A DNA stretch of 64,000 nt from Stygiobacter sp. RIFOXYC2_FULL_38_25 (GTDB taxonomy: Bacteria > Bacteroidota > Ignavibacteria > Ignavibacteriales > Melioribacteraceae), in the NCBI GenBank assembly GCA_001803165.1, contig MHAZ01000021.1:558001-622000 (forward strand), written 5' to 3'. The notes beneath the pieces were generated by a model. The model worked only from the letters and a program-made list of their open reading frames with translations. It ran no database searches and was not told where the DNA came from. Below are positions 1 through 64,000 of this stretch, one piece after another. The position numbers and the translations under genes are program-made. The stretch's first letter is position 1. Every line of letters starts with the position of its first letter.

Positions 1-1986
1 ATAGCCCACATAGCCTGGAGGTGCGCCAATTAAACGGCTTACAGAAAACTTTTCCATATACTCACTCATATCAATACGTATCATCGCGTGTTCGTCATTA
101 AATAAATAATCTGCGAGCGCTCTTGCTAACTCGGTTTTTCCAACGCCGGTAGTTCCAATAAAGATGAAAGAACCTATTGGACGATGTGCGTCTTGCAATC
201 CCGCCCGTGATCTTCTTATCGCGTTAGCAACTGCGGAAACAGCATCCGCTTGCCCAACTACTCTTTTGTGAAGTTCTTCTTCTAACCGTAAAAGTTTTAT
301 TCGTTCGCTTTCAAGCATACGGCTAACCGGAATTCCGGTCCACTTAGCAACAACCTCGGCAATGTCTTCGGCATCAACTTCTTCCTTAAGCATCTTATTG
401 TTTTTCTGAATCGCTTCTAATTCTTCACTTTCCTTTTTGATGTTTCTCTCAAGTTGATTTATTGTTCCATAACGTATCTCTGCAACTTTACCAAGATTTC
501 CATCCCTCTCAAAACGGTCTGCATCAGTTTTTGCTTTTTCAATATCACTTTTCATAGATCGTATTTTGTGAATCTTATCCTTCTCAAGCTGCCAATGTGC
601 GCGCAAGCTTGTCCGGCTTTCAAGAATCTCCGCTAATTCTTTTTGAAGCTCGGACAATCTTGTTGCCGATTCGGAATCGCTTTCCCTTTTGAGCGCTTCT
701 TTTTCTATTTCAAGTTGTTTTACTTTTCTCTCGAGTGCATCTAATTCTTCCGGCATAGAATCAATTTCGATTCTTAGTTTAGAAGCTGCTTCGTCAATCA
801 AATCAATTGCTTTGTCGGGAAGAAATCTATCCGAGATATATCTGTTGGAAAGTTGAACTGCCGCAACAATTGCGCTATCAGTAATTCTAACTCCATGATG
901 AATTTCGTAACGCTCTTTCAGTCCACGAAGAATAGAAACAGAATCTTCTTCGTTTGGCTCGGCAACAAGCACGGGTTGAAAGCGTCTTTCAAGAGCGGCA
1001 TCTTTCTCAATATATTTTCTAAACTCATCTAAAGTTGTTGCGCCGATTGCGTGCAGCTCGCCGCGAGCTAATGCCGGTTTAAGAATATTTGCTGCGTCCA
1101 TTGCACCATCGGTTTTACCAGCACCAACAAGCAGATGAAGCTCATCTATGAATAAAATTATCTCACCATTAGATTCTTGTATCTCCTTAATAACCGCCTT
1201 AAGGCGGTCTTCAAACTGACCGCGGTACTGAGCACCGGCTACAAGCGCGCCCATATCGAGAGCAATAATTCTTTTTGTTTTTAATGATTCGGGAACATCT
1301 CCGGCAATTATTCTGTGCGCAATTCCTTCTGCTATTGCGGTCTTGCCAACGCCAGGCTCACCAATTAGCACGGGATTGTTTTTTGTCCTTCTAGATAAAA
1401 CTTGTAACACTCGGCGGATTTCTTCATCTCTTCCAATAACAGGATCTAATTTATTTGATCTAGCTAGCTCATTTAAATCGCGCCCATACTTTTGCAGAGC
1501 TTGGTATGTTTCTTCCGGATTTTGATTTGTAACTCTTTGGTTGCCGCGAATATCTTTTAGAGCGGAGAGGAGAATGTTTTTAGAAATACCATTGTCCGAG
1601 AACATTTTTCCAACTGAACCTTTTTCTTCTGCAAGAGCTAGTAAGATGTGTTCAACGGAAACGTATTCATCCTTTAAGAATTTAGCTTCTTCAACCGATT
1701 GATCAAATAACTTTGCTGAGTTGATAGAGAGTTGTTGATTTCCAATTCCAGCACCGGTTACTTTTGGTAATTTCTCAAGAAGTTCACCGGTTTTAATTTT
1801 CATCTGGTTTAAGTTTCCGCCAGCTTTTTGAATTAAAGAACCCGCGACACTTGTTTGGTCCTGCAAGACAGTAGCAAGAATATGTTCCGGCTCAACAATT
1901 TGGTTGTTATAGTTTTGTGCAATCTCTATTGAGTTTTGAACAAGCTCTTGAGCTTTTACAGTAAACTTGTTGAAGTTAAATGCCAT
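1..1986 (-). CDS. clpB: ATP-dependent chaperone ClpB, C-terminal part outside the window
   Basis: Reading leftwards from the ATG at 1986, 662 codons stay open to the window edge. The N-terminal repeat domain (about 1-145) is followed by the first AAA+ module with Walker A GEPGVGKT near residue 205 and Walker [10 protein letters not shown] long charged coiled-coil middle domain (about 400-520) and the start of the second AAA+ module with [10 protein letters not shown] near residue 610 follow. This order and the middle domain distinguish ClpB from ClpA/ClpC. ClpB disaggregates proteins together with DnaK in the cytosol. About 200 residues are missing only because the window ends. I saw no CIRCE element (TTAGCACTC-N9-GAGTGCTAA) upstream. 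Confidence 0.97.
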
Positions 1987-2306
1987 AGAAACACTCGCAA
2001 ATTTTATGGTTTAATTTACGGTTAGTACAATTTAGTTTCTTGGAAAGTTTCGGGTCTTATAGTGAAGAACGCAGAATGCCCGCCTTGCTAATGCAACGCG
2101 AGGCAGGAAGAGTGTAGAATAGAAAACACATGACAAAGTGGCTGATATTTATTGTTTTTCTGAGTTTAGTCACAGGCTGTTTACAGGCTTGGTAGAAGCC
2201 AGTTAGAGTGGTAGTACGTTTTGGCAGGTAACTGACCAGTTGTTAGTTTCTGGATACTGGATACTTGAGAAAGCAAAAGATAATCATAGAAAGAAGCCGC
2301 AATAAA
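1987..2306. other. Intergenic stretch upstream of clpB, no clear gene
   Basis: No convincing gene is present. On the plus strand at 2130-2195 a 21-codon ORF begins MTKWLIFIVFLSLVTGC, which looks like a lipoprotein signal peptide with lipobox LVTGC, but it stops four codons later. It could be the stub of a lost lipoprotein gene or chance. The rest has no recognisable repeat or RNA. The clpB promoter must lie here, but I cannot point to a specific box. Confidence 0.3.
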
Positions 2307-2720
2307 TTAAACAAACGGATTTACTACGGTAACTCCTTTTATAACTTGACTACTATTAAGGTCTTCTGTTAAAAGCGATATACATTTTGAAGATTCTGCC
2401 GAAACGATAATTAAAGAATCCCAGAAAGAAAGTTTGTATAGGACGCTTACATCAATTGCGTGTTTAATCATTTCAACAGTAATTTGAACTACTTCAAATC
2501 TTTCGAAACCAGTGATAATTTCTTTAACGAGCTCATGACTTATTCCAAGTTTTTTTGTCGCCACAACAAAAAACTCTTCAATCACCTGTGTTGAAATTAC
2601 TCCCACATCCCCCACGATAATATCTTTTAAAAGCTGACGTGCTTTTTTCTGCTTTGCTTTATTACGTGGGTCTATGCTGTAAATCAAAAGGTTAGTGTCT
2701 ATAAAGACTTTATCTTTCAT
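2307..2720 (-). CDS. PIN-domain toxin (VapC-like)
   Basis: A 137-residue PIN domain, the usual size of VapC-type RNases. The acidic residues expected for the metal site are visible: Asp8 in FIDTN, a Glu in the IEEFF segment, Asp near residue 98 in FWDSLII, and Asp in LTEDLN near residue 117. PIN toxins cleave RNA, often tRNA or rRNA. The start overlaps the end of the upstream small gene by 11 bases, the usual antitoxin-toxin arrangement. The pairing is inferred from gene order and family; the RNA target is unknown. Confidence 0.85.
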   Translation of the reverse strand: MKDKVFIDTNLLIYSIDPRNKAKQKKARQLLKDIIVGDVGVISTQVIEEFFVVATKKLGISHELVKEIITGFERFEVVQITVEMIKHAIDVSVLYKLSFWDSLIIVSAESSKCISLLTEDLNSSQVIKGVTVVNPFV

Positions 2721-2934
2721 GTAGTTCTTCTCTGGTCCACTTTATACCCTTGGTATCTATTTTTGCTTTATCTATTAACATAAAGCAATGATCCAACCAA
2801 TCGGTGTTTTTATGCTCAATTTCTTTTGAAAGTAGTTCTCTAATTAAGCCGTTAAGAGTCTTACCTCTTTTCTGCGCGTGCTTTCTTCCCTTTTTTATTA
2901 AGCTATCATCTAAAGACAGGGTTACGTTTGCCAC
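2710..2934 (-). CDS. Ribbon-helix-helix antitoxin partner of the PIN toxin
   Basis: A 74-residue protein starting MANVTLSLDDSLIKKGRKHA, a ribbon-helix-helix start with one strand (VTLSLDD) and two helices (KKGRKHAQKRG, LNGLIRELL). Such antitoxins bind their own promoter through the strand and hold the toxin with the C-terminal tail, here rich in charged residues. It precedes the PIN gene and overlaps it by 11 bases, so the two are probably translated together. The family assignment is by pattern; the function is inferred from context. Confidence 0.75.
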   Translation of the reverse strand: MANVTLSLDDSLIKKGRKHAQKRGKTLNGLIRELLSKEIEHKNTDWLDHCFMLIDKAKIDTKGIKWTREELHER

Positions 2935-3070
2935 AAAAACCTCTCATCAAATAATTACACATATTATGTGTAAAGATATAAATAGAAAAAAGGGTTGTCA
3001 AGAATGCCCGGAGAGTTTTGGCAAAAGAAAAAAGTATAAAAAAGAAATAATAGTCCAAAGTTCTTCACGA

Positions 3071-3478
3071 TTACATTTGCGAAATTATAATTTTTTCGAT
3101 TTCTCTTTCTTCAATAATTTCGATTGGTTTGGATGTATCGAGAATTGTATAAGTAGTTCCAGATGGCAAAATAGTAATTTTAACCTTTGGTGTTGGAACA
3201 GAAGAAAAGAAGTAGAGCAAATGTTCTGAAGCAGTGTTAATTATTTTGATAACGTGATCTGAGTTCGAATCTGTAAAACTGTACGAATAATTCTTTTTTT
3301 CGAGATTAAGAGACTTTGCAGCAAGCCTTAATTTGGAATCTTTGGTTTCACCTGATCCAACAGAAGGAATCAATTCAAATACATTTGGTAAATGAGCTTT
3401 ATCTACAATTTTTAAGATTGTTTGTTCTTCGAGATTAATTTCTTTTAACTGACGGCAATAGTAAACAACCACGCCCAA
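3071..3478 (-). CDS. Hypothetical protein, start uncertain
   Basis: An open frame of 135 codons, opening at a TTG at 3478. I recognise no family. The protein has no signal peptide or membrane segment and ends in a charged segment (IEIIEEREIEKII). No ATG exists in frame near the beginning, and the TTG lies at the border of the transposase remnant to the right. The original start may have been removed by insertion or deletion, leaving a 5'-truncated gene. A real but damaged gene is about as likely as an intact one. Confidence 0.4.
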   Translation of the reverse strand: MGVVVYYCRQLKEINLEEQTILKIVDKAHLPNVFELIPSVGSGETKDSKLRLAAKSLNLEKKNYSYSFTDSNSDHVIKIINTASEHLLYFFSSVPTPKVKITILPSGTTYTILDTSKPIEIIEEREIEKIIISQM

Positions 3479-3499
3479 AGGACGTGGCTTTAATGAGTC

Positions 3500-3796
3500 T
3501 CTAAAAGAGGCTATAATCTAGAAAAAGTTCCGTGCGGGCAGTTTGATGCTAACTGTTTATATTTTACAATTGGTCTACACGCCTACAATTTATTGCAAAT
3601 GTTGAAATACAGTGGTCTGCCCAAAGAAGATCACAACAAATCCGTAAAGACACTTAGATATCAATTGCTAAAGCTAACCGGCAAAGTTGTTTTTCATGCA
3701 AGATATTTGATTGTTCAAATAGCAACGCCGCTAAAGAACATTGAACTATTCAAAGAGGCATACTACCGTCTCAGATACTCTCCGTTACCAGCTTAA
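3500..3796 (+). pseudogene. 3' remnant of a DDE transposase gene
   Basis: One frame without a proper start reads into GYNLEKVPCGQFDANCLYF, then FTIGLHAYNLLQ, and ends near TLRYQLLKLTGKVVFHARY at 3796. This resembles the C-terminal end of IS4/IS1380-group DDE transposases: PCGQF-N-AN before a helix with LAYNL, then LRY-LL---GKVV-HAR. The catalytic part (about 300 residues) is absent, so this is an inactive insertion-sequence end. I found no paired inverted repeats around it. The exact IS family needs a search. Confidence 0.6.
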
Positions 3797-4099
3797 TATA
3801 ATTTACTGGAAAAAAATGAATCCTTTATTATAAGCAGCTATCTGTTGAAGAAAATCTCTATCCAAATTTGCAAAATATAAACCCGTTTGAGATTAATAGC
3901 AGATAAAGAACTGCTTCCTATTTAATTAAAAATCATTATCTCCATACACTTCGCTATGAGCTTCACTTTTTAACTTCTTTTTAAGCTCTATGTCGGATTT
4001 GAGAATTTTAGTAAATGTATTTATTATTTGTGCCTATATTTAAACTCAAAATTAATTACTTATTCGCATCGCAAACATAAATTATATTCCTAACACAAT
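3797..4099. other. Gene-free stretch between transposase remnant and LytTR regulator
   Basis: About 300 AT-rich bases with no supported gene. On the minus strand near 3917-4030 a short open run ends ELKKKLKSEAHSEVYGDNDF, but it has no start codon and is closed upstream by a stop. It may be the tail of a gene lost when the neighbouring insertion sequence arrived. The promoter of the gene at 4100 should lie here, but no clear boxes are visible. Confidence 0.3.
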
Positions 4100-5200
4100 A
4101 TGAAGATCCGTAAAGACACACTCTATATTCTAACACTGCTATCGCTTGCTGTAATTATAATTACCGGGAATTACTTTACAATAGAATATTTATACAACAT
4201 CAGTAAAAAGAATCTGCTGAACAACCAATTCGAATCCAGTATTCGAGAAGCAAAAGAAATTGCAAATTTACTTGAGAAACAATTACAGCAAGGGATCAAT
4301 GAAAATATTGTTATACAAAACCTGCAAGCTGCAATTGAAAATGGGAAGGTGGATAAAAATTTCATATGTATGTATGATACGCTTGGAGTAGAACTTTGTC
4401 ACCCCAATCGAGAACGCATTGGAAAGCTTGTTGATAGTAATTCAGTTGTATATTCGTTGGGTGAAGGTAGTGAACAAACTTTTCAAGATATTATACTTAG
4501 CGGAAAAGACGGCGGCGGATTAAGAATGTTTAATGATAAAAATTCTTTATCAGAAATTATATATGCTCAACGAATACCGTCAAAACCCTGGATGGTCGCT
4601 TCCCACGCAAATCTTTCAATAATTAAAGCTCAGTTGGATTCACTGCGAGATCAATTTCTACTGATACAAATAATAAGCAGTCTCCTCATAATTTTTCTTT
4701 CTTTTTTATCAACAAGGTGGATATCGAGTAAATATGAAAACCAAATTGAATTCGAGAAAGATGCTTTAGCAAAGGGAATGCTGAATTTAGCCGCGCTAAA
4801 TAATGAATTGATGAATCACCAAAAACAAATTCCACTAAATGCATCTGATAAAGAAACAAGTGGAAAACAAAGAATTCTTATCCATTGGCGGGACCAAATT
4901 ATCCCGGTTGCCGTAGAAGATATTTCTTATTTCCATACAAGCAACTCCTTGACATATATTTATTGTAATGACAAAAATGTTTATCACTCTAACAGCAGTT
5001 TAGAGGAGTTATATAATCAGATTGACAACGAACTGTTTTTTAGAGCGAACAGACAGTATCTTGTTTCTATAAATTCTATAAAAAAAATATACCGGCATGG
5101 GAATAATCAATTAAAATTAGAGATTTATCCCCAACCGCCGGAAGATTTAATCATAAGTAAAAATAGAATTTCTGAATTTAGGGATTGGCTAAGCTCCTAA
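4100..5200 (+). CDS. Membrane-anchored sensor with LytTR DNA-binding domain
   Basis: 366 residues. A membrane segment near 9-27 is followed by an extracytoplasmic region (about 30-185) that reads like a single-Cache sensor, for example KNFICMYDTLGVELCHP and KPWMVASHANLS. A second membrane segment lies near 190-208, then a linker. The last 110 residues form a LytTR DNA-binding domain with VEDISYF, FFRANRQYLVSI and LIISKNR. No kinase or receiver domain is present, so sensing and DNA binding seem to be in one membrane protein. The ligand is unknown. Long intergenic regions isolate it on both sides, so it is probably monocistronic. Confidence 0.8.
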   Translation: MKIRKDTLYILTLLSLAVIIITGNYFTIEYLYNISKKNLLNNQFESSIREAKEIANLLEKQLQQGINENIVIQNLQAAIENGKVDKNFICMYDTLGVELCHPNRERIGKLVDSNSVVYSLGEGSEQTFQDIILSGKDGGGLRMFNDKNSLSEIIYAQRIPSKPWMVASHANLSIIKAQLDSLRDQFLLIQIISSLLIIFLSFLSTRWISSKYENQIEFEKDALAKGMLNLAALNNELMNHQKQIPLNASDKETSGKQRILIHWRDQIIPVAVEDISYFHTSNSLTYIYCNDKNVYHSNSSLEELYNQIDNELFFRANRQYLVSINSIKKIYRHGNNQLKLEIYPQPPEDLIISKNRISEFRDWLSS

Positions 5201-5297
5201 TTTGAAACTGTTGGGACCGTCTAAAAGTAATTTCTACAATAAATAATCAGCTGGAATCCGTTGAATCTGCGTCATCCGCGTACTATTATATAATGAA

Positions 5298-5423
5298 ACC
5301 TCTGAATAATTAATTTAGTGTCGCACTGAAGTCCGTCGGCTGACGGATCGAAGTGTGACAATTTAGTTTGTAGTGTCATGGTTCGACAAGCTCCCCATGA
5401 CTTAGTCTTAATATTTCAGAGGT
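5298..5423. repeat. Small foldback element with inverted ends
   Basis: The ends are near-perfect inverted copies: ACCTCTGAATAATTAA at 5298-5313 and TTAATATTTCAGAGGT at 5408-5423. Inside lie two further hairpins, TCCGTC-GGCT-GACGGA at 5331-5346 (within a longer imperfect arm GTCGCACT/AGTGTGAC) and GTCATGG...CCATGAC at about 5375-5401. The size of 126 bases, inverted ends and lack of coding capacity fit a miniature inverted-repeat or foldback element. No target duplication is obvious. Confidence 0.5.
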
Positions 5424-5466
5424 CACTAATCAGATGTTACTTTTGAGACAGCCTCTTAATTTCTAT

Positions 5467-6567
5467 CTATTTCAGTAAAACGAATTTTTTAGCCTGCTCA
5501 AAATTACCCAACGATAATTTATACAGATACATCCCGGAAGCTAAACCGGAAGCATTAAACAATACAGAGTAGTTTCCTGCATTCTGTTCTTCATTAACTA
5601 ATGTTAAAACTTCATCTCCCAGTATATCATAAATTTTTATTGTAACGAATCCGCCGGATGGAATAGAATAAGTAATTGTAGTTGAAGGATTAAACGGATT
5701 GGGGAAATTTTGATTTAATGAAAAACCATCCGGAATCTCCAGATTGTAAACTTCAATTCCCGTAGGTATATCTATATTAGTTTTCGCAACCGGCCATACC
5801 CCCGGAGAAGGAAAACTAACACCTTTGTTATAACCGCGCCTTAAACTATCCTGACCAAAATAGTATAGCGGCCAACCTTTGTATGTTAATTGCTTGTGTC
5901 CAAAAACATCAATTATACTAAAAAAAGTAGTATCTATAACGGAAGGCACTGAGCCCAATTCTTCTTCATAGATTGGCCAAACCTTATTATTACCAAAATC
6001 ATGTGCGGTAAAATTATTATCATTAAAGGTATCTTTTGTAAATGTATAAAGAGTTCTGCCATAATCATCAACAAAATATTGAATTACTTCTTCCCCGGGC
6101 TGATAATTACTATTGTAGGAAATACCATCATGCCCAACAAGCTGGTTATTCATTAACATAATAGAGTAATCGGGTTTAGCAACATACCAAACACCGTTAA
6201 CGTTTTCACCTTTAATATCGCCGACAGTTGAATCATTGTGAAAATAATACAGCGGCCAACTTTTATAAGTTGTTTGTTTGCTTGAATCAGCACGTAGAAT
6301 AGTTCCGAAATCATTTGCATTAAGACCTTCACCTATAATTAGAGAATCTGTATAGAAGATAGGCCAGATTACTGTGCAGCCGTCGTTACAAAGTGAACTA
6401 CCGGTTGCATCTTTAGTAAAAAAATATAATGACCTTCCGTTTCCATCTGTGAGAATGTTACCCAAAGTTGGATTATTCGTGATCTTGACGATTGTTTGTG
6501 AAAATGTATTTGTATTGAACACGGTAATAAAAAGTATTGTGCTCAATAATGTAAGAAAGCGTTGCAT
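5467..6567 (-). CDS. Secreted duplicated-repeat protein with T9SS C-terminal domain
   Basis: 366 residues. A signal peptide (about 1-24, ending NTFSQ) is followed by two related halves (about 28-135 and 150-265). Each contains G-GRSLYFFTKD or GRTLYTFTKD, a later WPIF/WPIY, and a KGWPLYYF or KSWPLYYF motif. This is the pattern of the secreted repeat family known as Lipoprotein_15 (COG4315), whose role is unknown. The last 80 residues are a T9SS sorting domain (NFPNPFNPSTTITYS ... FVLLK), so the protein should be exported and anchored at the cell surface. It may be cotranscribed with the two minus-strand genes upstream, which encode a lipoprotein and a haem protein. Confidence 0.8.
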   Translation of the reverse strand: MQRFLTLLSTILFITVFNTNTFSQTIVKITNNPTLGNILTDGNGRSLYFFTKDATGSSLCNDGCTVIWPIFYTDSLIIGEGLNANDFGTILRADSSKQTTYKSWPLYYFHNDSTVGDIKGENVNGVWYVAKPDYSIMLMNNQLVGHDGISYNSNYQPGEEVIQYFVDDYGRTLYTFTKDTFNDNNFTAHDFGNNKVWPIYEEELGSVPSVIDTTFFSIIDVFGHKQLTYKGWPLYYFGQDSLRRGYNKGVSFPSPGVWPVAKTNIDIPTGIEVYNLEIPDGFSLNQNFPNPFNPSTTITYSIPSGGFVTIKIYDILGDEVLTLVNEEQNAGNYSVLFNASGLASGMYLYKLSLGNFEQAKKFVLLK

Positions 6568-6622
6568 ATTTGTTCTCCTTTTGGGTTATATAATTAGAGT
6601 GAATTTATGTCACCAACCGTTT

Positions 6623-7090
6623 TTATAGTTGCCAGGCACTTAGAAGTAAAGTTGATATTTTCTTTTTTTCTGCGTTATCCAATTTTAAAATCTTGCCGGA
6701 GCTATCATATCTTCTGATAATAAAATCATTGTTGTTAAATTGAATTAAGTCGGTATAGAGAAATTTCCCAGGTATTCTTGCGCCGATCCAAACCAGGTCA
6801 TCTTTTTGCTGCCAATAAATTATTAACCATTTTGCGCCTTGCACGAAAGCATTACCGTTAGAAAGGTTGTTTTTTGTGGTTTGTGATTTTTTGTCTGTTA
6901 GAATTAATATCGTGTGATGATCTTTATGCCTGATAATTGAACTAACTACTTTTGCCGAACTTAAATCAAATGGAATATTACCAATCTGTACTGTAGCAGT
7001 ATTATTTAAGTACGATTGTTGTTTATTATCGGTGTCGGAACTACAAGAAAAAAAGAAAAATAATATCGGGATTGCTATTATATATTTCAT
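6623..7090 (-). CDS. Small lipoprotein of unknown function
   Basis: 155 residues with a lipoprotein signal: MKYIIAIPILFFFFSCSSD, with the lipidated Cys at about residue 16. The mature part has no family I recognise and contains TVQIGNIPFDLSSAKVV and a lysine-rich end. It is 13 bases downstream of the cytochrome P460 gene on the same strand and probably in the same transcript. A role linked to that redox protein or to the secreted protein downstream is only suggested by position. Confidence 0.65.
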   Translation of the reverse strand: MKYIIAIPILFFFFSCSSDTDNKQQSYLNNTATVQIGNIPFDLSSAKVVSSIIRHKDHHTILILTDKKSQTTKNNLSNGNAFVQGAKWLIIYWQQKDDLVWIGARIPGKFLYTDLIQFNNNDFIIRRYDSSGKILKLDNAEKKKISTLLLSAWQL

Positions 7091-7103
7091 TTTATTAGAT
7101 CCT

Positions 7104-8030
7104 TTACTTATTCTTAGAAAATCTAATTGCCGGAGTAAAAGTGTAATCCATTTCTTTAACCGGATTATGACAGTTTACGCACGAGTTTGTAAATGTTTCA
7201 TCATTGCCAAAAGGTTTTAAATCATTTCCCAACCATCTTGCCCAACCCCACCCTTTTGTTGATGCATATTTTTCTTCGTCCTTTATCATAAACTCAACAT
7301 GAATGAATTTACCCGGAACAATATCGCCGTTTTCGTTTGTTACTCTTTCCCAAAGCGCTTTCGCTAAAATTGAACCGTCAGGGTAAGGAATATTATTTCC
7401 TTTATTTATTGCATTAACGGCAATATCATTTGCGTAAATTATTCTTGTAGAATTGTGATCAAATCTTTCTGTAGTACTAATAACTTGCCAATCCTTATAG
7501 TCCGGAATAAACTTTATTCCATTAGGCGCATTTTTTATTATACTGGAACCGGTTATCTTTTCGGATTTGCTCTTGTTACTGGCATTCATTTCAACCGGAT
7601 ATTTTTCTAAAGAAAGAATAAATTTTTCCAACTTGTCGACATCAGTTTTGCTTAATTTTGCTTCCGGATGCAGCAAAGTATATTCGGGCAAAGGCATTGT
7701 TTTGAATGTCTTGACTACATTTAACGCATCGAACAATAATAATCTCCGTTTGGCGTCATTCAGTTTGTCCCAGTCAGAAAAGTTGAGATATGACCTTCCT
7801 TCCAGAATATGCTTTCTGACTAAAAGAAAAGCAGGGTTTATTTGGTCAAACCAGGCAAGATTAGTTTCATTAGAATGACAATCATAACAGCTCTTTTTAA
7901 AGATTTTCTTTATTTCTTCCGGTCCGGTGAAATCATTTGTTACCGGTGGAGAAGGAATTTCCGGACGGTAAAATTGAAGTCCAACAAAAAGGACAACTGC
8001 ACTTGCTAATAAGATTTTTAACTTTTTCAT
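7104..8030 (-). CDS. Haem-binding domain fused to cytochrome P460
   Basis: I start at the ATG at 8030 (MKKLKILLAS, a signal/anchor helix) rather than the ATG at 8060, which would put ten residues before the helix. This gives 308 residues. The first module (about 25-140) has a CYDCH haem motif with following W and H residues and LSLEKYP, like the Haem_bd family. The second (about 165-305) has the P460-like order KDWQVISTTERFDHNSTRIIYAND, then KALWERV and a CVNCH haem motif near the end. P460 proteins oxidise hydroxylamine or related nitrogen compounds in some bacteria; here the substrate is unknown. It should act in the periplasm. Confidence 0.75.
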   Translation of the reverse strand: MKKLKILLASAVVLFVGLQFYRPEIPSPPVTNDFTGPEEIKKIFKKSCYDCHSNETNLAWFDQINPAFLLVRKHILEGRSYLNFSDWDKLNDAKRRLLLFDALNVVKTFKTMPLPEYTLLHPEAKLSKTDVDKLEKFILSLEKYPVEMNASNKSKSEKITGSSIIKNAPNGIKFIPDYKDWQVISTTERFDHNSTRIIYANDIAVNAINKGNNIPYPDGSILAKALWERVTNENGDIVPGKFIHVEFMIKDEEKYASTKGWGWARWLGNDLKPFGNDETFTNSCVNCHNPVKEMDYTFTPAIRFSKNK

Positions 8031-8220
8031 GTTATCCACATATTTTGTGAAAAAATTCAAACGACATTAAATGTGCCCAAAAAAACAACCTAGCTTTACT
8101 AATTACAAAAGAATAACTGTGAAAGGGAAATATTTAGCCGCGAAAAGGAAAAAAGAGAGTTGAAAAACCGGGGAAATTTCGATAAAAAGAATGGAGTTGT
8201 TAAAAAATATTGATTATAAC

Positions 8221-8263
8221 ATTAGTAATAATTATAGAACGAATTGGTATATTACTAATTCGT
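8221..8263. promoter_or_regulatory. Nested inverted repeats upstream of mnmE
   Basis: ATTAGTAAT at 8221-8229 is inverted as ATTACTAAT at 8251-8259, and ACGAATT at 8239-8245 is inverted as AATTCGT at 8257-8263 with an 11-base spacer. Arms this exact, about 90 bases before the mnmE start, suggest a protein-binding site or an RNA hairpin. Which regulator could bind is unknown. In very AT-rich DNA some of this could be chance. Confidence 0.3.
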
Positions 8264-8352
8264 AATAAAAAATATTTTTGAAGTTGGCGTTGTACTGCGC
8301 TTCTTGTTACTCCTTTACAATAATGATAATTTTGCACTTCAAAGGAAAAAGC

Positions 8353-9720
8353 ATGTCTCAAAGTTTATCGCAAAATGAAGATACAATAGTTGCGCTAGCT
8401 ACACCAAATGGCGTTGGAGCTATTTCGGTGATTCGTGTTAGCGGTCCAAGCGCAATACCGTCTGTTGACAAAGTGTTTTCCGGCAAAAAAAAGCTTATTG
8501 ATTGCGCATCTCACACAATTCATTATGGTAGAATTTTGGAAAGCGGGGGAGAAGCCATTGATGATGTTTTGATTTCGGTTTTTTCCGATGGGCGCTCGTT
8601 TACCGGCGAAGATAGTATTGAGATTAGTACGCATGGAAACCCATTTATAGCACAGAAAATCATATCAGTCTTATTGCTACAAGAAATAAGATTAGCAGAG
8701 CCGGGCGAGTTTACTAAGCGTGCATATCTAAATGGAAAGCTTGATTTAGCACAAGCCGAAGCAGTTGCAGATGTGATCAATTCAAGAACGGAAGTTTCGC
8801 TTCGCGGCGCGCGTAATCAACTTGATGGAATTCTTTCTAAGAAGATTGATTCTTTACGCGAGCAACTGATTCATACTTCTTCTCTTATTGAACTAGAACT
8901 GGATTTTGCCGAAGAGGACATTCACTTTATGTCTTTGCAAGAGATAGTTAGAAACATAGATGAGATTATTGAGGAAATTGAAGCACTGCTTAAAACCTTT
9001 TCGTTCGGAAAAGTAATACGCGATGGAGTAAACGTTGCGCTTGTAGGTCCGCCAAATGCCGGAAAATCATCCTTGCTTAATTATTTTCTTAAAGAAGCCC
9101 GCGCAATTGTAAGCGAAGTCCCGGGAACTACACGAGATATTATTCGAGAAGATTTGTTTATTGATGGGATTATGTTCCGATTGTTTGATACTGCTGGAAT
9201 TAGAGCTACAGAAGACGCAGTTGAAAAAGAAGGCGTCTTGAGAAGCAGAAATGCTCTAAAAGAAGCGGATATTGTTTTGTTTCTCAACGATACAACAGTT
9301 GGCTTTTCCGAGCATCTTTATTCGGAAATTCTTGAACTAAATCAGAGTGATAGGATTGTGAGAGTAGCTAACAAGGTTGATATTACGAGACCTGAGCCTG
9401 ATAAGTATGATGTGCAAATTTCTGCAAAAACCGGTGTGGGAATGCAGTCCCTTTTTGAGAAACTAAAAGCAGTTGCACTTGGTTCTTCTACATATACAGA
9501 GAGGACTGCCATTGTTTCGAACATTCGCCACTATGATTCACTTAATAAAGCAAATGAGCACTTAAAATCCGCAAAGGAATCTATTAATAAGAGGCTAACG
9601 GGCGAATTTATCTCGGTAGATCTAAGAAATGCCGAAAATGATTTGGGTGAGATAGTTGGCAAAATCACGTCGGATGATATTTTGAATAATATATTTTCGA
9701 AATTCTGTATAGGAAAGTAA
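8353..9720 (+). CDS. mnmE: tRNA U34 modification GTPase MnmE
   Basis: 455 residues from the ATG at 8353 (MSQSLSQNEDTIVALATPNG), preceded by AAAGGA. An upstream in-frame start at 8278 would add 25 residues that do not belong to the family. The N-terminal folate-binding domain, helical domain and inserted G domain are in the expected order: GPPNAGKSS (P-loop), DTAG, NKVD, and the C-terminal CIGK motif that is needed for catalysis. MnmE works with MnmG to form carboxymethylaminomethyl-uridine at tRNA position 34. mnmG follows 154 bases downstream on the same strand. Confidence 0.97.
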   Translation: MSQSLSQNEDTIVALATPNGVGAISVIRVSGPSAIPSVDKVFSGKKKLIDCASHTIHYGRILESGGEAIDDVLISVFSDGRSFTGEDSIEISTHGNPFIAQKIISVLLLQEIRLAEPGEFTKRAYLNGKLDLAQAEAVADVINSRTEVSLRGARNQLDGILSKKIDSLREQLIHTSSLIELELDFAEEDIHFMSLQEIVRNIDEIIEEIEALLKTFSFGKVIRDGVNVALVGPPNAGKSSLLNYFLKEARAIVSEVPGTTRDIIREDLFIDGIMFRLFDTAGIRATEDAVEKEGVLRSRNALKEADIVLFLNDTTVGFSEHLYSEILELNQSDRIVRVANKVDITRPEPDKYDVQISAKTGVGMQSLFEKLKAVALGSSTYTERTAIVSNIRHYDSLNKANEHLKSAKESINKRLTGEFISVDLRNAENDLGEIVGKITSDDILNNIFSKFCIGK

Positions 9721-9736
9721 TGTTTCATGTGAAACC
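9721..9736. promoter_or_regulatory. parS-like site 1
   Basis: TGTTTCATGTGAAACC matches 14 of 16 positions of the bacterial parS consensus TGTTTCACGTGAAACA and starts directly after the mnmE stop codon. parS is the loading site for ParB in chromosome partition. Sites of this kind commonly lie near oriC, where mnmG/rsmG and parAB often neighbour each other. No parAB is in this window, so the function is inferred from the motif and the gene context. Confidence 0.6.
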
Positions 9737-9818
9737 AAGAAAGTAAGAAAGAAGAAGTATGAAGTTCGAAGAGAAAAGTATTTCCCTTTGCATCACACTT
9801 AAGATTTCCAAACTTACC

Positions 9819-9834
9819 GGTTCCACGTGAAACT
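9819..9834. promoter_or_regulatory. parS-like site 2
   Basis: GGTTCCACGTGAAACT matches 13 of 16 positions of the parS consensus and keeps the central CACGTGAAAC intact. It lies 83 bases after the first parS-like sequence in the same mnmE-mnmG gap. Two such sequences within 114 bases, both in non-coding DNA, are much less likely to be chance than one. Confidence 0.5.
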
Positions 9835-9874
9835 GATTGGTCTTGACTTAGTCGAGACTTATAGAAAGGAATAA

Positions 9875-11746
9875 ATGAGAAGTTTTGATCTAATAGTAGT
9901 TGGTGGGGGTCATGCCGGTATTGAGGCGGCGGTTTCAGCAGCCAAAATGGGTTGCTCTGTTGGATTAGTTTCAATGGATAAAAACGGAATGGGAAGGATG
10001 TCTTGCAATCCGGCAATTGGTGGAAGTGCAAAAGGGCATCTTGTTCACGAAGTAGACGCTTTGGGTGGGGCAATGGGCTTAATTGCTGATCAGTCGGGCA
10101 TCCAATTTAGAACATTGAATAAATCAAAAGGTCCTGCGGTATGGGCTGGAAGAAGCCAAAATGACCGTGAAATTTATTCTGAGATTGCCTCTAGCATGGT
10201 TGCCGGGACACAAAATCTTTCGATCATTGAAGAAATGATTATTGACGCAATTGAAGAAGGTAAAAAGATTGTTGGTGTTAGGACAGCACATGGCGAAGAA
10301 ATAAAATGTAAAGCTCTTGTTGTATGCAGTGGAACATTTTTAAATGGATTGATGCATACTGGAATGAGTTCGACTAAAGGGGGAAGGTTTGGAGAGAAGC
10401 CTTCCGTGGGTTTAACAGATTCTTTTGTTAAAATGGGCTTCGAAGCCGGAAGACTAAAAACCGGAACGCCACCACGGTTACACAAAAATTCTATCAATTG
10501 GCAAATACTTGACGAACAGCCTGGAGATGTTCCGCCTCTTCCGTTTTCTTTGAGAACACCAAAAGATAAATTTCCATATCAGCCTCAGTTAAGCTGCCAT
10601 ATAACTTATACGGATCAAACTGTTCATAAAATTTTAGAAAAAGGTTTTGGTGATTCGCCGTTATTCACTGGGAAAATTCAAGGAGTAGGTCCGCGCTACT
10701 GTCCTTCAATTGAAGATAAAATTAATCGGTTTGCCGATAAAGAAAGACACCAATTGTTTTTGGAACCAGAAGGTTTGAACTCAGAATTAATTTATATAAA
10801 CGGATTTTCTACATCGCTGCCGGTCGAAATTCAATTTGAAGCGCTGAAGAAAATTAAAGGCCTTGAAGAAGTAGTAATGGTTCGTCCCGGCTATGCAGTT
10901 GAGTATGATTATTTTCCTCCTCATCAAGTTGATTTAACGCTGGAGACAAAGCTAATACAAGGACTTTATTTCGCCGGACAGATAAACGGCACTTCCGGAT
11001 ATGAAGAAGCTGCCGGGCAAGGAATAATCGCAGGTATTAATGCTGCATTAAAAATTCAAGGAAGACCGGAATTCGTATTAACAAGAAGCGAAGCTTACAT
11101 AGGTGTATTGATTGATGATCTTGTTGACAAATCTACTAATGAACCGTACCGCATGTTTACTTCGCGGGCAGAGCACAGGTTAGTATTGCGCCAGGATAAT
11201 TCTGATCAACGCTTGATGAAATATGGATATGAATTTGGGCTTATTCCAAAGGAAATGTTTGATGAGTTAAAACAGAGAGAATTAGTTATTTCTAAAGCAA
11301 AAGATATTGCCGAAAAGAAAAGGATAGTCCCAAATGATATTAATCCAATTTTAGAAAGAAAGGAACTTGCGATAGCAGATAATGCTGATACAATTACGAA
11401 ACTTGTACGAAGACCGGAACTTGAGTTAAAAGATATATTAAGTGTTTTGCCGGAAGACGATGAGTTCAAATTGTTGATAAGCGACGATAAAGTGTACGAG
11501 CAAGTAGAAATCAACATTAAGTATGAAGGCTATATTCAAAGACAGCAAGAATTGATTCAAAAGATGGAAAAATACGAGAAGATTAATATTCCATTAAATT
11601 TTGATTATCTAAAAATAAAGACTATCTCAACTGAAGGAAGGGAAAAACTTGGCAAAGTAAAACCACGTACAATTGGTCAAGCTTCAAGAATATCGGGCGT
11701 CACTCCTTCAGATATTTCTGTTTTGTTAGTATATTTGAAAAGCTAA
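9875..11746 (+). CDS. mnmG: tRNA U34 carboxymethylaminomethyl synthase subunit MnmG (GidA)
   Basis: 623 residues, normal length. The FAD-binding dinucleotide fold is at the N-terminus ([10 protein letters not shown] near residues 8-17), followed by [23 protein letters not shown] and the [18 protein letters not shown] signature. The C-terminal helical region carries [16 protein letters not shown]. With MnmE it uses methylene-THF, FAD and GTP to modify wobble uridines. A short hairpin (GTCTTGAC-TTA-GTCGAGAC at about 9841-9859) sits just before the start. Confidence 0.98.
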
Positions 11747-11761
11747 TTCTGGAAAATTTGT

Positions 11762-12442
11762 TTGGATCTTCAAGAACAGTATTTACGCGAGTTAAAAGTT
11801 CTCTTTTGGGATAACGGGATTAACCCCGACGAATATCAGTTAGAGAGATTAGCATTATTCGGAACACTTGTTAATCAAAAGAACTCAAAACTCAATTTAA
11901 TTTCCCGCAAAGATGTACTCAAGATAGTTGAAAACCACATTTTCATCTCCTCGTATGTATCAGAGTTTATTCCTCCCAAAGTTTCACGCTTTTTAGATAT
12001 TGGAACCGGCGGAGGCTTTCCTGGAATTCCACTTGCAATTACTCGACCAATTTTACGTGGAGTTTTAGTTGATTCAACCGCCAAAAAAATTGATGCTGTA
12101 AAAGAGTTTATCAACAAACTTAAGATGAGCAACTTAACTGCGGAAAACGCACGCGTTGAGAGTGATGAATTTATTCAGAAATATGCAAACTCTTTTGATC
12201 TTGTTGTCAGTCGTGCGACAGTTCCGCTAATAATACTTTTCCGTTATGCGCTCCCGTTGATTAAAGAAAAAGCATACATCGTTGCAATTAAAGGGGGCGA
12301 CTTAATGGATGAATTTAAAACGGCAGAGCTTAAGTACAAATCGTTTATCAAAAAATCCACAATATTTGAACTTGCCTATAAACCATCGAATACCCGAAAT
12401 GAAAAGGGTAAAAAGCTGGTACTAATCGAATTGAACAAGTAA
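11762..12442 (+). CDS. rsmG: 16S rRNA G527 N7-methyltransferase RsmG (GidB)
   Basis: 226 residues from a TTG start at 11762, 15 bases after mnmG and preceded by a GGAAAA-like site. The SAM-binding motif LDIGTGGGFPGIPLAI lies near residues 80-95, followed by LVVSRATVPL. The central alignment KNSKLNLISRKD at the N-terminus fits the family. It methylates G527 of 16S rRNA. It follows mnmG as in many origin-proximal gidA-gidB clusters. Confidence 0.96.
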   Translation: MDLQEQYLRELKVLFWDNGINPDEYQLERLALFGTLVNQKNSKLNLISRKDVLKIVENHIFISSYVSEFIPPKVSRFLDIGTGGGFPGIPLAITRPILRGVLVDSTAKKIDAVKEFINKLKMSNLTAENARVESDEFIQKYANSFDLVVSRATVPLIILFRYALPLIKEKAYIVAIKGGDLMDEFKTAELKYKSFIKKSTIFELAYKPSNTRNEKGKKLVLIELNK

Positions 12443-12491
12443 TTGCAGTGCGTAGATTTTCGCTGCAAATAAAGGGCGGAATGAGCATTAG

Positions 12492-13607
12492 ATGAACACC
12501 GAAAAATTTTTACGATACTTACCCGAGCGTGACGCTATTTTTGTTTTAGGCGCAGGAGCTTCAAATCCGGATGGTGTTCCACTCCAAAAAGAAATGCTGC
12601 CGATGATTATGTCGGGCGAAGTTGATGAAATTACAAATTCCGAAATTGGAAAAATTGTTATCGAGTTTATTCGTGAAAACTTTGATTTAGATGAAAAGAA
12701 CAATCTCTATCCTCAACTCGAAGCAGTGTTCGGCTTTATAGATTATTTTATTCAGCAAGACGAAAGCTTAAACGCGAAATACACAAATGAAAAAATCCGC
12801 GACATTAAAGAATATCTAATCAAACTTTTACACTTTGTTGTTAACATAAAAACGGATCAGCGGAGCCCATACTACCATAAGTTTTGGGAAGCGATAACAA
12901 ATCATTCAATAAATACTTCCATCATTACGCTGAATTATGACACTCTTCTAGAGCAAGCCTTCGATTTTATTTTTCAAAAGAAAGCCGGTTTTATTGATTA
13001 CTGCATACCGCTGATGAACTACGAAAAACATCCGCAGTTAACCGGTTATAATTTTTGGGTGAATCCGCGAGAGCCTGTAACGTTAAGCAAACAAGAAAAT
13101 CCGTTTACATACAAACTCATCAAAACACACGGCAGCTTAACCTGGAAGTACTGCAATTGCTGCAATCAAACATTGCTTACACCTTGGGATAGGAAAATAG
13201 ATTTGAACCGTGGAAAATTTCTTGGCTATTCCTACCCGGGAAACGAAGAGTATGAATACCGCTGCCCGATTGACGGAACAGAATTTCAAACGCTAATAAT
13301 GCCGCCATCTTATCTAAAAACGCTACATCATCCAATTATATCTCAGTTGTTGAGCGAAGCTGCCAGAGAAATTCGTGCTGCAAAGAAAATAATTTTCATC
13401 GGATACTCACTCTCAAATGCAGATGTTCACGTTAAAGCTTTGTTCAAAAAGCAAATTACGCCGGAAAAACAAATCATAGTTATCAATCCTAAAAAGAAAA
13501 TCGAATCTGAGATGAATTATCGTTCCCTCACTAAAAATGTCACATTCATTTACTCTCCTTTCGAAGAGTTGGTAAATAGTACACAACTTCTTTCTAAAAT
13601 CTTCTAA
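12492..13607 (+). CDS. Stand-alone SIR2-like domain protein
   Basis: 371 residues forming one SIR2-type Rossmann fold: FVLGAGASNPDG at about 18-29 (NAD-binding loop), SIITLNYDTLLE near 140, KTHGSLTWKYC near 212 and IFIGYSLSNADVHV near 300. The small zinc module is visible as C-N-CC with YRCPIDG. This is the SIR2_2/SIR2-like branch rather than the classical protein deacetylases. Members of this branch often act as NAD+-consuming effectors in phage defence, but no partner gene is obvious here. It follows rsmG by 49 bases and precedes a PadR regulator. Confidence 0.8.
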   Translation: MNTEKFLRYLPERDAIFVLGAGASNPDGVPLQKEMLPMIMSGEVDEITNSEIGKIVIEFIRENFDLDEKNNLYPQLEAVFGFIDYFIQQDESLNAKYTNEKIRDIKEYLIKLLHFVVNIKTDQRSPYYHKFWEAITNHSINTSIITLNYDTLLEQAFDFIFQKKAGFIDYCIPLMNYEKHPQLTGYNFWVNPREPVTLSKQENPFTYKLIKTHGSLTWKYCNCCNQTLLTPWDRKIDLNRGKFLGYSYPGNEEYEYRCPIDGTEFQTLIMPPSYLKTLHHPIISQLLSEAAREIRAAKKIIFIGYSLSNADVHVKALFKKQITPEKQIIVINPKKKIESEMNYRSLTKNVTFIYSPFEELVNSTQLLSKIF

Positions 13608-13677
13608 TTCTAGTTGATAAATGAGATTAATTCCTCTATTTTTATACTAATCTTACAAAATAGTGGTCTTGCGATAT

Positions 13678-14259
13678 ATGCTGTCAAAACTAGCAACTCT
13701 GATACTTGGTATTTTAGCCGAGCGTGAAAGAAACCCTTACGAAATCACAAAAATGCTTAGCGAGCTTCAAACTAAGAAGTGGCTGCCTATGGCGGACTCC
13801 ACCGTTTATGCCACTATAAATAATTTGAAGAAAAAGGGAATGATTTTAGGCAGAACAGAGAAGGACGGAAATCTGCCGGAGAAAACAATTTATTCTATTA
13901 CTGATGAAGGTGAAAAGGAATTGCAGCTTTCAATCACATCATTTTTGGAAGAGGATTCTTCAACGTCCTCTGGATTTGATATTGGCATTTTGTTGATGCA
14001 CAATTTGAGCAAACAAGAGATTCAAATTAAGCTGAAGAAGAAATTGGAAAGATTAGAAGCAGCGTTTTATGTGATAAGAAAACAGATACTTGGTTTTGAA
14101 ATGGATACCCAGAAAATTGCTTTTACCGCACTTTCTATGTTAAAGCACCGTCAGCATCTTGTTGAAGCAGAAATAAAAACCGTAAAAGAACTTATACGTG
14201 ATCTAAATGTGCGCGCAAATATTTCTGATCTCTCGCCGTTTGATATGCGGATGATGTAA
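13678..14259 (+). CDS. PadR-family transcriptional regulator
   Basis: 193 residues from the ATG at 13678; an in-frame GTG at 13663 is possible. The N-terminal winged helix reads SKLATLILGILAERERNPYEITKML, then DSTVYATINNLKKKGMI and TIYSITDEGEKEL, typical of PadR. A longer C-terminal helical part (110-193) probably serves dimerisation. PadR proteins are usually ligand-responsive repressors, often of exporters. No exporter is next to it, so the target is unknown. Confidence 0.88.
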   Translation: MLSKLATLILGILAERERNPYEITKMLSELQTKKWLPMADSTVYATINNLKKKGMILGRTEKDGNLPEKTIYSITDEGEKELQLSITSFLEEDSSTSSGFDIGILLMHNLSKQEIQIKLKKKLERLEAAFYVIRKQILGFEMDTQKIAFTALSMLKHRQHLVEAEIKTVKELIRDLNVRANISDLSPFDMRMM

Positions 14260-14277
14260 GAAAGCAAAACTATATAC

Positions 14278-14303
14278 GAGACGTTCCAGCGGAACGTCTT
14301 TAC
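14278..14303. repeat. Dispersed hairpin repeat at the PadR/thrC junction
   Basis: AGACGTTCC-AGC-GGAACGTCT (14279-14299) is a perfect 9-bp stem with a three-base loop, followed by TTAC. It lies between two converging genes and includes the first base of the thrC stop codon. The closely related AGACGTTGCATGCAACGTCT occurs at 27274. It may act as a bidirectional terminator, but its sequence family suggests a mobile or dispersed palindrome. Confidence 0.65.
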
Positions 14304-15604
14304 AAGGCGAATAAATATTCTTTCAAAGAATTGTAATCTGAAGAGAGCGACACAGCTCTCTTTTCTTTTGTCAAACAAGCCGCAAGTCTTTCCGGAATTT
14401 CAACATTAATATTCAATTCTTCTTCAACTACATCTTTGAATTTTGCCGGATGAGCAGTTTCCAAAACAATTGAAGTAAATTTCTCTGTAGAATTTCCCTT
14501 TAGAAATTTTTCCAAAGCCGAATAGCCAACCGCACCGTGAGGATCAATTACATAATTATTTTTTTCGAATACATCTTTTATCGCTTCGCGCGTTTGTTCA
14601 TCACTAAAAGTAGCGGAATAAATATCATTCCGAATTTCTGAAACCGAGTTTGAATACAAATCAACTATTCTTGCAAGATTACTTGGATTGCCAACATCCA
14701 TTGCGTTTGAAAGTGTTTGAACGGATGCGCGCGGATTAAAATTTCCACTTTGAATGAATTCAGTGAAAACATCATTCTTATTTGTAGCGCCGATAAATTT
14801 GTGAATTGGTAAGCCCATTTTCTTTGCTAACAATCCGGCTGTGATGTTGCCTAGATTTCCCGAAGGAACAGAAAAAACAACCGGGTGAGTTTTATCGGGA
14901 ATTTGTTTGTATGCTTCCATGTAGTAAAAAGATTGGGGAAGCAAGCGCGCAATGTTAATTGAATTAGCAGAAGATAAGTTTAGTTTACTTGTTAATTCCG
15001 AATCAACAAAAGCAGATTTTACTAAACGCTGGCAATCATCAAACGTTCCATCTATTTCAAGCGCTGTAATATTTTTATCAAGAGTAGTTAATTGCTGTTC
15101 TTGAATCTTGCTTACTTTTCCTTTTGGATAGAGAATGTAAACACTAATTCCCGGCGTGTTATAAAAACCATTTGCAACAGCGCTGCCGGTATCGCCGCTA
15201 GTAGCAACAAGAATATTAAGGTGAGAATTTTCCTTCTGCGCAAAGTAACCCATCGTCTTTGCCATGAAGCGCGCACCAAAATCTTTGAACGCTAAAGTTG
15301 GTCCATGAAATAGTTCGAGCACAAATAGATTTTTATCTATCTCAACAATTGGCGCGGGAAAGCTTATCGCTTCGGTTACAATCTCTTCAAGTTTGGCTTG
15401 CGGAATTTCATCTTCGATAAAATATTTAGAAACTTCGAGAGCAATTTCCACAAACGATTTGTTTTCAATGCTCTCAAAAAATTCTCTAGGAAACTTTGGA
15501 ATGAACTCCGGCATAAACAAACCGCCATCGTCAGCTAAACCTTTCATCACCGCTTGTTCGAAAGAGAATAATTTGTTTTTACTATTTGTGCTGTAATATT
15601 TCAT
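14300..15604 (-). CDS. thrC: Threonine synthase
   Basis: 434 residues, the longer form of the family. The PLP lysine is in FHGPTLAFKDFGARFM near residue 110, and the substrate-side motifs ATSGDTGSAVANGF and VPSGNLGNITAG are present. It converts O-phosphohomoserine to threonine and closes the operon. Its ATG overlaps the thrB stop by four bases, so the two are probably translationally coupled. Expression should follow the threonine-rich leader upstream of the operon. Confidence 0.97.
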   Translation of the reverse strand: MKYYSTNSKNKLFSFEQAVMKGLADDGGLFMPEFIPKFPREFFESIENKSFVEIALEVSKYFIEDEIPQAKLEEIVTEAISFPAPIVEIDKNLFVLELFHGPTLAFKDFGARFMAKTMGYFAQKENSHLNILVATSGDTGSAVANGFYNTPGISVYILYPKGKVSKIQEQQLTTLDKNITALEIDGTFDDCQRLVKSAFVDSELTSKLNLSSANSINIARLLPQSFYYMEAYKQIPDKTHPVVFSVPSGNLGNITAGLLAKKMGLPIHKFIGATNKNDVFTEFIQSGNFNPRASVQTLSNAMDVGNPSNLARIVDLYSNSVSEIRNDIYSATFSDEQTREAIKDVFEKNNYVIDPHGAVGYSALEKFLKGNSTEKFTSIVLETAHPAKFKDVVEEELNINVEIPERLAACLTKEKRAVSLSSDYNSLKEYLFAL

Positions 15605-16530
15605 ATTAAAACTCGTGGACCTTTTTCGTTAATCTTAGAAACATAAGTTTTACTACCGAAGCCTTTTTTCTTTGCGGCTTTTTTCATTTCAAGAGCAATG
15701 CGCTCTGCATCTATTTGCGAAGTAGAAAAGGCGAACATAGATGGACCGGAACCGGAAATGTTACAATTAATCGCGCCGGCGTTTAAAGCTGCTTGGCGGA
15801 TTTCATCATAACAAGGAATTAGTGTTGCGCGTTTCGGTTCCGCAAATAGATCTATTATTGATCTTCCGATTAAGGAAATGTCATTCCGCAAAAGTCCGGC
15901 AACCAAACCCGCTGCGTTACCAGCTTGAGCAATTCCGGTTTTGAGTTCAAACGTTTTATCTAAAATTCTTCTCGCATCAATTGTCTTTATAACAATATCC
16001 GGATAAACAATAGAGCAGAATAAATTCCTTGGGTAATCGAGTTGAATAATATCTATTGGATTGTAAGAACGGATTAAAACAAATCCGCCAAACAAAGCCG
16101 GCGCTACATTATCCGCATGAACACTTCCGCTGGCGATAAACTCACCGGCTATCGCGTGTTCAAGCAAATCGAGCTTACTAAGTTTTAAGTTGAGCAATTT
16201 ATTTATGGCGAACACACCGCCTACTGAACTTGCCGCGCTGGAACCGAGTCCGCTGCCAATTCCCATTTTCTTGTGAATTGCAACATCGAGCCCAACGTTA
16301 ATATTGTATTTGTTGAGCAATGATTTAATTGCGCCCGTGGTTGTGTTCTTTTCGGGATCAAGTGGAAGCTTTCCGCCATCGCCGGTAATTTTTGTTATTC
16401 TAATTTCTTTCGAACTGTTTAATTTTATTTCTACTTCATCGCCAGGTTCGTGAAGCGCAAAGCCCATCATATCGAAACCGGGACCAACGTTTGAAACAGA
16501 AGCGGGAGCGAATACTTTTATTTTTTTCAT
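15601..16530 (-). CDS. thrB: Homoserine kinase
   Basis: 309 residues, a GHMP-family kinase. ASVSNVGPGFDMMGFAL lies at the N-terminus, the phosphate-binding loop GIGSGLGSSAASSVG near residues 90-104, and the C-terminal GSGPSMFAF. It phosphorylates homoserine with ATP. It overlaps asd upstream and thrC downstream by four bases each. No homoserine dehydrogenase gene is present in this operon, so the substrate must come from an enzyme encoded elsewhere. Confidence 0.97.
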   Translation of the reverse strand: MKKIKVFAPASVSNVGPGFDMMGFALHEPGDEVEIKLNSSKEIRITKITGDGGKLPLDPEKNTTTGAIKSLLNKYNINVGLDVAIHKKMGIGSGLGSSAASSVGGVFAINKLLNLKLSKLDLLEHAIAGEFIASGSVHADNVAPALFGGFVLIRSYNPIDIIQLDYPRNLFCSIVYPDIVIKTIDARRILDKTFELKTGIAQAGNAAGLVAGLLRNDISLIGRSIIDLFAEPKRATLIPCYDEIRQAALNAGAINCNISGSGPSMFAFSTSQIDAERIALEMKKAAKKKGFGSKTYVSKINEKGPRVLI

Positions 16531-17567
16531 CCACTAATTCCTTGAGCTTTCATCAGCTCTGCGATAAGAATTGTTCCGCCCGCCGCGCCGCGAATAGTAT
16601 TATGAGATAGCACAACAAACTTAAAATCGAAAAGTGAATCTTCGCGCAATCTGCCAACAGCAACGCCCATTCCGTTACCAAGATTACGATGAACGCGCGG
16701 CTGCGGATATCTGTCTTCGCTGAAATAAGTTATAACAGGATTTGGCGCGAAGGGAAGCGCAAGCGCTTGCGGTAAAGATTTAAACTCGCTCCACACTTTA
16801 ATAATTTCTTCTTTAGTTGGTTTCGATTTTAATTTCACTTGAACACATTCTGTGTGACCATCAATTACACCAACTCTATTACACTGAGCGCTGATCATAA
16901 AATCAGCGTTAACAAATTTATTGTTAACGATAGAGCCAAAAATTTTCAGCGGTTCACTTTCCATTTTGGCTTCTTCACCGCCAATGAAAGGAACAACGTT
17001 ATCTATTATATCAAGACTTGGTAAGCCGGGATATCCGGCGCCGGAAATAGCTTGCATTGTTACAACATTTACGGCTTCCAAACCAAAATTATCTTGAAGC
17101 GGTTTTAGCGCAATTGCCAAACCAATTGTTGAGCAGTTTGGATTGGTAACAATTCCACCTTTGTAGTTTTGCGCCTTCACAACTTCTAAGTGATTGTGAT
17201 TTATTTCTGGAATCATTAACGGCACATCCGCATCAAAGCGGTGATTGCGCGCGTTTGAAATAACATAGCAGCCGGCTTCTGCAAGGGCTGTTTCAATTTC
17301 GCCAGCAACGTTAGCATCCAATCCGGAGAAAGCAACTTTAGATTCTAAACTTGTATCGCACTTTTTCACAATCATGTTCGCGTACTTTTCCGGCAGCGGC
17401 GTTTGCATAATCCAGTTTGTTGCTTCCGCATATTTTTTCCCGGCGGAACGGTCTGACGCGGCAAGTTCAGTAACTTCGAACCAAGGATGATTTAATAATA
17501 ATTCTACGAAACGCTGACCGACACTTCCGGTAGCACCCAAAACTGCGACTGGAATTTTAGAACTCAT
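16527..17567 (-). CDS. asd: Aspartate-semialdehyde dehydrogenase (archaeal/fungal-type)
   Basis: 346 residues. LGATGSVGQRFVELL with ASDRSAGKKY at the N-terminus is the form seen in archaeal and fungal enzymes rather than the common bacterial GATGAVG form. The catalytic Cys is in TNPNCSTIGL near residue 145, and the substrate-binding region includes DGHTECVQVKL. It reduces aspartyl phosphate to the semialdehyde, the branch point to lysine, methionine and threonine. It overlaps the aspartokinase gene and thrB by four bases each. Confidence 0.95.
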   Translation of the reverse strand: MSSKIPVAVLGATGSVGQRFVELLLNHPWFEVTELAASDRSAGKKYAEATNWIMQTPLPEKYANMIVKKCDTSLESKVAFSGLDANVAGEIETALAEAGCYVISNARNHRFDADVPLMIPEINHNHLEVVKAQNYKGGIVTNPNCSTIGLAIALKPLQDNFGLEAVNVVTMQAISGAGYPGLPSLDIIDNVVPFIGGEEAKMESEPLKIFGSIVNNKFVNADFMISAQCNRVGVIDGHTECVQVKLKSKPTKEEIIKVWSEFKSLPQALALPFAPNPVITYFSEDRYPQPRVHRNLGNGMGVAVGRLREDSLFDFKFVVLSHNTIRGAAGGTILIAELMKAQGISG

Positions 17568-18958
17568 TTTAACCTCTCTAATAAATCTTTGTGAATAGAC
17601 AACAACGCTTTAGGCAAATTGTTTTTGTTGATAACGAGGGAAATATTCAACTCGGAAGAACCTTGAGCGATTGCGATAATGTTAATTCCTTTTTTACCAA
17701 GCGCGTTAAAAACTTTTCCCGCTACTCCAATTGCGTGACGCATTCTTTCCCCAACAACAGCAATAATGGAAAGTTCTTCTTCAACTTTTACCTCGCCGAT
17801 TTTTCCTTCCATAATCTCAAGCTTAAATTCATTCTCAATTACTTTTTTAGCATGCTCGCCAAATTTAGGAAGCACCGCAAAGCAAATACTGTGTTCGGAA
17901 GAAGCTTGAGTAATAAGAATAATATTTATTCCGTTGCGCGCGAGTGCCGCAAATAATCTTCCCGCCACGCCTGTAACGCCTACCATACCGCCGCCTTGCA
18001 CGCGAATGATAGAAATATCATCAATAGATGAAATTCCTTTGATCGGCATTTTGTCGCTGCCGCCTTTTTCAACAATTTCTGTCCCTGGGTGTGTTGGATT
18101 AAACGTATTCTTAATTACAATTTTAATCTTCTTCTGAAGTGCTGGCAGCATTGTTGGTGGATAAATTACCTTTGCGCCGAAGTGTGATAACTCCATTGCT
18201 TCTTCGTAAGTAACTGACTTAAGCGGGAAAGCATCTTTAACCTTTCTCGGATCAGCGGTTAATATTCCATCAACGTCGGTCCATATTTCTATTGCCGAAG
18301 AATTGAGCGCCGCGCCAAATACAGAAGCTGTATAATCGGAGCCGCCGCGTCCGAGTGTAGTAATTTCGTTTTTATCAGTAGAAGAAATGAAACCGGTTAT
18401 TATCTGAACTTTATTGTGCCGCTTAAAATATTTTATGATGTTTTTGTTTGTCGAAGCAAAATTTACACGCGCGTTACCAAATTCAGAATTTGTTTTAACG
18501 AGTTTGCTCGCGTCAAGATATTCGGCTTCAACACCACGGTTGCAAAGGGATTCCGCAATAATTGTATTGGATAATTTTTCACCAAAGCTTTGGATGTAAT
18601 CAAGAGTTCTTGCGGAAAGTTCGCGCACAAGATAAACGCCGTGTGTTACTTCCTTTAGCTCATCAAACAGCTTATCAAGCTTTTCTACTATTTCTTCATG
18701 CTTGCCGGTTGGATTCAGCCGGAAAGCCGTATCGTAATGCCGTTCGATTAGCTGCTCAATTTCCGCTTTGTACGTTAACTTTCTCTGGAAAGCAAGCTTG
18801 CCGATTTCAATCAGTTTATCCGTTACGCCTTGAAACGCAGAGAAGACAACAGCAATTTTCTTTTTCTTGTTGATGTAGTTGTTAATCAGAATTGAAATCA
18901 CATCATCAATTCTTTCAGCACTGCCTACACTCGATCCGCCAAATTTTAGTACTATCAT
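17564..18958 (-). CDS. lysC: Monofunctional aspartokinase with two ACT domains
   Basis: 464 residues and the first enzyme gene of the operon. KFGGSSVGS at residues 5-13, ITTLGRGGSDYTAS near 205 and TDVDGILTADPR mark the kinase. Two ACT domains follow (about 310-380 and 390-460), e.g. VTGVAGRLFAALARNGINI and IGVAGKVFNALGKKGINI, the usual site of feedback inhibition by threonine or lysine. The C-terminus resembles the linker of aspartokinase-homoserine dehydrogenase fusions, but no dehydrogenase domain is attached. I use lysC by function; thrA-type regulation is possible. Confidence 0.93.
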   Translation of the reverse strand: MIVLKFGGSSVGSAERIDDVISILINNYINKKKKIAVVFSAFQGVTDKLIEIGKLAFQRKLTYKAEIEQLIERHYDTAFRLNPTGKHEEIVEKLDKLFDELKEVTHGVYLVRELSARTLDYIQSFGEKLSNTIIAESLCNRGVEAEYLDASKLVKTNSEFGNARVNFASTNKNIIKYFKRHNKVQIITGFISSTDKNEITTLGRGGSDYTASVFGAALNSSAIEIWTDVDGILTADPRKVKDAFPLKSVTYEEAMELSHFGAKVIYPPTMLPALQKKIKIVIKNTFNPTHPGTEIVEKGGSDKMPIKGISSIDDISIIRVQGGGMVGVTGVAGRLFAALARNGINIILITQASSEHSICFAVLPKFGEHAKKVIENEFKLEIMEGKIGEVKVEEELSIIAVVGERMRHAIGVAGKVFNALGKKGINIIAIAQGSSELNISLVINKNNLPKALLSIHKDLLERLK

Positions 18959-18971
18959 GGTAAAATTTACC
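18959..18971. promoter_or_regulatory. 13-bp palindrome touching the aspartokinase start
   Basis: GGTAAA-A-TTTACC lies directly against the aspartokinase ATG (18958 on the minus strand). In the RNA it could pair next to the ribosome entry site, whose only candidate Shine-Dalgarno is AAGGG at its edge. It could be an operator or a translational control hairpin. Its short length makes chance possible. Confidence 0.3.
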
Positions 18972-19008
18972 CTTGTTGTTATAAATTTATGTAGAAACTA
19001 GAAAGAAT

Positions 19009-19024
19009 GCGCTAAAATTAACGC
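19009..19024 (-). terminator. Possible attenuator hairpin after the leader ORF
   Basis: In the leader RNA GCGUUAAUUUUAGCGC can form a six-pair stem (one G-U pair) with a tetraloop, overlapping the leader stop codon. A pyrimidine-rich run (AUUCUUUCU) follows. This position, directly after the Thr codons, suits an attenuator. The stem is weak and the uridine run interrupted, so folding of the whole leader is needed before calling it a terminator. Confidence 0.35.
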
Positions 19025-19140
19025 GTCATGGTTTGCGTGTGCGTGGATGTAGCCGTAAGAAGAATTGATATTACTTTGCTTGCCCGCGAAGAGCAGTAAA
19101 AGTTTTTATCGGGGTTATATTTTGTGTTTTGCTTAATCAT
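19018..19140 (-). CDS. Threonine-rich leader peptide of the thr operon
   Basis: A 40-codon ORF from ATG at 19140 to TAA at 19018, between the predicted promoter and the aspartokinase gene. Residues 28-39 read LTATSTHTQTMT: Thr at 29, 31, 33, 35, 37 and 39, every second codon, preceded by VISILL. Leader peptides with runs of Thr and Ile control the thrABC operon of enterobacteria by attenuation. The stop lies 59 bases before the aspartokinase start. No clear Shine-Dalgarno site precedes it, which is common in this phylum. Stem-loops are possible inside it (19071-19099: TTACT and GCT pair with AGC and AGTAA) and after it. Function is inferred from composition and position. Confidence 0.75.
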   Translation of the reverse strand: MIKQNTKYNPDKNFYCSSRASKVISILLTATSTHTQTMTR

Positions 19141-19167
19141 ATTACAAAATGTGTAAATCTGGAGTCG

Positions 19168-19196
19168 AGTATAATAATCAAATTAAATAGATACAA
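19168..19196 (-). promoter_or_regulatory. Predicted promoter of the threonine operon
   Basis: On the minus strand TTGTAT (19196-19191) is followed by a 17-base spacer and TATACT (19173-19168), a good vegetative-type promoter. Transcription would start near 19161, about 20 bases before the ATG of the leader ORF, which supports that ORF as the first translated element of the operon. Confidence 0.55.
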
Positions 19197-19243
19197 GGGA
19201 GCATGGAAATTTTTCCGCAACTATTTTGTTAATGATAATAGAA

Positions 19244-19264
19244 CCCGCCAACAGGATGGCGGGC
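19244..19264. repeat. Short dispersed hairpin
   Basis: CCCGCC-AACAGGAT-GGCGGG forms a six-pair GC-rich stem in AT-rich surroundings. This GC-rich hairpin looks like a scattered intergenic repeat unit. It lies upstream of the thr operon promoter and seems unconnected to it. Confidence 0.45.
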
Positions 19265-19351
19265 ATGCACAGATTTAACTGATTAAACAGATTTACGCAG
19301 ATAAGAAAAAAGAAGTAAAACTTTTCTATTTTCGCTGCGTAAAAAATTAAT

Positions 19352-19390
19352 AAAAGCCCATCCCAACCCTTACCAAAGGGAAGGGCTTTT
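19352..19390. repeat. Hairpin repeat, possible terminator
   Basis: AAAAGCCC at 19352-19359 is inverted as GGGCTTTT at 19383-19390, with inner CCCTT/AAGGG pairing. The sequence resembles the common 'CCCATCCCAACCCTTCCC' type intergenic repeat. It has a T run on either strand and could stop transcription in either direction. Together with the leader ORF, promoter and hairpins listed, this accounts for the 600-base gap between the aspartokinase gene and trmB. The rest of the gap shows nothing. Confidence 0.45.
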
Positions 19391-19560
19391 ATAAACTCGG
19401 TCGAAGTATTTTATCCTCGACTTTTGTCATAAAGTTGTAACCCACGACGCAAACGTCGGGGAATTAGCAATTAAAGAACTAGAAAACACCAAAGCTTGTT
19501 CTAAGCAGATGAAGTTTTGTAAACTCTTCGTTCTTCACTCTACACTCTACGTTACAAAAG

Positions 19561-20202
19561 ATGGGCCGAAAAAAATATAAAAAGATAACAGAAGTCAGAA
19601 CGTTCCCCAACGTGTTTGATTATAAAGATGAAGCCGCGGAAGCAGGCATTAAAAAGTTCTTTGCGAACGATAACCCAATTACAATAGAACTATGCTGCGG
19701 GCAAGCGGATTACTCGATTAGTTTGGCAGAGCATTATCCCGAAAGAAATTTTCTTGGGATTGACCGCAAGCCAAACCGTTTGTGGAATGCTTCTAAGAAT
19801 GCAGAAGCTAGGAAAACCAATAATGTAGCACTGCTAATCGCTTACATAGAACGTCTTGATGAAGTTTTAAAGGAAATGAAAGTAGAGGAAATCTGGATTA
19901 CCTTCCCCGATCCGTATCCGTTTCAGAGCAGTATTAAGAAGCGCTTAACGCACCCTAGATTTTTAGCTATCTATAGAAAGCTATTGGCGGAGAATGGAAA
20001 AGTAAATTTAAAAACCGATGACGATACGCTTTACGAATACACGCTTCAGATGATTGAAGAGGGAAAACTAAAAACCAACTTTGTTAGCAGCGACATATAC
20101 TCGCTCGAGCAGATTCCATTTGAGTACACAATAAAAACAAAGTACGAGAAGGTGCATTTGGAAGAGGGTAAGAAAATTAAGTTGGTGAGTTTTGGATTCT
20201 AG
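19561..20202 (+). CDS. trmB: tRNA (guanine-46-N7)-methyltransferase
   Basis: 213 residues. The SAM-binding region reads TIELCCGQADYSISLA with GIDRKPNR, and the active-site region WITFPDPYPFQSS corresponds to the family's F-DPWPK-rH motif, with Tyr for Trp. LKTDDDTLYEY follows. It methylates G46 in tRNA variable loops. Start is the ATG at 19561 (MGRKKYKK). It converges with the lipoprotein gene at 20199, overlapping by four bases. Confidence 0.93.
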   Translation: MGRKKYKKITEVRTFPNVFDYKDEAAEAGIKKFFANDNPITIELCCGQADYSISLAEHYPERNFLGIDRKPNRLWNASKNAEARKTNNVALLIAYIERLDEVLKEMKVEEIWITFPDPYPFQSSIKKRLTHPRFLAIYRKLLAENGKVNLKTDDDTLYEYTLQMIEEGKLKTNFVSSDIYSLEQIPFEYTIKTKYEKVHLEEGKKIKLVSFGF

Positions 20203-20771
20203 TGCGGAACACTAGTCTCCGTTACCAAATAAACGCGATAAATATTTCCATCGTTGTCTTTACCGATTCCCGCACCGGAATCATCAATCTTATTAATAGA
20301 ATAGAAAACAATTTCAATCATTCTGCTTTTTCCAATCATTAACGTTGCGTTGCCAATAGGGGTTACTTGAACATTTGTGCTATAACCGAATAGTTCCGGG
20401 AAATTTTGTTTTACCTGTTCGCGATCTACTTTTTTCACGGAACGAGCAGAGTTAATTCCTGGTCCTACTTCTTTTGATAATAATTCCTCAGCTGATAGGA
20501 CTCTATAATTTGGGGGAGTATAATTATTCGGCGCTTGTAAATATTGATTGAAAATGAAATTACCATCTATAGCTGTTCCATCCGGCAACTTATCTTTAAT
20601 TCTTCCGCTATATTCATAAATGTTGGGAATTCGTACTTCTATTTTTTGTGGATCGTTTAGGTTGTAGAGTATAATGTAATTTTGATAAGATTTACTGAAA
20701 CGCGTGCATGAGACAATCAACATAGAAGATAAAATAAAAGACACAAAGTAATTTCCGGATATCTTTTTCAT
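20199..20771 (-). CDS. Lipoprotein of unknown function
   Basis: 190 residues with a lipoprotein signal (SFILSSMLIVSCTRFS, Cys near residue 22). The mature part mentions no family I know. It contains KIEVRIPNIYEYSGRIKDKLPDG and ends in a strand-rich segment with GAGIGKDNDGNIYRVYLVTE. It is the second gene after the lipoprotein at 20824-21645 and could be in the same transcript. Confidence 0.6.
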   Translation of the reverse strand: MKKISGNYFVSFILSSMLIVSCTRFSKSYQNYIILYNLNDPQKIEVRIPNIYEYSGRIKDKLPDGTAIDGNFIFNQYLQAPNNYTPPNYRVLSAEELLSKEVGPGINSARSVKKVDREQVKQNFPELFGYSTNVQVTPIGNATLMIGKSRMIEIVFYSINKIDDSGAGIGKDNDGNIYRVYLVTETSVPH

Positions 20772-20823
20772 TGTTCCGCCCTCATTAATGTAAAAAAGAA
20801 TCTGTTTTTATCTATGCTGACGC

Positions 20824-21645
20824 TTAGTATTTATAACTCACCGGCGATTGTTTTATCGGCTTGCCGTCTGTTCCGTTGATGTTTAGAATAACTGTTCCGG
20901 TATAACCAACTTGCCCGCCGAGATATTCTTTTATCTTGCTCAAATCGAAATTAATAGTTCTTGTTACGTAAGCTTCGCACATATCGCCGTTAGCGTTGTG
21001 AGAAAGCACAAGATTCATCTGTGGCGGATTTGATTTTAGAATTCCGGTGTAAGCGTAAAGATCAATTATGTGGTCTCTGCATCCGCCGCTATAACTAACA
21101 GAAAGTGCAAGCATATCTTTTTCCAGCGAGGCAGAATTAACAGCAATCATATCTTTTTTTACGACCCAATCACTGTTTCCATCAATAAAGTAAACTTGTT
21201 TTGTTTCAGCATTTACGTTATAGTTTATTCTTAGCTCAATCAAATATTGTTCCGGCTTAATGTCTTCCGTACTCTTACGCGCAGGCAGAACATTTTTCAA
21301 TGCAATCTCGTAACCATCAAAAACAATTGCCGTTGGTGTTAATCCTGTGTGAAGCACAACTTCTTTTTGCAAACTTCCTTTGGTTAGTTTCAGTTTTACT
21401 TCGGCATCACCCGCCCAAAAACACATTAAATCTATCGGGCAACGGCTATCTGCGCCTATACCGGAAAAGGTAACTAGTAATTCATCATTAAGAAAAACAG
21501 ATTCCCCGACTTTGAGAGTAACTTCCGAAGGTGTGTTGGAAGAAACAGAGACTGTGTGATATACCGGAAGCAAAGTATCGTCCTGGCAACTACTAAATGT
21601 TATTAGAGTAATAAGCCCGAAAGAAAGAAATATAAACCGTTTCAT
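20824..21645 (-). CDS. Lipoprotein, hypothetical
   Basis: 273 residues from ATG at 21645, preceded by AAGGTGAG. A longer in-frame ORF to 21762 would place 39 residues before the signal and is unlikely. The signal MKRFIFLSFGLITLITFSSCQDD has a clear lipobox. The first half contains LKVGESVFLNDELLVTFSGI and CPIDLMCFWAGDAEVKL, a pattern seen in small secreted proteins of this phylum. The second half has SYSGGCRDHIIDLYAY and CEAYVTRTINFDLS. Function is unknown. Confidence 0.65.
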   Translation of the reverse strand: MKRFIFLSFGLITLITFSSCQDDTLLPVYHTVSVSSNTPSEVTLKVGESVFLNDELLVTFSGIGADSRCPIDLMCFWAGDAEVKLKLTKGSLQKEVVLHTGLTPTAIVFDGYEIALKNVLPARKSTEDIKPEQYLIELRINYNVNAETKQVYFIDGNSDWVVKKDMIAVNSASLEKDMLALSVSYSGGCRDHIIDLYAYTGILKSNPPQMNLVLSHNANGDMCEAYVTRTINFDLSKIKEYLGGQVGYTGTVILNINGTDGKPIKQSPVSYKY

Positions 21646-21822
21646 AATGCTCACCTTATTTATCCAACCAAAGTTTGCAAATGTAAACGTGAGAAAAAAG
21701 AGAAAATTTTTGACACAGAGTTTGGATTCCCTTCCGTTAATCAAGACAAGCGAATCCGGCAAAGCTTTTTTCTTTATGGAAATTTTCTATTTTCCAACAT
21801 CAACAAAAGAAAGGTAGCAAAA

Positions 21823-22227
21823 ATGGAAAGCGCTCAAATACAGATAAATTATTTAGCAGTAGTTGTTGTAACAATTATAGCATTTATTCTTGGCGGTTTG
21901 TGGTACGGTCCGCTTTTTGGCAAAGCCTGGATGAAAGAAAGCGGTGTGAAAGAAGGCGATGGCAAAGATAAAATGGTTAGAACTTTTGGTCTATCTATAT
22001 TGCTAAACTTAATAATAGCGTTAAATCTCTCAGCATTTCTTGGCACGAAAGCAGATTTACAGTTTGGTTTCTTTGCCGGATTAGCCGCGGGAATCGGCTG
22101 GGTATCAGCTTCTCTTGGAATAATTTATTTGTTCAGTCAAAAATCGCTGAAACTATTTTTGATTGATGCCGGCTACCAGACTGTTATTTACGCCATCATG
22201 GGTGCAATACTTGGCGCTTGGAAATAA
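21823..22227 (+). CDS. DUF1761-family membrane protein
   Basis: 134 residues with four membrane helices: INYLAVVVVTIIAFILGGLWYGPLFGKAW (about 8-36), LSILLNLIIALNLSAFL, FGFFAGLAAGIGWVSASLGIIYLF and DAGYQTVIYAIMGAILGAW. The WYGPLFGK-W motif and length fit DUF1761, whose function is unknown. The RBS AAGGTAG precedes the ATG. A dispersed hairpin repeat follows the stop codon. Confidence 0.85.
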   Translation: MESAQIQINYLAVVVVTIIAFILGGLWYGPLFGKAWMKESGVKEGDGKDKMVRTFGLSILLNLIIALNLSAFLGTKADLQFGFFAGLAAGIGWVSASLGIIYLFSQKSLKLFLIDAGYQTVIYAIMGAILGAWK

Positions 22228-22237
22228 ACTCTTTATA

Positions 22238-22327
22238 ATTCTGAGCGAGCGAAGCGACCGAAGAATCTCTAAACATTTTACGTCATAGATTCTTCGTCAT
22301 CCGCAAAACGGATTCTTCAGAATGACA
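22238..22327. repeat. 90-bp foldback repeat, copy A
   Basis: Begins ATTCTGAGCGAGCGAAGCG and ends CTTCAGAATGACA, with inner arms CCGAAGAATCT and AGATTCTTCGTC that pair. Copy B at 24429-24519 shares the same inner segments GCGACCGAAGAATC and AGATTCTTCGTCATCCGC. It lies in the gap after a DUF1761 gene and has no coding capacity. Confidence 0.75.
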
Positions 22328-22408
22328 GTATTAGATCTAATAGCACAACTTAAAAGTTGCGGCAACAAAAATAATGTCATGAGTTATAGTTAATCGAAAA
22401 GAGAGATA

Positions 22409-24424
22409 ATGAAAAAAATAATTTTAATAATTCTATTGTTAACAGAAATAGTTTTTACTCAAAGTGATATCAAATATCAATCATACATAGCTCATATCGC
22501 AGCGGCAAATTCATCTTTGCGGTTGAACGAGACTGCGGATGCAAAACGCTGGCTGGAAAATGCGCCAAAAGAATTGCGCGGCTGGGAATGGAATATGCTA
22601 AACAGCCGAAGCGACATGAGCTTGTCTAAAATTGATTGTAATGATTTTTCACCGACAAAGGCTTACTTCAGTAATAATGGAAAATATTTAATTGCCGGAA
22701 GCGCTGAGGGAAAAATTTATGTGTACGATTCATCAACAATGCAAGATGTAAAAAAGCTTGAAGGACACTCAAGCGCAGTTTACTCTGCAAAATTTTTTCC
22801 GGATGATAAACTTGTTGTTTCGGTTTCGCGCGATACTACAATTAAAGTTTGGGATTTTGAAACCGGTCAAATTAAATGGAGCGCAAAAACGGGCGGTCAT
22901 GGTTTAGCCGATGTTGATATAAGTCCGGACGGAAAAACAATACTCTTTTCTTCGTGGCAGTTTCAAAAGGAAAAAGGTGTAATCGGTATTGTTTCTTTGT
23001 GGGATTCTGAAACCGGAAAGCAGCTTTGGGATACAGAATTTGGAAACAAACCATTGATAGTTGCTCGCTTCAGTGCGGACGGAAAATTCTTTGGAGTTGG
23101 AGGCTGGGGCTGGCGTGTAGCGGTTTGGTCGCATGCACAAAAAGATGGTCCAAAAGTTTTTCATTACGATGATGTTTCCAGCTATTCTGCTATAGACGAT
23201 TTCGCATTCTCCCCCGATTCGAAACAAATAGCTGTTGCATCCAAGAGTACAATAATCAGATTGTTTGATTTGAACACCGGAAAAATAGAACGTGAACTTC
23301 ACGGTCACACACGCCCGGTATTAGCACTTGCTTATTCGAAAGATGGAAACAGAATATTTTCTTCCGGCTCAGATGCTTCGATATTTGTTTGGAGCGGCGA
23401 AACCGGACAATTGATGAACAAACTTTACGGACATACAGACAAGGTTGTTTCGATTGCTCTTAATAAAGAAGGGAATAAGCATGTAACAACCTCTTCCGAT
23501 AAAACAATTCGTGTTTGGGATGCAGAATTTGGAAATGCGTTTATGCATAAAACCGGAAAAGCTGAAACGATCTTTGCGTTTGATTTAAGCATGGACGATA
23601 AATTACTCGCCACCACTGGTCCCAACAACACAATAAGTATTTGGGATTTCAATTCGGGGAAATTGTTAAAGAATTTTCCCGGATTAGATGGTTTTATGAA
23701 TTTTCTAAAGTTTCATCCAAACAATAAATTTATTGCCGGCGGAAACTGGGGAAATGTTGTGAAAATTTGGAACGCCAAAACCGGGGAAGTTCACAAAACT
23801 TTCGAAATGGGTGGCGGCAATTCTAGTTTGGATTTCTCACCCGATGGAAAACAACTTATTGCTTACTCAACAGAAAAAGCAATTTTTGTTTGGGATGTTG
23901 AATCGGGAAGTTTGATTAAGAAGATTCAGCTTGAGGCACGTCCATACTTTGTGAAGTTTAACAATAAAGGAAATTTGTTTGCCAGCGCAGAAAATAACGG
24001 CGCGCTAAAAATCTGGAACGCAAAAACTTTTGAGTTAGTAACAAAAATCGAAGCGCACACCGGACAAATTCTCTGCTTGGCTTTTTCGCCAGACGATAAA
24101 ATTCTTGCCGCTTCATTAGACAATGCGAAAATTAAATTGTTCAATACATCAAACTATTCTTTGCTAAAAAAACTTTCCGGACACGCGCAATATCCATACT
24201 CAATAAATTTTTCTAAGGATGGAAAAAGATTTGTTTCCGGTTCGGCAGATAACACAGTTAGAGTTTGGGATACTAAAACATGGGAAACCTCTGTCGTGCT
24301 GTCGGATTTCTCGAATGTAGTTTACAATACAATTTTCTCTAACGATGGAACTCGCTTAGTAGTTAACTCAACCGGTAAAGAAATTATTGTTTACGATACC
24401 GTTCCATATTCAGAGAGAAAATAG
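22409..24424 (+). CDS. Secreted WD40-repeat protein
   Basis: 671 residues. A signal peptide (MKKIILIILLLTEIVFTQ) and a short helical segment with RLNETADAKRWLENAPKELRGWEWN are followed by about 13 WD40 repeats, enough for two beta-propellers. Repeats are marked by GHSSAVYSAKFFPDD, IKVWDFETGQ, GHTRPVLALAYSKDG and VRVWDTKTWE. The N-terminal segment matches what follows kinase domains in WD40 kinases, but no kinase is present. It probably serves as a periplasmic or surface scaffold. Confidence 0.85.
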   Translation: MKKIILIILLLTEIVFTQSDIKYQSYIAHIAAANSSLRLNETADAKRWLENAPKELRGWEWNMLNSRSDMSLSKIDCNDFSPTKAYFSNNGKYLIAGSAEGKIYVYDSSTMQDVKKLEGHSSAVYSAKFFPDDKLVVSVSRDTTIKVWDFETGQIKWSAKTGGHGLADVDISPDGKTILFSSWQFQKEKGVIGIVSLWDSETGKQLWDTEFGNKPLIVARFSADGKFFGVGGWGWRVAVWSHAQKDGPKVFHYDDVSSYSAIDDFAFSPDSKQIAVASKSTIIRLFDLNTGKIERELHGHTRPVLALAYSKDGNRIFSSGSDASIFVWSGETGQLMNKLYGHTDKVVSIALNKEGNKHVTTSSDKTIRVWDAEFGNAFMHKTGKAETIFAFDLSMDDKLLATTGPNNTISIWDFNSGKLLKNFPGLDGFMNFLKFHPNNKFIAGGNWGNVVKIWNAKTGEVHKTFEMGGGNSSLDFSPDGKQLIAYSTEKAIFVWDVESGSLIKKIQLEARPYFVKFNNKGNLFASAENNGALKIWNAKTFELVTKIEAHTGQILCLAFSPDDKILAASLDNAKIKLFNTSNYSLLKKLSGHAQYPYSINFSKDGKRFVSGSADNTVRVWDTKTWETSVVLSDFSNVVYNTIFSNDGTRLVVNSTGKEIIVYDTVPYSERK

Positions 24425-24428
24425 TAAG

Positions 24429-24519
24429 TGTCATTCTGAGGAAGTGAAGCGACCGAAGAATCCGTTAAACAATAAATTTAGATTCTTCGTCATCCGCAAA
24501 ACGATTCCTCAGAATGACA
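24429..24519. repeat. 90-bp foldback repeat, copy B
   Basis: The ends TGTCATTCTGAGGAA (24429-24443) and TTCCTCAGAATGACA (24505-24519) are perfect 15-bp inverted repeats. The interior shares the GCGACCGAAGAATC and AGATTCTTCGTCATCCGC segments with copy A at 22238. It starts five bases after the WD40 gene stop. The remaining DNA to 24755 has no gene that I can support. GGAG precedes the next ATG. Confidence 0.75.
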
Positions 24520-24755
24520 AAAATTACATCGTTTTTATCAGCACAACCCCTTAAGATGGAATAAGAGTTTTAAATTTGTCTTTGAACTCGCCAAGATTTT
24601 TTCCTCCACGAAACGACAGCAATAACAGATACAGATAATTGAACAAATAGTCTTAATTTGAATTTGAAGACAATCAAGAGCAAGTTTATTTACTTGTTAT
24701 AATTATCTAAAGAGGGTAGATTTCTTCCAAGTTTATAAAAAATAAGGAGAATGAA

Positions 24756-27371
24756 ATGAAAAAGGTATATTCATTTATTCTTTTAATAACCATCTCGTCA
24801 TTGATAGTAACCGGCATTAGCCCGGCTCAAGATACCAAGCCACCCATTGCGCTCTATCAGTATTCTTCTTCGATAGAAATCAACAAAGCTTTCGAACACA
24901 AAATTGAAGCGAGGCTTCCATCAACCGTTACTTCTGCAGAATTTATTATGCTCAAAGGTCCGGAAGGAATGTTGGTAAATAAAGAAAAGGGAATTGTAAC
25001 ATGGACGCCAACAAAAACCGGAACGTACATTGCTGAAATAGCAATCAATTCTCAGAATGTAAAAATTGGAAGCGCAGTTCTAAAATTGCTGGTCTTCGAT
25101 TTTCTTGGTTCAATAAGTGGAACAATTTCCAACGAAGAGGCTAAACTGCTTGCCGGCGCTACCGTTATCGTTTACAAAAAGTTTAGCAATACAGAAAAGG
25201 GTGATTTCTTTTCTCCATTATATAAAACCATTACAGATCAAAACGGAGCTTATACATTTGCAAGGATTGAAGCCGGTACTTATTTAATCAGCGCTGAACT
25301 TCGTTACGATAAAAATGAACCAGCCGCTACATACTTGCCGGTTTGGTATGTTGATGCGACAACTATGGAGAAAGCTACACCAGTTGTAATTAGCCAAACT
25401 GTTTCTAAAGTTGAAGTAAACATAAAGCTGCATAAAATTGTTAAGGTTCCGGAAAAACCGGTTGTAATAACATATTCAAACTTTTTTACATTGATGGTTG
25501 GTGAGACATTCAATTATCAAGTGAGTGAAAAATTACGTGCACCAGCTATACAAAACGCCAATTATGCATTAGGAAAATTTCCTGATGGAATGACCATTGA
25601 CGCCGCAACCGGAAAAGTTACTTGGACGCCAGCTAATGCCGGAGAGTATGCAGCGGAAATCATTATTAAATCCGGAATGTCTGTAGTAGCGGTAGAAGTT
25701 TTGAAACTTAAGGTAGTTAATTTTTATGGTGTTGTAGGTGGTGTTGTAAAAGATGAAGCCGGAACTCCATTACCTAACATTCTAATTACGCTTAATAAGA
25801 AAATTACGGCAACACAGAAAGATGCATATACCTCGGTTCTTTCTGCACTAACTAAAGCAGACGGCTCTTATTTAATAGAAAAGGTTGAAGGAGGAGAATA
25901 TTTTGTTTATGCAAGACAAGCGCTGGAGAGATCGAACATAAAACCAACCACTCTTTATCAATCTGTTTGGTATGTTGACGCACTGACAATAGATAAGGCT
26001 ACTGCAGTTAAAGTTGCAGATAAAAATAAAGTTACAGTTGATTTCACTCTTAAGAAATTTGCTGTTGTAACGCCAGTTGTTGCTTCGGTTAGCGGCAAGG
26101 TTACGGATGATCAGCTAAATCCAATTGCAAACGCGTATGTTATTGTTACAGGAGTAGCAAAAGGAGTTAGCGGTTCAATGCAGCCCAGCAATTCAATGCA
26201 ATACGAAAGTTATAATGCCTCATCTTACGGAGTTTTTGGAAATGTAGCTTTTAAGACAATTACCGACAAAGATGGAAACTATAAAGTTCTGCTGCCGATT
26301 AACAACTCATACATCTTTTCAAGTTTTGCCGAAGGCTACAATCTTCAGTATTACAAAGAAACGGGTAATGTGCTTGATGCAAAAAAGATAGAATTAAAGA
26401 GAGATACAACCGGCATAGATTTCAGGTTAATTGCGCTGCCGGCTGCAAAAGGAAGCATTGCAGGTAAAGTTGTAAACGCAGCTAATGCTGCTGTTGCATC
26501 AAAAGTAGTTTTGTTTGCTTTAAGAATGGACTCTCAAAATAATGTTATAGCTAAAGCCTCTGCTGTAAGAAGCACTAACACAGATAGCAACGGCGAGTTT
26601 GTTTTTGAAAAAGTTGCAAACGGCTCTTACTTCATTCAAGTAATTCCGCTTAAAGAGTTTATGCCGGCGTTCTATAACTCTAAAGAGTGCGGTGTAAAAG
26701 AATTCAAATTTGCCGAACAGATAGTTGTTAAAAACGATGAAGCGGTAAAAGGTTTGGTTGTTTGTGTTAGAGAAGTTAGAACAAATGGAGGTGGAAAAAT
26801 ATCCGGAAGGATTAAAGAATCAAACGGAAATCCTATTGATGGTGTAATCGTTTATGCAGAATCGCAGAGCGGCGATGTATGTTCATTTGCTGTTAGCGAA
26901 ACCGGCGGCACGTATGAAATTGCAGATTTAGGAGCCGGTGTTTATAATGTTTCTGCAGAGAAGCCGGGCTTTAATTCTGTCTCAACAACAAACGCTGTTA
27001 TTGATTACGCAAAAAGCTCTTTCAATGTTTCTGTTGATTTAACAATGCCGAAGAATTCTACAACCGATGTTGATAACCAGACGGAAATCCCAACCGGCTA
27101 TTCGTTAAGTCAGAATTATCCAAATCCGTTTAATCCGGAAACAACGATTAGCTACAAGATTCAAGCAGCAAGCCAAGTAAGCTTAAAAGTGTACGATGTG
27201 CTAGGTAGAATAGTTGCTACGTTAGTTGATGAGTTTAAGCAGCCGGGAAATTATAAAGCAATATTTAATGTAGAGACGTTGCATGCAACGTCTTTACCAA
27301 GTGGTATTTATTTATATAGATTAAACGCCGGAAGTTTTTATGAAATAAAGAAAATGATGCTACTAAAGTAA
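24756..27371 (+). CDS. Large surface protein with carboxypeptidase-regulatory domains and T9SS tail
   Basis: 871 residues. A signal peptide (about 1-24, ending SPAQ) is followed by two putative-Ig (He_PIG-like) modules near 40-105 and 245-305, each ending V-TWTP-----Y-AEI. Several carboxypeptidase-regulatory beta-sandwiches occur near 115-220, 320-430, 440-560, 565-665 and 675-770, e.g. GSISGTISNEEAK and GGVVKDEAGTPLPNI. A T9SS sorting domain ends the protein (LSQNYPNPFNPETTISY ... MMLLK). It is probably a cell-surface adhesive or structural protein. An in-frame palindrome lies in the tail at 27270. Confidence 0.82.
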   Translation: MKKVYSFILLITISSLIVTGISPAQDTKPPIALYQYSSSIEINKAFEHKIEARLPSTVTSAEFIMLKGPEGMLVNKEKGIVTWTPTKTGTYIAEIAINSQNVKIGSAVLKLLVFDFLGSISGTISNEEAKLLAGATVIVYKKFSNTEKGDFFSPLYKTITDQNGAYTFARIEAGTYLISAELRYDKNEPAATYLPVWYVDATTMEKATPVVISQTVSKVEVNIKLHKIVKVPEKPVVITYSNFFTLMVGETFNYQVSEKLRAPAIQNANYALGKFPDGMTIDAATGKVTWTPANAGEYAAEIIIKSGMSVVAVEVLKLKVVNFYGVVGGVVKDEAGTPLPNILITLNKKITATQKDAYTSVLSALTKADGSYLIEKVEGGEYFVYARQALERSNIKPTTLYQSVWYVDALTIDKATAVKVADKNKVTVDFTLKKFAVVTPVVASVSGKVTDDQLNPIANAYVIVTGVAKGVSGSMQPSNSMQYESYNASSYGVFGNVAFKTITDKDGNYKVLLPINNSYIFSSFAEGYNLQYYKETGNVLDAKKIELKRDTTGIDFRLIALPAAKGSIAGKVVNAANAAVASKVVLFALRMDSQNNVIAKASAVRSTNTDSNGEFVFEKVANGSYFIQVIPLKEFMPAFYNSKECGVKEFKFAEQIVVKNDEAVKGLVVCVREVRTNGGGKISGRIKESNGNPIDGVIVYAESQSGDVCSFAVSETGGTYEIADLGAGVYNVSAEKPGFNSVSTTNAVIDYAKSSFNVSVDLTMPKNSTTDVDNQTEIPTGYSLSQNYPNPFNPETTISYKIQAASQVSLKVYDVLGRIVATLVDEFKQPGNYKAIFNVETLHATSLPSGIYLYRLNAGSFYEIKKMMLLK
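27270..27297. repeat. Palindromic element inside the T9SS tail coding region
   Basis: The perfect 20-bp palindrome AGACGTTGCATGCAACGTCT (27274-27293) with GTAG/TTAC flanks lies in frame inside the coding sequence and is read as VETLHATSL. Related palindromes occur between genes (14279). Other T9SS tails in the window lack these residues at this point (FNASGLASG versus FNVETLHATSLPSG), so it appears to be an insertion. Confidence 0.65.
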
Positions 27372-27391
27372 GAAGAGAATAATGTTTTAAG

Positions 27392-27427
27392 AAAAGGTTG
27401 CCTTGAGTAATTGAGACAACCTTTTTT
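27392..27427. terminator. Bidirectional rho-independent terminator
   Basis: AAAAGGTTG (27392-27400) pairs with CAACCTTTT (27417-27425), a perfect nine-pair stem, followed by more T residues on the plus strand. It sits between converging genes, the T9SS surface protein and the metallo-hydrolase, and can serve both. Confidence 0.8.
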
Positions 27428-27432
27428 ATTTA

Positions 27433-28341
27433 TCATTTTTTGATGAGTTCATCGTAAGTTTTTTCAAGATTCATTTTACGTGCACCTTGCCAGCGTTCCT
27501 TCAAATCAGCAAAACCGGGAATCTCAGGTGCTGCGGAAATCTCTTCTTTAGTTTTTCCTTTTTGAATTTCAGAATCAACAAACTCTACAAGCGCGCCTAA
27601 ATACTTTTGCATTGATAGAACATCCTTCATAGAGCCGGTTATCAAATCATCGGAAATAGAATGACCGAAAATGAAAAGAGTGTCTTTAGAATAGTGCTTG
27701 GCAACTATGCCAAGAGTTTCATACCAAGACTTAATTGAACCGCCGCCGTTGGAATCTATAAATGGAAAAGTTTGGTTGAAAACTAAATCGCCAACGTGAG
27801 CAATGTTTGCTTCTTCAAAGTGAATAACAGAATCGCCGCCTGTATGTGCCGGTCCAAAATATATAGCAGTAACTTTTTCCTTGCCAACATCATCGCTCCA
27901 AGAGTTTGTAAATGTTGCGGTTGGATAAGCTTGCGGTTTGGCGGGATCTTTCTTGTCGTTTTTCTCTTGAAATAGTTTACAGTTTTCATGAGCTACAATC
28001 TTAGTGGCGTAATCCTTTAAGAAAAAATTTCCCGAAGTATGGTCGCCGTGATGGTGGGTGTTAAATAAGATATCAATTTTATGAGAAGTTCTCTGCTGTA
28101 ATCCGGCAACTAAATTTTTTGCGCTTTCGGGATATTGCGAGTCAATCACTACAACAGCATCGCTTGTTGCGTACCATCCGATAGTTCCGCCTCGCTCGGT
28201 AAAAATTCCAATATTGTTTCGTAGTTCCTTAAAGCCGCTTTGTTGAACCTGAATGCCGGAAAGGATTTTACTTCCATTCAGAAAAAATCCGCCGCTTAAA
28301 ATTGCCCCGGCTCGTAAAAATTCTTTTCTAGATAGTTTCAT
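27433..28341 (-). CDS. Exported MBL-fold metallo-hydrolase
   Basis: 302 residues. The metal-binding motif THHHGDHTSGN lies near residues 94-104, with later His in GPAHTGGDS, HVGDLVF (Asp ligand) and IFGHS. The N-terminus LSRKEFLRAGAILSGGFF resembles a Tat signal, although the second Arg is Lys, so export may be by Tat or Sec. Closest in layout to class-B-like or quinoprotein-relay MBL hydrolases; the substrate is unknown. The gene diverges from the YCII gene at 28468. Confidence 0.85.
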   Translation of the reverse strand: MKLSRKEFLRAGAILSGGFFLNGSKILSGIQVQQSGFKELRNNIGIFTERGGTIGWYATSDAVVVIDSQYPESAKNLVAGLQQRTSHKIDILFNTHHHGDHTSGNFFLKDYATKIVAHENCKLFQEKNDKKDPAKPQAYPTATFTNSWSDDVGKEKVTAIYFGPAHTGGDSVIHFEEANIAHVGDLVFNQTFPFIDSNGGGSIKSWYETLGIVAKHYSKDTLFIFGHSISDDLITGSMKDVLSMQKYLGALVEFVDSEIQKGKTKEEISAAPEIPGFADLKERWQGARKMNLEKTYDELIKK

Positions 28342-28467
28342 TGAGAATCCTTTTCTTCCTTTTGTTAAATTGTATTGCGATTAATCCAGTTTCGTTTATT
28401 GGTAAATAATTTACGATATAACAGATTTTAGAAGCAACAAGTTCTTTATTAATAGAAAGGTAATTAA

Positions 28468-28866
28468 ATGAAGAAGTTTGCTCTGATATTTTTAAGCATA
28501 ATATTTTTAGTATCCATCTCATTTGCCCAAATAGAACAAAAGCCGGCTAAGAAGAAACAATTTATTTATGTGCTTCATCTTGTTCCTAAATTTCTTGATT
28601 TAAAAAATTGGAACGACGCCGATAACAAAGCTATAGATGAACATTTTGCACGACTGCAAAAAATGCACAAAGAAGGAAGTTTAATTCTTGCCGGCAAAAC
28701 TGATAATTGGGATGAAACAATGTTTGGAATTGTGGTTTACGAAGCAGATTCAATTGAGAAAGCTAAGGAGATAGCTGAAACCGATCCGGCGGTTGTAGCT
28801 GGAGTTATGACCGTAAAAACGTTTCCTTATAAAACAGCTTTGTTACGTGGAGAAAAAGCGGAATGA
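28468..28866 (+). CDS. Exported YCII-domain protein
   Basis: 132 residues. A signal peptide (MKKFALIFLSIIFLVSISFAQ) is followed by one YCII domain (about 30-125) with DEHFARLQKMHKEGSLILAGK and MFGIVVYEADSIEKAKEIAETDPAV. The fold's His in DEHF and Asp in DPAV are present. YCII proteins are ferredoxin-like folds with possible hydrolase or dehalogenase roles. A secreted version is uncommon. It overlaps the next gene by four bases. Confidence 0.85.
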   Translation: MKKFALIFLSIIFLVSISFAQIEQKPAKKKQFIYVLHLVPKFLDLKNWNDADNKAIDEHFARLQKMHKEGSLILAGKTDNWDETMFGIVVYEADSIEKAKEIAETDPAVVAGVMTVKTFPYKTALLRGEKAE

Positions 28867-30095
28867 TCTTGAATATAAATCGGAAACAGCTCACGCTTAT
28901 TCTTCTTGCATTTTTTTTTCTTGTAACATCGTGTAAAAAAAGTGATTCTCCGGTAGAGCCGGAAATAACACCGGCACGCGGACAAGTAGTAAGCTCTACC
29001 TTCAATGGAACATTTTCAATTCCTTTGCTGCAAGCCATGGTGAGCAGTATTTCCGGCGGAGAGCAATTCAAAAACAAAATTTTGTATGATGTTGATTACT
29101 ACAAACTTGTTTATAGAACGGCTGACATAAAGGGGAATATAATAGTTGTTTCCGGTGCGGTCTTTTTGCCAAAGGGGAAAAACAATCTTTCCTTAGTTAG
29201 TGTTCAGCATGGAACCCAAACCAAAAGAATAAATGTTGGTTCGGTAAACGCTTTGAATGCTACAGATGGTTTAGTTGCCGCCGCACTTGGCTACTTTGCC
29301 GTTGTCCCGGATTATATCGGATTGGGAGAATCAATGCTTGTTCACCCGTATCATATTTCAAAATCTTCCGCCGACCCGATAATTGATATTATAAGGGCGG
29401 GTAAAGAATTTGCCGGAAAGAATAACATAACATTGAACGGACAAATATTCTTAGCCGGTTATTCCGAAGGCGGATATGTTACAATGGCGGCACAGAGAGA
29501 AATAGAGCAGAACTATAAAAGCGAGTTTCAGCTTACAGCGGTTGCACCAATGGCAGGCGCGTATGATTTGAATCTATCGGCAAAGAAAATATTTCAAGGA
29601 AAGACTTATAACCAGCCGGCTTATCTAGCTTATTTCATGGTAGCTTATAATGATGTTTACGGATGGAATAAATTAGACGCATTTTTTAACTCGCCTTACG
29701 CAGAAAAACTTCCTGCTCTTTTCAACGGCTCTAAGACAACAACCGAAATAAATTCTGAGCTAACAAATGATTTATCTAAACTGCTTAATCAGAATTTTGT
29801 TAATGGCTACTTAAATGGAACCGAAACCACATTAACCGCTGCGTTTTCAAGCAATAGTTTGCTTGATTGGAAACCAACCGCGCCAATGCATCTTTATCAT
29901 GGAGATGCAGATGAATACGTTCCATACGAAAACTCTGTGCAAGCAAAAAATTATTTTCTTACAAGAGGAGTTAATGTAGAACTAGTTACAATTCCCGGAG
30001 GAACGCACGGCTCTGCCGCGTTGCCTTCCATTGTTGCGGCGATAGAATGGTTTGGTACTTTAAAACTAGCAAAACATTATTTGGCAAAGTATTGA
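28863..30095 (+). CDS. Lipoprotein alpha/beta hydrolase (secretory-lipase-like)
   Basis: 410 residues. The lipoprotein signal ends FFLVTSCKKSD (Cys near residue 24). The alpha/beta-hydrolase core has VQHGTQ, DYIGLGES, the nucleophile motif AGYSEGGYV, and an end with YHGDADEYVP (Asp) and GGTHGSAAL (His). This looks like the secretory lipase or prolyl-peptidase-like branch; the substrate is unknown. It is translationally coupled to the YCII gene. Confidence 0.83.
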   Translation: MILNINRKQLTLILLAFFFLVTSCKKSDSPVEPEITPARGQVVSSTFNGTFSIPLLQAMVSSISGGEQFKNKILYDVDYYKLVYRTADIKGNIIVVSGAVFLPKGKNNLSLVSVQHGTQTKRINVGSVNALNATDGLVAAALGYFAVVPDYIGLGESMLVHPYHISKSSADPIIDIIRAGKEFAGKNNITLNGQIFLAGYSEGGYVTMAAQREIEQNYKSEFQLTAVAPMAGAYDLNLSAKKIFQGKTYNQPAYLAYFMVAYNDVYGWNKLDAFFNSPYAEKLPALFNGSKTTTEINSELTNDLSKLLNQNFVNGYLNGTETTLTAAFSSNSLLDWKPTAPMHLYHGDADEYVPYENSVQAKNYFLTRGVNVELVTIPGGTHGSAALPSIVAAIEWFGTLKLAKHYLAKY

Positions 30096-30115
30096 ACAAT
30101 GAATGAGGTGATGAA

Positions 30116-30871
30116 ATGAAACAATGGTATGAAGAATTATTTACTAACTATGGCAATACTTACGATAGCGAAGTATTTACAACCGGAACACAAGGCGAGG
30201 TAGATTTTATTGAAAAGGAAATCAACTACGACAAAGCTAAAAAGATTCTTGATATTGGATGTGGAACCGGCAGACATTCGATTGAGTTAGCAAAACGCGG
30301 CTACCAAGTTTTCGGTTTCGATTTATCGGAAGACCAGCTTTCTAAAGCGATTGAAAAAGCAAATGCTTGCGGCGCGGTAGTTCGCTTCGAAAGAAAAGAT
30401 GCCAGAGATTTTGATTACAATCATGAATTTGATGTGGGGATTATGCTTTGCGAAGGGGGATTTTCTTTAATGGAAACAGACGAAATGAATTTCTCTATTC
30501 TAAAGAATGCGTTTAACTCAATAAAACCGGGCGGCAAACTTATCTTTACTACACTTAACGGATTGTTTCCCTTGTATCATTCGGTTAAAGAATTCATAAA
30601 TAGTTCGGATGGAAGTGAGCGAACGAAGAATAATACATTTGATTTAATGACTTTCCGCGATCATTCTTCTTTTGATACGGCAGATGATTCCGGAGTTGCG
30701 AAGCATTTAGAATGTAACGAGAGATATTATGTCCCTCCGGAAATCACATGGCTGTTAAAATCAATTGGTTTTTTGTCGGTTGAAATATTTGGTGCGCGTC
30801 TCGGTGAGTTTAGCCGGGATCATAAGTTAACAACTGAAGATTTTGAAATGCTTGTAATAGCTACCAAGTGA
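30116..30871 (+). CDS. Class I SAM-dependent methyltransferase
   Basis: 251 residues. KILDIGCGTGRHSIELAKRG (motif I, about 43-62), FDLSEDQLSKA and FDVGIMLCEGGFS fit class I methyltransferases of the small-molecule type. GAGGTGATG precedes the ATG. It is the third of a run of same-strand genes that encode unrelated small enzymes. The substrate cannot be told from sequence. Confidence 0.87.
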   Translation: MKQWYEELFTNYGNTYDSEVFTTGTQGEVDFIEKEINYDKAKKILDIGCGTGRHSIELAKRGYQVFGFDLSEDQLSKAIEKANACGAVVRFERKDARDFDYNHEFDVGIMLCEGGFSLMETDEMNFSILKNAFNSIKPGGKLIFTTLNGLFPLYHSVKEFINSSDGSERTKNNTFDLMTFRDHSSFDTADDSGVAKHLECNERYYVPPEITWLLKSIGFLSVEIFGARLGEFSRDHKLTTEDFEMLVIATK

Positions 30872-30878
30872 AATTAAT

Positions 30879-31307
30879 ATGAGAAAATCCATCGAAGATA
30901 ATTACTCCATCAGTGATGACAAAGCGAGTTTAGATGTTAAAACCATTCATGGTTTTCTAAGAAACTCTTATTGGAATAAGGGAATTCCAATTGAGCTGGT
31001 CCAAAAATCAATTGAAAATTCATTCTGCATTGGAGTTTATTACAATACAGAGCAAATTGGTTTTGCCAGAGTTGTTACTGATTTTGCAATCAACGCATAT
31101 CTGGCAGATGTTTTTATTTTGGAAGAACACCGCGGCAAAGGGTTATCAAAACAGATGATGGATTTTATTTTTGAGCATCCGCAATTGCAAAATATTAAAG
31201 CGTGGCGGCTTTTAACAGCAGACGCACACGGACTCTATGCAAAATATGGTTTCAAAGCGCCGGAGTTTCCGGAAAGAGTTATGGAAAGAAAAATTAAAAT
31301 TTGGTAA
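30879..31307 (+). CDS. GNAT-family N-acetyltransferase
   Basis: 142 residues. FARVVTDFAINAYLADVFILEEHRGKGLSKQMMDF contains the acetyl-CoA-binding motif R-GKG, followed by LLTADAHGLYAKYGFKAP. The length and order match small GNAT enzymes that acetylate amino groups on diverse substrates. It starts eight bases after the methyltransferase gene, suggesting one transcript. Confidence 0.88.
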   Translation: MRKSIEDNYSISDDKASLDVKTIHGFLRNSYWNKGIPIELVQKSIENSFCIGVYYNTEQIGFARVVTDFAINAYLADVFILEEHRGKGLSKQMMDFIFEHPQLQNIKAWRLLTADAHGLYAKYGFKAPEFPERVMERKIKIW

Positions 31308-31345
31308 GACGTTTATTCATTAAGAATAATAATGGGAAATTCGAA

Positions 31346-32482
31346 ATGAAAAAATTATTAATGGGGATTATTTGCTTTGCTTGGGCAGCGGTATCAGCAC
31401 AAGAAAAAGTTAATGTCACTTTGAATGTTGTTTCACCTACACTTGACGACACGTCAAAAATTTATGTCGCCGGTAATGTAAGAGCGCTCGGAAGCTGGCA
31501 GCCGAATAAAATTCAACTGAATAAAGCTACAAAGGATATTTGGGGCGTTACAGTAAGTGTGGATAAAGGAACTCGTTTAGAATATAAATTCACAAAAGGA
31601 AGCTGGGCAAATGAAGCTTTAGGAAGCGATTCCTCCATTCCGCAGAACACTACGTTTGTAGCAAACAATGATACAACTGTGCTCGCAACAATTTTTAACT
31701 GGCGCGATAATTTCAACTTCAAAGTAAACGGGCAAATTACCGGCAAAGTGTTTTATCATAAGGGATTTATGTTTGATGGTTTAAAGCCGCGTGATATTTT
31801 TGTTTGGCTTCCGCCAAATTATGATGAGCAAAAAGAAAAACGGTTTCCGGTTTTTTATATGCACGATGGGCAAAACTTGGTTGATCCGCGAACATCAAAC
31901 ACTTTTATTGACTGGCAAGCTGATGAAGTTGCCGATAGTTTAATCCGTGCCGGCGAAGTGGAGCCGTTTATTATAGTTGGAATGAATAATACTGACGATA
32001 GAGGAACCGAATACAACAACACACATCTCGGAAAACTTTACGAGAGACTTGTTGTAGAAAAAATTAAACCATTCATAGACGCGAACTATAGAACGCTTAC
32101 AGATGCAAAAAATACTGCTGTGGGCGGTTCATCAATGGGCGGACTTATCTCAATGTTATTCGCGTGGGATTATCCAAATGTATTTTCCAAAGCGGCATGT
32201 TTCTCTCCGGCATTTAAATTCACTAACTATAATTATGTGAATGTAGTTGCAGAGGATAAATCTCCAAAGAAAGATTTGCTATTATATATAGATAACGGAG
32301 GTGTTGGGCTTGAAACCATTCTTCAACCGGGCGTTGATGAAATGGTTAATGTGCTTAAAGAAAAAGGTTATGTTGAGAATAAAGATTTTCAAATCTTCAT
32401 AGACAAACAAGCCGAGCATAATGAAGCCGCTTGGGCGAAGAGAATCTGGAGACCAATAAAATTTTTCTTCGGAAAAAAATAG
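31346..32482 (+). CDS. Secreted esterase with starch-binding-like N-terminal domain
   Basis: 378 residues from the ATG at 31346 (MKKLLMGIICFAWAAVSAQ, signal peptide); an in-frame start at 31301 would place 15 residues before the signal. Residues 22-125 look like a CBM20-type domain (KIYVAGNVRALGSWQP, LEYKFTKGSW). The rest is an enterochelin-esterase-like alpha/beta hydrolase with FYMHDGQNL and the nucleophile motif AVGGSSMGGLISM. It may act on esterified sugars or siderophores outside the cell. Confidence 0.83.
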   Translation: MKKLLMGIICFAWAAVSAQEKVNVTLNVVSPTLDDTSKIYVAGNVRALGSWQPNKIQLNKATKDIWGVTVSVDKGTRLEYKFTKGSWANEALGSDSSIPQNTTFVANNDTTVLATIFNWRDNFNFKVNGQITGKVFYHKGFMFDGLKPRDIFVWLPPNYDEQKEKRFPVFYMHDGQNLVDPRTSNTFIDWQADEVADSLIRAGEVEPFIIVGMNNTDDRGTEYNNTHLGKLYERLVVEKIKPFIDANYRTLTDAKNTAVGGSSMGGLISMLFAWDYPNVFSKAACFSPAFKFTNYNYVNVVAEDKSPKKDLLLYIDNGGVGLETILQPGVDEMVNVLKEKGYVENKDFQIFIDKQAEHNEAAWAKRIWRPIKFFFGKK

Positions 32483-32483
32483 A

Positions 32484-33026
32484 ATGAAAATACTTGTTGG
32501 CTCAAAAAATCCGGTTAAGATTGCTTCAGTTGAAGAGGCTTTCCAAAATTATTTCCAAGAGATAGAAATTATTGGAATGGAGGTTGAATCCGGTGTATCT
32601 CATCAGCCGGTAGGGGAAGAAACATTTACGGGCGCAAAAAACCGCGCGCTGGCGTTGAAGCAAATCAGCGAAAAAAAAAACTTAAATGCCGATTTCTTTG
32701 TTGGAATAGAAGGCGGAATTATTCAGCTGTATGAAAAGTGGTTTGCGTTTGGATGCATGTGCGTCATTGATGCAGAAAATAACGTTGGCTTTGGTTCATC
32801 GCCGCAATTTGAATTACCGCCAAGTGTTATTGAAAAATTGTTAGCCGGAATTGAACTTGGTGTTGTGATGGATGAAATCCAAAACGAAGAAAACACTAAA
32901 CAGAAACATGGTGCAATCGGTTATTTTACAAACGGAGTGATGAACAGAAAAGAACTTTACATTGAAGGACTAAAGGTAGCAGTTGTTCCGTTTTTACATA
33001 AGAAAATGTACTTCACCAAATCTTGA
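32484..33026 (+). CDS. Inosine/xanthosine triphosphatase (YjjX/DUF84 family)
   Basis: 180 residues, one base after the esterase stop. The start ILVGSKNPVKIASVEEAF, the middle ADFFVGIEGGI and QKHGAIGYFTNGVMNR are the family signature. The enzyme removes non-canonical purine nucleoside triphosphates before they enter nucleic acids. Same size as its relatives. Confidence 0.9.
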   Translation: MKILVGSKNPVKIASVEEAFQNYFQEIEIIGMEVESGVSHQPVGEETFTGAKNRALALKQISEKKNLNADFFVGIEGGIIQLYEKWFAFGCMCVIDAENNVGFGSSPQFELPPSVIEKLLAGIELGVVMDEIQNEENTKQKHGAIGYFTNGVMNRKELYIEGLKVAVVPFLHKKMYFTKS

Positions 33027-33044
33027 GCTTACGCTTGCTTATAA

Positions 33045-33092
33045 TCTTGATCGGTTTTACAAGGAAGACCAAGAATAAGATCACGATCAAGA
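33045..33092. other. Inverted repeat upstream of the PhzF-family gene
   Basis: TCTTGATC (33045-33052) is inverted as GATCAAGA (33085-33092) with 32 bases between. As RNA it would be a long hairpin ending about 18 bases before the next ATG, containing GGT...ACC inner pairing. It may be a weak terminator for the upstream operon or a 5' leader structure. The T run of a standard terminator is absent. Confidence 0.25.
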
Positions 33093-33110
33093 AAAACAGA
33101 AGGAGAGAAT

Positions 33111-33893
33111 ATGAAGTTTTATCAAGTTGATGCCTTCACTTCAAAATTATTTGGCGGCAATCCGGCGGCTGTTGTTCCTTTGGAAAAATGGCTCGATGAC
33201 GAAACAATGCAAAACATAGCTATGGAAAATAATCTTTCCGAAACAGCTTACTTTGTTAAAGAAGGAACGCATTATCACATCCGCTGGATGACTCCGGTGG
33301 CGGAAGTTAAATTATGCGGACATGCAACGCTGGCGTCGGCATATGTGATATTTAATTTTATTGAAAAGGATGCTGATCAAATTAAATTTACATCGAAGAG
33401 CGGAGAGTTAATTGTTGATCGCGAAGGCGAATTGTTATCGCTTAATTTTCCCTCCAACAAACCAAGAAAGATAGAAACGACAGAGCTAATCAAATCTGTT
33501 TTTGCGAAAGAACCGCTCGAAGTTTTAGAGGGTGGAAATTATACGTTTATAGTTTTTGATGATGAAGAATACGTTCGCACTGTAAATCCAAATTTTGAGC
33601 TTGTAAAGCAAATTCACCCGCATGGAGTTATTATTACTGCAAAAGGGAATGATGTGGATTTTGTCTCCCGTATGTTCGCTCCCAACGAAGGAATAAACGA
33701 AGATCCGGTAACAGGCTCGGCGCATACAGTGCTAATTCCATATTGGTCTGAGAAACTCAGTAAGAAAAATTTTCGTGCGCTGCAAGTCTCAAAACGGGTT
33801 GGGGAGCTTTGGTGTGATGATCTTGGCACCCGGGTAAAAATTAGCGGCAAAGCCGTGCTATATGCCACCGGAAATTTATTTTTGGGTTTATAA
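33111..33893 (+). CDS. PhzF-family isomerase
   Basis: 260 residues. VDAFTSKLFGGNPAAVV at the N-terminus, the catalytic Glu in NNLSETAYFV near residue 44, LCGHATLASAYV and EDPVTGSAHTVLIPYW are diagnostic of PhzF-type diaminopimelate-epimerase folds. These act on small acids, for example in phenazine synthesis, but most genomic members have unknown substrates. GGAGAG precedes the ATG. Confidence 0.93.
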   Translation: MKFYQVDAFTSKLFGGNPAAVVPLEKWLDDETMQNIAMENNLSETAYFVKEGTHYHIRWMTPVAEVKLCGHATLASAYVIFNFIEKDADQIKFTSKSGELIVDREGELLSLNFPSNKPRKIETTELIKSVFAKEPLEVLEGGNYTFIVFDDEEYVRTVNPNFELVKQIHPHGVIITAKGNDVDFVSRMFAPNEGINEDPVTGSAHTVLIPYWSEKLSKKNFRALQVSKRVGELWCDDLGTRVKISGKAVLYATGNLFLGL

Positions 33894-33990
33894 TTAGGAT
33901 TTTTCTCCGCATATTAGCCACAAATGTTTCGGCGCTTTAGTATTTTTGAGAGGAAAAAAAGCCGAATATTTCTCCATAGACCGAGTCCAT

Positions 33991-35970
33991 ATGAAAATTT
34001 TTCGTGGTGTGTTACTGCTAATTTTAGCATGTGTTCTACTTTCGTGCGATGCACCCCGCTTAAACCCCTTTGATCCCCTTGGTCAAGACTACAAGTTTGC
34101 CCAATTTGACGGCTTTGTACAAACTTACGAGCAACCCCGCCCCGGTATTCCAAATGTTACTGTTACTTGGAAAAATCAAAATGTTTCTGTTCTGACGGAT
34201 TCTCTCGGATACTACAAAATAATAGATGTACCAAGAGTAAACGGCATGGTTTATTTTGAAAAAGCCGGGTTCTCGAAAGACTCTGTTTTTCTTGAATGGA
34301 ACAATAAAAATTATAAACGAATTGATCCGGCTAGGCTTTTGTCTTATACATTTGGGGATTTGGAAGGATTCATCCAAACAATAGATCATCAGTTTATTGC
34401 TAAAGCAAAAGTATTTTGGGAGAATCAAAAAATTACGGTTGAATCCAATCAGAACGGATATTTTAAGATTGAAAATGTTCCGATACGAAGCGGAATGATA
34501 TACATTGAAAAAGAAGATTTTAAAACCGATACACTTTGGGTTGAGTGGACTGATGGAAAAGAGAAGAAAACAAAAACGCTTCCAATAAGAACTCTTGAAT
34601 ACAACATCGGCGATTTGGAAGGAACAGTTATAACATCGGATGCCCAGCCTCAATCTATAGAAAATGTACACGTAGGCTGGAAAGGATTGAACACTGTTTC
34701 TGTTACTGGAACAGATGGAAAATACATGTTCAAGCAAATTCCGATTAATAATGGTGAATTATATTTCCAAAAAGATGGCTTTAAGTCTGACACACTTATT
34801 GTGCAATGGAGTGTTGTTAAAGCAAAGACCGTTCCACCACACAAATTAAAATATACTCACGGTGATTTGTTTGGTTACATACTTACCAATGATACGAAGT
34901 TGGGAGTTCCCAAAGCATATGTTCGCTGGGATAAATCCAATACAATTACAGAGACCAACGATCAAGGATATTTTAAGTTTGCAAACATTCTGATAGAAAA
35001 CGGTACTCTTCATTTTGAAAAAGAAGGATTTAAGAAGGGCTCGGTAGGTGTTTTTTGGGAAGGTGAAAAAACAAAACGACAAGATGCGGTAATAGAATAT
35101 AGCAGCGGAACATTATCGGGCTATGTTAGAACAGAAAAGCTGCCGCGCGTTCCAATTGCAAGAACAAAAGTATATTGGAAAAACCATAGCGTAGTAAAAG
35201 AAACAGATGAAGCCGGTTATTATAAAATAGATGACGTTCCAACAACAGACGGTCATGTTTATTTTGAAAAAACCGGATTCTCACCCGATTCGGTTTATGT
35301 TCAGTGGGGAACAAAAAACGAACTAACAAATCAAAACGTTTTTTTGAATGCAATTCCCCGGCTTGATGATATTGCAATATTTTCTGTTGTTACGAACAAA
35401 TTCCCAACAGAATTTAAAACTACGCGGCTAACAGTTCAAACAAAAATTTCTGATGCTGAAAATGATGTTGATAGTGTGTTTGTACAATGCAAAGAATTAA
35501 ATGTATTTGAACCGCTACAGTATAACTTATCAACAAAAAGCTTTGAAAGGGAATTCAATTCCGCTGATTTTAAAGTAGATTATGTTGATCAGATAATTGG
35601 AAAAAATATTGAAATAGTAGTAAAGGATGTTTCGAAGCAACAATTTACAATCGGTCTTTCTACGCTTAAACGAATTATAACTGAGGATATAATAACTCAT
35701 TCGCCTAAGGCGGCGGCAGTTGTAACTTCTAAACCAACATATAGCTGGGCGCGGTTTTTAGGCGAGTATAACTACAAGTACTACATTGAGGTGCTTACAG
35801 ACGAGATACCGGCAACATCAGTTTGGAAAAGCGAATATTTTTCTAAGTCTGCTATTGAATATACACCAGCAACAAATTTGACTTCCGGAAATTATTTCTG
35901 GATTCTTTGGGTAGAAGACGATTTTCATAATCGTGCTTCGTCAAGACCAAGTACTTTTGAAGTGCAATAA
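33991..35970 (+). CDS. Lipoprotein with five tandem carboxypeptidase-regulatory repeats
   Basis: 659 residues from ATG at 33991; an upstream start at 33946 would precede the signal. The signal is MKIFRGVLLLILACVLLSCDAP. Five repeats of about 85 residues (from 40 to 455) share the order GDLEGFIQT, V-WENQ or W-N, GYFKI--VP, G-IYFEK-GF and DS-V-W. A final beta-rich domain with PTYSWARF and a WILWVEDDFHNR Ig-like segment follows. It is probably surface exposed. It starts the operon that includes a sigma-54 activator and a kinase. Confidence 0.8.
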   Translation: MKIFRGVLLLILACVLLSCDAPRLNPFDPLGQDYKFAQFDGFVQTYEQPRPGIPNVTVTWKNQNVSVLTDSLGYYKIIDVPRVNGMVYFEKAGFSKDSVFLEWNNKNYKRIDPARLLSYTFGDLEGFIQTIDHQFIAKAKVFWENQKITVESNQNGYFKIENVPIRSGMIYIEKEDFKTDTLWVEWTDGKEKKTKTLPIRTLEYNIGDLEGTVITSDAQPQSIENVHVGWKGLNTVSVTGTDGKYMFKQIPINNGELYFQKDGFKSDTLIVQWSVVKAKTVPPHKLKYTHGDLFGYILTNDTKLGVPKAYVRWDKSNTITETNDQGYFKFANILIENGTLHFEKEGFKKGSVGVFWEGEKTKRQDAVIEYSSGTLSGYVRTEKLPRVPIARTKVYWKNHSVVKETDEAGYYKIDDVPTTDGHVYFEKTGFSPDSVYVQWGTKNELTNQNVFLNAIPRLDDIAIFSVVTNKFPTEFKTTRLTVQTKISDAENDVDSVFVQCKELNVFEPLQYNLSTKSFEREFNSADFKVDYVDQIIGKNIEIVVKDVSKQQFTIGLSTLKRIITEDIITHSPKAAAVVTSKPTYSWARFLGEYNYKYYIEVLTDEIPATSVWKSEYFSKSAIEYTPATNLTSGNYFWILWVEDDFHNRASSRPSTFEVQ

Positions 35971-35983
35971 TTATAAGTGAGCG

Positions 35984-37474
35984 ATGAACAATTTTTTTGC
36001 TGAAAATATTAATCACATAAAGAACTTATCAAAAAGTGAGTTTGAATCGCTCTATGAGTTTACTGAAATACTAAACAGTGCAAACCGTCAAGATAGTCTG
36101 ATCGAAGATACGATAGACATTGTAATCAAAGTTATTAATGCAGAGCGCGGTTTATTTGTACGCTATTTTGCTTCAACGGATTCGTTCTCAATAATAACAG
36201 CGCGGAAAATTTCCAACGAAAGCATTACAGATCTTCATCAGTTTTCTTCCGGTATTTTGCAAAAAGTAATTAAAGAGAAAAAACCGCTTTTATATCACGA
36301 TGTAATGAGCGATCCGAATCTTTCTCAATTTGAAAGCGTTCAGATACATAGAATTAAATCTGTTATCGGCGTACCAATCATTCGCGATGGAAATGTTTGG
36401 GGAATTATTATTGCAGACAGCCAGCTTGACCGGCGCGAATTCACAGAAGAAAATCTTTTGTTCCTTAGTTTTTTCTCTAACCTTGTTTCACTCGCGCTTG
36501 ATAGAATTATTAAGCTGGAAGAGTTAGAAAAAGAAAATCAAATTTTGCTTAACCGGCTTCAATCAATGGAAAACGTTCCGGAGATGATTGGCATAAGCCA
36601 GGTGATGAGAAATCTCAGTCAGCTTATTCATAGAGTAGCTCAAACCGAAGCTACGGTTTTAATTTCCGGTGAAAGTGGAACAGGAAAAGAAGTTACAGCT
36701 AAAGCAATTCATCAACTGAGTAAAAGAAAAGACAAACCGTTCTTAGCCCAATTCTGCGGATCAATTCCGGATAATCTTCTTGAAAGCGAATTATTCGGCT
36801 ACAAAAAAGGTGCTTTCACCGGCGCTAATGCCGATAAGCAAGGACTACTAGAAGCCGCAGACGGCGGAACATTTTTTCTTGATGAGATTGCAGATATTTC
36901 TCCGGCGCTGCAAGCAAAACTTTTGCGTGTATTAGAGAATAGAGAAATTATACGCCTTGGCGATGTTAAGGTTAAAAAAATAGACGTTAGAATTTTAGCT
37001 GCCACGAACAAAGACTTACACCAACTTGTAAAAGAAGGCGCCTTCCGTGAAGATTTGTTTTACAGATTGAACGTATTCCCAATAAAAATGCCGCCGCTCC
37101 GCGAACGGCGCGAAGATATTCCAATACTTGCACATCATTTCATTCAGAGAATTGCTAAAAAGCAGATAGCAATAGAATCAGCGGCTGTAAAAAAACTGGA
37201 AAGTTATTTCTGGCCAGGCAACATTCGCCAGCTAATGAATGTAATTCAGCGCGCAATAATTTTGTGCGATGCCGACAAAATTTTAAACGACAATATTATT
37301 CTCGAAGACGAAAAGAGCTTAGAGAATTTTAACGGAACACTTGGCGAGTTTGAGGTTCTCCTTCTTAAAAAACGGTTGGAACAGTTTAACGGTAATAGAA
37401 CACTTACCGCAAAATCACTCGATGTATCTGTACGATGGATACAGCTAAAGCTCAAGGAGCTTGGCATACAATGA
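35984..37474 (+). CDS. GAF-domain sigma-54-dependent transcriptional activator
   Basis: 496 residues. A GAF domain (about 20-170) contains [11 protein letters not shown] and [18 protein letters not shown]. The AAA+ domain (about 205-430) has Walker [22 protein letters not shown] (the GAFTGA loop that contacts sigma-54), Walker [10 protein letters not shown] and ERREDIP. A Fis-type helix-turn-helix ends the protein ([26 protein letters not shown]). It probably senses a small molecule through GAF. It overlaps the kinase gene by four bases. Confidence 0.95.
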
Positions 37475-39063
37475 TGACCGGCTTGAGTGCAGAAATACTC
37501 TTTGAAAAATTTCAGATCATAGATGTTCTCAAGAAAGATGAACACGCGGCTGTTTTTCTTGCTAATCATATTTATCTGAGCAAAAAAATAATTCTTAAAG
37601 TTCTCAACACGCAAAAAATTTCAGATCATGCACTTATAGAACGTTTTAAGCGCGAAGCAAAAATATTAGCTCAGTTAGATAATCCGCATATTATTAAAGT
37701 CCTCGATTTCGGCATGTTCAAAGAATATTTCTACATTTCTTTTGAATACATAGATGGAGTTTCTCTTCGCAATCTTTTGAAGCAAATGCAACTTAGCAAT
37801 GAGCAGAAGAATCATTTAATGGCTCAACTATTAAAAGGACTGCACTATGCTCATCAATGCCAAATAATCCACCGGGATATCAAACCGGAAAATATTTTTG
37901 TTGATAACAGCCTTAATCTTAAAATTGGTGATTTTGGACTGGCTCTTTCCGCCGAAGATAATTTTGTTACAAATCCCTACTCGATTGTTGGAACGCCAAG
38001 CTATATGAGTCCGGAACAAGTTCGCGGCGCAAAGCTAAACGCACAAAGCGATTTGTTTTCCGCAGGCGTTGTCCTTTATGAAATATTTACCGGAAAAAAT
38101 CCATTTCTAAAAGACAATGTTAGTCTAACGATTAACGAGATTATGGCGTTTGATGAAGACTTGGTTTCCAAAGGATTAGAGAACCAAGAGCAAAGCGTTA
38201 AGGATGTTATTTATCACTTGATTAGAAAGAATGTAAAAGATAGATACACAACTGCGCTTGAAGCACTAAACGATCTTGGTGTTTCGGTAGAACAGCCAAC
38301 ATTAGTAATCAAACCGGAAAGTGTCCGCGAAAACAAAAACCGGTTGAAAGCTGTTGCGGCGATTATAACTGTTGCCGTTATAGCCGTTGTGTTTGTTGTA
38401 TTGAAAATTTTTGATTCACAAACTCCGGTTTCATTACCCAACATAAATCTTGTTGATTCAACCTCTCAAAAAAATCAAAATGTACAACAACCGACAAATG
38501 ATTTGCAAAATGATAGAGAACAAATTGATACTGCGAATTTGAATAAACAGTTGATAGAGGAGCAGAATAAAACAATACCAAACGCAATATCAACTGAATC
38601 GAATGAAAATTTATCAACACAACAGCCGGCGAAAAACTTAGGAGAAGGATGGTTAATAGTACGTGCCGAAGTTGGAACACGGGTGATTATCGAGGGAGAA
38701 AACCATCCCGAAGCATTATCGAAATTTATTTACCTACAAGAAGGCGAGTATAATGTAAAATTAGAAAATGATGTTTATCCTTCTTATACAGAAAAGGTTA
38801 AGATTATTTCTAAACAAGGCACAACATTGAAAGTTGATTTTACCAGCAAGGTTGGCTTTGTTACTTTTGATGTTCGTCCCGAAGCTCAAATATATGTTGA
38901 CGGAAACAAAAAGGGAGAATGCCCGCCCATTCAGAAAATGGTACCAATCAAGCCGGGTCTAAGAAGAATTTTATTAAAGAACTCTAATTATAAAGACTTA
39001 GATACGTCAATAAACATTAATAAAGGGGATACACTGAAATTTAGTTATAAATTTAAGAAGTAG
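37471..39063 (+). CDS. Ser/Thr protein kinase with PEGA domain
   Basis: 530 residues from the ATG at 37471, which overlaps the activator's TGA (ATGA) and is preceded by AAGGAG 11 bases earlier. A longer in-frame start at 37435 lies inside the upstream gene. The kinase domain (about 10-275) has KKIILKVL (Lys), [21 protein letters not shown] and [11 protein letters not shown] membrane helix lies near 305-325. A linker and a PEGA-type domain (about 420-525), with [21 protein letters not shown], follow outside the membrane. The targets are unknown; the coupled activator is one candidate. Confidence 0.93.
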
Positions 39064-39105
39064 ATGGTATGATAATTGACCATTTACAAAAAAGAGCGCA
39101 GTAAA

Positions 39106-40371
39106 ATGAAAAAAATATTTGTAACAGTTGCGATTTTGCTTTGGAGTGCGAATGTATTGCTTAGTCAAGCATGGCAGGTTACCCCGCACAAAATGCCTTA
39201 TCCTGTATCCGGCGGGCAAGTGGTTTATGATTTGGCAGCTCAAGGCAATAAGATATACATCTTAGGCGGTTATTCGGATTCGCTTCAACAAACCGTAGAT
39301 TGGATTCAAGAATACAATGCCGAATTAGATAGTTGGAAAATGGTTGGGCAAATGCTTCAACCGCGTAAACAATTCGTTGCAGATATATGGAAGGGAAATT
39401 CAGTTTACTTTGGCGGTGCTCACGATACATCGTTAACAAAAACCGCTTTAGAAGCATGGAATTTTAATAGTGCAGTTACTCCAAGTGTGTTGGATGCTAA
39501 TGCAGATTTTGGAAGATCATTTTCTACCGGGCATATAATTAATGATGTTCTATACCTTATCGGCGGCTCTCCTTATGCCGGCGGAAAAATATCTTACATA
39601 TCTTCTTATAATCTTGTATCTAAACAAGTTTCTATGAAATATGATTTTGCCTCTGATGATAAACCACGCGAGCCAATGACTTTTATTGTTGGAGAAAGCA
39701 TTTACATTTTCGGCGGCGCGTTTAATGGGGTTATTGATAAAATCCAAAAGTTTAATATTGCTTTACAAAAGATTGAAAACCTCCCCGATAAACTTATTGA
39801 AAAAAGAGCCGGTGGTTCATCTATTTACTTTCCCCAAATAAGAAAAGGATTTCTAATTGGCGGTTACAACGAAACATATCCGGCTATGCAAACAGTGGAA
39901 ATAGTTTCGGTTAACTCTGACGGCACATTAAAAATTTCGAACACAGCATCATTAAACTATGCGCGGTATAATCCTATGGCAGTTAACTATAAGGGAACAA
40001 TTGCCGTGTTTGGCGGGAAAGATACAAAAGGCAAAGTTGTTCCCTATGTCGAATTTTTGGTTGTCAGCTATCCGAATGATGTGAAAAATGATGGGCTACC
40101 TACTGAGTTTAAGCTAGATCAAAATTTTCCTAATCCGTTTAACCCAAGTACAACAATCAAATATCAAATGCCAAAAGCGGGCTATGTAAGTTTGAAAGTT
40201 TATGATATTCTAGGGCGTGAAGTTGCAACTCTGGTTGATGAATACAAACAAGCCGGAATTTACAATTCAAAATTTTCGTTGAATGATTCCCACGCCTCTT
40301 CGGGACTATACTTAGCTCAGTTCAGAGCAGGTAACACAATTCAGACAATAAAGATGATGTTGCTCAAATGA
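39106..40371 (+). CDS. Kelch-repeat surface protein with T9SS tail
   Basis: 421 residues from the ATG at 39106 (MKKIFVTVAILLWSANVLLSQ signal). Kelch repeats (about 30-330) are marked by KIYILGGYSDSLQQTVDWI, VLYLIGGSPYAGGK, SIYIFGGAFNGVIDK, GFLIGGYNE and TIAVFGGKDTKG, making one beta-propeller. The T9SS sorting domain (LDQNFPNPFNPSTTIKY ... MMLLK) ends it. It overlaps the DUF5683 gene by four bases. Confidence 0.88.
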   Translation: MKKIFVTVAILLWSANVLLSQAWQVTPHKMPYPVSGGQVVYDLAAQGNKIYILGGYSDSLQQTVDWIQEYNAELDSWKMVGQMLQPRKQFVADIWKGNSVYFGGAHDTSLTKTALEAWNFNSAVTPSVLDANADFGRSFSTGHIINDVLYLIGGSPYAGGKISYISSYNLVSKQVSMKYDFASDDKPREPMTFIVGESIYIFGGAFNGVIDKIQKFNIALQKIENLPDKLIEKRAGGSSIYFPQIRKGFLIGGYNETYPAMQTVEIVSVNSDGTLKISNTASLNYARYNPMAVNYKGTIAVFGGKDTKGKVVPYVEFLVVSYPNDVKNDGLPTEFKLDQNFPNPFNPSTTIKYQMPKAGYVSLKVYDILGREVATLVDEYKQAGIYNSKFSLNDSHASSGLYLAQFRAGNTIQTIKMMLLK

Positions 40372-41177
40372 TAAGAAAATCTCTGCTATTAATATTCTTT
40401 GTAGTAACAACATTTTCTTATGCTCAAGAAGCAACATATGAGAAAATCAAGAAACTTTGTTATGAAGAATACGAATATGAAAAAGTTATTCAGCTTTCAA
40501 ACGAGTTAATCAAGAAAGAAGGAGTTGAAGATTCAACTCTAATAAACTTATATCTAATGCGGGCTATTTCCTTTTATGCGCTCGATAACGAAAACTTGGT
40601 TCGAATAAGCTTCGAGAATATTCTAAAAATTAAAAAAACTTTTACACCGGATATCAGAAAAATCAATACTAAGATTATCGTAATTTTTAATGAGGTTAAG
40701 GCGGAGTTTATTCGGCAAAACCCTATGCAGGCAACAACTCCCGAAGATGTTGCCAAAATAATAAGCTTGGCGGCAGAGAAGGAAGCAATGTTGAAAGCCG
40801 CAACAATAAAAAATATTCTTGTTCCCGGCTGGGGGCAAATGGCGCTCAACTCAACAACCAAGGGAATATTAATGGGCGGATTATCAACGGCTAATTTAGC
40901 AGCGATGATATACTATGTTTTTGATACAAACAAAAAAGAAGACGCTTACCTAAAAGAAACAAACAAATTTTTAGTTGATCAGAAATACGCTTCTTATAAT
41001 AGTTCCTACAAAACCAGAAATATTTTGATTGCAACTTATGCCGCGTTATGGATTTATTCCCAAATTGATTTGCACTTTTTCAACAATACTTTGCCGGATG
41101 CGGAGTTACAAAACGATTCTTCCTTAGTACAGCAAAAAGAAAGTTTTGTAAATATTTCTATACGATTTCCACTATGA
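40368..41177 (+). CDS. DUF5683-family membrane protein
   Basis: 269 residues. A signal peptide (MIRKSLLLIFFVVTTFSYAQ) is followed by a helical, TPR-like part (LCYEEYEYEKVIQLSNELIKKEG ...). The characteristic KNILVPGWGQMALNSTTKGILMGGLSTANLAAMI motif lies near residues 143-176, and another membrane helix near 220. The DUF5683 family is common in Bacteroidota and Ignavibacteria and is unassigned. It ends the five-gene operon. Confidence 0.8.
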   Translation: MIRKSLLLIFFVVTTFSYAQEATYEKIKKLCYEEYEYEKVIQLSNELIKKEGVEDSTLINLYLMRAISFYALDNENLVRISFENILKIKKTFTPDIRKINTKIIVIFNEVKAEFIRQNPMQATTPEDVAKIISLAAEKEAMLKAATIKNILVPGWGQMALNSTTKGILMGGLSTANLAAMIYYVFDTNKKEDAYLKETNKFLVDQKYASYNSSYKTRNILIATYAALWIYSQIDLHFFNNTLPDAELQNDSSLVQQKESFVNISIRFPL

Positions 41178-41300
41178 AATGACACGCATAAAATTCAATA
41201 GCGGCGAAAAATATTCGCACTTCAGAATAGTATTCAAGGCGATATACCATTACATATCAACATTTTACAATTTTTTAAGCATTTTTATTTCTATCGTTTT
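41178..41300. other. Gap between the surface-protein operon and the sigma-54 promoter
   Basis: No gene is seen. The rest of the 351-base gap to 41528 holds the sigma-54 promoter, small-RNA candidate and terminator given separately. No obvious terminator for the upstream operon occurs before the strong one at 41360, so the two transcripts may share it. From 41406 to 41528 I see nothing recognisable. Confidence 0.4.
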
Positions 41301-41316
41301 TGGCATGTTCATTGCA
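41301..41316 (+). promoter_or_regulatory. Sigma-54 (-24/-12) promoter
   Basis: TGGCAT-GTTCA-TTGCA has the invariant GG and GC with the exact spacing required (G of -24 to C of -12 is 12 bases) and only one uncertain base relative to TGGCAC-N5-TTGCA. Transcription should start near 41327. Two sigma-54 activators (35984 and 46345) are encoded nearby. It precedes a terminator by about 45 bases. Confidence 0.75.
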
Positions 41317-41326
41317 AATACTAATG

Positions 41327-41405
41327 TACACACACACAATGGACTCCGTCCTTAAGATTGGCGAAGGGTAAAAAGTTTAAGAAGGTCCTTCGCCTTCTTT
41401 TTTTT
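41327..41405 (+). ncRNA. Candidate sigma-54-dependent small RNA or attenuated leader
   Basis: Predicted transcript of about 79 nt from the sigma-54 start to the T run of the terminator. It holds no gene beyond a 10-codon ORF (MDSVLKIGEG, 41339-41371) without a Shine-Dalgarno site. The segment GGAC...TTAA upstream could pair with TTTAAG...GTCC in the terminator loop, giving a possible alternative structure. If termination is incomplete it leads into the STAS gene at 41529. Both roles are inferred. Confidence 0.5.
41360..41405 (+). terminator. Strong rho-independent terminator
   Basis: GGCGAAGG (41360-41367) pairs perfectly with CCTTCGCC (41387-41394), followed by TTC and a run of nine T. The loop is 19 bases. 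It stands 45 bases after the predicted sigma-54 transcription start and could also end the operon 33991-41177. Confidence 0.9.
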
Positions 41406-41528
41406 AAAGAAATTCCAAAATTTATTTTACGACTTCAAGAAGGCATTTTTAAGATGTTTTCTATTCATCCTAATATTGCCTATATTTCTCAACAAATTTT
41501 CACAAAAAGATAGGTTTTTTATTCGGGT

Positions 41529-41894
41529 ATGGATTTTAAATCGGAAAAAATAGGAGACATTGGAGTAGTTCACGTTTATCTTACCAGAGCTACCCTAGCC
41601 AAAGCTGTTAATTTCAAGGATTTCGCTACTGAAGTGATTTCATCCGGGACAAATAAACTTGTTATTGACCTAAGCATTTGCGAATACATTGACTCTACTT
41701 TTCTTGGAGCAATGGTTGCTTTGCTAAAAAAAGTTAATTCACTTAGCGGAGACTTAAGATTAGTCTATAATAAAGAAACGCCTTCTCTAGTTTTCGTTCT
41801 AACACGTATGGATAAGGTTTTTAAGATATTCCCCAACTTGCAAGATGCAGTAGATAGTTTTAGCGCCGGAAAACCCAAGCTTAACTGGAAATAG
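41529..41894 (+). CDS. STAS-domain anti-sigma factor antagonist
   Basis: 121 residues, one STAS domain. The phosphorylatable Ser is at 56 in EYIDSTFLGAMVALL. The C-terminal part VLTRMDKVFKIFPNLQDAVDSF is shared with the STAS protein at 47752. In partner switching the serine is phosphorylated by a kinase of the RsbW type and dephosphorylated by a PP2C such as the one at 48139. The preceding gap contains a sigma-54 promoter and terminator. Its stop is adjacent to the end of the converging U32 gene. Confidence 0.92.
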   Translation: MDFKSEKIGDIGVVHVYLTRATLAKAVNFKDFATEVISSGTNKLVIDLSICEYIDSTFLGAMVALLKKVNSLSGDLRLVYNKETPSLVFVLTRMDKVFKIFPNLQDAVDSFSAGKPKLNWK

Positions 41895-43121
41895 TTAAGT
41901 TCCTACTTGTATAACTTTATAAATCCTATCATTCGGTCTTACTAACTCACCACATTTAAAAGTAATTTCAGTTCCTTTCTCGCCGACAATTAATTCTTTT
42001 TCATCCAACATCAGCTGATCAATTTTTAATTCAATAGTCCCGGTAGTGTTGCCAATTATATAGATAGTCTCGCCGACACTCATAGTGTCTGCCTCAAGCT
42101 TAACCGACACAATGTTACTTTTTTTGTAATAGTTTACAACTTTTCCAACGTAAGATTTTTTTGTGGTTGCAGCACTACCATAAATATTGGCAAAGTCCTT
42201 AGTAGAGGGCATTCCCAGATAAAAACCGGTAGAAAATCCACGGTTGTAAACTTTCTCTAATTCCGTTACAAAATTTGATTTGATTTCTTGTGTTAACTTT
42301 CCTTCAAAATAGAGATCAATTGCTTGCCGGTAAGTAGAAACAACTTTCGAGATATACTCCGGTGCGCGCTTTCTTCCTTCTATTTTGAATGAATCAATTC
42401 CGGATTCAATCAACTTGTCTATAATCTCAATAGTGCAAAGATCTTTGGGAGACATTACATAATCTTCTCCAAGAACCAAGGAGCCGCTTTCGTCTTTATC
42501 TTTCACTTCAAATTCTCGTCTGCAAGGCTGAAGACACTCGCCGCGGTTTGCGCTTTTCCCAAACAACTCATGACTCATAAAACATCTTCCGCTAACAGCA
42601 ACGCACATCGCGCCGTGAACGAAGGTTTCAATCTCGATATTCGATTTAGCTTTTATTTCGCGGATTTTATCTAAAGTACATTCTCTGGCAAGAACAACAC
42701 GGGCAGCGCCAAGATTCTCATAGAACTTAACTGCCGAGGAGTTAGATAAAGATGCTTGCGTGCTAATGCAAAAAGGCATCCGGTGTTCTAAACATTTCTG
42801 TATCACTGACATATCCCAGCAAATAACTAATTCAACACCAGCTTGTTTAGCTGTGCGTATTATTTCGTCAAGTTCATCAAGCTCGCTTTCATAAACAATT
42901 GTGTTTAGTGTAAGATGGGTTTTAACATTGTTTTCTTCACACACTTTTACAATTTCGCCCAATTCGGAAATATCGAAATTGCCTGCGGCAGCGCGCATGT
43001 TAAGTTGCTTCACGCCAAAGTAAACGGCATTAGCACCGCTCTTAATTGCTGTATTAAGCATAGCCCAATTACCGGCAGGGGCTAAAAGCTCCGGTTTCTT
43101 TATTTGTGTCTTTTCATTCAT
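41895..43121 (-). CDS. U32-family protein (TrhP/YegQ-like)
   Basis: 408 residues, close to the 450 of YegQ. LLAPAGNWAMLNTAIKSGANAVYFGV begins the domain, AVSGRCFMSHELFGKSANRGECLQPCR gives the family signature with conserved Cys, and DSFKIEGRKRAPEY follows. The C-terminal small domain includes VGETIYIIGNTTG. U32 proteins of this branch act in tRNA 5-hydroxyuridine formation or 23S rRNA hydroxylation; peptidase activity is doubtful. Specific symbol not assigned. Confidence 0.88.
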   Translation of the reverse strand: MNEKTQIKKPELLAPAGNWAMLNTAIKSGANAVYFGVKQLNMRAAAGNFDISELGEIVKVCEENNVKTHLTLNTIVYESELDELDEIIRTAKQAGVELVICWDMSVIQKCLEHRMPFCISTQASLSNSSAVKFYENLGAARVVLARECTLDKIREIKAKSNIEIETFVHGAMCVAVSGRCFMSHELFGKSANRGECLQPCRREFEVKDKDESGSLVLGEDYVMSPKDLCTIEIIDKLIESGIDSFKIEGRKRAPEYISKVVSTYRQAIDLYFEGKLTQEIKSNFVTELEKVYNRGFSTGFYLGMPSTKDFANIYGSAATTKKSYVGKVVNYYKKSNIVSVKLEADTMSVGETIYIIGNTTGTIELKIDQLMLDEKELIVGEKGTEITFKCGELVRPNDRIYKVIQVGT

Positions 43122-43189
43122 AATTTTATGGGCGCAATAATAATAAATATTGTTTAATTAAGTTTGTATTCAACATTCAAATTGTTTTT

Positions 43190-44317
43190 GTGAACAAAAA
43201 TTTTGTTTTAGCTCTAATTGGAATAGGAATTGGCGGTATCGGATTTGGACTAATAACGCCAGTTACTGTGGTCTTGCTCGAAAACAACCACACCCCAAGC
43301 TGGATAACCGGCTCTTCTACTATGGTTGGATATCTGAGCGTGGTTCTATTTTCCGGTTTCGCCGGAAAGGTAATAGATAAGTTTAGCATTAGAGCGGCAA
43401 TGCTTGCCGGATTAACAATCTGGATGATTGGGGCGGCGCTTCATGTGTTCTGGTATATTTATCCTTTGTTATATGCCGTTAAATTTTTTATGGGAATTGG
43501 CGGAACGTTTGTTTTTGTAGCCACCGAAGTAACAATCAATCATTATAGTAATGAAACGAACCGGGGAAAAAATATTGGGCTCTACGTAGTTCTGCTTTCC
43601 ATTGGAATTGCTGCTGGCACATTATTGATCTGGACAATAAAATTTGGCGATTGGATTCCTTTCGTAATAGGTGCAGTGATAATGTTTTTTGTTTTACTGT
43701 TACAATATTTTCTTTTCGAACCAATTATAACCAATGACAATAAACAGATCATCAGCAAACTTTCGCTTAGACAAATGCCGTTAATAGGCTTACTCTCTTC
43801 TATGGTTTACGGTCTTTTTGAATCCTCTGTTATAGTTGCGCTGCCGATTTACGGTTTAAGAAATAATTTTACGAGCAATGAAGTCTCTTTCTTTCTCGCA
43901 TCTTTTGTTATTGGTGGAATTATTTTAGGCTATTTAGTTAGCCGCCTTTCAGATAAAGTTTCCAAATTTTCTTTAATAGTAGTTATAGCGCTATCTCTCG
44001 GATTACTTTTTGCTCTTCCAACACTTAACTCAAATTACTATTTCTTGTTAGCCGTTTTCTTTTTAATTGGCGGAATTGTTCCGGCGTTTTATACCGTTGG
44101 ATTAAATTATACTATAGAACAGGTTGATAAAACATACATCGCTCAAGCAAATGGTTATTACATAATGATGTATGGAATTGGCACAATAGCCGGTCCGCTA
44201 CTCGGAGCCGGATTGGTAGAGTTTGATAAGCAAAACGGATACTGGCTTTTTTCTGCATTGCTCTGTTTGATATTTGCACTCGGATTCTATTCTTTTAATC
44301 GAATTCGCTGGCGATAA
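43190..44317 (+). CDS. Major facilitator superfamily transporter
   Basis: 375 residues from a GTG start at 43190 (MNKNFVLALIGIGIGGIGFGLI). Twelve membrane segments can be counted roughly. SGFAGKVIDKFSIRAAML between segments 2 and 3 resembles the MFS loop motif G-xxxDRxGRR, and YLVSRLSDKVSKFSLIV occurs at the equivalent place in the second half. The substrate is unknown; the pattern fits drug or sugar-type exporters. It diverges from the U32 gene. Confidence 0.85.
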   Translation: MNKNFVLALIGIGIGGIGFGLITPVTVVLLENNHTPSWITGSSTMVGYLSVVLFSGFAGKVIDKFSIRAAMLAGLTIWMIGAALHVFWYIYPLLYAVKFFMGIGGTFVFVATEVTINHYSNETNRGKNIGLYVVLLSIGIAAGTLLIWTIKFGDWIPFVIGAVIMFFVLLLQYFLFEPIITNDNKQIISKLSLRQMPLIGLLSSMVYGLFESSVIVALPIYGLRNNFTSNEVSFFLASFVIGGIILGYLVSRLSDKVSKFSLIVVIALSLGLLFALPTLNSNYYFLLAVFFLIGGIVPAFYTVGLNYTIEQVDKTYIAQANGYYIMMYGIGTIAGPLLGAGLVEFDKQNGYWLFSALLCLIFALGFYSFNRIRWR

Positions 44318-44367
44318 ATATCAATTGAATTTCTTATCTTCGATTCAAAATAACGACCAATTTTCTG

Positions 44368-46329
44368 ATGAAACCCAAAAACGAAAAGAAAATCGCAAAC
44401 TCCAAATCCACCACTGCCTCAAAAGGAAACACAAAATCCAAAAAAGAGATTTCTAATTTGAGCGATATTTTTGATTCGAACGCACCAATTCTTATAACCA
44501 ACAGCAAGCAAAGTTTCATCAAAGCAAGTAAAAGTTTAGCAGAAATGCTGGGTAAGGCTCAAGGTAAAGTAACTTATGAATTTTTTAAGGAAGCGAAATT
44601 TTTAGATGCGAACAATAAAAAATTAGCGTTCGAAGAACTTCCTTTTATTCTAGCCGCCGAAAAGCAAACCAGCATAATAAACTTAGAACTAAAATATTCA
44701 CCCGAAACCGGATTCAACAAATGGTTTCAGATAAACACTTTTATTGCAAAAGCGGGAAAAGAATTTTACGTATATAGTTTTTTTATAGAAGTAACTAACG
44801 AAAGAGAAATCCAAAATATTTATAACGAAACAATTAGTTCGATTAGCTCCGTGCTCTACTCAACAAGCCCAGACGGTGCAAAATATAATTTTGTTTCAGA
44901 AGCTGTACGGACGGTTTTTGGATATTCACCCGAAGAAGTCTATAAGAATAAAACCAAAATACTTCGGTCTATAGCGCCGGCATATTTTGGAAACTTCAAA
45001 AAATTTATTAGTGAACTTAGACAAGGTAAAGAAGCATCAATAGAATACAAAATACATGACCGCTTTGGAAAAGAACATTGGGTTCGTCATAGCGGTGCGC
45101 CGATTTTTAAAAATAATGACGTCAGTAGAATAGTCGGCATTATTCAAGAAATAACTGAAGAGAAAACAACACAGCTCCGTTTGGAAAACTCCGAAGAGCG
45201 TTTCCGTATGTTGATAGATACGGCAGACGATTTGATTTTTGTGCTAAACGGATTTGGCTACTTCAGTATGGTAAACAAAAGCGGCGCAACAGCGCTTGGC
45301 TACACCCCGGAAGAAATGATTGGAAGACATTTTCTTGAGTTTGTTGACAAAGAGGAAGAGCAAAAAGTAGTAGAAGCGTTCACTAAAATTTTGGAGTCCA
45401 GCGGGATAACTATTTTTGAAGCATATTTTTTGGACCGCTTTGATAAGAGCGTGTTATTTGAAATACATGCAAGACCCGTACTGGTAGATGGTGTGGTTAG
45501 CGGAATGTTGAGCATTGGCAGAAACATTACACGCAGGAAAAATGATGAGCTGAAAATAAAGGAATTAAACGCAAAACTGATTGAAGCTAACCGGATTATT
45601 TCAATTGAACGTGAACGGGCTCGTCATAAGATTACAGTACTTGAAGAGCTGAACAAGTTAAAGAGCGAATTTATTTCTAACGTATCTCACGAGCTTCGCA
45701 CGCCGCTTGCATCTATAGTTGGCTTTGCAGAAACAATTTATTTTGATTTAGATATTTCCAAAGACACACTGAAAGAGTTTAGCAATATTATTCTTACCGA
45801 AGGGCGCCGCCTTGCAAAATTAATAAATGACCTTCTCGATTTTTCTAAGTTAGAATCCGGCGAGGAAGAACTGCACCGGGAAAAAGTTGATATAACGGAT
45901 GTTCTGGAAAAAGTTCTCTTAAGTTTCGAATCAAATTTTAACGACAAAAATCTTATTCTCTCCAAAGAATATTCTGAAAACGAATTGTTAATCAATGCGG
46001 ACCGCGAGCGGTTAAAGAAAGTTTTTTCAAACATCATTTCTAATGCAGTAAAATTTACAAACAACGGCGGAAGAATCTCGGTATTTATTCAAGATTTTGG
46101 TAAGGAAATTGAAGTTGCAATTTCTGATACAGGAATTGGAATACCCGAAAGAGATTTACCGAATTTGTTTCAGAAGTTCGGGAAAGTTACAAGACCGGGC
46201 GCTCAGTTAACCGGCGCGGGTTTTGGACTCGTTAGCGCAAAGCAAATAATTGATCTTCACAAAGGATTTATCAAAGTTCGTTCCGAAGAGAACAAAGGAA
46301 CAACATTTATAATTCGCTTACCAAAATAA
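44368..46329 (+). CDS. PAS-domain sensor histidine kinase
   Basis: 653 residues and no membrane segment. Three PAS domains lie at about 30-150, 150-270 and 275-395, the last two followed by PAC segments (EYKIHDRFGKEHWVRHSGAPIF, ILSIGRNITRRK-like). A coiled coil leads to HisKA with phospho-acceptor His441 in SNVSHELRTPLASIVG. The ATPase has NIISNAVKFTNNGG, SDTGIGIPE and GAGFGLVSAKQIIDLH. A soluble sensor, it probably phosphorylates the NtrC-type regulator 15 bases downstream. Confidence 0.95.
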   Translation: MKPKNEKKIANSKSTTASKGNTKSKKEISNLSDIFDSNAPILITNSKQSFIKASKSLAEMLGKAQGKVTYEFFKEAKFLDANNKKLAFEELPFILAAEKQTSIINLELKYSPETGFNKWFQINTFIAKAGKEFYVYSFFIEVTNEREIQNIYNETISSISSVLYSTSPDGAKYNFVSEAVRTVFGYSPEEVYKNKTKILRSIAPAYFGNFKKFISELRQGKEASIEYKIHDRFGKEHWVRHSGAPIFKNNDVSRIVGIIQEITEEKTTQLRLENSEERFRMLIDTADDLIFVLNGFGYFSMVNKSGATALGYTPEEMIGRHFLEFVDKEEEQKVVEAFTKILESSGITIFEAYFLDRFDKSVLFEIHARPVLVDGVVSGMLSIGRNITRRKNDELKIKELNAKLIEANRIISIERERARHKITVLEELNKLKSEFISNVSHELRTPLASIVGFAETIYFDLDISKDTLKEFSNIILTEGRRLAKLINDLLDFSKLESGEEELHREKVDITDVLEKVLLSFESNFNDKNLILSKEYSENELLINADRERLKKVFSNIISNAVKFTNNGGRISVFIQDFGKEIEVAISDTGIGIPERDLPNLFQKFGKVTRPGAQLTGAGFGLVSAKQIIDLHKGFIKVRSEENKGTTFIIRLPK

Positions 46330-46344
46330 ATTCAGCCGAGTGAC

Positions 46345-47727
46345 ATGGAAAAACTAATCTTTATAATTGATGACGAAGAATCAATACTTAAAATGCTTAT
46401 CCACTGGGTTAAAAATCAGTGGGGATACAACGTTAGGACATTTACAAGCGGAATTGAAGCGCTCAGTGCTCTTTCAGAAAATCCGGATTTAATTCTTTTA
46501 GATATAATGCTGCCTGATATTAACGGTAACGAAGTTCTCGGAAGAATCAAACAGCGTGTTCCAAATCTTCCGGTTATAATGCTCTCTGCTCAAGGAAGTG
46601 TTGAGGTTGCTTTGGAATCCGTTCGTTTAGGCGCCTTCGATTATTTTCCCAAACCGGTTGATAAAAACCGTCTTGAACCTGCAATAAGAAATGCGGTAAA
46701 GAATTTTGATCTAGAGCGTGAAGTTGAAAAGCTTAAAGAAAATCTACAAAAGGAATACAGCTTCGAAAACATAATCTCTGCCGATAAAAAAATGCAAGAA
46801 GCATTTAGAATGATTTCTAAGGTTCTTGATAACGATATTACAGTTCTTATCACAGGAGAAAGCGGAACCGGAAAAGAATTGGTTGCGCGTGCAATTCATT
46901 ACAACGGTAAGCGCAAAACAGCGCCATTTGTGGTTGTAAATTGTGCTTCCATTCCAAGAGAATTACTTGAAAGCGAATTATTCGGGCACGAGAAAGGCGC
47001 ATTCACGGGTGCACATCAAAGAAAGATTGGAAAGTTTGAACTTGCAAGAGGCGGAACAATATTTCTTGATGAAATTGGCGAAATGGAAATGTCGCTGCAA
47101 GCAAAAATCCTTAGAGTAATTCAGCTAAAGGAATTTGAGCGCGTCGGCGGAAACGAAGTTCTTAAAACCGATATTCGTATAATTTCGGCTACTAACAGAG
47201 ATTTGAAAAACGCTGTTGATAACAAGCAATTCCGCGAGGATTTGTATTATAGATTGAGTTCATTCCCAATTCAAATTCCGGCACTGCGCGAACGCAAGGC
47301 AGATATTGTTGTGCTGATTAATCACTTTGTGAAAACGTTTAATGAAAAGCTTGGCAAGAATATTAAAGGCGTTACTAAAACAGCTCTAAAGTATTTGTAT
47401 GATTATGATTGGCCTGGCAACATAAGGGAATTGGAAAACTTGCTTGAACGCTGCATGATCTTAACTGATACGGAATCAATTGATATTGATATTCTCCCTC
47501 AAGCAATTACACATCAAGCCGGTTCCGCCAGCCTTAACGGAAGCGGAGTTTTGTTTGGCGATGAATCACCCGTCATTCCGTTCGAAAAACTAAAGGAAGA
47601 AGCAATTCGCCATTCTCTAAAAGTTACCGGAGGTAATATTGTTGAAGCAGCTAGAAAACTAAGAATAGGAAGGGCTACACTTTATAGACTGATGGAAAAA
47701 TATAAAGTAGATTCATCCAAAAATTAA
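46345..47727 (+). CDS. NtrC-type sigma-54 response regulator
   Basis: 460 residues. A receiver domain (about 1-120) has phospho-acceptor Asp53 in LILLDIMLPDING. The AAA+ domain (about 145-375) has [40 protein letters not shown] and ALRERKADI. A Fis-like helix-turn-helix ends it (GGNIVEAARKLRIGRATLYRLMEKY). It is likely the partner of the kinase encoded just upstream and a possible activator of the sigma-54 promoters at 41301 and 60648. Confidence 0.96.
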   Translation: MEKLIFIIDDEESILKMLIHWVKNQWGYNVRTFTSGIEALSALSENPDLILLDIMLPDINGNEVLGRIKQRVPNLPVIMLSAQGSVEVALESVRLGAFDYFPKPVDKNRLEPAIRNAVKNFDLEREVEKLKENLQKEYSFENIISADKKMQEAFRMISKVLDNDITVLITGESGTGKELVARAIHYNGKRKTAPFVVVNCASIPRELLESELFGHEKGAFTGAHQRKIGKFELARGGTIFLDEIGEMEMSLQAKILRVIQLKEFERVGGNEVLKTDIRIISATNRDLKNAVDNKQFREDLYYRLSSFPIQIPALRERKADIVVLINHFVKTFNEKLGKNIKGVTKTALKYLYDYDWPGNIRELENLLERCMILTDTESIDIDILPQAITHQAGSASLNGSGVLFGDESPVIPFEKLKEEAIRHSLKVTGGNIVEAARKLRIGRATLYRLMEKYKVDSSKN

Positions 47728-47751
47728 ACTGATTATAAATAGGAATTAAAG

Positions 47752-48093
47752 ATGGGCATAATTGAAGAAGTTATTGATGATGTATTGGTGGAGATAATAA
47801 ATATAGAACGCGCTACGATTCGTGAGGCGGAATATCTTAAAGAAAAAATAACTCCCAAGATCAACGCCGGTTATATCAAAGTAATTGTAGATTTATCAGC
47901 TGTGGAGTTTCTCGACTCAACCTTTTTGGGTGTTATTGTTGGAACTCTTAAGAAGGTAGTAAAGCAAGGGGGCGATCTGAAACTTGTAGGATTCAAACCA
48001 CCCGTTCGTTCCATGTTTGAACTTACAAGACTCTTCCGCGTTTTTGAAACATATCCGGAACTACAAGACGCAATTAAAAGTTTTCATAAATAG
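47752..48093 (+). CDS. STAS-domain anti-sigma factor antagonist, second copy
   Basis: 113 residues, a paralogue of the STAS protein at 41529. Phosphorylatable Ser56 is in VEFLDSTFLGVIVGTLKK and the C-terminal motif FELTRLFRVFETYPELQDAIKSFHK matches. It lies between a sigma-54 regulator and a receiver-PP2C gene, which is a common arrangement for partner-switching signalling. No RsbW-type kinase gene is in the window. Confidence 0.93.
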   Translation: MGIIEEVIDDVLVEIINIERATIREAEYLKEKITPKINAGYIKVIVDLSAVEFLDSTFLGVIVGTLKKVVKQGGDLKLVGFKPPVRSMFELTRLFRVFETYPELQDAIKSFHK

Positions 48094-48138
48094 GGACACT
48101 ATTCTAGAAATTTAGTACGGAAAAATTTGGAGATTTAA

Positions 48139-49278
48139 GTGGCAGAAAATAAGACAGCAAATAGAATACTTCTTGTTGAAGATGAGTTCAACATTGCTAA
48201 ACTATTTCAATATAATCTTACCAAAGCCGGCTACGAAGTTACGGTCGGTACAAATGGAAGAGAAGGTTACGAGATTGCAGAAAAGATTATGCCCGATCTA
48301 ATCATCAGTGATGTGATGATGCCGGAAATGGATGGATATGAGTTCCGTAAAAAATTGCTAACAAATGTTGAGCTTAAAAAAATTCCATTTATTTTTCTCA
48401 CAGCCAAAGGTGAAGAAGACGATATTCTTCAGGGCTACGATTTAGAAATTGAAGACTACATCATAAAAACTTCAAGCCCAAAGGTAGTACTGGCAAAAGT
48501 AGCGGCTATTCTTAAAACACTCGAGAAGGAAAGATCAAAAGTTGTTGATGAGGTACAAAAGGCTGCCGATACAATGGGCGTTAGAGTTGTTCCGGATGAA
48601 TTTCCCAAATTTGAAGGATTTGAAATTTCTCACTGGCACCAGCCCCACAAAAACGTCCCTGGCGGCGATTTTATAGATTACATCAAAATAGATGATGATA
48701 ATTTGGTTGTCGTTCTCGGCGATACGATGGGTAAACGCTGGGGCGCTTGGTATTTTGCAATTGCCTACGCCGGCTATGTGCGCAGCGCAACCCGCTTTGT
48801 ACTTGAATCTACAAAAGAATATAAACCGAGCGATGTTCTTCATAAAGTAAACGAATCTGTTTTTAAGGATGAGCGGATTTCTGAAGTGTTCATAACTCTT
48901 TCTGTTATAATTATAGATAGGAAGAATAAAATCTTAAAATATTCCGGTGCGGGCGATCTGCCTCTCTTCTATAAATCCAGCAGCGGAGTGCAAAGTTTTA
49001 TTTCTAAGGGATTGCTACTTGGTTTCAGCCATTCCGGCGAATATGAGGATCACGAACTTCAGCTTGAAAGTGGTAACGAACTGTTTCTAGTTACTGATGG
49101 AATTACAGAAGCCAGAAATTCCGCCGGTGAGATGTACAGGGAAGAAGGATTTATAGAGTTTCTCAGCAAAGTTGATACGTCCGAAGATACGCTCGAACAA
49201 ATCAAGAAAGAACTTTTTGATTATACTGCCGGTGAGTTTGAGGACGACGTGAGTGTTATAAAAATAAAAGCACTATAA
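48139..49278 (+). CDS. Receiver-PP2C phosphatase (RsbU/SpoIIE-type)
   Basis: 379 residues from a GTG at 48139, with GGAG seven bases before. A receiver (about 5-120) has Asp58 in LIISDVMMPEMDGYEF. The SpoIIE/RsbU-type PP2C domain (about 160-375) has GGDFIDYIKID, VLGDTMGKRWGAWYF and LVTDGITEARN and FEDDVSVIKI metal ligands. Phosphorylation of the receiver probably controls dephosphorylation of the STAS proteins. It completes a kinase-activator-STAS-phosphatase cluster. Confidence 0.93.
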   Translation: MAENKTANRILLVEDEFNIAKLFQYNLTKAGYEVTVGTNGREGYEIAEKIMPDLIISDVMMPEMDGYEFRKKLLTNVELKKIPFIFLTAKGEEDDILQGYDLEIEDYIIKTSSPKVVLAKVAAILKTLEKERSKVVDEVQKAADTMGVRVVPDEFPKFEGFEISHWHQPHKNVPGGDFIDYIKIDDDNLVVVLGDTMGKRWGAWYFAIAYAGYVRSATRFVLESTKEYKPSDVLHKVNESVFKDERISEVFITLSVIIIDRKNKILKYSGAGDLPLFYKSSSGVQSFISKGLLLGFSHSGEYEDHELQLESGNELFLVTDGITEARNSAGEMYREEGFIEFLSKVDTSEDTLEQIKKELFDYTAGEFEDDVSVIKIKAL

Positions 49279-49293
49279 CGGCAATATTATCAT

Positions 49294-49315
49294 AATCAGA
49301 TTTATAAAGCTGATT
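49294..49315. promoter_or_regulatory. 22-bp dyad AATCAG-N10-CTGATT, copy 3
   Basis: AATCAG (49294-49299) and CTGATT (49310-49315) with ten bases between; with flanking bases the arms extend to ATAATCAG/CTGATTAT. The same layout occurs upstream of nrf at 54414. It is 15 bases after the PP2C stop and 196 bases before the next gene. It may mark a promoter of the small gene at 49511 or belong to the same regulon as nrf. Confidence 0.5.
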
Positions 49316-49510
49316 ATAGACTGGTTTATAGCAAAAAGTTACTGTAGTAGCTGTAAAGTAGAAGAGAAAAATTATTCCCGAAAATGCAAAAATAAGCTAT
49401 TATCGCACTTTTCGTATTTCGGTTGTGATTTAAGCCAGTCAATTCTTTGTCTGCTTTTCCCAAAATACCTAAATTTAGCCCGTCGATAATAGACAACATT
49501 AAACATAGTT

Positions 49511-49834
49511 GTGAAAATTAAAATTCTAACATATTGCCTCGGATTACTTTTGGTCGGACTTGCAATTGCAGCTCCGGGTTCACCAATTGTTAAAGAGAAA
49601 TCCTCACAAAGTCAGACTATTGCGAAGGATGGACTTACCGAGAAATATTATCTAAACATCGATCTTCCAAATTACAAGCCCAGCGGTACAAACAATTTAC
49701 TATTGGGTACCGCATTCAATTGCGATTTATATGCAATTTCACTTTCACGCGATTTTCATATCGAGCGAACTATCGCTTATCATGAAAATCTGTTCAGAAC
49801 CAGCAGACGGTTCACGACTTACTTAAAGATATAG
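49511..49834 (+). CDS. Small exported protein of unknown function
   Basis: 107 residues from a GTG at 49511. A signal peptide or membrane anchor (ILTYCLGLLLVGLAIAAPGS) is followed by a mature part with LTEKYYLNIDLPNYKPSGTNNLLLGTAFNCDLYAISLSRDFHI. No family is recognised. The AATCAG-type dyad at 49294 lies upstream. The short length and the lack of a known relative make the call weaker; the signal sequence argues for a real gene. Confidence 0.5.
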   Translation: MKIKILTYCLGLLLVGLAIAAPGSPIVKEKSSQSQTIAKDGLTEKYYLNIDLPNYKPSGTNNLLLGTAFNCDLYAISLSRDFHIERTIAYHENLFRTSRRFTTYLKI

Positions 49835-49903
49835 CGCTACCTGTAAGTCGGGTCTCCTAATTTTCCTATTCTTCATCTATGTTAAACTAATTAAGAGGTT
49901 TTT

Positions 49904-50386
49904 TTGCGTTACATAAAAGTTTTATCAATTATAAGTCTTGTAGTTCTTTCGGTTGGACTCATCAACCTTGGTGATACTTCGGCGGGCGATAATCATGGAC
50001 TGCCAAAAGTAAGTGTCAGCAAAGATGCAGAGCCTAATTTAGTCCCTATCGAGTTGAACGAAATGGGAATTATGACGGCTTCTTGGTATGGTCCCCGTTT
50101 TCATGGTAAGATAACAGCGAACGGCGAGATTTATAATCAAATGGCATTAACAGCGGCTCATAAATCGCTTCCGTTCGGAACGCTTTTGCAAATAACAAAT
50201 CTTCGCAATGGAAAATCTATAATAGTCAGAATTAACGATAGAGGTCCTTACATAGACGGTCGCGATCTTGATTTATCAAGGGGAACAGCAAAGACACTTG
50301 GTATTCTTCACAGAGGAGTTGTTCGTGTAAAGGTACAAGAGATAGTGATTAACTCCGACACACAGCCAGCCAGCACACTTAATTAA
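49904..50386 (+). CDS. rlpA: Septal ring RlpA-type protein
   Basis: 160 residues from a TTG start at 49904, with AAGAGG upstream. A signal or anchor helix (YIKVLSIISLVVLSVGLINL) is followed by a double-psi beta-barrel (about 55-150) with TASWYGPRFHGKITANGEIYNQ, LTAAHKSLPFGT and VRINDRGPYIDGRDLDLSRGTAK. RlpA is a lytic transglycosylase that cleaves naked glycan strands during cell separation. The SPOR domain of larger relatives is missing, which is common for short forms. A terminator follows immediately. Confidence 0.88.
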   Translation: MRYIKVLSIISLVVLSVGLINLGDTSAGDNHGLPKVSVSKDAEPNLVPIELNEMGIMTASWYGPRFHGKITANGEIYNQMALTAAHKSLPFGTLLQITNLRNGKSIIVRINDRGPYIDGRDLDLSRGTAKTLGILHRGVVRVKVQEIVINSDTQPASTLN

Positions 50387-50391
50387 TATTT

Positions 50392-50420
50392 GCCCCGGTC
50401 TTGCCGGGGCTTTCATTTTT
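50392..50420 (+). terminator. Rho-independent terminator after rlpA
   Basis: GCCCCGG-TCTT-GCCGGGGC forms a GC-rich hairpin with a four-base loop, followed by TTTCATTTTT. It begins 6 bases after the rlpA stop codon. GC content contrasts with the AT-rich surroundings, as expected for a terminator. Confidence 0.85.
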
Positions 50421-50522
50421 CATCAAGCCAAATCATTTTTTTCTGTTTATTATGTCTTTAGCAAGAAACCATTTCAAAAGAACCGCAAATTATTTTATCT
50501 TAAAAACAAAAAACCGAAACTT

Positions 50523-50951
50523 ATGACCGTTATCTTTTCTAAAGCCTGTGAATTAGGGTTGCAAGCAGTACTGTTTCTTTCTACAAAGGAGGACAGAGTT
50601 TTCAACGCTACAGAAGTATCTAAAGAGCTAAAGGTTCCCAAGGAGTTTGTTTCCAAAGTCCTTCAGATACTCACAAGCAGCGGAATTATTGGCTCTAAAA
50701 AGGGGAAGAATGGCGGTTTCTACTTGGCAAAAAAACCGGCAGAAATAAAACTGATAGAGATTGTTGAGGCGATTGACGGATTGGATTTGTTCAAAACCTG
50801 TGTACTTGGTTTTCCCGGCTGCTCGCACGAAACACCTTGTCCGGTTCATGATAAATGGGGAAAACTTAGAGAAGAAGCTTACAAGATGTTAAGTGAAGAA
50901 ACTCTTGAAGAGCTGAAAGAGAAAACCAAAAATAAACTTAGGCTGATATAA
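50523..50951 (+). CDS. Rrf2-family transcriptional regulator with three-Cys cluster
   Basis: 142 residues. The winged helix (about 1-80) has VFNATEVSKELKVPKEFVSKVLQIL and GSKKGKNGGFYLAKKP. Cys93, Cys100 and Cys106 (CVLGFPGCSHETPCP) form a C-x6-C-x5-C cluster that could hold an iron-sulfur cluster, as in NsrR and IscR. Its position beside nitrite and nitric-oxide genes suggests it senses NO or redox state and controls them. The stop codon abuts the end of the converging methyltransferase gene. Confidence 0.92.
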   Translation: MTVIFSKACELGLQAVLFLSTKEDRVFNATEVSKELKVPKEFVSKVLQILTSSGIIGSKKGKNGGFYLAKKPAEIKLIEIVEAIDGLDLFKTCVLGFPGCSHETPCPVHDKWGKLREEAYKMLSEETLEELKEKTKNKLRLI

Positions 50952-51692
50952 TTATCTAACAGCATTGATAAATAAATCTTTCGATGAGGTGATGTCAAAC
51001 TCAGCCCCATCAAGATTAGACCAAAAGCTAACTTCTCTGAATCCTACCGAATCAAAAATTTTAGCAAGTAAATCTTTCTTGTAACCGTAAACCTGTGTTG
51101 TTATTAAAGTGTAATCCGAATTGTTGCCCTTCGAGAATCGTAAAATGTTAAAATTAATTTGCCCGTTGATGAAGTCATAGAATCTAACGAAGTAATTCTC
51201 CTCGTCCGGTTTAATACTAACAATTCGTTCTTTCTGCTCACTGATTAAAGCGTAATTCAAAATATGAATTACACATTTGCCTCCCTCAGCAAGCAAATCA
51301 TATATCCTTTGAATAGTAGAATAAATAGTGGTTCCTTCAACGTTAGCGAAAGTATTTCCTAGCGATATAACATAATTAAAACGTGAGTTATAATTATTTG
51401 GAACAGAAAGAATTGTGTTTTCAATAAAAGATATTTCTTGCGAATACCTTTCAGCGTTTAGTTTAGCGTTCCTCAGCATCTGGAAGGAAGGATCGATGCC
51501 GGTAACCGTATGACCATTCATTGACAATGCGACTGAGTCAACGCCGGTTCCGCAGCCAAGGTCAATAGCAATTCCTTTCTCCGGAAATAACTTCTCGAAC
51601 GCTGCTTTTCTTGCCACTAAATTCACTTCAAAGTTTATCATCTGATCATAAAAGGAAGAAGCAGTATTATAAAAATTCTTGTTTTCGAGCAT
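50952..51692 (-). CDS. SAM-dependent methyltransferase
   Basis: 246 residues from ATG at 51692, four bases after the DUF1858 gene stop and preceded by AAGAGATAG. A longer frame to 51773 overlaps the upstream gene and is rejected. LEKGIAIDLGCGTGVDSVALS (motif I), VTGIDPSFQML and NYVISLGNTFANVEG fit class I enzymes. It is last in the leftward operon 54282-50952. Substrate unknown. Confidence 0.85.
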   Translation of the reverse strand: MLENKNFYNTASSFYDQMINFEVNLVARKAAFEKLFPEKGIAIDLGCGTGVDSVALSMNGHTVTGIDPSFQMLRNAKLNAERYSQEISFIENTILSVPNNYNSRFNYVISLGNTFANVEGTTIYSTIQRIYDLLAEGGKCVIHILNYALISEQKERIVSIKPDEENYFVRFYDFINGQINFNILRFSKGNNSDYTLITTQVYGYKKDLLAKIFDSVGFREVSFWSNLDGAEFDITSSKDLFINAVR

Positions 51693-51696
51693 ATAG

Positions 51697-52215
51697 CTAT
51701 CTCTTGGTAATGTAATTGTAAACGGTAGTTTCGCCGACTCTCTCGGAAAAAGTTTTGAATCCTTTCTCCTCAACGATTTTTATTAGCGGCGCAGGAATAA
51801 ATGGGGTTATCAGTAAATAAATGTCATCCCCTTCTAACTTCAGAATTTCTTTTGTTACTTTTCCAGCCGGATGAATCCCGTTTTCCAGGTCCAAACATGC
51901 ATCGTACTCAAATTTAATTTTTTCCTTTGAGACCCAGTTTGGAAGATCAACGTTTTTGTTATTTGCTTCGTTGAGCACTATTTCTCCTTGATTAGCTGTT
52001 TTTCTCAGACCATTAATTAGTTCTGCTATTGTAATGTTTGCAACTACAGATGCTTGTTTTAGAGTTGTAACCTTCGCAATAGTTCTTCTCAAAATCGGAT
52101 TTTTCAATTTTGAAAAAACCGGCGCGATTTCAATAAGTTTATCTTCAAGTTCCGGATAAGCGTTTAATAAGTCGCCCACGATGGTTTGTGGAGTTATATC
52201 AATTTTAATTATCAT
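51697..52215 (-). CDS. DUF1858 / DUF2249 protein
   Basis: 172 residues from ATG at 52215, with RBS GGAGAATTTTACAGT. The N-terminal part (about 1-75, KIDITPQTIVGDLLNAYPELEDKLIEIAP and RTIAKVTTLKQASVVANI) is a DUF1858 domain. The C-terminal part (about 95-170, LDLENGIHPAGKVTKEIL, TPFIPAPLIKIVEEKGF) is DUF2249-like. Both domains recur with hemerythrin-like NO-response proteins. It overlaps the DUF438 gene upstream by 11 bases, so it should be in the same operon. Confidence 0.82.
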   Translation of the reverse strand: MIIKIDITPQTIVGDLLNAYPELEDKLIEIAPVFSKLKNPILRRTIAKVTTLKQASVVANITIAELINGLRKTANQGEIVLNEANNKNVDLPNWVSKEKIKFEYDACLDLENGIHPAGKVTKEILKLEGDDIYLLITPFIPAPLIKIVEEKGFKTFSERVGETTVYNYITKR

Positions 52216-53437
52216 ACTGTAAAATTCTCCTTTCTCCGGTAAGGTTTCTGTATTCATCTAGTTCCTGAGAAACTTCAACTGTGCCTATATATTCATTTGC
52301 CGAATTTCTTACTGCGTAATAAGCAATATGGATAAATTTGCCACGCATGTTTATCCAGAATTTTGCGGAGTCTTGTTTCCCGCTTTTAAAATCATCTACA
52401 ATTTGATTTACAATGTGAACACTAGAAGGAGGGTGACAAAACTGAACTTGCCTTCCAAGCACGGCCTTAGGTCTGGCAAATATTCTGCTCTTTCCGTTTG
52501 AGAAAAATCTCACTTTATCATCTTTATCAACAAAAGTAATATCAACCGGAAGAGTGTTTATCACCGATTCCAATTCTTCTCTGGTAAAAGATCCTGTTTC
52601 AAATCGAATTCTTTCTGAAGAATCTACAGACGCAGATTCTCCTTCCGCAAAAGCCGGCTTCCACTTTGTTTCCGGATAGCATAAACAATATCCAAAATCT
52701 TCACTTTGCTTTAGAATTTCATACCAATCGATTTCTGTAAATGTATCCATGCACATCGGGAATAAAATATTTTCCTCTTTATAAATCATCTCTTCAATAG
52801 CTTTAATCGTTGGATTGAACATCATATCAACAAAATCCAAATAGCTTTGCACGTTAACATTTACCGCATCGTCAAAGAGTGAAAAGGAAGATTTGAGAAA
52901 TGAGCGGGTTTCATCATGCTTTCCCCACATTACCATGGGCGGACCGGTGATGTTATATTTTTCCATATAAGGAAAAACCAGATTTTCTTTTCGTAAATAA
53001 TGTTTCTCAATGTCCATTAATGAATTGAACAATCCTCTTGTTTTGAATATCAAATCATCAGCCGATTCACTTTCCAATCTAGTAGATGCTTCTGCAAACA
53101 AATGCTTTATCTGGTGAATAAGCTTTTCAAGCTCTTTATTCTCGCACTTAAAAACATCCACCGGATGACCTTCGGGAACTTGCTTTGCATGTGTTGTATC
53201 AAGACTCCCTTTCAATGCTTCGGAATGTAGATCGCAGAACTTCAAAATTTCATCTCGTTCAAGGCCATCTTTAATTAATTCCTCTTCTGCCTGAACTACT
53301 TCGCCATAAGGAACGCTTCCCATAGCTTCTTTTAGTTTATCACTTGTTTCTTGAACATTCTTTCCATTATGAAGCTCAAGAATTAGTTTCTTTAATTCAT
53401 TGACTCTATTTCGACTGTTGTTAATTAATTCACTCAT
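52205..53437 (-). CDS. DUF438-hemerythrin-PAS protein
   Basis: 410 residues. A DUF438 domain at about 1-85 (ILELHNGKNVQETSDKLKEAMGSV) is followed by a hemerythrin-like four-helix domain at about 90-240, with conserved His and Glu (GHPVDVFKCENKELEKLIHQI, KHYLRKENLVFPYMEKY, WGKHDETR, KEENILFPMC). A PAS domain at about 290-400 follows, starting EELESVINTLPVDITFVDKDDKV, with FCHPPSSV. Such proteins are thought to bind and respond to NO or oxygen through a di-iron site. It is the second gene of the leftward operon, 11 bases after the ferredoxin gene. Confidence 0.9.
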   Translation of the reverse strand: MSELINNSRNRVNELKKLILELHNGKNVQETSDKLKEAMGSVPYGEVVQAEEELIKDGLERDEILKFCDLHSEALKGSLDTTHAKQVPEGHPVDVFKCENKELEKLIHQIKHLFAEASTRLESESADDLIFKTRGLFNSLMDIEKHYLRKENLVFPYMEKYNITGPPMVMWGKHDETRSFLKSSFSLFDDAVNVNVQSYLDFVDMMFNPTIKAIEEMIYKEENILFPMCMDTFTEIDWYEILKQSEDFGYCLCYPETKWKPAFAEGESASVDSSERIRFETGSFTREELESVINTLPVDITFVDKDDKVRFFSNGKSRIFARPKAVLGRQVQFCHPPSSVHIVNQIVDDFKSGKQDSAKFWINMRGKFIHIAYYAVRNSANEYIGTVEVSQELDEYRNLTGERRILQYDN

Positions 53438-53448
53438 CGCTTACCTTT

Positions 53449-54282
53449 CTATAACTCAACTGTTTGTAAAATTTCGCCTTGAACACCAATTACAACAACA
53501 GTAATTGGTACTTCGCGGGTTGCATGTTCAACGGCTTGTTTAGCCATTTGAGCTAATCCGCTGCAACAGGGAACTTGCATAATAACAACAGTCATAGATT
53601 TAATATTTGCATCATTCACCATTGTGATAAGTTTATCAAGATATACCTGTTTATTGGAGTCCAATTTTGGACAGGCAATTGCAACAGATTTTCCCTTCAT
53701 AAAATCTTTATGAAAATCTCCATAAGAAAACGCGCAGCAATCGGCAGCTAAAAGCAAATCGGAATTTCTATAATAAGCTGCTGTTGGTGAAACAAGATGC
53801 ATTTGTACCGGCCATTGAGTTAGATGCGACTGGCGTTGTCCTTCTTCTTTAGTTTCCTCAGTTTCAAAAGTCTGCTCTTGAGAGCCGGAACATCCGCAAG
53901 AAGAAGGTTCTTCTTTTGCAACTTCTTCAAGAACCGGAATTACAATTCCGTTATCATTCAAATAATCAATTGCTTGAGTTAAATACTCAAACTCTTTGTG
54001 ATCGCGCAGATGCTTCAAGTGAGCTTTGATAACATTTGGTCCACCCTTAACTATATAGTCCATAACTTTTCTTTCATCATAAGGTTCGGCTTCGCGCTCA
54101 ACAATCGTAAGCGCACCCGTTGGGCAATGTCCTAAACAGGCACCAAGTCCGTCGCAAAATAAATCACTTATTAAACGGGCTTTCCCATCAATTATTTGTA
54201 AAGCCCCCTCGTGGCATTCAGGCACACACGCACCGCAGCCATCACATTTATCTTCTTCAATTTGTATGATTTTTCTAAGCAT
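53449..54282 (-). CDS. Ferredoxin-like iron-sulfur protein
   Basis: 277 residues. Two [4Fe-4S] motifs at the N-terminus, CDGCGACVPECHEG (13-26) and CDGLGACLGHCPTG (about 43-56), where the first Cys pair of the second cluster is spaced differently from the standard form. The rest (from about 60) has a Cys-rich segment SSCGCSGS and a conserved CCSGLAQM motif near the C-terminus. It is first in the leftward operon that starts opposite nrf. The role is inferred to be electron transfer to NO or nitrite related reactions. Confidence 0.85.
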   Translation of the reverse strand: MLRKIIQIEEDKCDGCGACVPECHEGALQIIDGKARLISDLFCDGLGACLGHCPTGALTIVEREAEPYDERKVMDYIVKGGPNVIKAHLKHLRDHKEFEYLTQAIDYLNDNGIVIPVLEEVAKEEPSSCGCSGSQEQTFETEETKEEGQRQSHLTQWPVQMHLVSPTAAYYRNSDLLLAADCCAFSYGDFHKDFMKGKSVAIACPKLDSNKQVYLDKLITMVNDANIKSMTVVIMQVPCCSGLAQMAKQAVEHATREVPITVVVIGVQGEILQTVEL

Positions 54283-54298
54283 TATACTTTCCTTTATT

Positions 54299-54320
54299 AA
54301 GAAGAATTTTTATTCTGATT
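54299..54320. promoter_or_regulatory. 22-bp dyad, copy 1 (leftward operon)
   Basis: Read on the minus strand: AATCAGAA then six or seven A/T-rich bases then TTCTTCTT. It matches 15 of 22 bases of the copy at 54414, with a full left half AATCAG and a weaker right half. It ends 17 bases before the ferredoxin ATG, where a repressor would block initiation. Confidence 0.5.
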
Positions 54321-54382
54321 AAAGATATGCGTTTTTCATTTGTAAAGCAATAAAAATATCTTAACCAGATAAAATTTTCCGT

Positions 54383-54411
54383 TTGACAAAGGAACCAAAG
54401 CTTAGTAAATT
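54383..54411 (+). promoter_or_regulatory. Promoter of the nrf operon
   Basis: TTGACA (54383-54388), a 17-base spacer and TAAATT (54406-54411). The start of transcription would fall near 54418, inside the dyad at 54414-54435. A protein bound there would block transcription. Confidence 0.65.
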
Positions 54412-54413
54412 TT

Positions 54414-54435
54414 AATCAGAAATATTAATCTGATT
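54414..54435. promoter_or_regulatory. 22-bp dyad, copy 2 (nrf operator)
   Basis: AATCAGA-AATATTAA-TCTGATT has perfect seven-base arms. It begins three bases after the -10 box and ends 19 bases before the ATG of the first nrf gene. The position suits a repressor. The Rrf2 protein encoded at 50523 is the nearest candidate, but its binding sequence is not known. Confidence 0.65.
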
Positions 54436-54454
54436 TATAAATTGAAAGAAATTT

Positions 54455-55564
54455 ATGGACAAGAAAAAGAAAATAGCTAAGAATACTGATAAGCCGATTC
54501 AGAAAATCCGGTTCATTGTTCAAACCATATTTGCTTTGCTTTGCATTTGGATAGGAATAGAATTTTCTCAGTTTGTTGCTTACTTAGAATCAAACGGCGC
54601 GGCAGAGTTTAGCGCAAGACCACCCGGAGTGGAAGGATTTCTCCCGATAAGTGCGATGATGAGTGTCTATTATTTTTTTGTCAGCGGGAATATTCACCCG
54701 GTTCATCCGGCGGGATTTTTTATTTTCTTAGCTATTATAGGAATGTCCCTCGTGTTTGGAAAATCTTTTTGCAGCTGGATGTGTCCGGTTGGGTTTCTCT
54801 CTGAGCTCATTGGTGATTTTGGCGAACAACTTCATAAAAAAATATTCAAGCGTAGAATCAAAATTTGGAAGTATCTGGATTATGCTCTTCGTTCAATTAA
54901 ATATTTATTGCTCTTCTTCTTCGCATTCTCAGTGTTCTCTATGAGCAGTTTAGCTCTGGAATATTTTCTTGGAGACACGTATAACATTATGTCCGATGTT
55001 AAGATGTGGTATTTCTTCGCTGAGATTTCCCGCTTCTCCTTAATTGTAATTGGGATACTATTTTTATTTTCGATTATCTATAGAAATTTTTGGTGCCGCT
55101 ACTTATGCCCTTACGGAGCGCTGCTTGGAATAACCGGTTTATTAAGTCCTGCAAAAATTAAACGAAATCCGGTTAGCTGTATTGATTGCGGATTATGCGC
55201 AAAAGCGTGCCCATCATTTATTAAAGTAGATAAGGTAATTACAGTGCGCTCTGATGAATGCACAAGTTGCTTAAATTGTATTGATGTCTGTCCGGTTAAA
55301 GACACCCTTGATTTAAAGTTGGTCGGGACTGAGAAGAAAATTGATAAAAAAATTGTTGCCTTTGGAGTGGTTCTTTTGTTTGTTGCAATTACCGGTTTGG
55401 GAATTATGACCGGGAATTGGCAAAACAAAATTCCCGCGAAAGTTTACATCGAATTGCATAAAAGTGTAAACTCAATTGGTCATCCTATGAGTACTTCGGA
55501 TATTGAAAAACTGAATAAAGCCTCAGAGAAAGGAGTGGAGAATGGAACAAAGCCAATCCACTAA
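54455..55564 (+). CDS. NapH-like membrane iron-sulfur quinol oxidase subunit
   Basis: 369 residues with five or so membrane helices. The NapH-type motifs CSWMCPVG and CRYLCPYG lie in the membrane part. A cytoplasmic ferredoxin domain (about 235-290) has CIDCGLCAKACP and CTSCLNCIDVCPV, and a last helix is near 300. NapH-like proteins pass electrons from quinol to periplasmic reductases. Here it is coupled to nrfH and nrfA and may give an extra electron route. It overlaps nrfH by 23 bases. Confidence 0.88.
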   Translation: MDKKKKIAKNTDKPIQKIRFIVQTIFALLCIWIGIEFSQFVAYLESNGAAEFSARPPGVEGFLPISAMMSVYYFFVSGNIHPVHPAGFFIFLAIIGMSLVFGKSFCSWMCPVGFLSELIGDFGEQLHKKIFKRRIKIWKYLDYALRSIKYLLLFFFAFSVFSMSSLALEYFLGDTYNIMSDVKMWYFFAEISRFSLIVIGILFLFSIIYRNFWCRYLCPYGALLGITGLLSPAKIKRNPVSCIDCGLCAKACPSFIKVDKVITVRSDECTSCLNCIDVCPVKDTLDLKLVGTEKKIDKKIVAFGVVLLFVAITGLGIMTGNWQNKIPAKVYIELHKSVNSIGHPMSTSDIEKLNKASEKGVENGTKPIH

Positions 55565-56168
55565 CGCGAGTATCCTAAGAAAAATTTTAATGAGACTTAT
55601 CCCGCCGGACAAATGGAAAATGCCGGTAATCATTTTGCTTGGAATCTTTTTTGGATTGGGCTTTTATGTAATATATATATCAAATGCCGCATCATACCTA
55701 TCGGACGATCCCAAGACTTGCGTTAACTGCCACGTTATGTATCCGCAATATGCAACTTGGGAAAGAGGAAGCCACGGGCGGGTTGCTACATGCAATGATT
55801 GCCACGTACCACAAGATAATTTTATAAACAAGTATTTGTTCAAAGCTAATGATGGTTTACGCCATGCAACTTATTTTACAATGCGCTGGGAGCCGCAGGT
55901 AATTCAAATAAAGGAAGCCGGTAAAAATGCTGTACAAGAAAACTGCATTCGCTGCCACACAAATTTAGTTCATCCAATAGGTCTTCGAGCGATCAACAAC
56001 AAGAATGTACAAGACCAAACAGAAAAATTTTGCTGGGATTGTCACCGCGAAACGCCGCATGGAAGGATTCACAGTTTATCATCAACGCCATATGCAAATG
56101 TTCCGCAGCTAAAACCTGTCGTTCCGGAATGGCTGGAAAAGTTTACTCACCAAGAGAATAAGAATTAA
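55542..56168 (+). CDS. nrfH: Cytochrome c nitrite reductase small subunit NrfH
   Basis: 208 residues from ATG at 55542, RBS GGAGTGGAG. A membrane anchor (about 26-43, MPVIILLGIFFGLGFYVIYI) is followed by four haem-c motifs: CVNCH, CNDCH, CIRCH and CWDCH. NrfH carries electrons from menaquinol to NrfA. The C-terminal tail after the fourth haem is a little longer than in some relatives. Confidence 0.94.
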   Translation: MEQSQSTNASILRKILMRLIPPDKWKMPVIILLGIFFGLGFYVIYISNAASYLSDDPKTCVNCHVMYPQYATWERGSHGRVATCNDCHVPQDNFINKYLFKANDGLRHATYFTMRWEPQVIQIKEAGKNAVQENCIRCHTNLVHPIGLRAINNKNVQDQTEKFCWDCHRETPHGRIHSLSSTPYANVPQLKPVVPEWLEKFTHQENKN

Positions 56169-56182
56169 AGAGAGGCATTAAA

Positions 56183-57667
56183 ATGAAATCAATTCAAGAA
56201 ATGATTAAAGAGAAACCGCTGCTTGGCTGGGTTTTGTTTGGTGTAACCGTAGTCGTGGTTTTCTTACTTGGGTTGCTGGCATCATCAATTGTAGAAAGAA
56301 GAAACGAATCGTTTACACTTCAGCAAGTAAAACCAATTGCAGATTGGGAACCACGCAATGAAGTATGGGGAGAAAATTATCCCCGTGAATATGAAAGCTA
56401 TATGAAAATGGCTGATACAACATTTGCCAGCAAATACGCCGGTTCAGCAAAAAGAGATTATTTACAAGACTCTCCTGAGCTTGTAGTGATGTGGGCGGGC
56501 TACGCGTTTTCAAAAGAATATAATGCGCCGCGTGGACATTCGTATGCAGTAAAAGATATAAGAAACATTTTACGTACCGGTGGAAACAAAGTAAGTCCGC
56601 AGCCGGCAACTTGCTGGAGTTGCAAAAGTCCCGACGTGCCGAGAATGATGGAAAAAATGGGAGTCGCGAATTTTTACAAAGCTAAGTGGAAAGACCTTGG
56701 GCAAGAAATTGTAAATCCAATCGGCTGCCAGGATTGCCACGATCCCAAAACAATGGATTTAAGAATTACACGACCTGCTTTGATTGAAGCAATGCAGAGA
56801 AAAGGAAAAGACATAAAAAATTTTTCGCACAACGAAATGCGTTCTCTCGTTTGCGGACAATGCCATGTTGAATACTATTTTAAAGGGGAAGGAAAATATT
56901 TAACATTTCCTTGGGATAAAGGATTTAGCGTAGAAAAGATGGAAGAATATTATGATGAAGCAAACTTTAAGGATTGGGAACATGCATTGAGTAAAGCCCC
57001 GATGTTAAAAGCTCAACATCCAGATTATGAATTATTCTCGATGGGAGTTCATGCAGACCGCGGAGTTTCCTGCGCAGATTGCCACATGCCTTACAAAACA
57101 GAAGGAGGGGTTAAATTTACAGACCATCATATTCAAAGCCCTCTTAATAATATTGAAAACAGCTGCCAGGTTTGTCATAGAGAAAAAGCAGAAAAGCTTA
57201 TTCAAAATGTTAATGATAGACAAGACAAAGTAAAAGAACTGTTGAAGTTAGCAGAGAAGGCCCTGGCTGCTGCGCATTTAGAAGCGAAAATCGCCTGGGA
57301 TAACAAAGCTACCCAAGAAGAAATGGCTATAGTTTTAAAACTGCTTCGTCAGTCTCAATGGAGATGGGATTGGGTAGCGGCATCCAATGGTGTTGGATTC
57401 CACGCGCCCGTTGAAGCTCTGAGAGTTTTGGGCACAGCGGTTCAAAAAGCGGAAGAAGCGAGAAAAGAGGTAGCGCTTGTTCTTGTAAGGCATGGAGTAA
57501 AATATCCGGTTGCATTACCCGATTACAGCACAAAAGAAAAAGCGCAAAAAGTAATTGGTTTGAATATGCAAGAACTCCGCGCAGATAAAGCAGACTTCTT
57601 GAAAACAACAGTAATTGAGTGGGATAAACAAGCTAAAGAAAGACAAGGTACATTACAGAAATATTAA
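56183..57667 (+). CDS. nrfA: Ammonia-forming cytochrome c nitrite reductase NrfA
   Basis: 494 residues. A signal/anchor (about 17-35) is followed by five haem-c sites. The catalytic one is CWSCK (Cys144, Lys148), the NrfA hallmark in which Lys is the haem ligand. Others are CQDCH, CGQCH, CADCH and CQVCH. The segments GHSYAVKDI and KFTDHHIQSPLNN carry active-site His residues. It reduces nitrite (and NO) to ammonium in the periplasm with six electrons. Confidence 0.97.
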   Translation: MKSIQEMIKEKPLLGWVLFGVTVVVVFLLGLLASSIVERRNESFTLQQVKPIADWEPRNEVWGENYPREYESYMKMADTTFASKYAGSAKRDYLQDSPELVVMWAGYAFSKEYNAPRGHSYAVKDIRNILRTGGNKVSPQPATCWSCKSPDVPRMMEKMGVANFYKAKWKDLGQEIVNPIGCQDCHDPKTMDLRITRPALIEAMQRKGKDIKNFSHNEMRSLVCGQCHVEYYFKGEGKYLTFPWDKGFSVEKMEEYYDEANFKDWEHALSKAPMLKAQHPDYELFSMGVHADRGVSCADCHMPYKTEGGVKFTDHHIQSPLNNIENSCQVCHREKAEKLIQNVNDRQDKVKELLKLAEKALAAAHLEAKIAWDNKATQEEMAIVLKLLRQSQWRWDWVAASNGVGFHAPVEALRVLGTAVQKAEEARKEVALVLVRHGVKYPVALPDYSTKEKAQKVIGLNMQELRADKADFLKTTVIEWDKQAKERQGTLQKY

Positions 57668-57700
57668 AATTCTAAGCTGACCATAGATCAGTCGTAATAT

Positions 57701-57731
57701 GAGAGGTTGTTTATAGGAACAACCTCTTTTC
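57701..57731 (+). terminator. Rho-independent terminator after nrfA
   Basis: GAGGTTGTT (57703-57711) and its partner GAACAACCTC form a nine to ten pair stem with a TATAG loop, followed by TTTT. It lies 34 bases after the nrfA stop codon, ending the nrf operon. Confidence 0.8.
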
Positions 57732-57948
57732 ATATCTACTTACTATTCAAAAAATAATCGCCGTCAGAAGACTTAGAAACAAATTACCTTGATTAGAAAA
57801 AAATATTCCCTTAATTTTTATTGTTGTTAATACATGTATGGCTTTAGCCGTTAAACTGTAAACTAAAAAGAAACTTATTAATGCAAAATAAATTCTCGCC
57901 CCATCAGTCTTTCCCTTTACCTAATCCCAAAACCAGGAGATAATTTAC

Positions 57949-58461
57949 TTGGCAAGCAACCAACAACAAAATGCAGGTTTAAAAATTTCATATCCGGTAG
58001 ATACCATAACTGTGAGCGATGAAGGATACAGTAAAGTAAGAAGTATTTCAAAGCAGACAGAGCATAGAGAAAAAGCCAATCCAAAGAAATTACATAGATT
58101 ATTAGTTGTTGAAGATGATGAAATCACACAAGAAGTTCTGGGCTTGTTTCTTCAAGATATATATGATATAGATTATGCTTCTTCAGCCAATGAAGCCATT
58201 GAGTTGGTTAGAGCGAATGATTACATGGCTGTCCTGATGGATATAAATCTTGGCAGAGGTAAAAGCGGGCTATTTGTTACTAACGAAATAAGAAATATGA
58301 AGGGTAAAGAGCGCTTGCCGATCATTGCACAAACTGCGTTTGCAATGGGGGGCGACAAAGAGGAATTTCTCGAAGCCGGATGCGATTATTATTTATCGAA
58401 GCCATTTACCAAAACTGAATTGAGAGATGTTCTTTCTGAAATTAAAGAAAAACATAAGTAA
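57949..58461 (+). CDS. Single-domain response regulator with N-terminal extension
   Basis: 170 residues from a TTG start at 57949, with AGGAG 10 bases before. Residues 1-48 are a polar extension (TITVSDEGYSKVRSISKQTEHREK). The receiver domain (about 49-168) has LLVVEDDEI, phospho-acceptor Asp98 in AVLMDINLGRG and YLSKPFTK. No output domain is attached. A partner kinase may be the PAS kinase at 44368 or elsewhere. It stands alone between nrf and a DinB gene. Confidence 0.88.
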   Translation: MASNQQQNAGLKISYPVDTITVSDEGYSKVRSISKQTEHREKANPKKLHRLLVVEDDEITQEVLGLFLQDIYDIDYASSANEAIELVRANDYMAVLMDINLGRGKSGLFVTNEIRNMKGKERLPIIAQTAFAMGGDKEEFLEAGCDYYLSKPFTKTELRDVLSEIKEKHK

Positions 58462-58529
58462 ACTAAGTAGTGCTTCACCAGCCGGCAAACAGCCGTGCAC
58501 TTTATTTACAATACAGATAGAAGAATGAT

Positions 58530-59012
58530 ATGAATCCGGTAATAGAAAAATTAATAAAGGAACTTGATAAAGCTGTTAATAGCGATCCTTGGTATGGTGC
58601 ATCTCTAAAGTCTATTATTCGAGATATTACTTACAAGCAGGCGGCTACCAGACACGATGCTAATATTCATACTATTGCAGAAATAGTTCTGCATATATGC
58701 GCGTGGATAGAAGAAGTTTCGAGCAGACTGGAAGGAAACGAACCCAGTGACCCAAAACGCGGTGATTGGCCGGAAGCAGATAATCTAAACGAAACGAGCT
58801 GGAAAAAAATAGTTGAGGATATCTTTGCAGCTCACGAAACATTGATAGAACAAGTAAAAAATTTTCCATTCGAAAAATTTGAAGAACGAGTTGGTACTGA
58901 ACGAGTGAAAGAACTTGGTACCGGATTTACTTATAGAGAAATGCTGGTTGGAGTTATGGAACACAACATTTATCATGGCGGGCAAATAGTTTTGCTAAAA
59001 AAGCTTGTTTAG
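58530..59012 (+). CDS. DinB-family protein
   Basis: 160 residues. Four-helix bundle with the three metal-binding His expected: ATRHDANIHTIAEIVLHICAWIEE (near 40-60) and the C-terminal GVMEHNIYHGGQIVLLKKL (about 141-159). DinB-like proteins are often thiol transferases or of unknown role. It is 69 bases after the receiver gene. Confidence 0.9.
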   Translation: MNPVIEKLIKELDKAVNSDPWYGASLKSIIRDITYKQAATRHDANIHTIAEIVLHICAWIEEVSSRLEGNEPSDPKRGDWPEADNLNETSWKKIVEDIFAAHETLIEQVKNFPFEKFEERVGTERVKELGTGFTYREMLVGVMEHNIYHGGQIVLLKKLV

Positions 59013-59137
59013 CAAGTAACAAATCCCACTTATAAGAGTCTATTTAATAAGACACAATAAATTTTACTGAGCAACGTTTATTGTATTGTTATTTGAACGC
59101 ATTAGGTTTTAATTCCAAACACAAAACTGGGAGTTGT

Positions 59138-60439
59138 ATGGGTCGTAAACTATTCTTAGCGTTACTCCTCGGGGTAATATTGTTTTCAACAATTAATGCA
59201 CAATCGAACCAAGGTTTAATTAAGGAAGGTGCCCCGAAAATCTTTATTGATTGCGGCTACTGTGATATGAACTATATCAAAGAGCAAATACCAATTGTAA
59301 ACTATGTAAGAGATAGAAAAGACGCTGACGTGCATGTTCTTTCAACATCGCAAAGAACCGGCTCAAACGGCTACGATTATACTTTGTATTTTATTGGGGA
59401 GAATGGTTATGCGGCCGTTAAGGATACTATTAAATACACAACTTTTGGAACAGATTCCGATGATCAAACACGAGAGAAAATGGTTAGAGCGCTAAAACTT
59501 GGTTTGGTAAAGTATGTTTCTAAATCTAAAGTGTCAGACCAAATGAATATTACTTTTAAAGCGCCACAGTCAAATTCTACAACAAATAAAGAAGAAGACC
59601 CTTGGGATTATTGGCTGTTTAGAATAAGCACCAACGGAAGTTTCAACGGAGAAAAAAGTTATAAGTACCTCAGTCTTAACACTTCGGTTTCTGCTAATAG
59701 AACAACTGAAGATTTGAAACTGAATTTTTCTTTGTCGAACAATTATAATCAGAGCAAGTATATATATGATGAAGAGGGAGTAGAAGAATCGTATTTAGAT
59801 ATTAGGAGAAGCCAGTACGCAAATGCTTCTTTGGTAAAGGCAATTGATAATCATTGGTCATGGGGAGTTTGGTTGGGAGCCAGCTCTTCAACATATAGCA
59901 ATATTGACTTTGGTTTTAGCCTCGCTCCGGGAATAGAATACAATATTTTTCCTTACAGTGAATCCAACGAAAAGCAATTAAGATTGGAGTATAAAGTTTC
60001 GGGGTTGCATCATAAATATGTAGAAGAAACTTTCTATTTCAAAAAGAAAGAAAGTTTGTTGGAACACAGCCTGGGCGCAACGCTTTCTCTTATTAGACCA
60101 TGGGGAAGCGCAAGCTTTGGTTCGGAAGTGCGAAATTACTTAGATGATTTTGAAAACTTCAGCTATAATTTTTATACCTCACTTAGTTTAAAATTATTCA
60201 AGGGATTTTCGCTCAGTCTCTTTGCCGATTATTCTAAGTATGGAAAGCAAATAACTCTTCCGTATGTAGGCGCAACAAGAGAAGAAGTTCTGCTAAGACG
60301 TAAACAATTGGAAACTTCATATTATTATTATGCTTATGTAGGAATTTCGTACAGCTTTGGTTCAATTTTTAACAATGCAGTAAATCCACGCTTTGGTAGT
60401 TCTGGTTCCGGCGGAACTACAATTATGATCAGCAACTAA
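59138..60439 (+). CDS. Probable outer-membrane beta-barrel protein
   Basis: 433 residues from ATG at 59138 (MGRKLFLALLLGVILFSTINAQ), with GGGAG before it; an in-frame start at 59081 precedes the signal. The first part (about 25-150) is a globular domain with FIDCGYCDMNYIKEQIPIVNYV and DADVHVLSTS. From about 175 alternating aromatic and polar residues indicate at least ten membrane strands, ending NNAVNPRFGSSGSGGTTIM. No homologue recognised. Confidence 0.65.
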   Translation: MGRKLFLALLLGVILFSTINAQSNQGLIKEGAPKIFIDCGYCDMNYIKEQIPIVNYVRDRKDADVHVLSTSQRTGSNGYDYTLYFIGENGYAAVKDTIKYTTFGTDSDDQTREKMVRALKLGLVKYVSKSKVSDQMNITFKAPQSNSTTNKEEDPWDYWLFRISTNGSFNGEKSYKYLSLNTSVSANRTTEDLKLNFSLSNNYNQSKYIYDEEGVEESYLDIRRSQYANASLVKAIDNHWSWGVWLGASSSTYSNIDFGFSLAPGIEYNIFPYSESNEKQLRLEYKVSGLHHKYVEETFYFKKKESLLEHSLGATLSLIRPWGSASFGSEVRNYLDDFENFSYNFYTSLSLKLFKGFSLSLFADYSKYGKQITLPYVGATREEVLLRRKQLETSYYYYAYVGISYSFGSIFNNAVNPRFGSSGSGGTTIMISN

Positions 60440-60443
60440 TTTT

Positions 60444-60474
60444 TTGTGGCAGGCGCTTAAAACACCTGCCACAA
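60444..60474. terminator. Hairpin, possible terminator
   Basis: TTGTGGCAGG (60444-60453) pairs with CCTGCCACAA (60465-60474), ten bases per arm and an 11-base loop. The downstream sequence TATTTATTTAT is not a strong T run, but upstream T residues (TTTTT) would serve the opposite strand. It follows the beta-barrel gene by four bases. Confidence 0.6.
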
Positions 60475-60647
60475 TATTTATTTATCAGCATTTTCCATTC
60501 AAGCAAGTTGAACTTCGCAGTACAAATAGTCTAAACTTCAGTTATTATTCTAATAATTCCTCTTATTATTCTGATAAATCAAAACGTCCAACAGTATAAG
60601 TAAAACCAATTATTTGTTAGAAAGGCGCCGTTTTTAATGAGTTCAGG

Positions 60648-60663
60648 TGGTATGATTTATGCA
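60648..60663 (+). promoter_or_regulatory. Possible sigma-54 promoter upstream of GH16/CotH genes
   Basis: TGGTATGATTTATGCA has TGG at -25 to -23, GC at -13/-12 with correct 12-base spacing between -24 G and -12 C. The -24 box matches TGGYAYR; the -12 box has A for the first T of TTGCA. Transcription would start near 60674, about 50 bases before the GH16 ATG. Weaker than the one at 41301. Confidence 0.4.
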
Positions 60664-60724
60664 CGTTCCATTTTTTTGCAGTAGAATACAAATTATCAAT
60701 TAAGTTATAGCAGCAGGAGTTTTA

Positions 60725-61561
60725 ATGAAAAAAATTTTCCCTTCCGTAGCAATTTTAGCAACGCTCTTTGTTAGCAGTTGTTCCTCTCAGACAACAGAAC
60801 CGGAGAAAAAAACGGAAACACCACAATTAGCGGGATACGAATTAGTCTGGGCAGACGAATTCAGTTATACCGGATTACCGGATGCTCAAAAATGGGGTTA
60901 CGATGTTGGCGGAAACGGATGGGGAAATCAAGAACTTCAGTATTACACTAATTCAAGAAAAGAAAATGCCCGCGTTGAAAACGGAAAGCTAATCATCGAA
61001 TCCAAAATAGAAAATTACGAAGGCAGCTCATTTACTTCTGCACGATTAATAACGAAGAGCCGCGGAGATTGGACTTACGGGCGCTTCGAAATTAGAGCAA
61101 AGCTTCCGTACGGAAAAGGAACCTGGCCTGCAATATGGATGCTTCCAACAGTTTGGAATCTCGGTAACAAAGGCTGGCCGGATAACGGCGAGATAGATAT
61201 TATGGAACATGTTGGCTATAATCCAAATGTTATTCATGGTTCAACGCACTGCAATAAATATGTTCACACAAAAGGAACGCAAAAGACAGCAACTACAAAT
61301 GTTCCGGATGCTATTGCTGCTTTTCATAATTACATTCTTGAATGGACAAAGGATGATATCAAAGTTTATGTTGATGACAAACTTTACTTTACATCTCTCA
61401 ATGAGCAAAAGGGATGGGAATACTGGCCGTTCTTTAAGGATTTCCATTTGATATTAAATATTGCAGTTGGCGGAACGTGGGGCGGGGCTCAAGGTATTGA
61501 TGGAAATGTATTTCCTCAGAAGATGGAAGTTGATTATGTAAGAGTTTATAAAAAGCTGTAA
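60725..61561 (+). CDS. GH16 family beta-glucanase lipoprotein
   Basis: 278 residues. The lipoprotein signal ends ILATLFVSSCSSQT. The GH16 domain (about 37-278) has YGRFEIRAKLPYGKGTWPAIWMLP and the catalytic GEIDIMEHVG (two Glu and Asp, about 158-167), then WTKDDIKVYVDDKLYF and the end MEVDYVRVYKKL. Probably hydrolyses beta-1,3 (or 1,3-1,4) glucans such as laminarin. It should be at the outer membrane. The CotH gene follows 10 bases downstream. Confidence 0.93.
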   Translation: MKKIFPSVAILATLFVSSCSSQTTEPEKKTETPQLAGYELVWADEFSYTGLPDAQKWGYDVGGNGWGNQELQYYTNSRKENARVENGKLIIESKIENYEGSSFTSARLITKSRGDWTYGRFEIRAKLPYGKGTWPAIWMLPTVWNLGNKGWPDNGEIDIMEHVGYNPNVIHGSTHCNKYVHTKGTQKTATTNVPDAIAAFHNYILEWTKDDIKVYVDDKLYFTSLNEQKGWEYWPFFKDFHLILNIAVGGTWGGAQGIDGNVFPQKMEVDYVRVYKKL

Positions 61562-61570
61562 TTACCTTAG

Positions 61571-63517
61571 ATGGTTATGAAGAAAATTCTATTTGCTCTA
61601 TTTATTTCCGCAATATTTTGTTCTAAAAATATTGCGCAAGTAACGCTCACTTCTTCCAATCTACCGATTATTGTTATTAACACTAACGGGCAGACGATTA
61701 AAGACGAACCCAAAATTACTGCTACGATGGGAGTGATAGATAACAGTACTGGAAACAGAAATAATATTACCGATCCGTTCAATAATTATAATGGAAAAAT
61801 TGGAATTGAAATTCGCGGGCACAGCTCGCAGTTGTTTCCCAAAAAACAATATGGAATTGAACTGCGCGATGATGCCGGAAATGATGTAAAAGCAGCTTTG
61901 CTGGGAATGCCGGAAGATAGCGATTGGATTCTGAACGCTAACTATTCAGATAAATCTCTACTTCGCAATGTTATTGCATACAAATTGGGCAACGACCTTA
62001 GCAGATACGCAACACGTACAAAGTTTTGTGAAGTTGTACTTAACAATCAGTACATAGGAATTTATATTCTTCAAGAAAAAATTAAGCGTGGTAAAAACCG
62101 CGTTAATATTAAAAAGATAGAAACCACAGACATTACCGGCGACGCACTAACAGGCGGTTATATAATTCATATTGATCGAATTGATGCCGGCGATAAATAT
62201 TTTGTTTCAGATTATCCTTCCGTATATCCAAAGGTTCCAAGGCAACCATCGCCAATTAATTATATTATATCATATCCAAATGAAGAAGATTTACAACCCG
62301 CACAGCTTACCTATATCAAAAATTACGTTGGGCAGTTTGAGACCACGTTAACAAAAGCTACTTACAACGATCCTTTTGATGGTTACTATGATTACATAGA
62401 TATAGACGCATGGGTAGATTATATTCTTGCCGCAGAGTTTACCAAAGCAACTGATGCATACAGACTAAGCGCATATTTGTATAAAAACCGGGACAGTGAA
62501 AATGGAAAATTAGTTTACGGACCTATGTGGGATTATGATCTTGCCTTTGGTTTGGCGGATTATGGAGATGGATGGCCTTCCAGCAACTGGATAGCGCCGG
62601 TTGATCCATCCGAAGGAAGTATTAATCGTCCTTTCTGGATTAAGAAAATTTTTAATGATCCGGTTATTTTCAACAAGATTGCAAAGCGATGGCATACTAT
62701 AAAGCAAACAGTTTTTAATCCCCAAACAATTATGAAATTCATAGATGAAAGCGTGCTTTATCTTACAGAAGCGGGAAATAGAAATTTCCAGAAATGGCCG
62801 GAACTTTTTAATCCGGCAGTTTATATCTGGCCTAATAAAAACCGCTTTACAAATTACAATGATGAGATTTTGTACTTAAAAGTTTGGATAAATCAAAGAT
62901 ACACTTGGATGGATGCAAATTTGCCGGCGGATTATTCCGATATTGAATGGAAGCAGCCGGGCAAGCGCTGGCTGTTATATCAAACCGGAAAAACAATAAA
63001 GCTGCCGTTAAACTTATTCTACGGAAGCTATAGAAATTTATCCACACTAAGTTTTGTAAGCAAAGACCCAAGCATAACCTTTTCCATTTCAAGCGATTCA
63101 CTTTCGATAACTTCCAGTAAACTTGGCGAGTTTGTATTTAAAGCGCTTGCTAAGAAAGGAACAACTATTGTTTCCATTTCGCCGGAGTATAGAATTAATT
63201 TAGCTACCGGTATAGATGAGCAAAGTAATTTACCAGCTGAATTTAAGTTGGAGCAGAACTATCCTAATCCATTTAATCCCTCCACGACTATCAACTATCA
63301 ACTTTCGACTCCCGGATTTGTTACACTAAAAGTTTACGATGTTCTTGGAAGAGAAGTTGCAACACTTGTTGATGTATACCAACAACCCGGTAATTACAAA
63401 GTTACATTTAACGCGCGTCATCTCGAGCGGAGTCGAGAGATACACAGCGGAATTTATTTCTATAAGTTTACTGTAAACGGATTTTCTCAAACAAAAAAAA
63501 TGTTGCTGGTGAAATGA
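61571..63517 (+). CDS. CotH-kinase-family protein with T9SS tail
   Basis: 648 residues; start ATG at 61571 or the in-frame ATG at 61577. A signal peptide (FALFISAIFCSKNIAQ) is followed by a CotH domain (about 60-400) with GHSSQLFPKKQYGIEL, SDWILNANYSDKSLLRN, LQEKIKRGKNRVNI, and GPMWDYDLAFG (the Asp of DYD is the metal-binding residue). The T9SS tail (LEQNYPNPFNPSTTINY ... MLLVK) sends it to the surface. CotH kinases phosphorylate proteins or oligosaccharides. An in-frame palindrome lies in the tail at 63417. Confidence 0.9.
   Translation: MVMKKILFALFISAIFCSKNIAQVTLTSSNLPIIVINTNGQTIKDEPKITATMGVIDNSTGNRNNITDPFNNYNGKIGIEIRGHSSQLFPKKQYGIELRDDAGNDVKAALLGMPEDSDWILNANYSDKSLLRNVIAYKLGNDLSRYATRTKFCEVVLNNQYIGIYILQEKIKRGKNRVNIKKIETTDITGDALTGGYIIHIDRIDAGDKYFVSDYPSVYPKVPRQPSPINYIISYPNEEDLQPAQLTYIKNYVGQFETTLTKATYNDPFDGYYDYIDIDAWVDYILAAEFTKATDAYRLSAYLYKNRDSENGKLVYGPMWDYDLAFGLADYGDGWPSSNWIAPVDPSEGSINRPFWIKKIFNDPVIFNKIAKRWHTIKQTVFNPQTIMKFIDESVLYLTEAGNRNFQKWPELFNPAVYIWPNKNRFTNYNDEILYLKVWINQRYTWMDANLPADYSDIEWKQPGKRWLLYQTGKTIKLPLNLFYGSYRNLSTLSFVSKDPSITFSISSDSLSITSSKLGEFVFKALAKKGTTIVSISPEYRINLATGIDEQSNLPAEFKLEQNYPNPFNPSTTINYQLSTPGFVTLKVYDVLGREVATLVDVYQQPGNYKVTFNARHLERSREIHSGIYFYKFTVNGFSQTKKMLLVK
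63417..63442. repeat. Hairpin repeat inside the CotH T9SS tail
   Basis: TCTCGA-GCGGAG-TCGAGA (63421-63438) is a dispersed 'TCATCTCGAGCGGAGTCGAGAGAT'-type hairpin. It is in frame and read as RHLERSREIHS, between strands of the T9SS domain (FNARHLERSREIHSGIYF against FNASGLASGMYL elsewhere). Same insertion point as the palindrome at 27270. Confidence 0.6.
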
Positions 63518-64000
63518 CAGCGAAACAAATTATTGCCGAGCTAAGGAAAAACGGAAGCGAGTATGACCGCAAAGGAATGGCGCGCTTTGGAATTAATGTT
63601 GATAAAGCTTTTGGAGTTAACGTTCCGGTAATGCGCACGCTTGCTAAACTGATTGGAAAGAATCATGAACTTGCTATAGAGTTGTGGGAAAGCGGCTACC
63701 ACGAAGCCAGACATGTTGCCGCAATGATTGACGATCCTAAACTTGTTACAAAGGCACAGATGAATAAATGGGTTCGCGATTTTAATTCGTGGGATATTTG
63801 CGATGGCACTTGCAGCAATCTGTTTAGGAAAACTCCTTACGCAATCGAGAAAATTTATGAGTGGTGCGAAAAGAAAGACGAGTATGTACGCCGCGCCGGA
63901 TTTTCGTTAATGTGTTATGTTGCGGTTCATCATAAAACAAGAGACGATGAAGAGTTTTTAGAGTTTCTTCCTCTGATAAAAAAATATTCGGTTGATGAAA
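63514..64000 (+). CDS. DNA alkylation repair protein (AlkD-like), 5' part
   Basis: Starts at ATG 63514, overlapping the CotH stop (ATGA), and remains open to the window edge (162 codons). The HEAT-like start MTAKQIIAELRKNGSEYDRKGMARFG, GVNVPVMRTLAKLIGKNHELAIELWESGYHEARHVAAMIDDP, then NSWDICDGTC and RRAGFSLMCYVAVHH fit the AlkD family of DNA glycosylases, which remove 3-methyladenine and 7-methylguanine. Full families have 220-240 residues, so about a third is missing. Confidence 0.9.
   Translation, partial: MTAKQIIAELRKNGSEYDRKGMARFGINVDKAFGVNVPVMRTLAKLIGKNHELAIELWESGYHEARHVAAMIDDPKLVTKAQMNKWVRDFNSWDICDGTCSNLFRKTPYAIEKIYEWCEKKDEYVRRAGFSLMCYVAVHHKTRDDEEFLEFLPLIKKYSVDE

What the first reader, a model, noticed from the sequence alone, without database searches (positions are those of the whole stretch)
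19018..19196. Threonine-rich leader peptide and attenuator in front of the aspartokinase-asd-thrB-thrC operon
Between a promoter (TTGTAT-N17-TATACT) and the aspartokinase gene lies a 40-codon ORF in which Thr occupies residues 29, 31, 33, 35, 37 and 39, i.e. every second codon just before the stop. Ile and Leu codons precede them. A hairpin overlaps the stop and another lies inside the ORF. Thr/Ile leader peptides regulate thr operons by attenuation in enterobacteria; I do not know of one described for this phylum. The alternating rather than contiguous Thr codons are unusual.
Basis: partly seen in the sequence, partly recalled or inferred. Interest (0 to 1): 0.88.

Follow-up and report, generated by a model that had tools for sequence, protein, structure and literature searches.

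The report
Terminator-less threonine leader peptide, thr operon
Just in front of its threonine-making genes this bacterium encodes a tiny threonine-rich peptide that very probably works as a threonine sensor, and in this bacterial family it appears to do so without the usual stop-signal hairpin, so how it switches the genes is open to test.

Summary
The ORF is conserved. Of 15 full-length, separately encoded operon aspartokinases found in the family (Melioribacteraceae, Ignavibacteriota), 14 have a Thr-codon leader ending 51-73 nt before the gene, each with a TTG-N20-TANNNT promoter (2.2 expected by chance). A threonine-sensing leader peptide is very likely.

The attenuator half is not supported here. 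The hairpins are ordinary against shuffles, none covaries, and 1 of 14 leaders has a terminator-like site. Relatives with fused thrA have textbook thr attenuators (terminators in 21 of 22; covarying antiterminator), and this genome's own trp and his leaders have terminators. The family's thr leaders differ systematically: Thr codons reach the penultimate codon (median 2 versus 6 codons from the stop), 52 of 70 are the rare codon ACG, the last codon is always YGY, and the spacer is C-rich and G-poor. The family's ilv leaders also have regulatory codons at the stop.

Best reading: threonine-starved ribosomes stall at the stop and block a non-intrinsic, perhaps Rho-dependent, terminator. New variant of a known kind.

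The parts
19191..19196 (-). -35 hexamer TTGTAT
   Evidence: sequence; a TTG-N20-TANNNT promoter before the leader start in 14 of 14 loci, 2.2 expected from shuffles
19168..19173 (-). -10 hexamer TATACT; transcript start inferred near 19161
   Evidence: sequence, conservation; start site inferred, not mapped
19018..19140 (-). leader peptide ORF, 40 codons
   Evidence: G000/G003 pair: no indel, 8 of 16 changed codons synonymous, simulated P 0.008
19024..19056 (-). regulatory Thr codons (residues 29-39); over the 14 leaders mostly ACG
19018..19026 (-). conserved nucleotides ACG-YGY-TRR at the end of the ORF (here ACG CGT TAA)
   Evidence: last sense codon YGY in 14 of 14 leaders; codon before it ACG in 12, ATG in 1, ATT in 1
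19009..19024 (-). weak hairpin over the stop codon; not an intrinsic terminator by the criteria
   Evidence: no covariation
18959..19017 (-). leader stop to AK start: C-rich, G-poor, no terminator found; candidate Rho entry region (inferred)
18970..18974 (-). AAGGG, likely ribosome binding site of the aspartokinase gene
   Evidence: sequence
17564..18958 (-). aspartokinase (AK)
16527..17567 (-). asd, aspartate-semialdehyde dehydrogenase
15601..16530 (-). thrB, homoserine kinase
14300..15604 (-). thrC, threonine synthase

Best explanation
A threonine-sensing leader peptide for the thr operon whose output does not use an intrinsic terminator. Supported by conservation: a promoter, a short ORF with Thr codons (mostly ACG, the rarest Thr codon) running to the penultimate codon in most species, and the operon 51-73 nt further on. 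Inferred: when charged Thr-tRNA is scarce, the ribosome stalls on the last Thr codons, its footprint covers the stop codon and the start of the C-rich, G-poor spacer, and RNA polymerase continues into AK-asd-thrB-thrC. When threonine is plentiful, the ribosome ends the peptide and leaves, the spacer is exposed and transcription stops early, most likely through Rho, with the geometry of the tna operon leader. Confidence: threonine-sensing leader peptide 0.9; no intrinsic terminator 0.85; Rho as the output 0.4-0.45. The number below is for the whole chain.
For: Leader ORF in 14 of 15 separately encoded operon AKs; the 15th, L017, has only 256 nt of upstream sequence to the contig end. asd and thrB follow the AK in 14 of 14 loci tested (13 of the 14 leader loci, and L017; L091 not tested); thrC too in 5 of 5 longer loci. 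Promoter 14 of 14. ACG is 52 of 70 Thr codons in the last 13, against 117 of 881 in the window's long ORFs and 7 of 122 in the last 20 codons of 19 fused-class leaders. Of the 54 ACG triplets in this stretch 52 are in frame. One tRNA-Thr gene each for GGT, TGT and CGT among the 44 tRNA matches. Last Thr codon a median 2 codons before the stop, against 6 in 19 classical leaders. Terminator: 1 of 14 against 21 of 22, and present in own trp and his. Spacer C>G in 14 of 14, against 19 of 38 AK loci without a Thr ORF (P 1e-6), 4 of 21 fused loci with one and 8 of 17 window genes (P 0.001). Rho gene present. Masking the leader moves AK start accessibility up in 8, down in 4 and not at all in 2 of 14. 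ilv leaders of this genome and 11 relatives: last Ile/Leu/Val codon 2 before the stop in 12 of 12.
Against: No transcript, ribosome or Rho data. C>G bias is a weak sign of Rho use; the loci are related, so the P values are too small; over the whole leader the C/G ratios of AK loci without a leader (0.45-2.18, 23 loci) overlap this class. Third-position excess holds for one close pair only; over four pairs there is none (31:23:28, P 0.55). Windows of RNA in the ORF and just after the stop are somewhat more stable than shuffles over 13 leaders (Stouffer -2.9 and -3.2 at -60 and -40, -2.5 and -2.8 at +10 and +20), so a structure that my tests miss is possible. G020 has only 2 Thr in its last 12 codons. 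G017 has a terminator-like hairpin (-10.7 kcal/mol). Two classical leaders (L063, L066) also have Thr 2 codons before the stop. Six of 14 leader starts as I assigned them are GTG or TTG, and where several starts were possible I took the one that follows the promoter, so the constant promoter distance is partly by choice.
Confidence: 0.45

Rival explanations
1. Classical attenuation after all: the hairpin over the stop acts as a weak intrinsic terminator and stalled ribosomes prevent it.
For: Stop hairpin 19024-19009 with 5 T in the next 8 bases; hairpins near the stop also in G050, G036, G042, G013, G017, G068, G020; windows after the stop lean to extra stability (Stouffer -2.5 to -2.8 over 13 leaders); true in relatives with fused thrA; a paper on leader genes puts the least distance for attenuation at 40 bp (PMC4833913, passage read), which 51-73 nt meets.
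Against: 1 of 14 passes the terminator criteria that 21 of 22 classical ones pass; no covariation, P 0.09-0.65, where the same test gives P<0.0002 in the classical class; the hairpin differs between species and G011 gave no candidate; Thr codons so near the stop leave little room for an antiterminator (inference).
Confidence: 0.2
2. Translational control: stalling or completing the leader changes translation initiation of AK (exposing its start, or reinitiation from the leader stop).
For: Short spacer of 51-73 nt; leader genes close to genes have been proposed to raise translation by reinitiation (PMC4833913, abstract and passages read).
Against: AK start accessibility is not shifted consistently by masking the leader (up 8, down 4, same 2 of 14); no covarying pairing of leader end and AK start, P 0.61; the peak distances in that paper are 10-16 nt, far shorter.
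Confidence: 0.2
3. The repeated ACG and the YGY-stop motif are a binding site for an RNA- or DNA-binding regulator, and the Thr codons are partly a by-product.
For: ACG choice (52 of 70) and YGY at the stop (14 of 14) go beyond amino acid choice; Arg and Cys swap while YGY stays.
Against: Other Thr triplets also favour the frame (18 in frame, 9 and 2 in the others); the frame ends in a stop after the motif in all 14; the operon makes threonine; ilv leaders with other codons share the geometry.
Confidence: 0.08
4. Chance ORF without function.
For: Peptide N-termini differ strongly between genera.
Against: 14 of 15 conservation, promoter, codon bias.
Confidence: 0.03

Closest known systems
Thr leader attenuators (ThrL of enterobacteria, Rfam Thr_leader; recalled)
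   Same: Short Thr-rich ORF between promoter and thr operon; Thr codons near the end.
   Different: No intrinsic terminator or antiterminator found; no Rfam match in the window at gathering scores; Thr codons reach the penultimate codon; ACG-biased.
thr leaders of fused thrA operons in the same order (found here, among L033-L074, and L022)
   Same: Thr-rich leader before the homologous gene.
   Different: Those have terminators (21 of 22) and an antiterminator that contains the leader stop and covaries; ACG rare (7 of 122).
tna operon leader TnaC with Rho-dependent termination (PMC3902921, passages read)
   Same: Ribosome halted at the end of the leader ORF keeps Rho from acting in the spacer; no intrinsic terminator needed.
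   Different: TnaC is arrested by free tryptophan through its nascent peptide; here a shortage of charged tRNA would halt the ribosome. Rho use here is inferred.
ilv leaders of the same family (found here)
   Same: Regulatory codons end 2 codons before the stop in 12 of 12; no terminator in this genome's ilv leader by the rule.
   Different: Ile/Leu/Val codons; in 10 of 12 a conserved hairpin motif follows the stop, which thr leaders lack; G013 and G043 have a longer hairpin with a U-rich tail.

Membership tests
Leader-peptide attenuator of a thr operon (ThrL type) | Short ORF between promoter and the thr operon | tested here: met
   14 of 15 loci
Leader-peptide attenuator of a thr operon (ThrL type) | Cluster of codons for the operon's product near the end of the ORF | tested here: met
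   2 to 7 Thr in the last 12 codons in 14 leaders; 6 in this one
Leader-peptide attenuator of a thr operon (ThrL type) | Intrinsic terminator between leader and first gene | tested here: not met
   1 of 14 (not this one) against 21 of 22 in the classical class
Leader-peptide attenuator of a thr operon (ThrL type) | Antiterminator that excludes the terminator | tested here: not met
   no covarying pairing over 13 leaders, P 0.09-0.65; positive control of 19 loci P<0.0002
Leader-peptide attenuator of a thr operon (ThrL type) | Expression rises on threonine starvation | not testable with these tools
   needs culture and reporters
Rho-dependent leader-peptide control (TnaC type) | Ribosome halt site at or next to the leader stop | tested here: inconclusive
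   last Thr codon 2 codons before the stop in 12 of 14; that ribosomes halt there is not tested
Rho-dependent leader-peptide control (TnaC type) | C-rich, G-poor unstructured RNA after the leader, and Rho in the genome | tested here: inconclusive
   C>G in 14 of 14, rho present; composition alone does not prove a Rho site
Rho-dependent leader-peptide control (TnaC type) | Termination that needs Rho | not testable with these tools
   needs Rho inhibition or in vitro transcription
T-box or riboswitch | Match to a known RNA family | tested here: not met
   0 matches to 4227 Rfam families in the whole window at gathering scores

The most novel reading that the evidence does not exclude
Melioribacteraceae use a second kind of leader-peptide control, for thr and perhaps ilv, in which the regulatory codons end one codon before the stop and no classical terminator follows; for thr a single rare codon (ACG, with its own tRNA-Thr CGU) is the sensor, and the starved ribosome parked at the stop shields a Rho entry site. 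It would be an amino-acid-starvation version of the tna switch that evolved next to classical attenuators in the same genome.
Probability: 0.33. Interest if true: 0.68.

Novelty: new variant of a known kind. Interest (0 to 1): 0.55.

Why it matters
It puts amino-acid leader-peptide control on comparative ground in Ignavibacteriota (thr, trp, his and ilv leaders in one genome) and shows two architectures side by side: classical terminators for trp and his here and for thr in relatives, and a terminator-less, codons-at-the-stop type for thr. That makes the question of what replaces the intrinsic terminator testable with reporter fusions, and such leaders would be missed by searches that look for terminators first.

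Tried and rejected
Rejected: a conserved RNA switch in the leader. Folding against shuffles, swapped-arm covariation tests (13 leaders, G043c left out, and subsets of 10) and start-site masking gave no conserved structure; the window scan over 13 leaders leans to extra stability in four of 16 windows most clearly and is told under evidence against. Synonymous recoding makes the ACG-rich region less stable, but ACG simply brings more G, so I do not use this as evidence for a structure. Window-to-plasmid DNA search gave nothing. Separately encoded AK paralogues at 52-54% identity in G011, G042 and G054 showed no Thr-rich ORF by the rule (L079, L067, L073). Of 16 fused AK loci in the family among L014-L031, only L022 had a Thr leader, on my reading of the lists (L025 had only 85 nt upstream). 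AK fragments at contig ends (for example in G074, G024, G031, G052, G057) were not examined.

Rows dropped and mended. The first terminator count (20 of 20) left out L041 and L055, two of the 21 fused loci with a Thr ORF; with L055 (terminator -12.6 further upstream) and L041 (none, -1.8) it is 21 of 22 including L022. In two of the 20 (L060, L063) 1 of 20 shuffles did as well. and one search compared composition with hand-picked AK loci without a leader (23 and 22); one search repeats it with all 38 of L032-L090 without a Thr ORF. One search used a constraint that did not act as meant; one search replaces its terminator counts, and I use only for hairpins seen. In one search three ilvD starts were not located; one search covers all 12 loci (there the ORF richest in Ile/Leu/Val was taken) and adds their terminator scan (-2.7, -2.6, -0.4). 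Notebook entries 5 and 6 hold slips corrected here: the last Thr codon is ACG in 14 of 14 (the penultimate codon is ACG in 12 of 14), and the ilv counts.

Papers. Searches for leader-peptide attenuation with threonine, Bacteroidetes, Chlorobi, Ignavibacteria or Melioribacter (listings only, at most the best 20 shown) showed no description of this thr leader. Passages read: a Bacteroides study finds short ORFs in long 5' UTRs reminiscent of leader peptides (PMC7366714); a 2010 terminator survey knew no leader-peptide system outside Proteobacteria and Actinobacteria before its own Bacillus case (PMC2965389). One survey that could hold this case (Lopatovskaya and others 2010, seen only as a reference) is not held.

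Full report
What is there. The window lies in a 4.4-Mb genome of 22 contigs (G000). Its nearest relatives in public data are titled Ignavibacteria and Melioribacter, which NCBI places in Melioribacteraceae, Ignavibacteriota; that this is the genome's family is inferred from those titles. On the minus strand a promoter (19196-19168), a 40-codon ORF (19140-19018) and AK-asd-thrB-thrC (18958-14300) follow one another.

Is it more than chance. Of 1130 ORFs of 15 codons or more in the window one has 6 Thr in its last 12 codons, and 0 of 1000 shuffles of the upstream region reach that; for three relatives the shuffles reach the observed count 1, 0 and 24 times in 1000. Conservation is the stronger evidence. 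I searched 146 relatives (102 with an AK match) and then the 79 genomes of the family (43 with a strong match) with the AK protein or its alignment. Fifteen full-length, separately encoded operon AKs of about 64% identity or more were found; 14 have a Thr-codon ORF that ends 51-73 nt before the AK start. The other (L017) has an upstream region cut at 256 nt. In the 14 a TTG-N20-TANNNT promoter lies 55-66 nt before the assigned leader start; a match anywhere in shuffled sequence is expected in 2.2. Six of the 14 assigned starts are GTG or TTG and some were chosen among several in view of the promoter. asd and thrB follow in 14 of 14 loci tested (13 leader loci and L017), thrC in the 5 longer loci. 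The closest pair (G000/G003) has no indel over 40 codons and 8 of 16 changed codons synonymous (simulated P 0.008); over four pairs the third-position excess is not significant.

The classical version exists next door. Of the 59 AK loci L032-L090 read (same order, some from the same family), 21 have a Thr-rich ORF by the rule, for example ending TTTTTPTGMDGG, usually with a strong hairpin and U-tract before the gene and a stop-codon region complementary to the hairpin's 5' arm. With L022 from the family itself, 21 of 22 have a terminator of -10 kcal/mol or stronger (L041 does not). Own arms of the antiterminator pair better than swapped arms (-17.7 against -15.5 kcal/mol, P<0.0002; 19 loci). 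Within this genome, trpE has a WWW leader and hisG a HAHHTHH leader, each with an intrinsic terminator. Thr-rich ORFs stand before thrA in some Bacteroidota too (for example L112 and L118; not studied further).

This leader is different. By the same criteria 1 of 14 leaders of this class has a terminator (G017). No pair of segments tested covaries. The predicted hairpins differ between species and are ordinary against shuffles here, though over 13 leaders windows in the ORF and just after the stop lean to extra stability (Stouffer -2.5 to -3.2 in the four strongest of 16 windows). The last Thr codon is 2 codons before the stop in 12 of 14 (others 3 and 7), against a median of 6 in 19 classical leaders, two of which also have 2. 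Thr codons in the last 13 are ACG in 52 of 70, against 13% in the window's long ORFs and 7 of 122 in classical leaders. The last sense codon is CGY or TGY in 14 of 14 though this swaps Arg for Cys. The genome has one tRNA-Thr gene each for GGT, TGT and CGT among 44 tRNA matches, so ACG has a dedicated tRNA. The 48 nt that end 14 nt before the AK start are richer in C than G in 14 of 14, against 19 of 38 AK loci without a Thr ORF, 4 of 21 fused loci with one and 8 of 17 window genes. Whole-leader C/G ratios are 1.44-2.25, against 0.75-1.38 in 19 classical ones and 0.45-2.18 in 23 without a leader.

How it most likely works. With regulatory codons next to the stop, a starved ribosome would cover the stop and the first bases of the spacer, so an antiterminator there could hardly fold; the parked ribosome itself is the likely signal. 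The tna operon gives the precedent: a ribosome held at the end of the leader keeps Rho from reaching the polymerase (PMC3902921, passages read). Rho is encoded. AK start accessibility does not depend on the leader in a consistent way, which speaks against an erm-like translational switch. The Rho step is inference; composition alone cannot prove it.

A shared pattern. ilvD was found in 11 of 13 relatives searched. In this genome and those 11 the ilv operon has an Ile/Leu/Val leader whose last regulatory codon is 2 before the stop in 12 of 12. In 10 of 12 the motif TCAATCCC begins 9-14 nt after the first base of the stop and is matched by a downstream GGGATTGAC-like arm with at most 3 T in the nine bases looked at after it. 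Terminator scans of ilv: none at -8 kcal/mol or stronger by the rule in the 6 loci scanned that way (own -6.3; G020, G017, G021, G013, G043); with hairpins up to 59 nt allowed, 2 of 8 relatives (G013, G043, one genus) have one of -11.8 and -13.7 with a U-rich tail. So the codons-at-the-stop geometry is shared by thr and ilv; the lack of a terminator is clear for thr and less so for ilv.

Novelty. Leader-peptide control is a known kind. I found no description of this one in the searches named in Tried and rejected; a Flavobacterium study mentions strong clues for leader-peptide attenuation upstream of amino-acid operons (PMC9723704, passage), and a survey from 2010 could not be read. I file it as a new variant: it may work like a thr attenuator but fails two defining features of that family (terminator, antiterminator).

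Noticed in passing
L203:10839-11090 (-), upstream of ilvD in the same genome, and L250-L260: Ile/Leu/Val leader whose last regulatory codon is 2 before the stop in 12 of 12; in 10 of 12 a TCAATCCC..GGGATTGAC-like hairpin follows without a U-tract, GGGATT also lies inside the leader ORF in 10 of 12 and a CCC-AA segment further down in 6 of 12: possibly alternating segments. G013 and G043 have another, longer hairpin with a U-rich tail.
   Followed up: partly
L204:4513-4673 (+): trpE leader MTKQILNIENKLNRGWWWHILNNRITQ with an intrinsic terminator just before trpE.
   Followed up: partly
L205:3379-3515 (-): hisG leader MNLTIHAHHTHHLNPYRGAGIL with an intrinsic terminator before hisG.
   Followed up: partly
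L110, L112, L118, L122, L131, L133, L142, L160, L161: Thr/Ile-rich ORFs ending about 84-109 nt before thrA in Bacteroidales and Cytophagales-type genomes, the latter often ending TTTITG or similar.
   Followed up: no
L017 (G008), 256 nt upstream of AK: Repetitive C-rich, G-poor sequence (tgcac/gctc repeats) at a contig end in place of a leader.
   Followed up: no
L021 (G013) AK gene: The AK frame appears interrupted near codon 30 (match starts at residue 30, one TAA; the N-terminus reads in another frame), in a genome that also has a fused AK.
   Followed up: no
L006, L011, L013 leaders: ATGAGC at the leader start and GCTCAT just before the Thr codons form an inverted repeat around the front of the ORF.
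   Followed up: no
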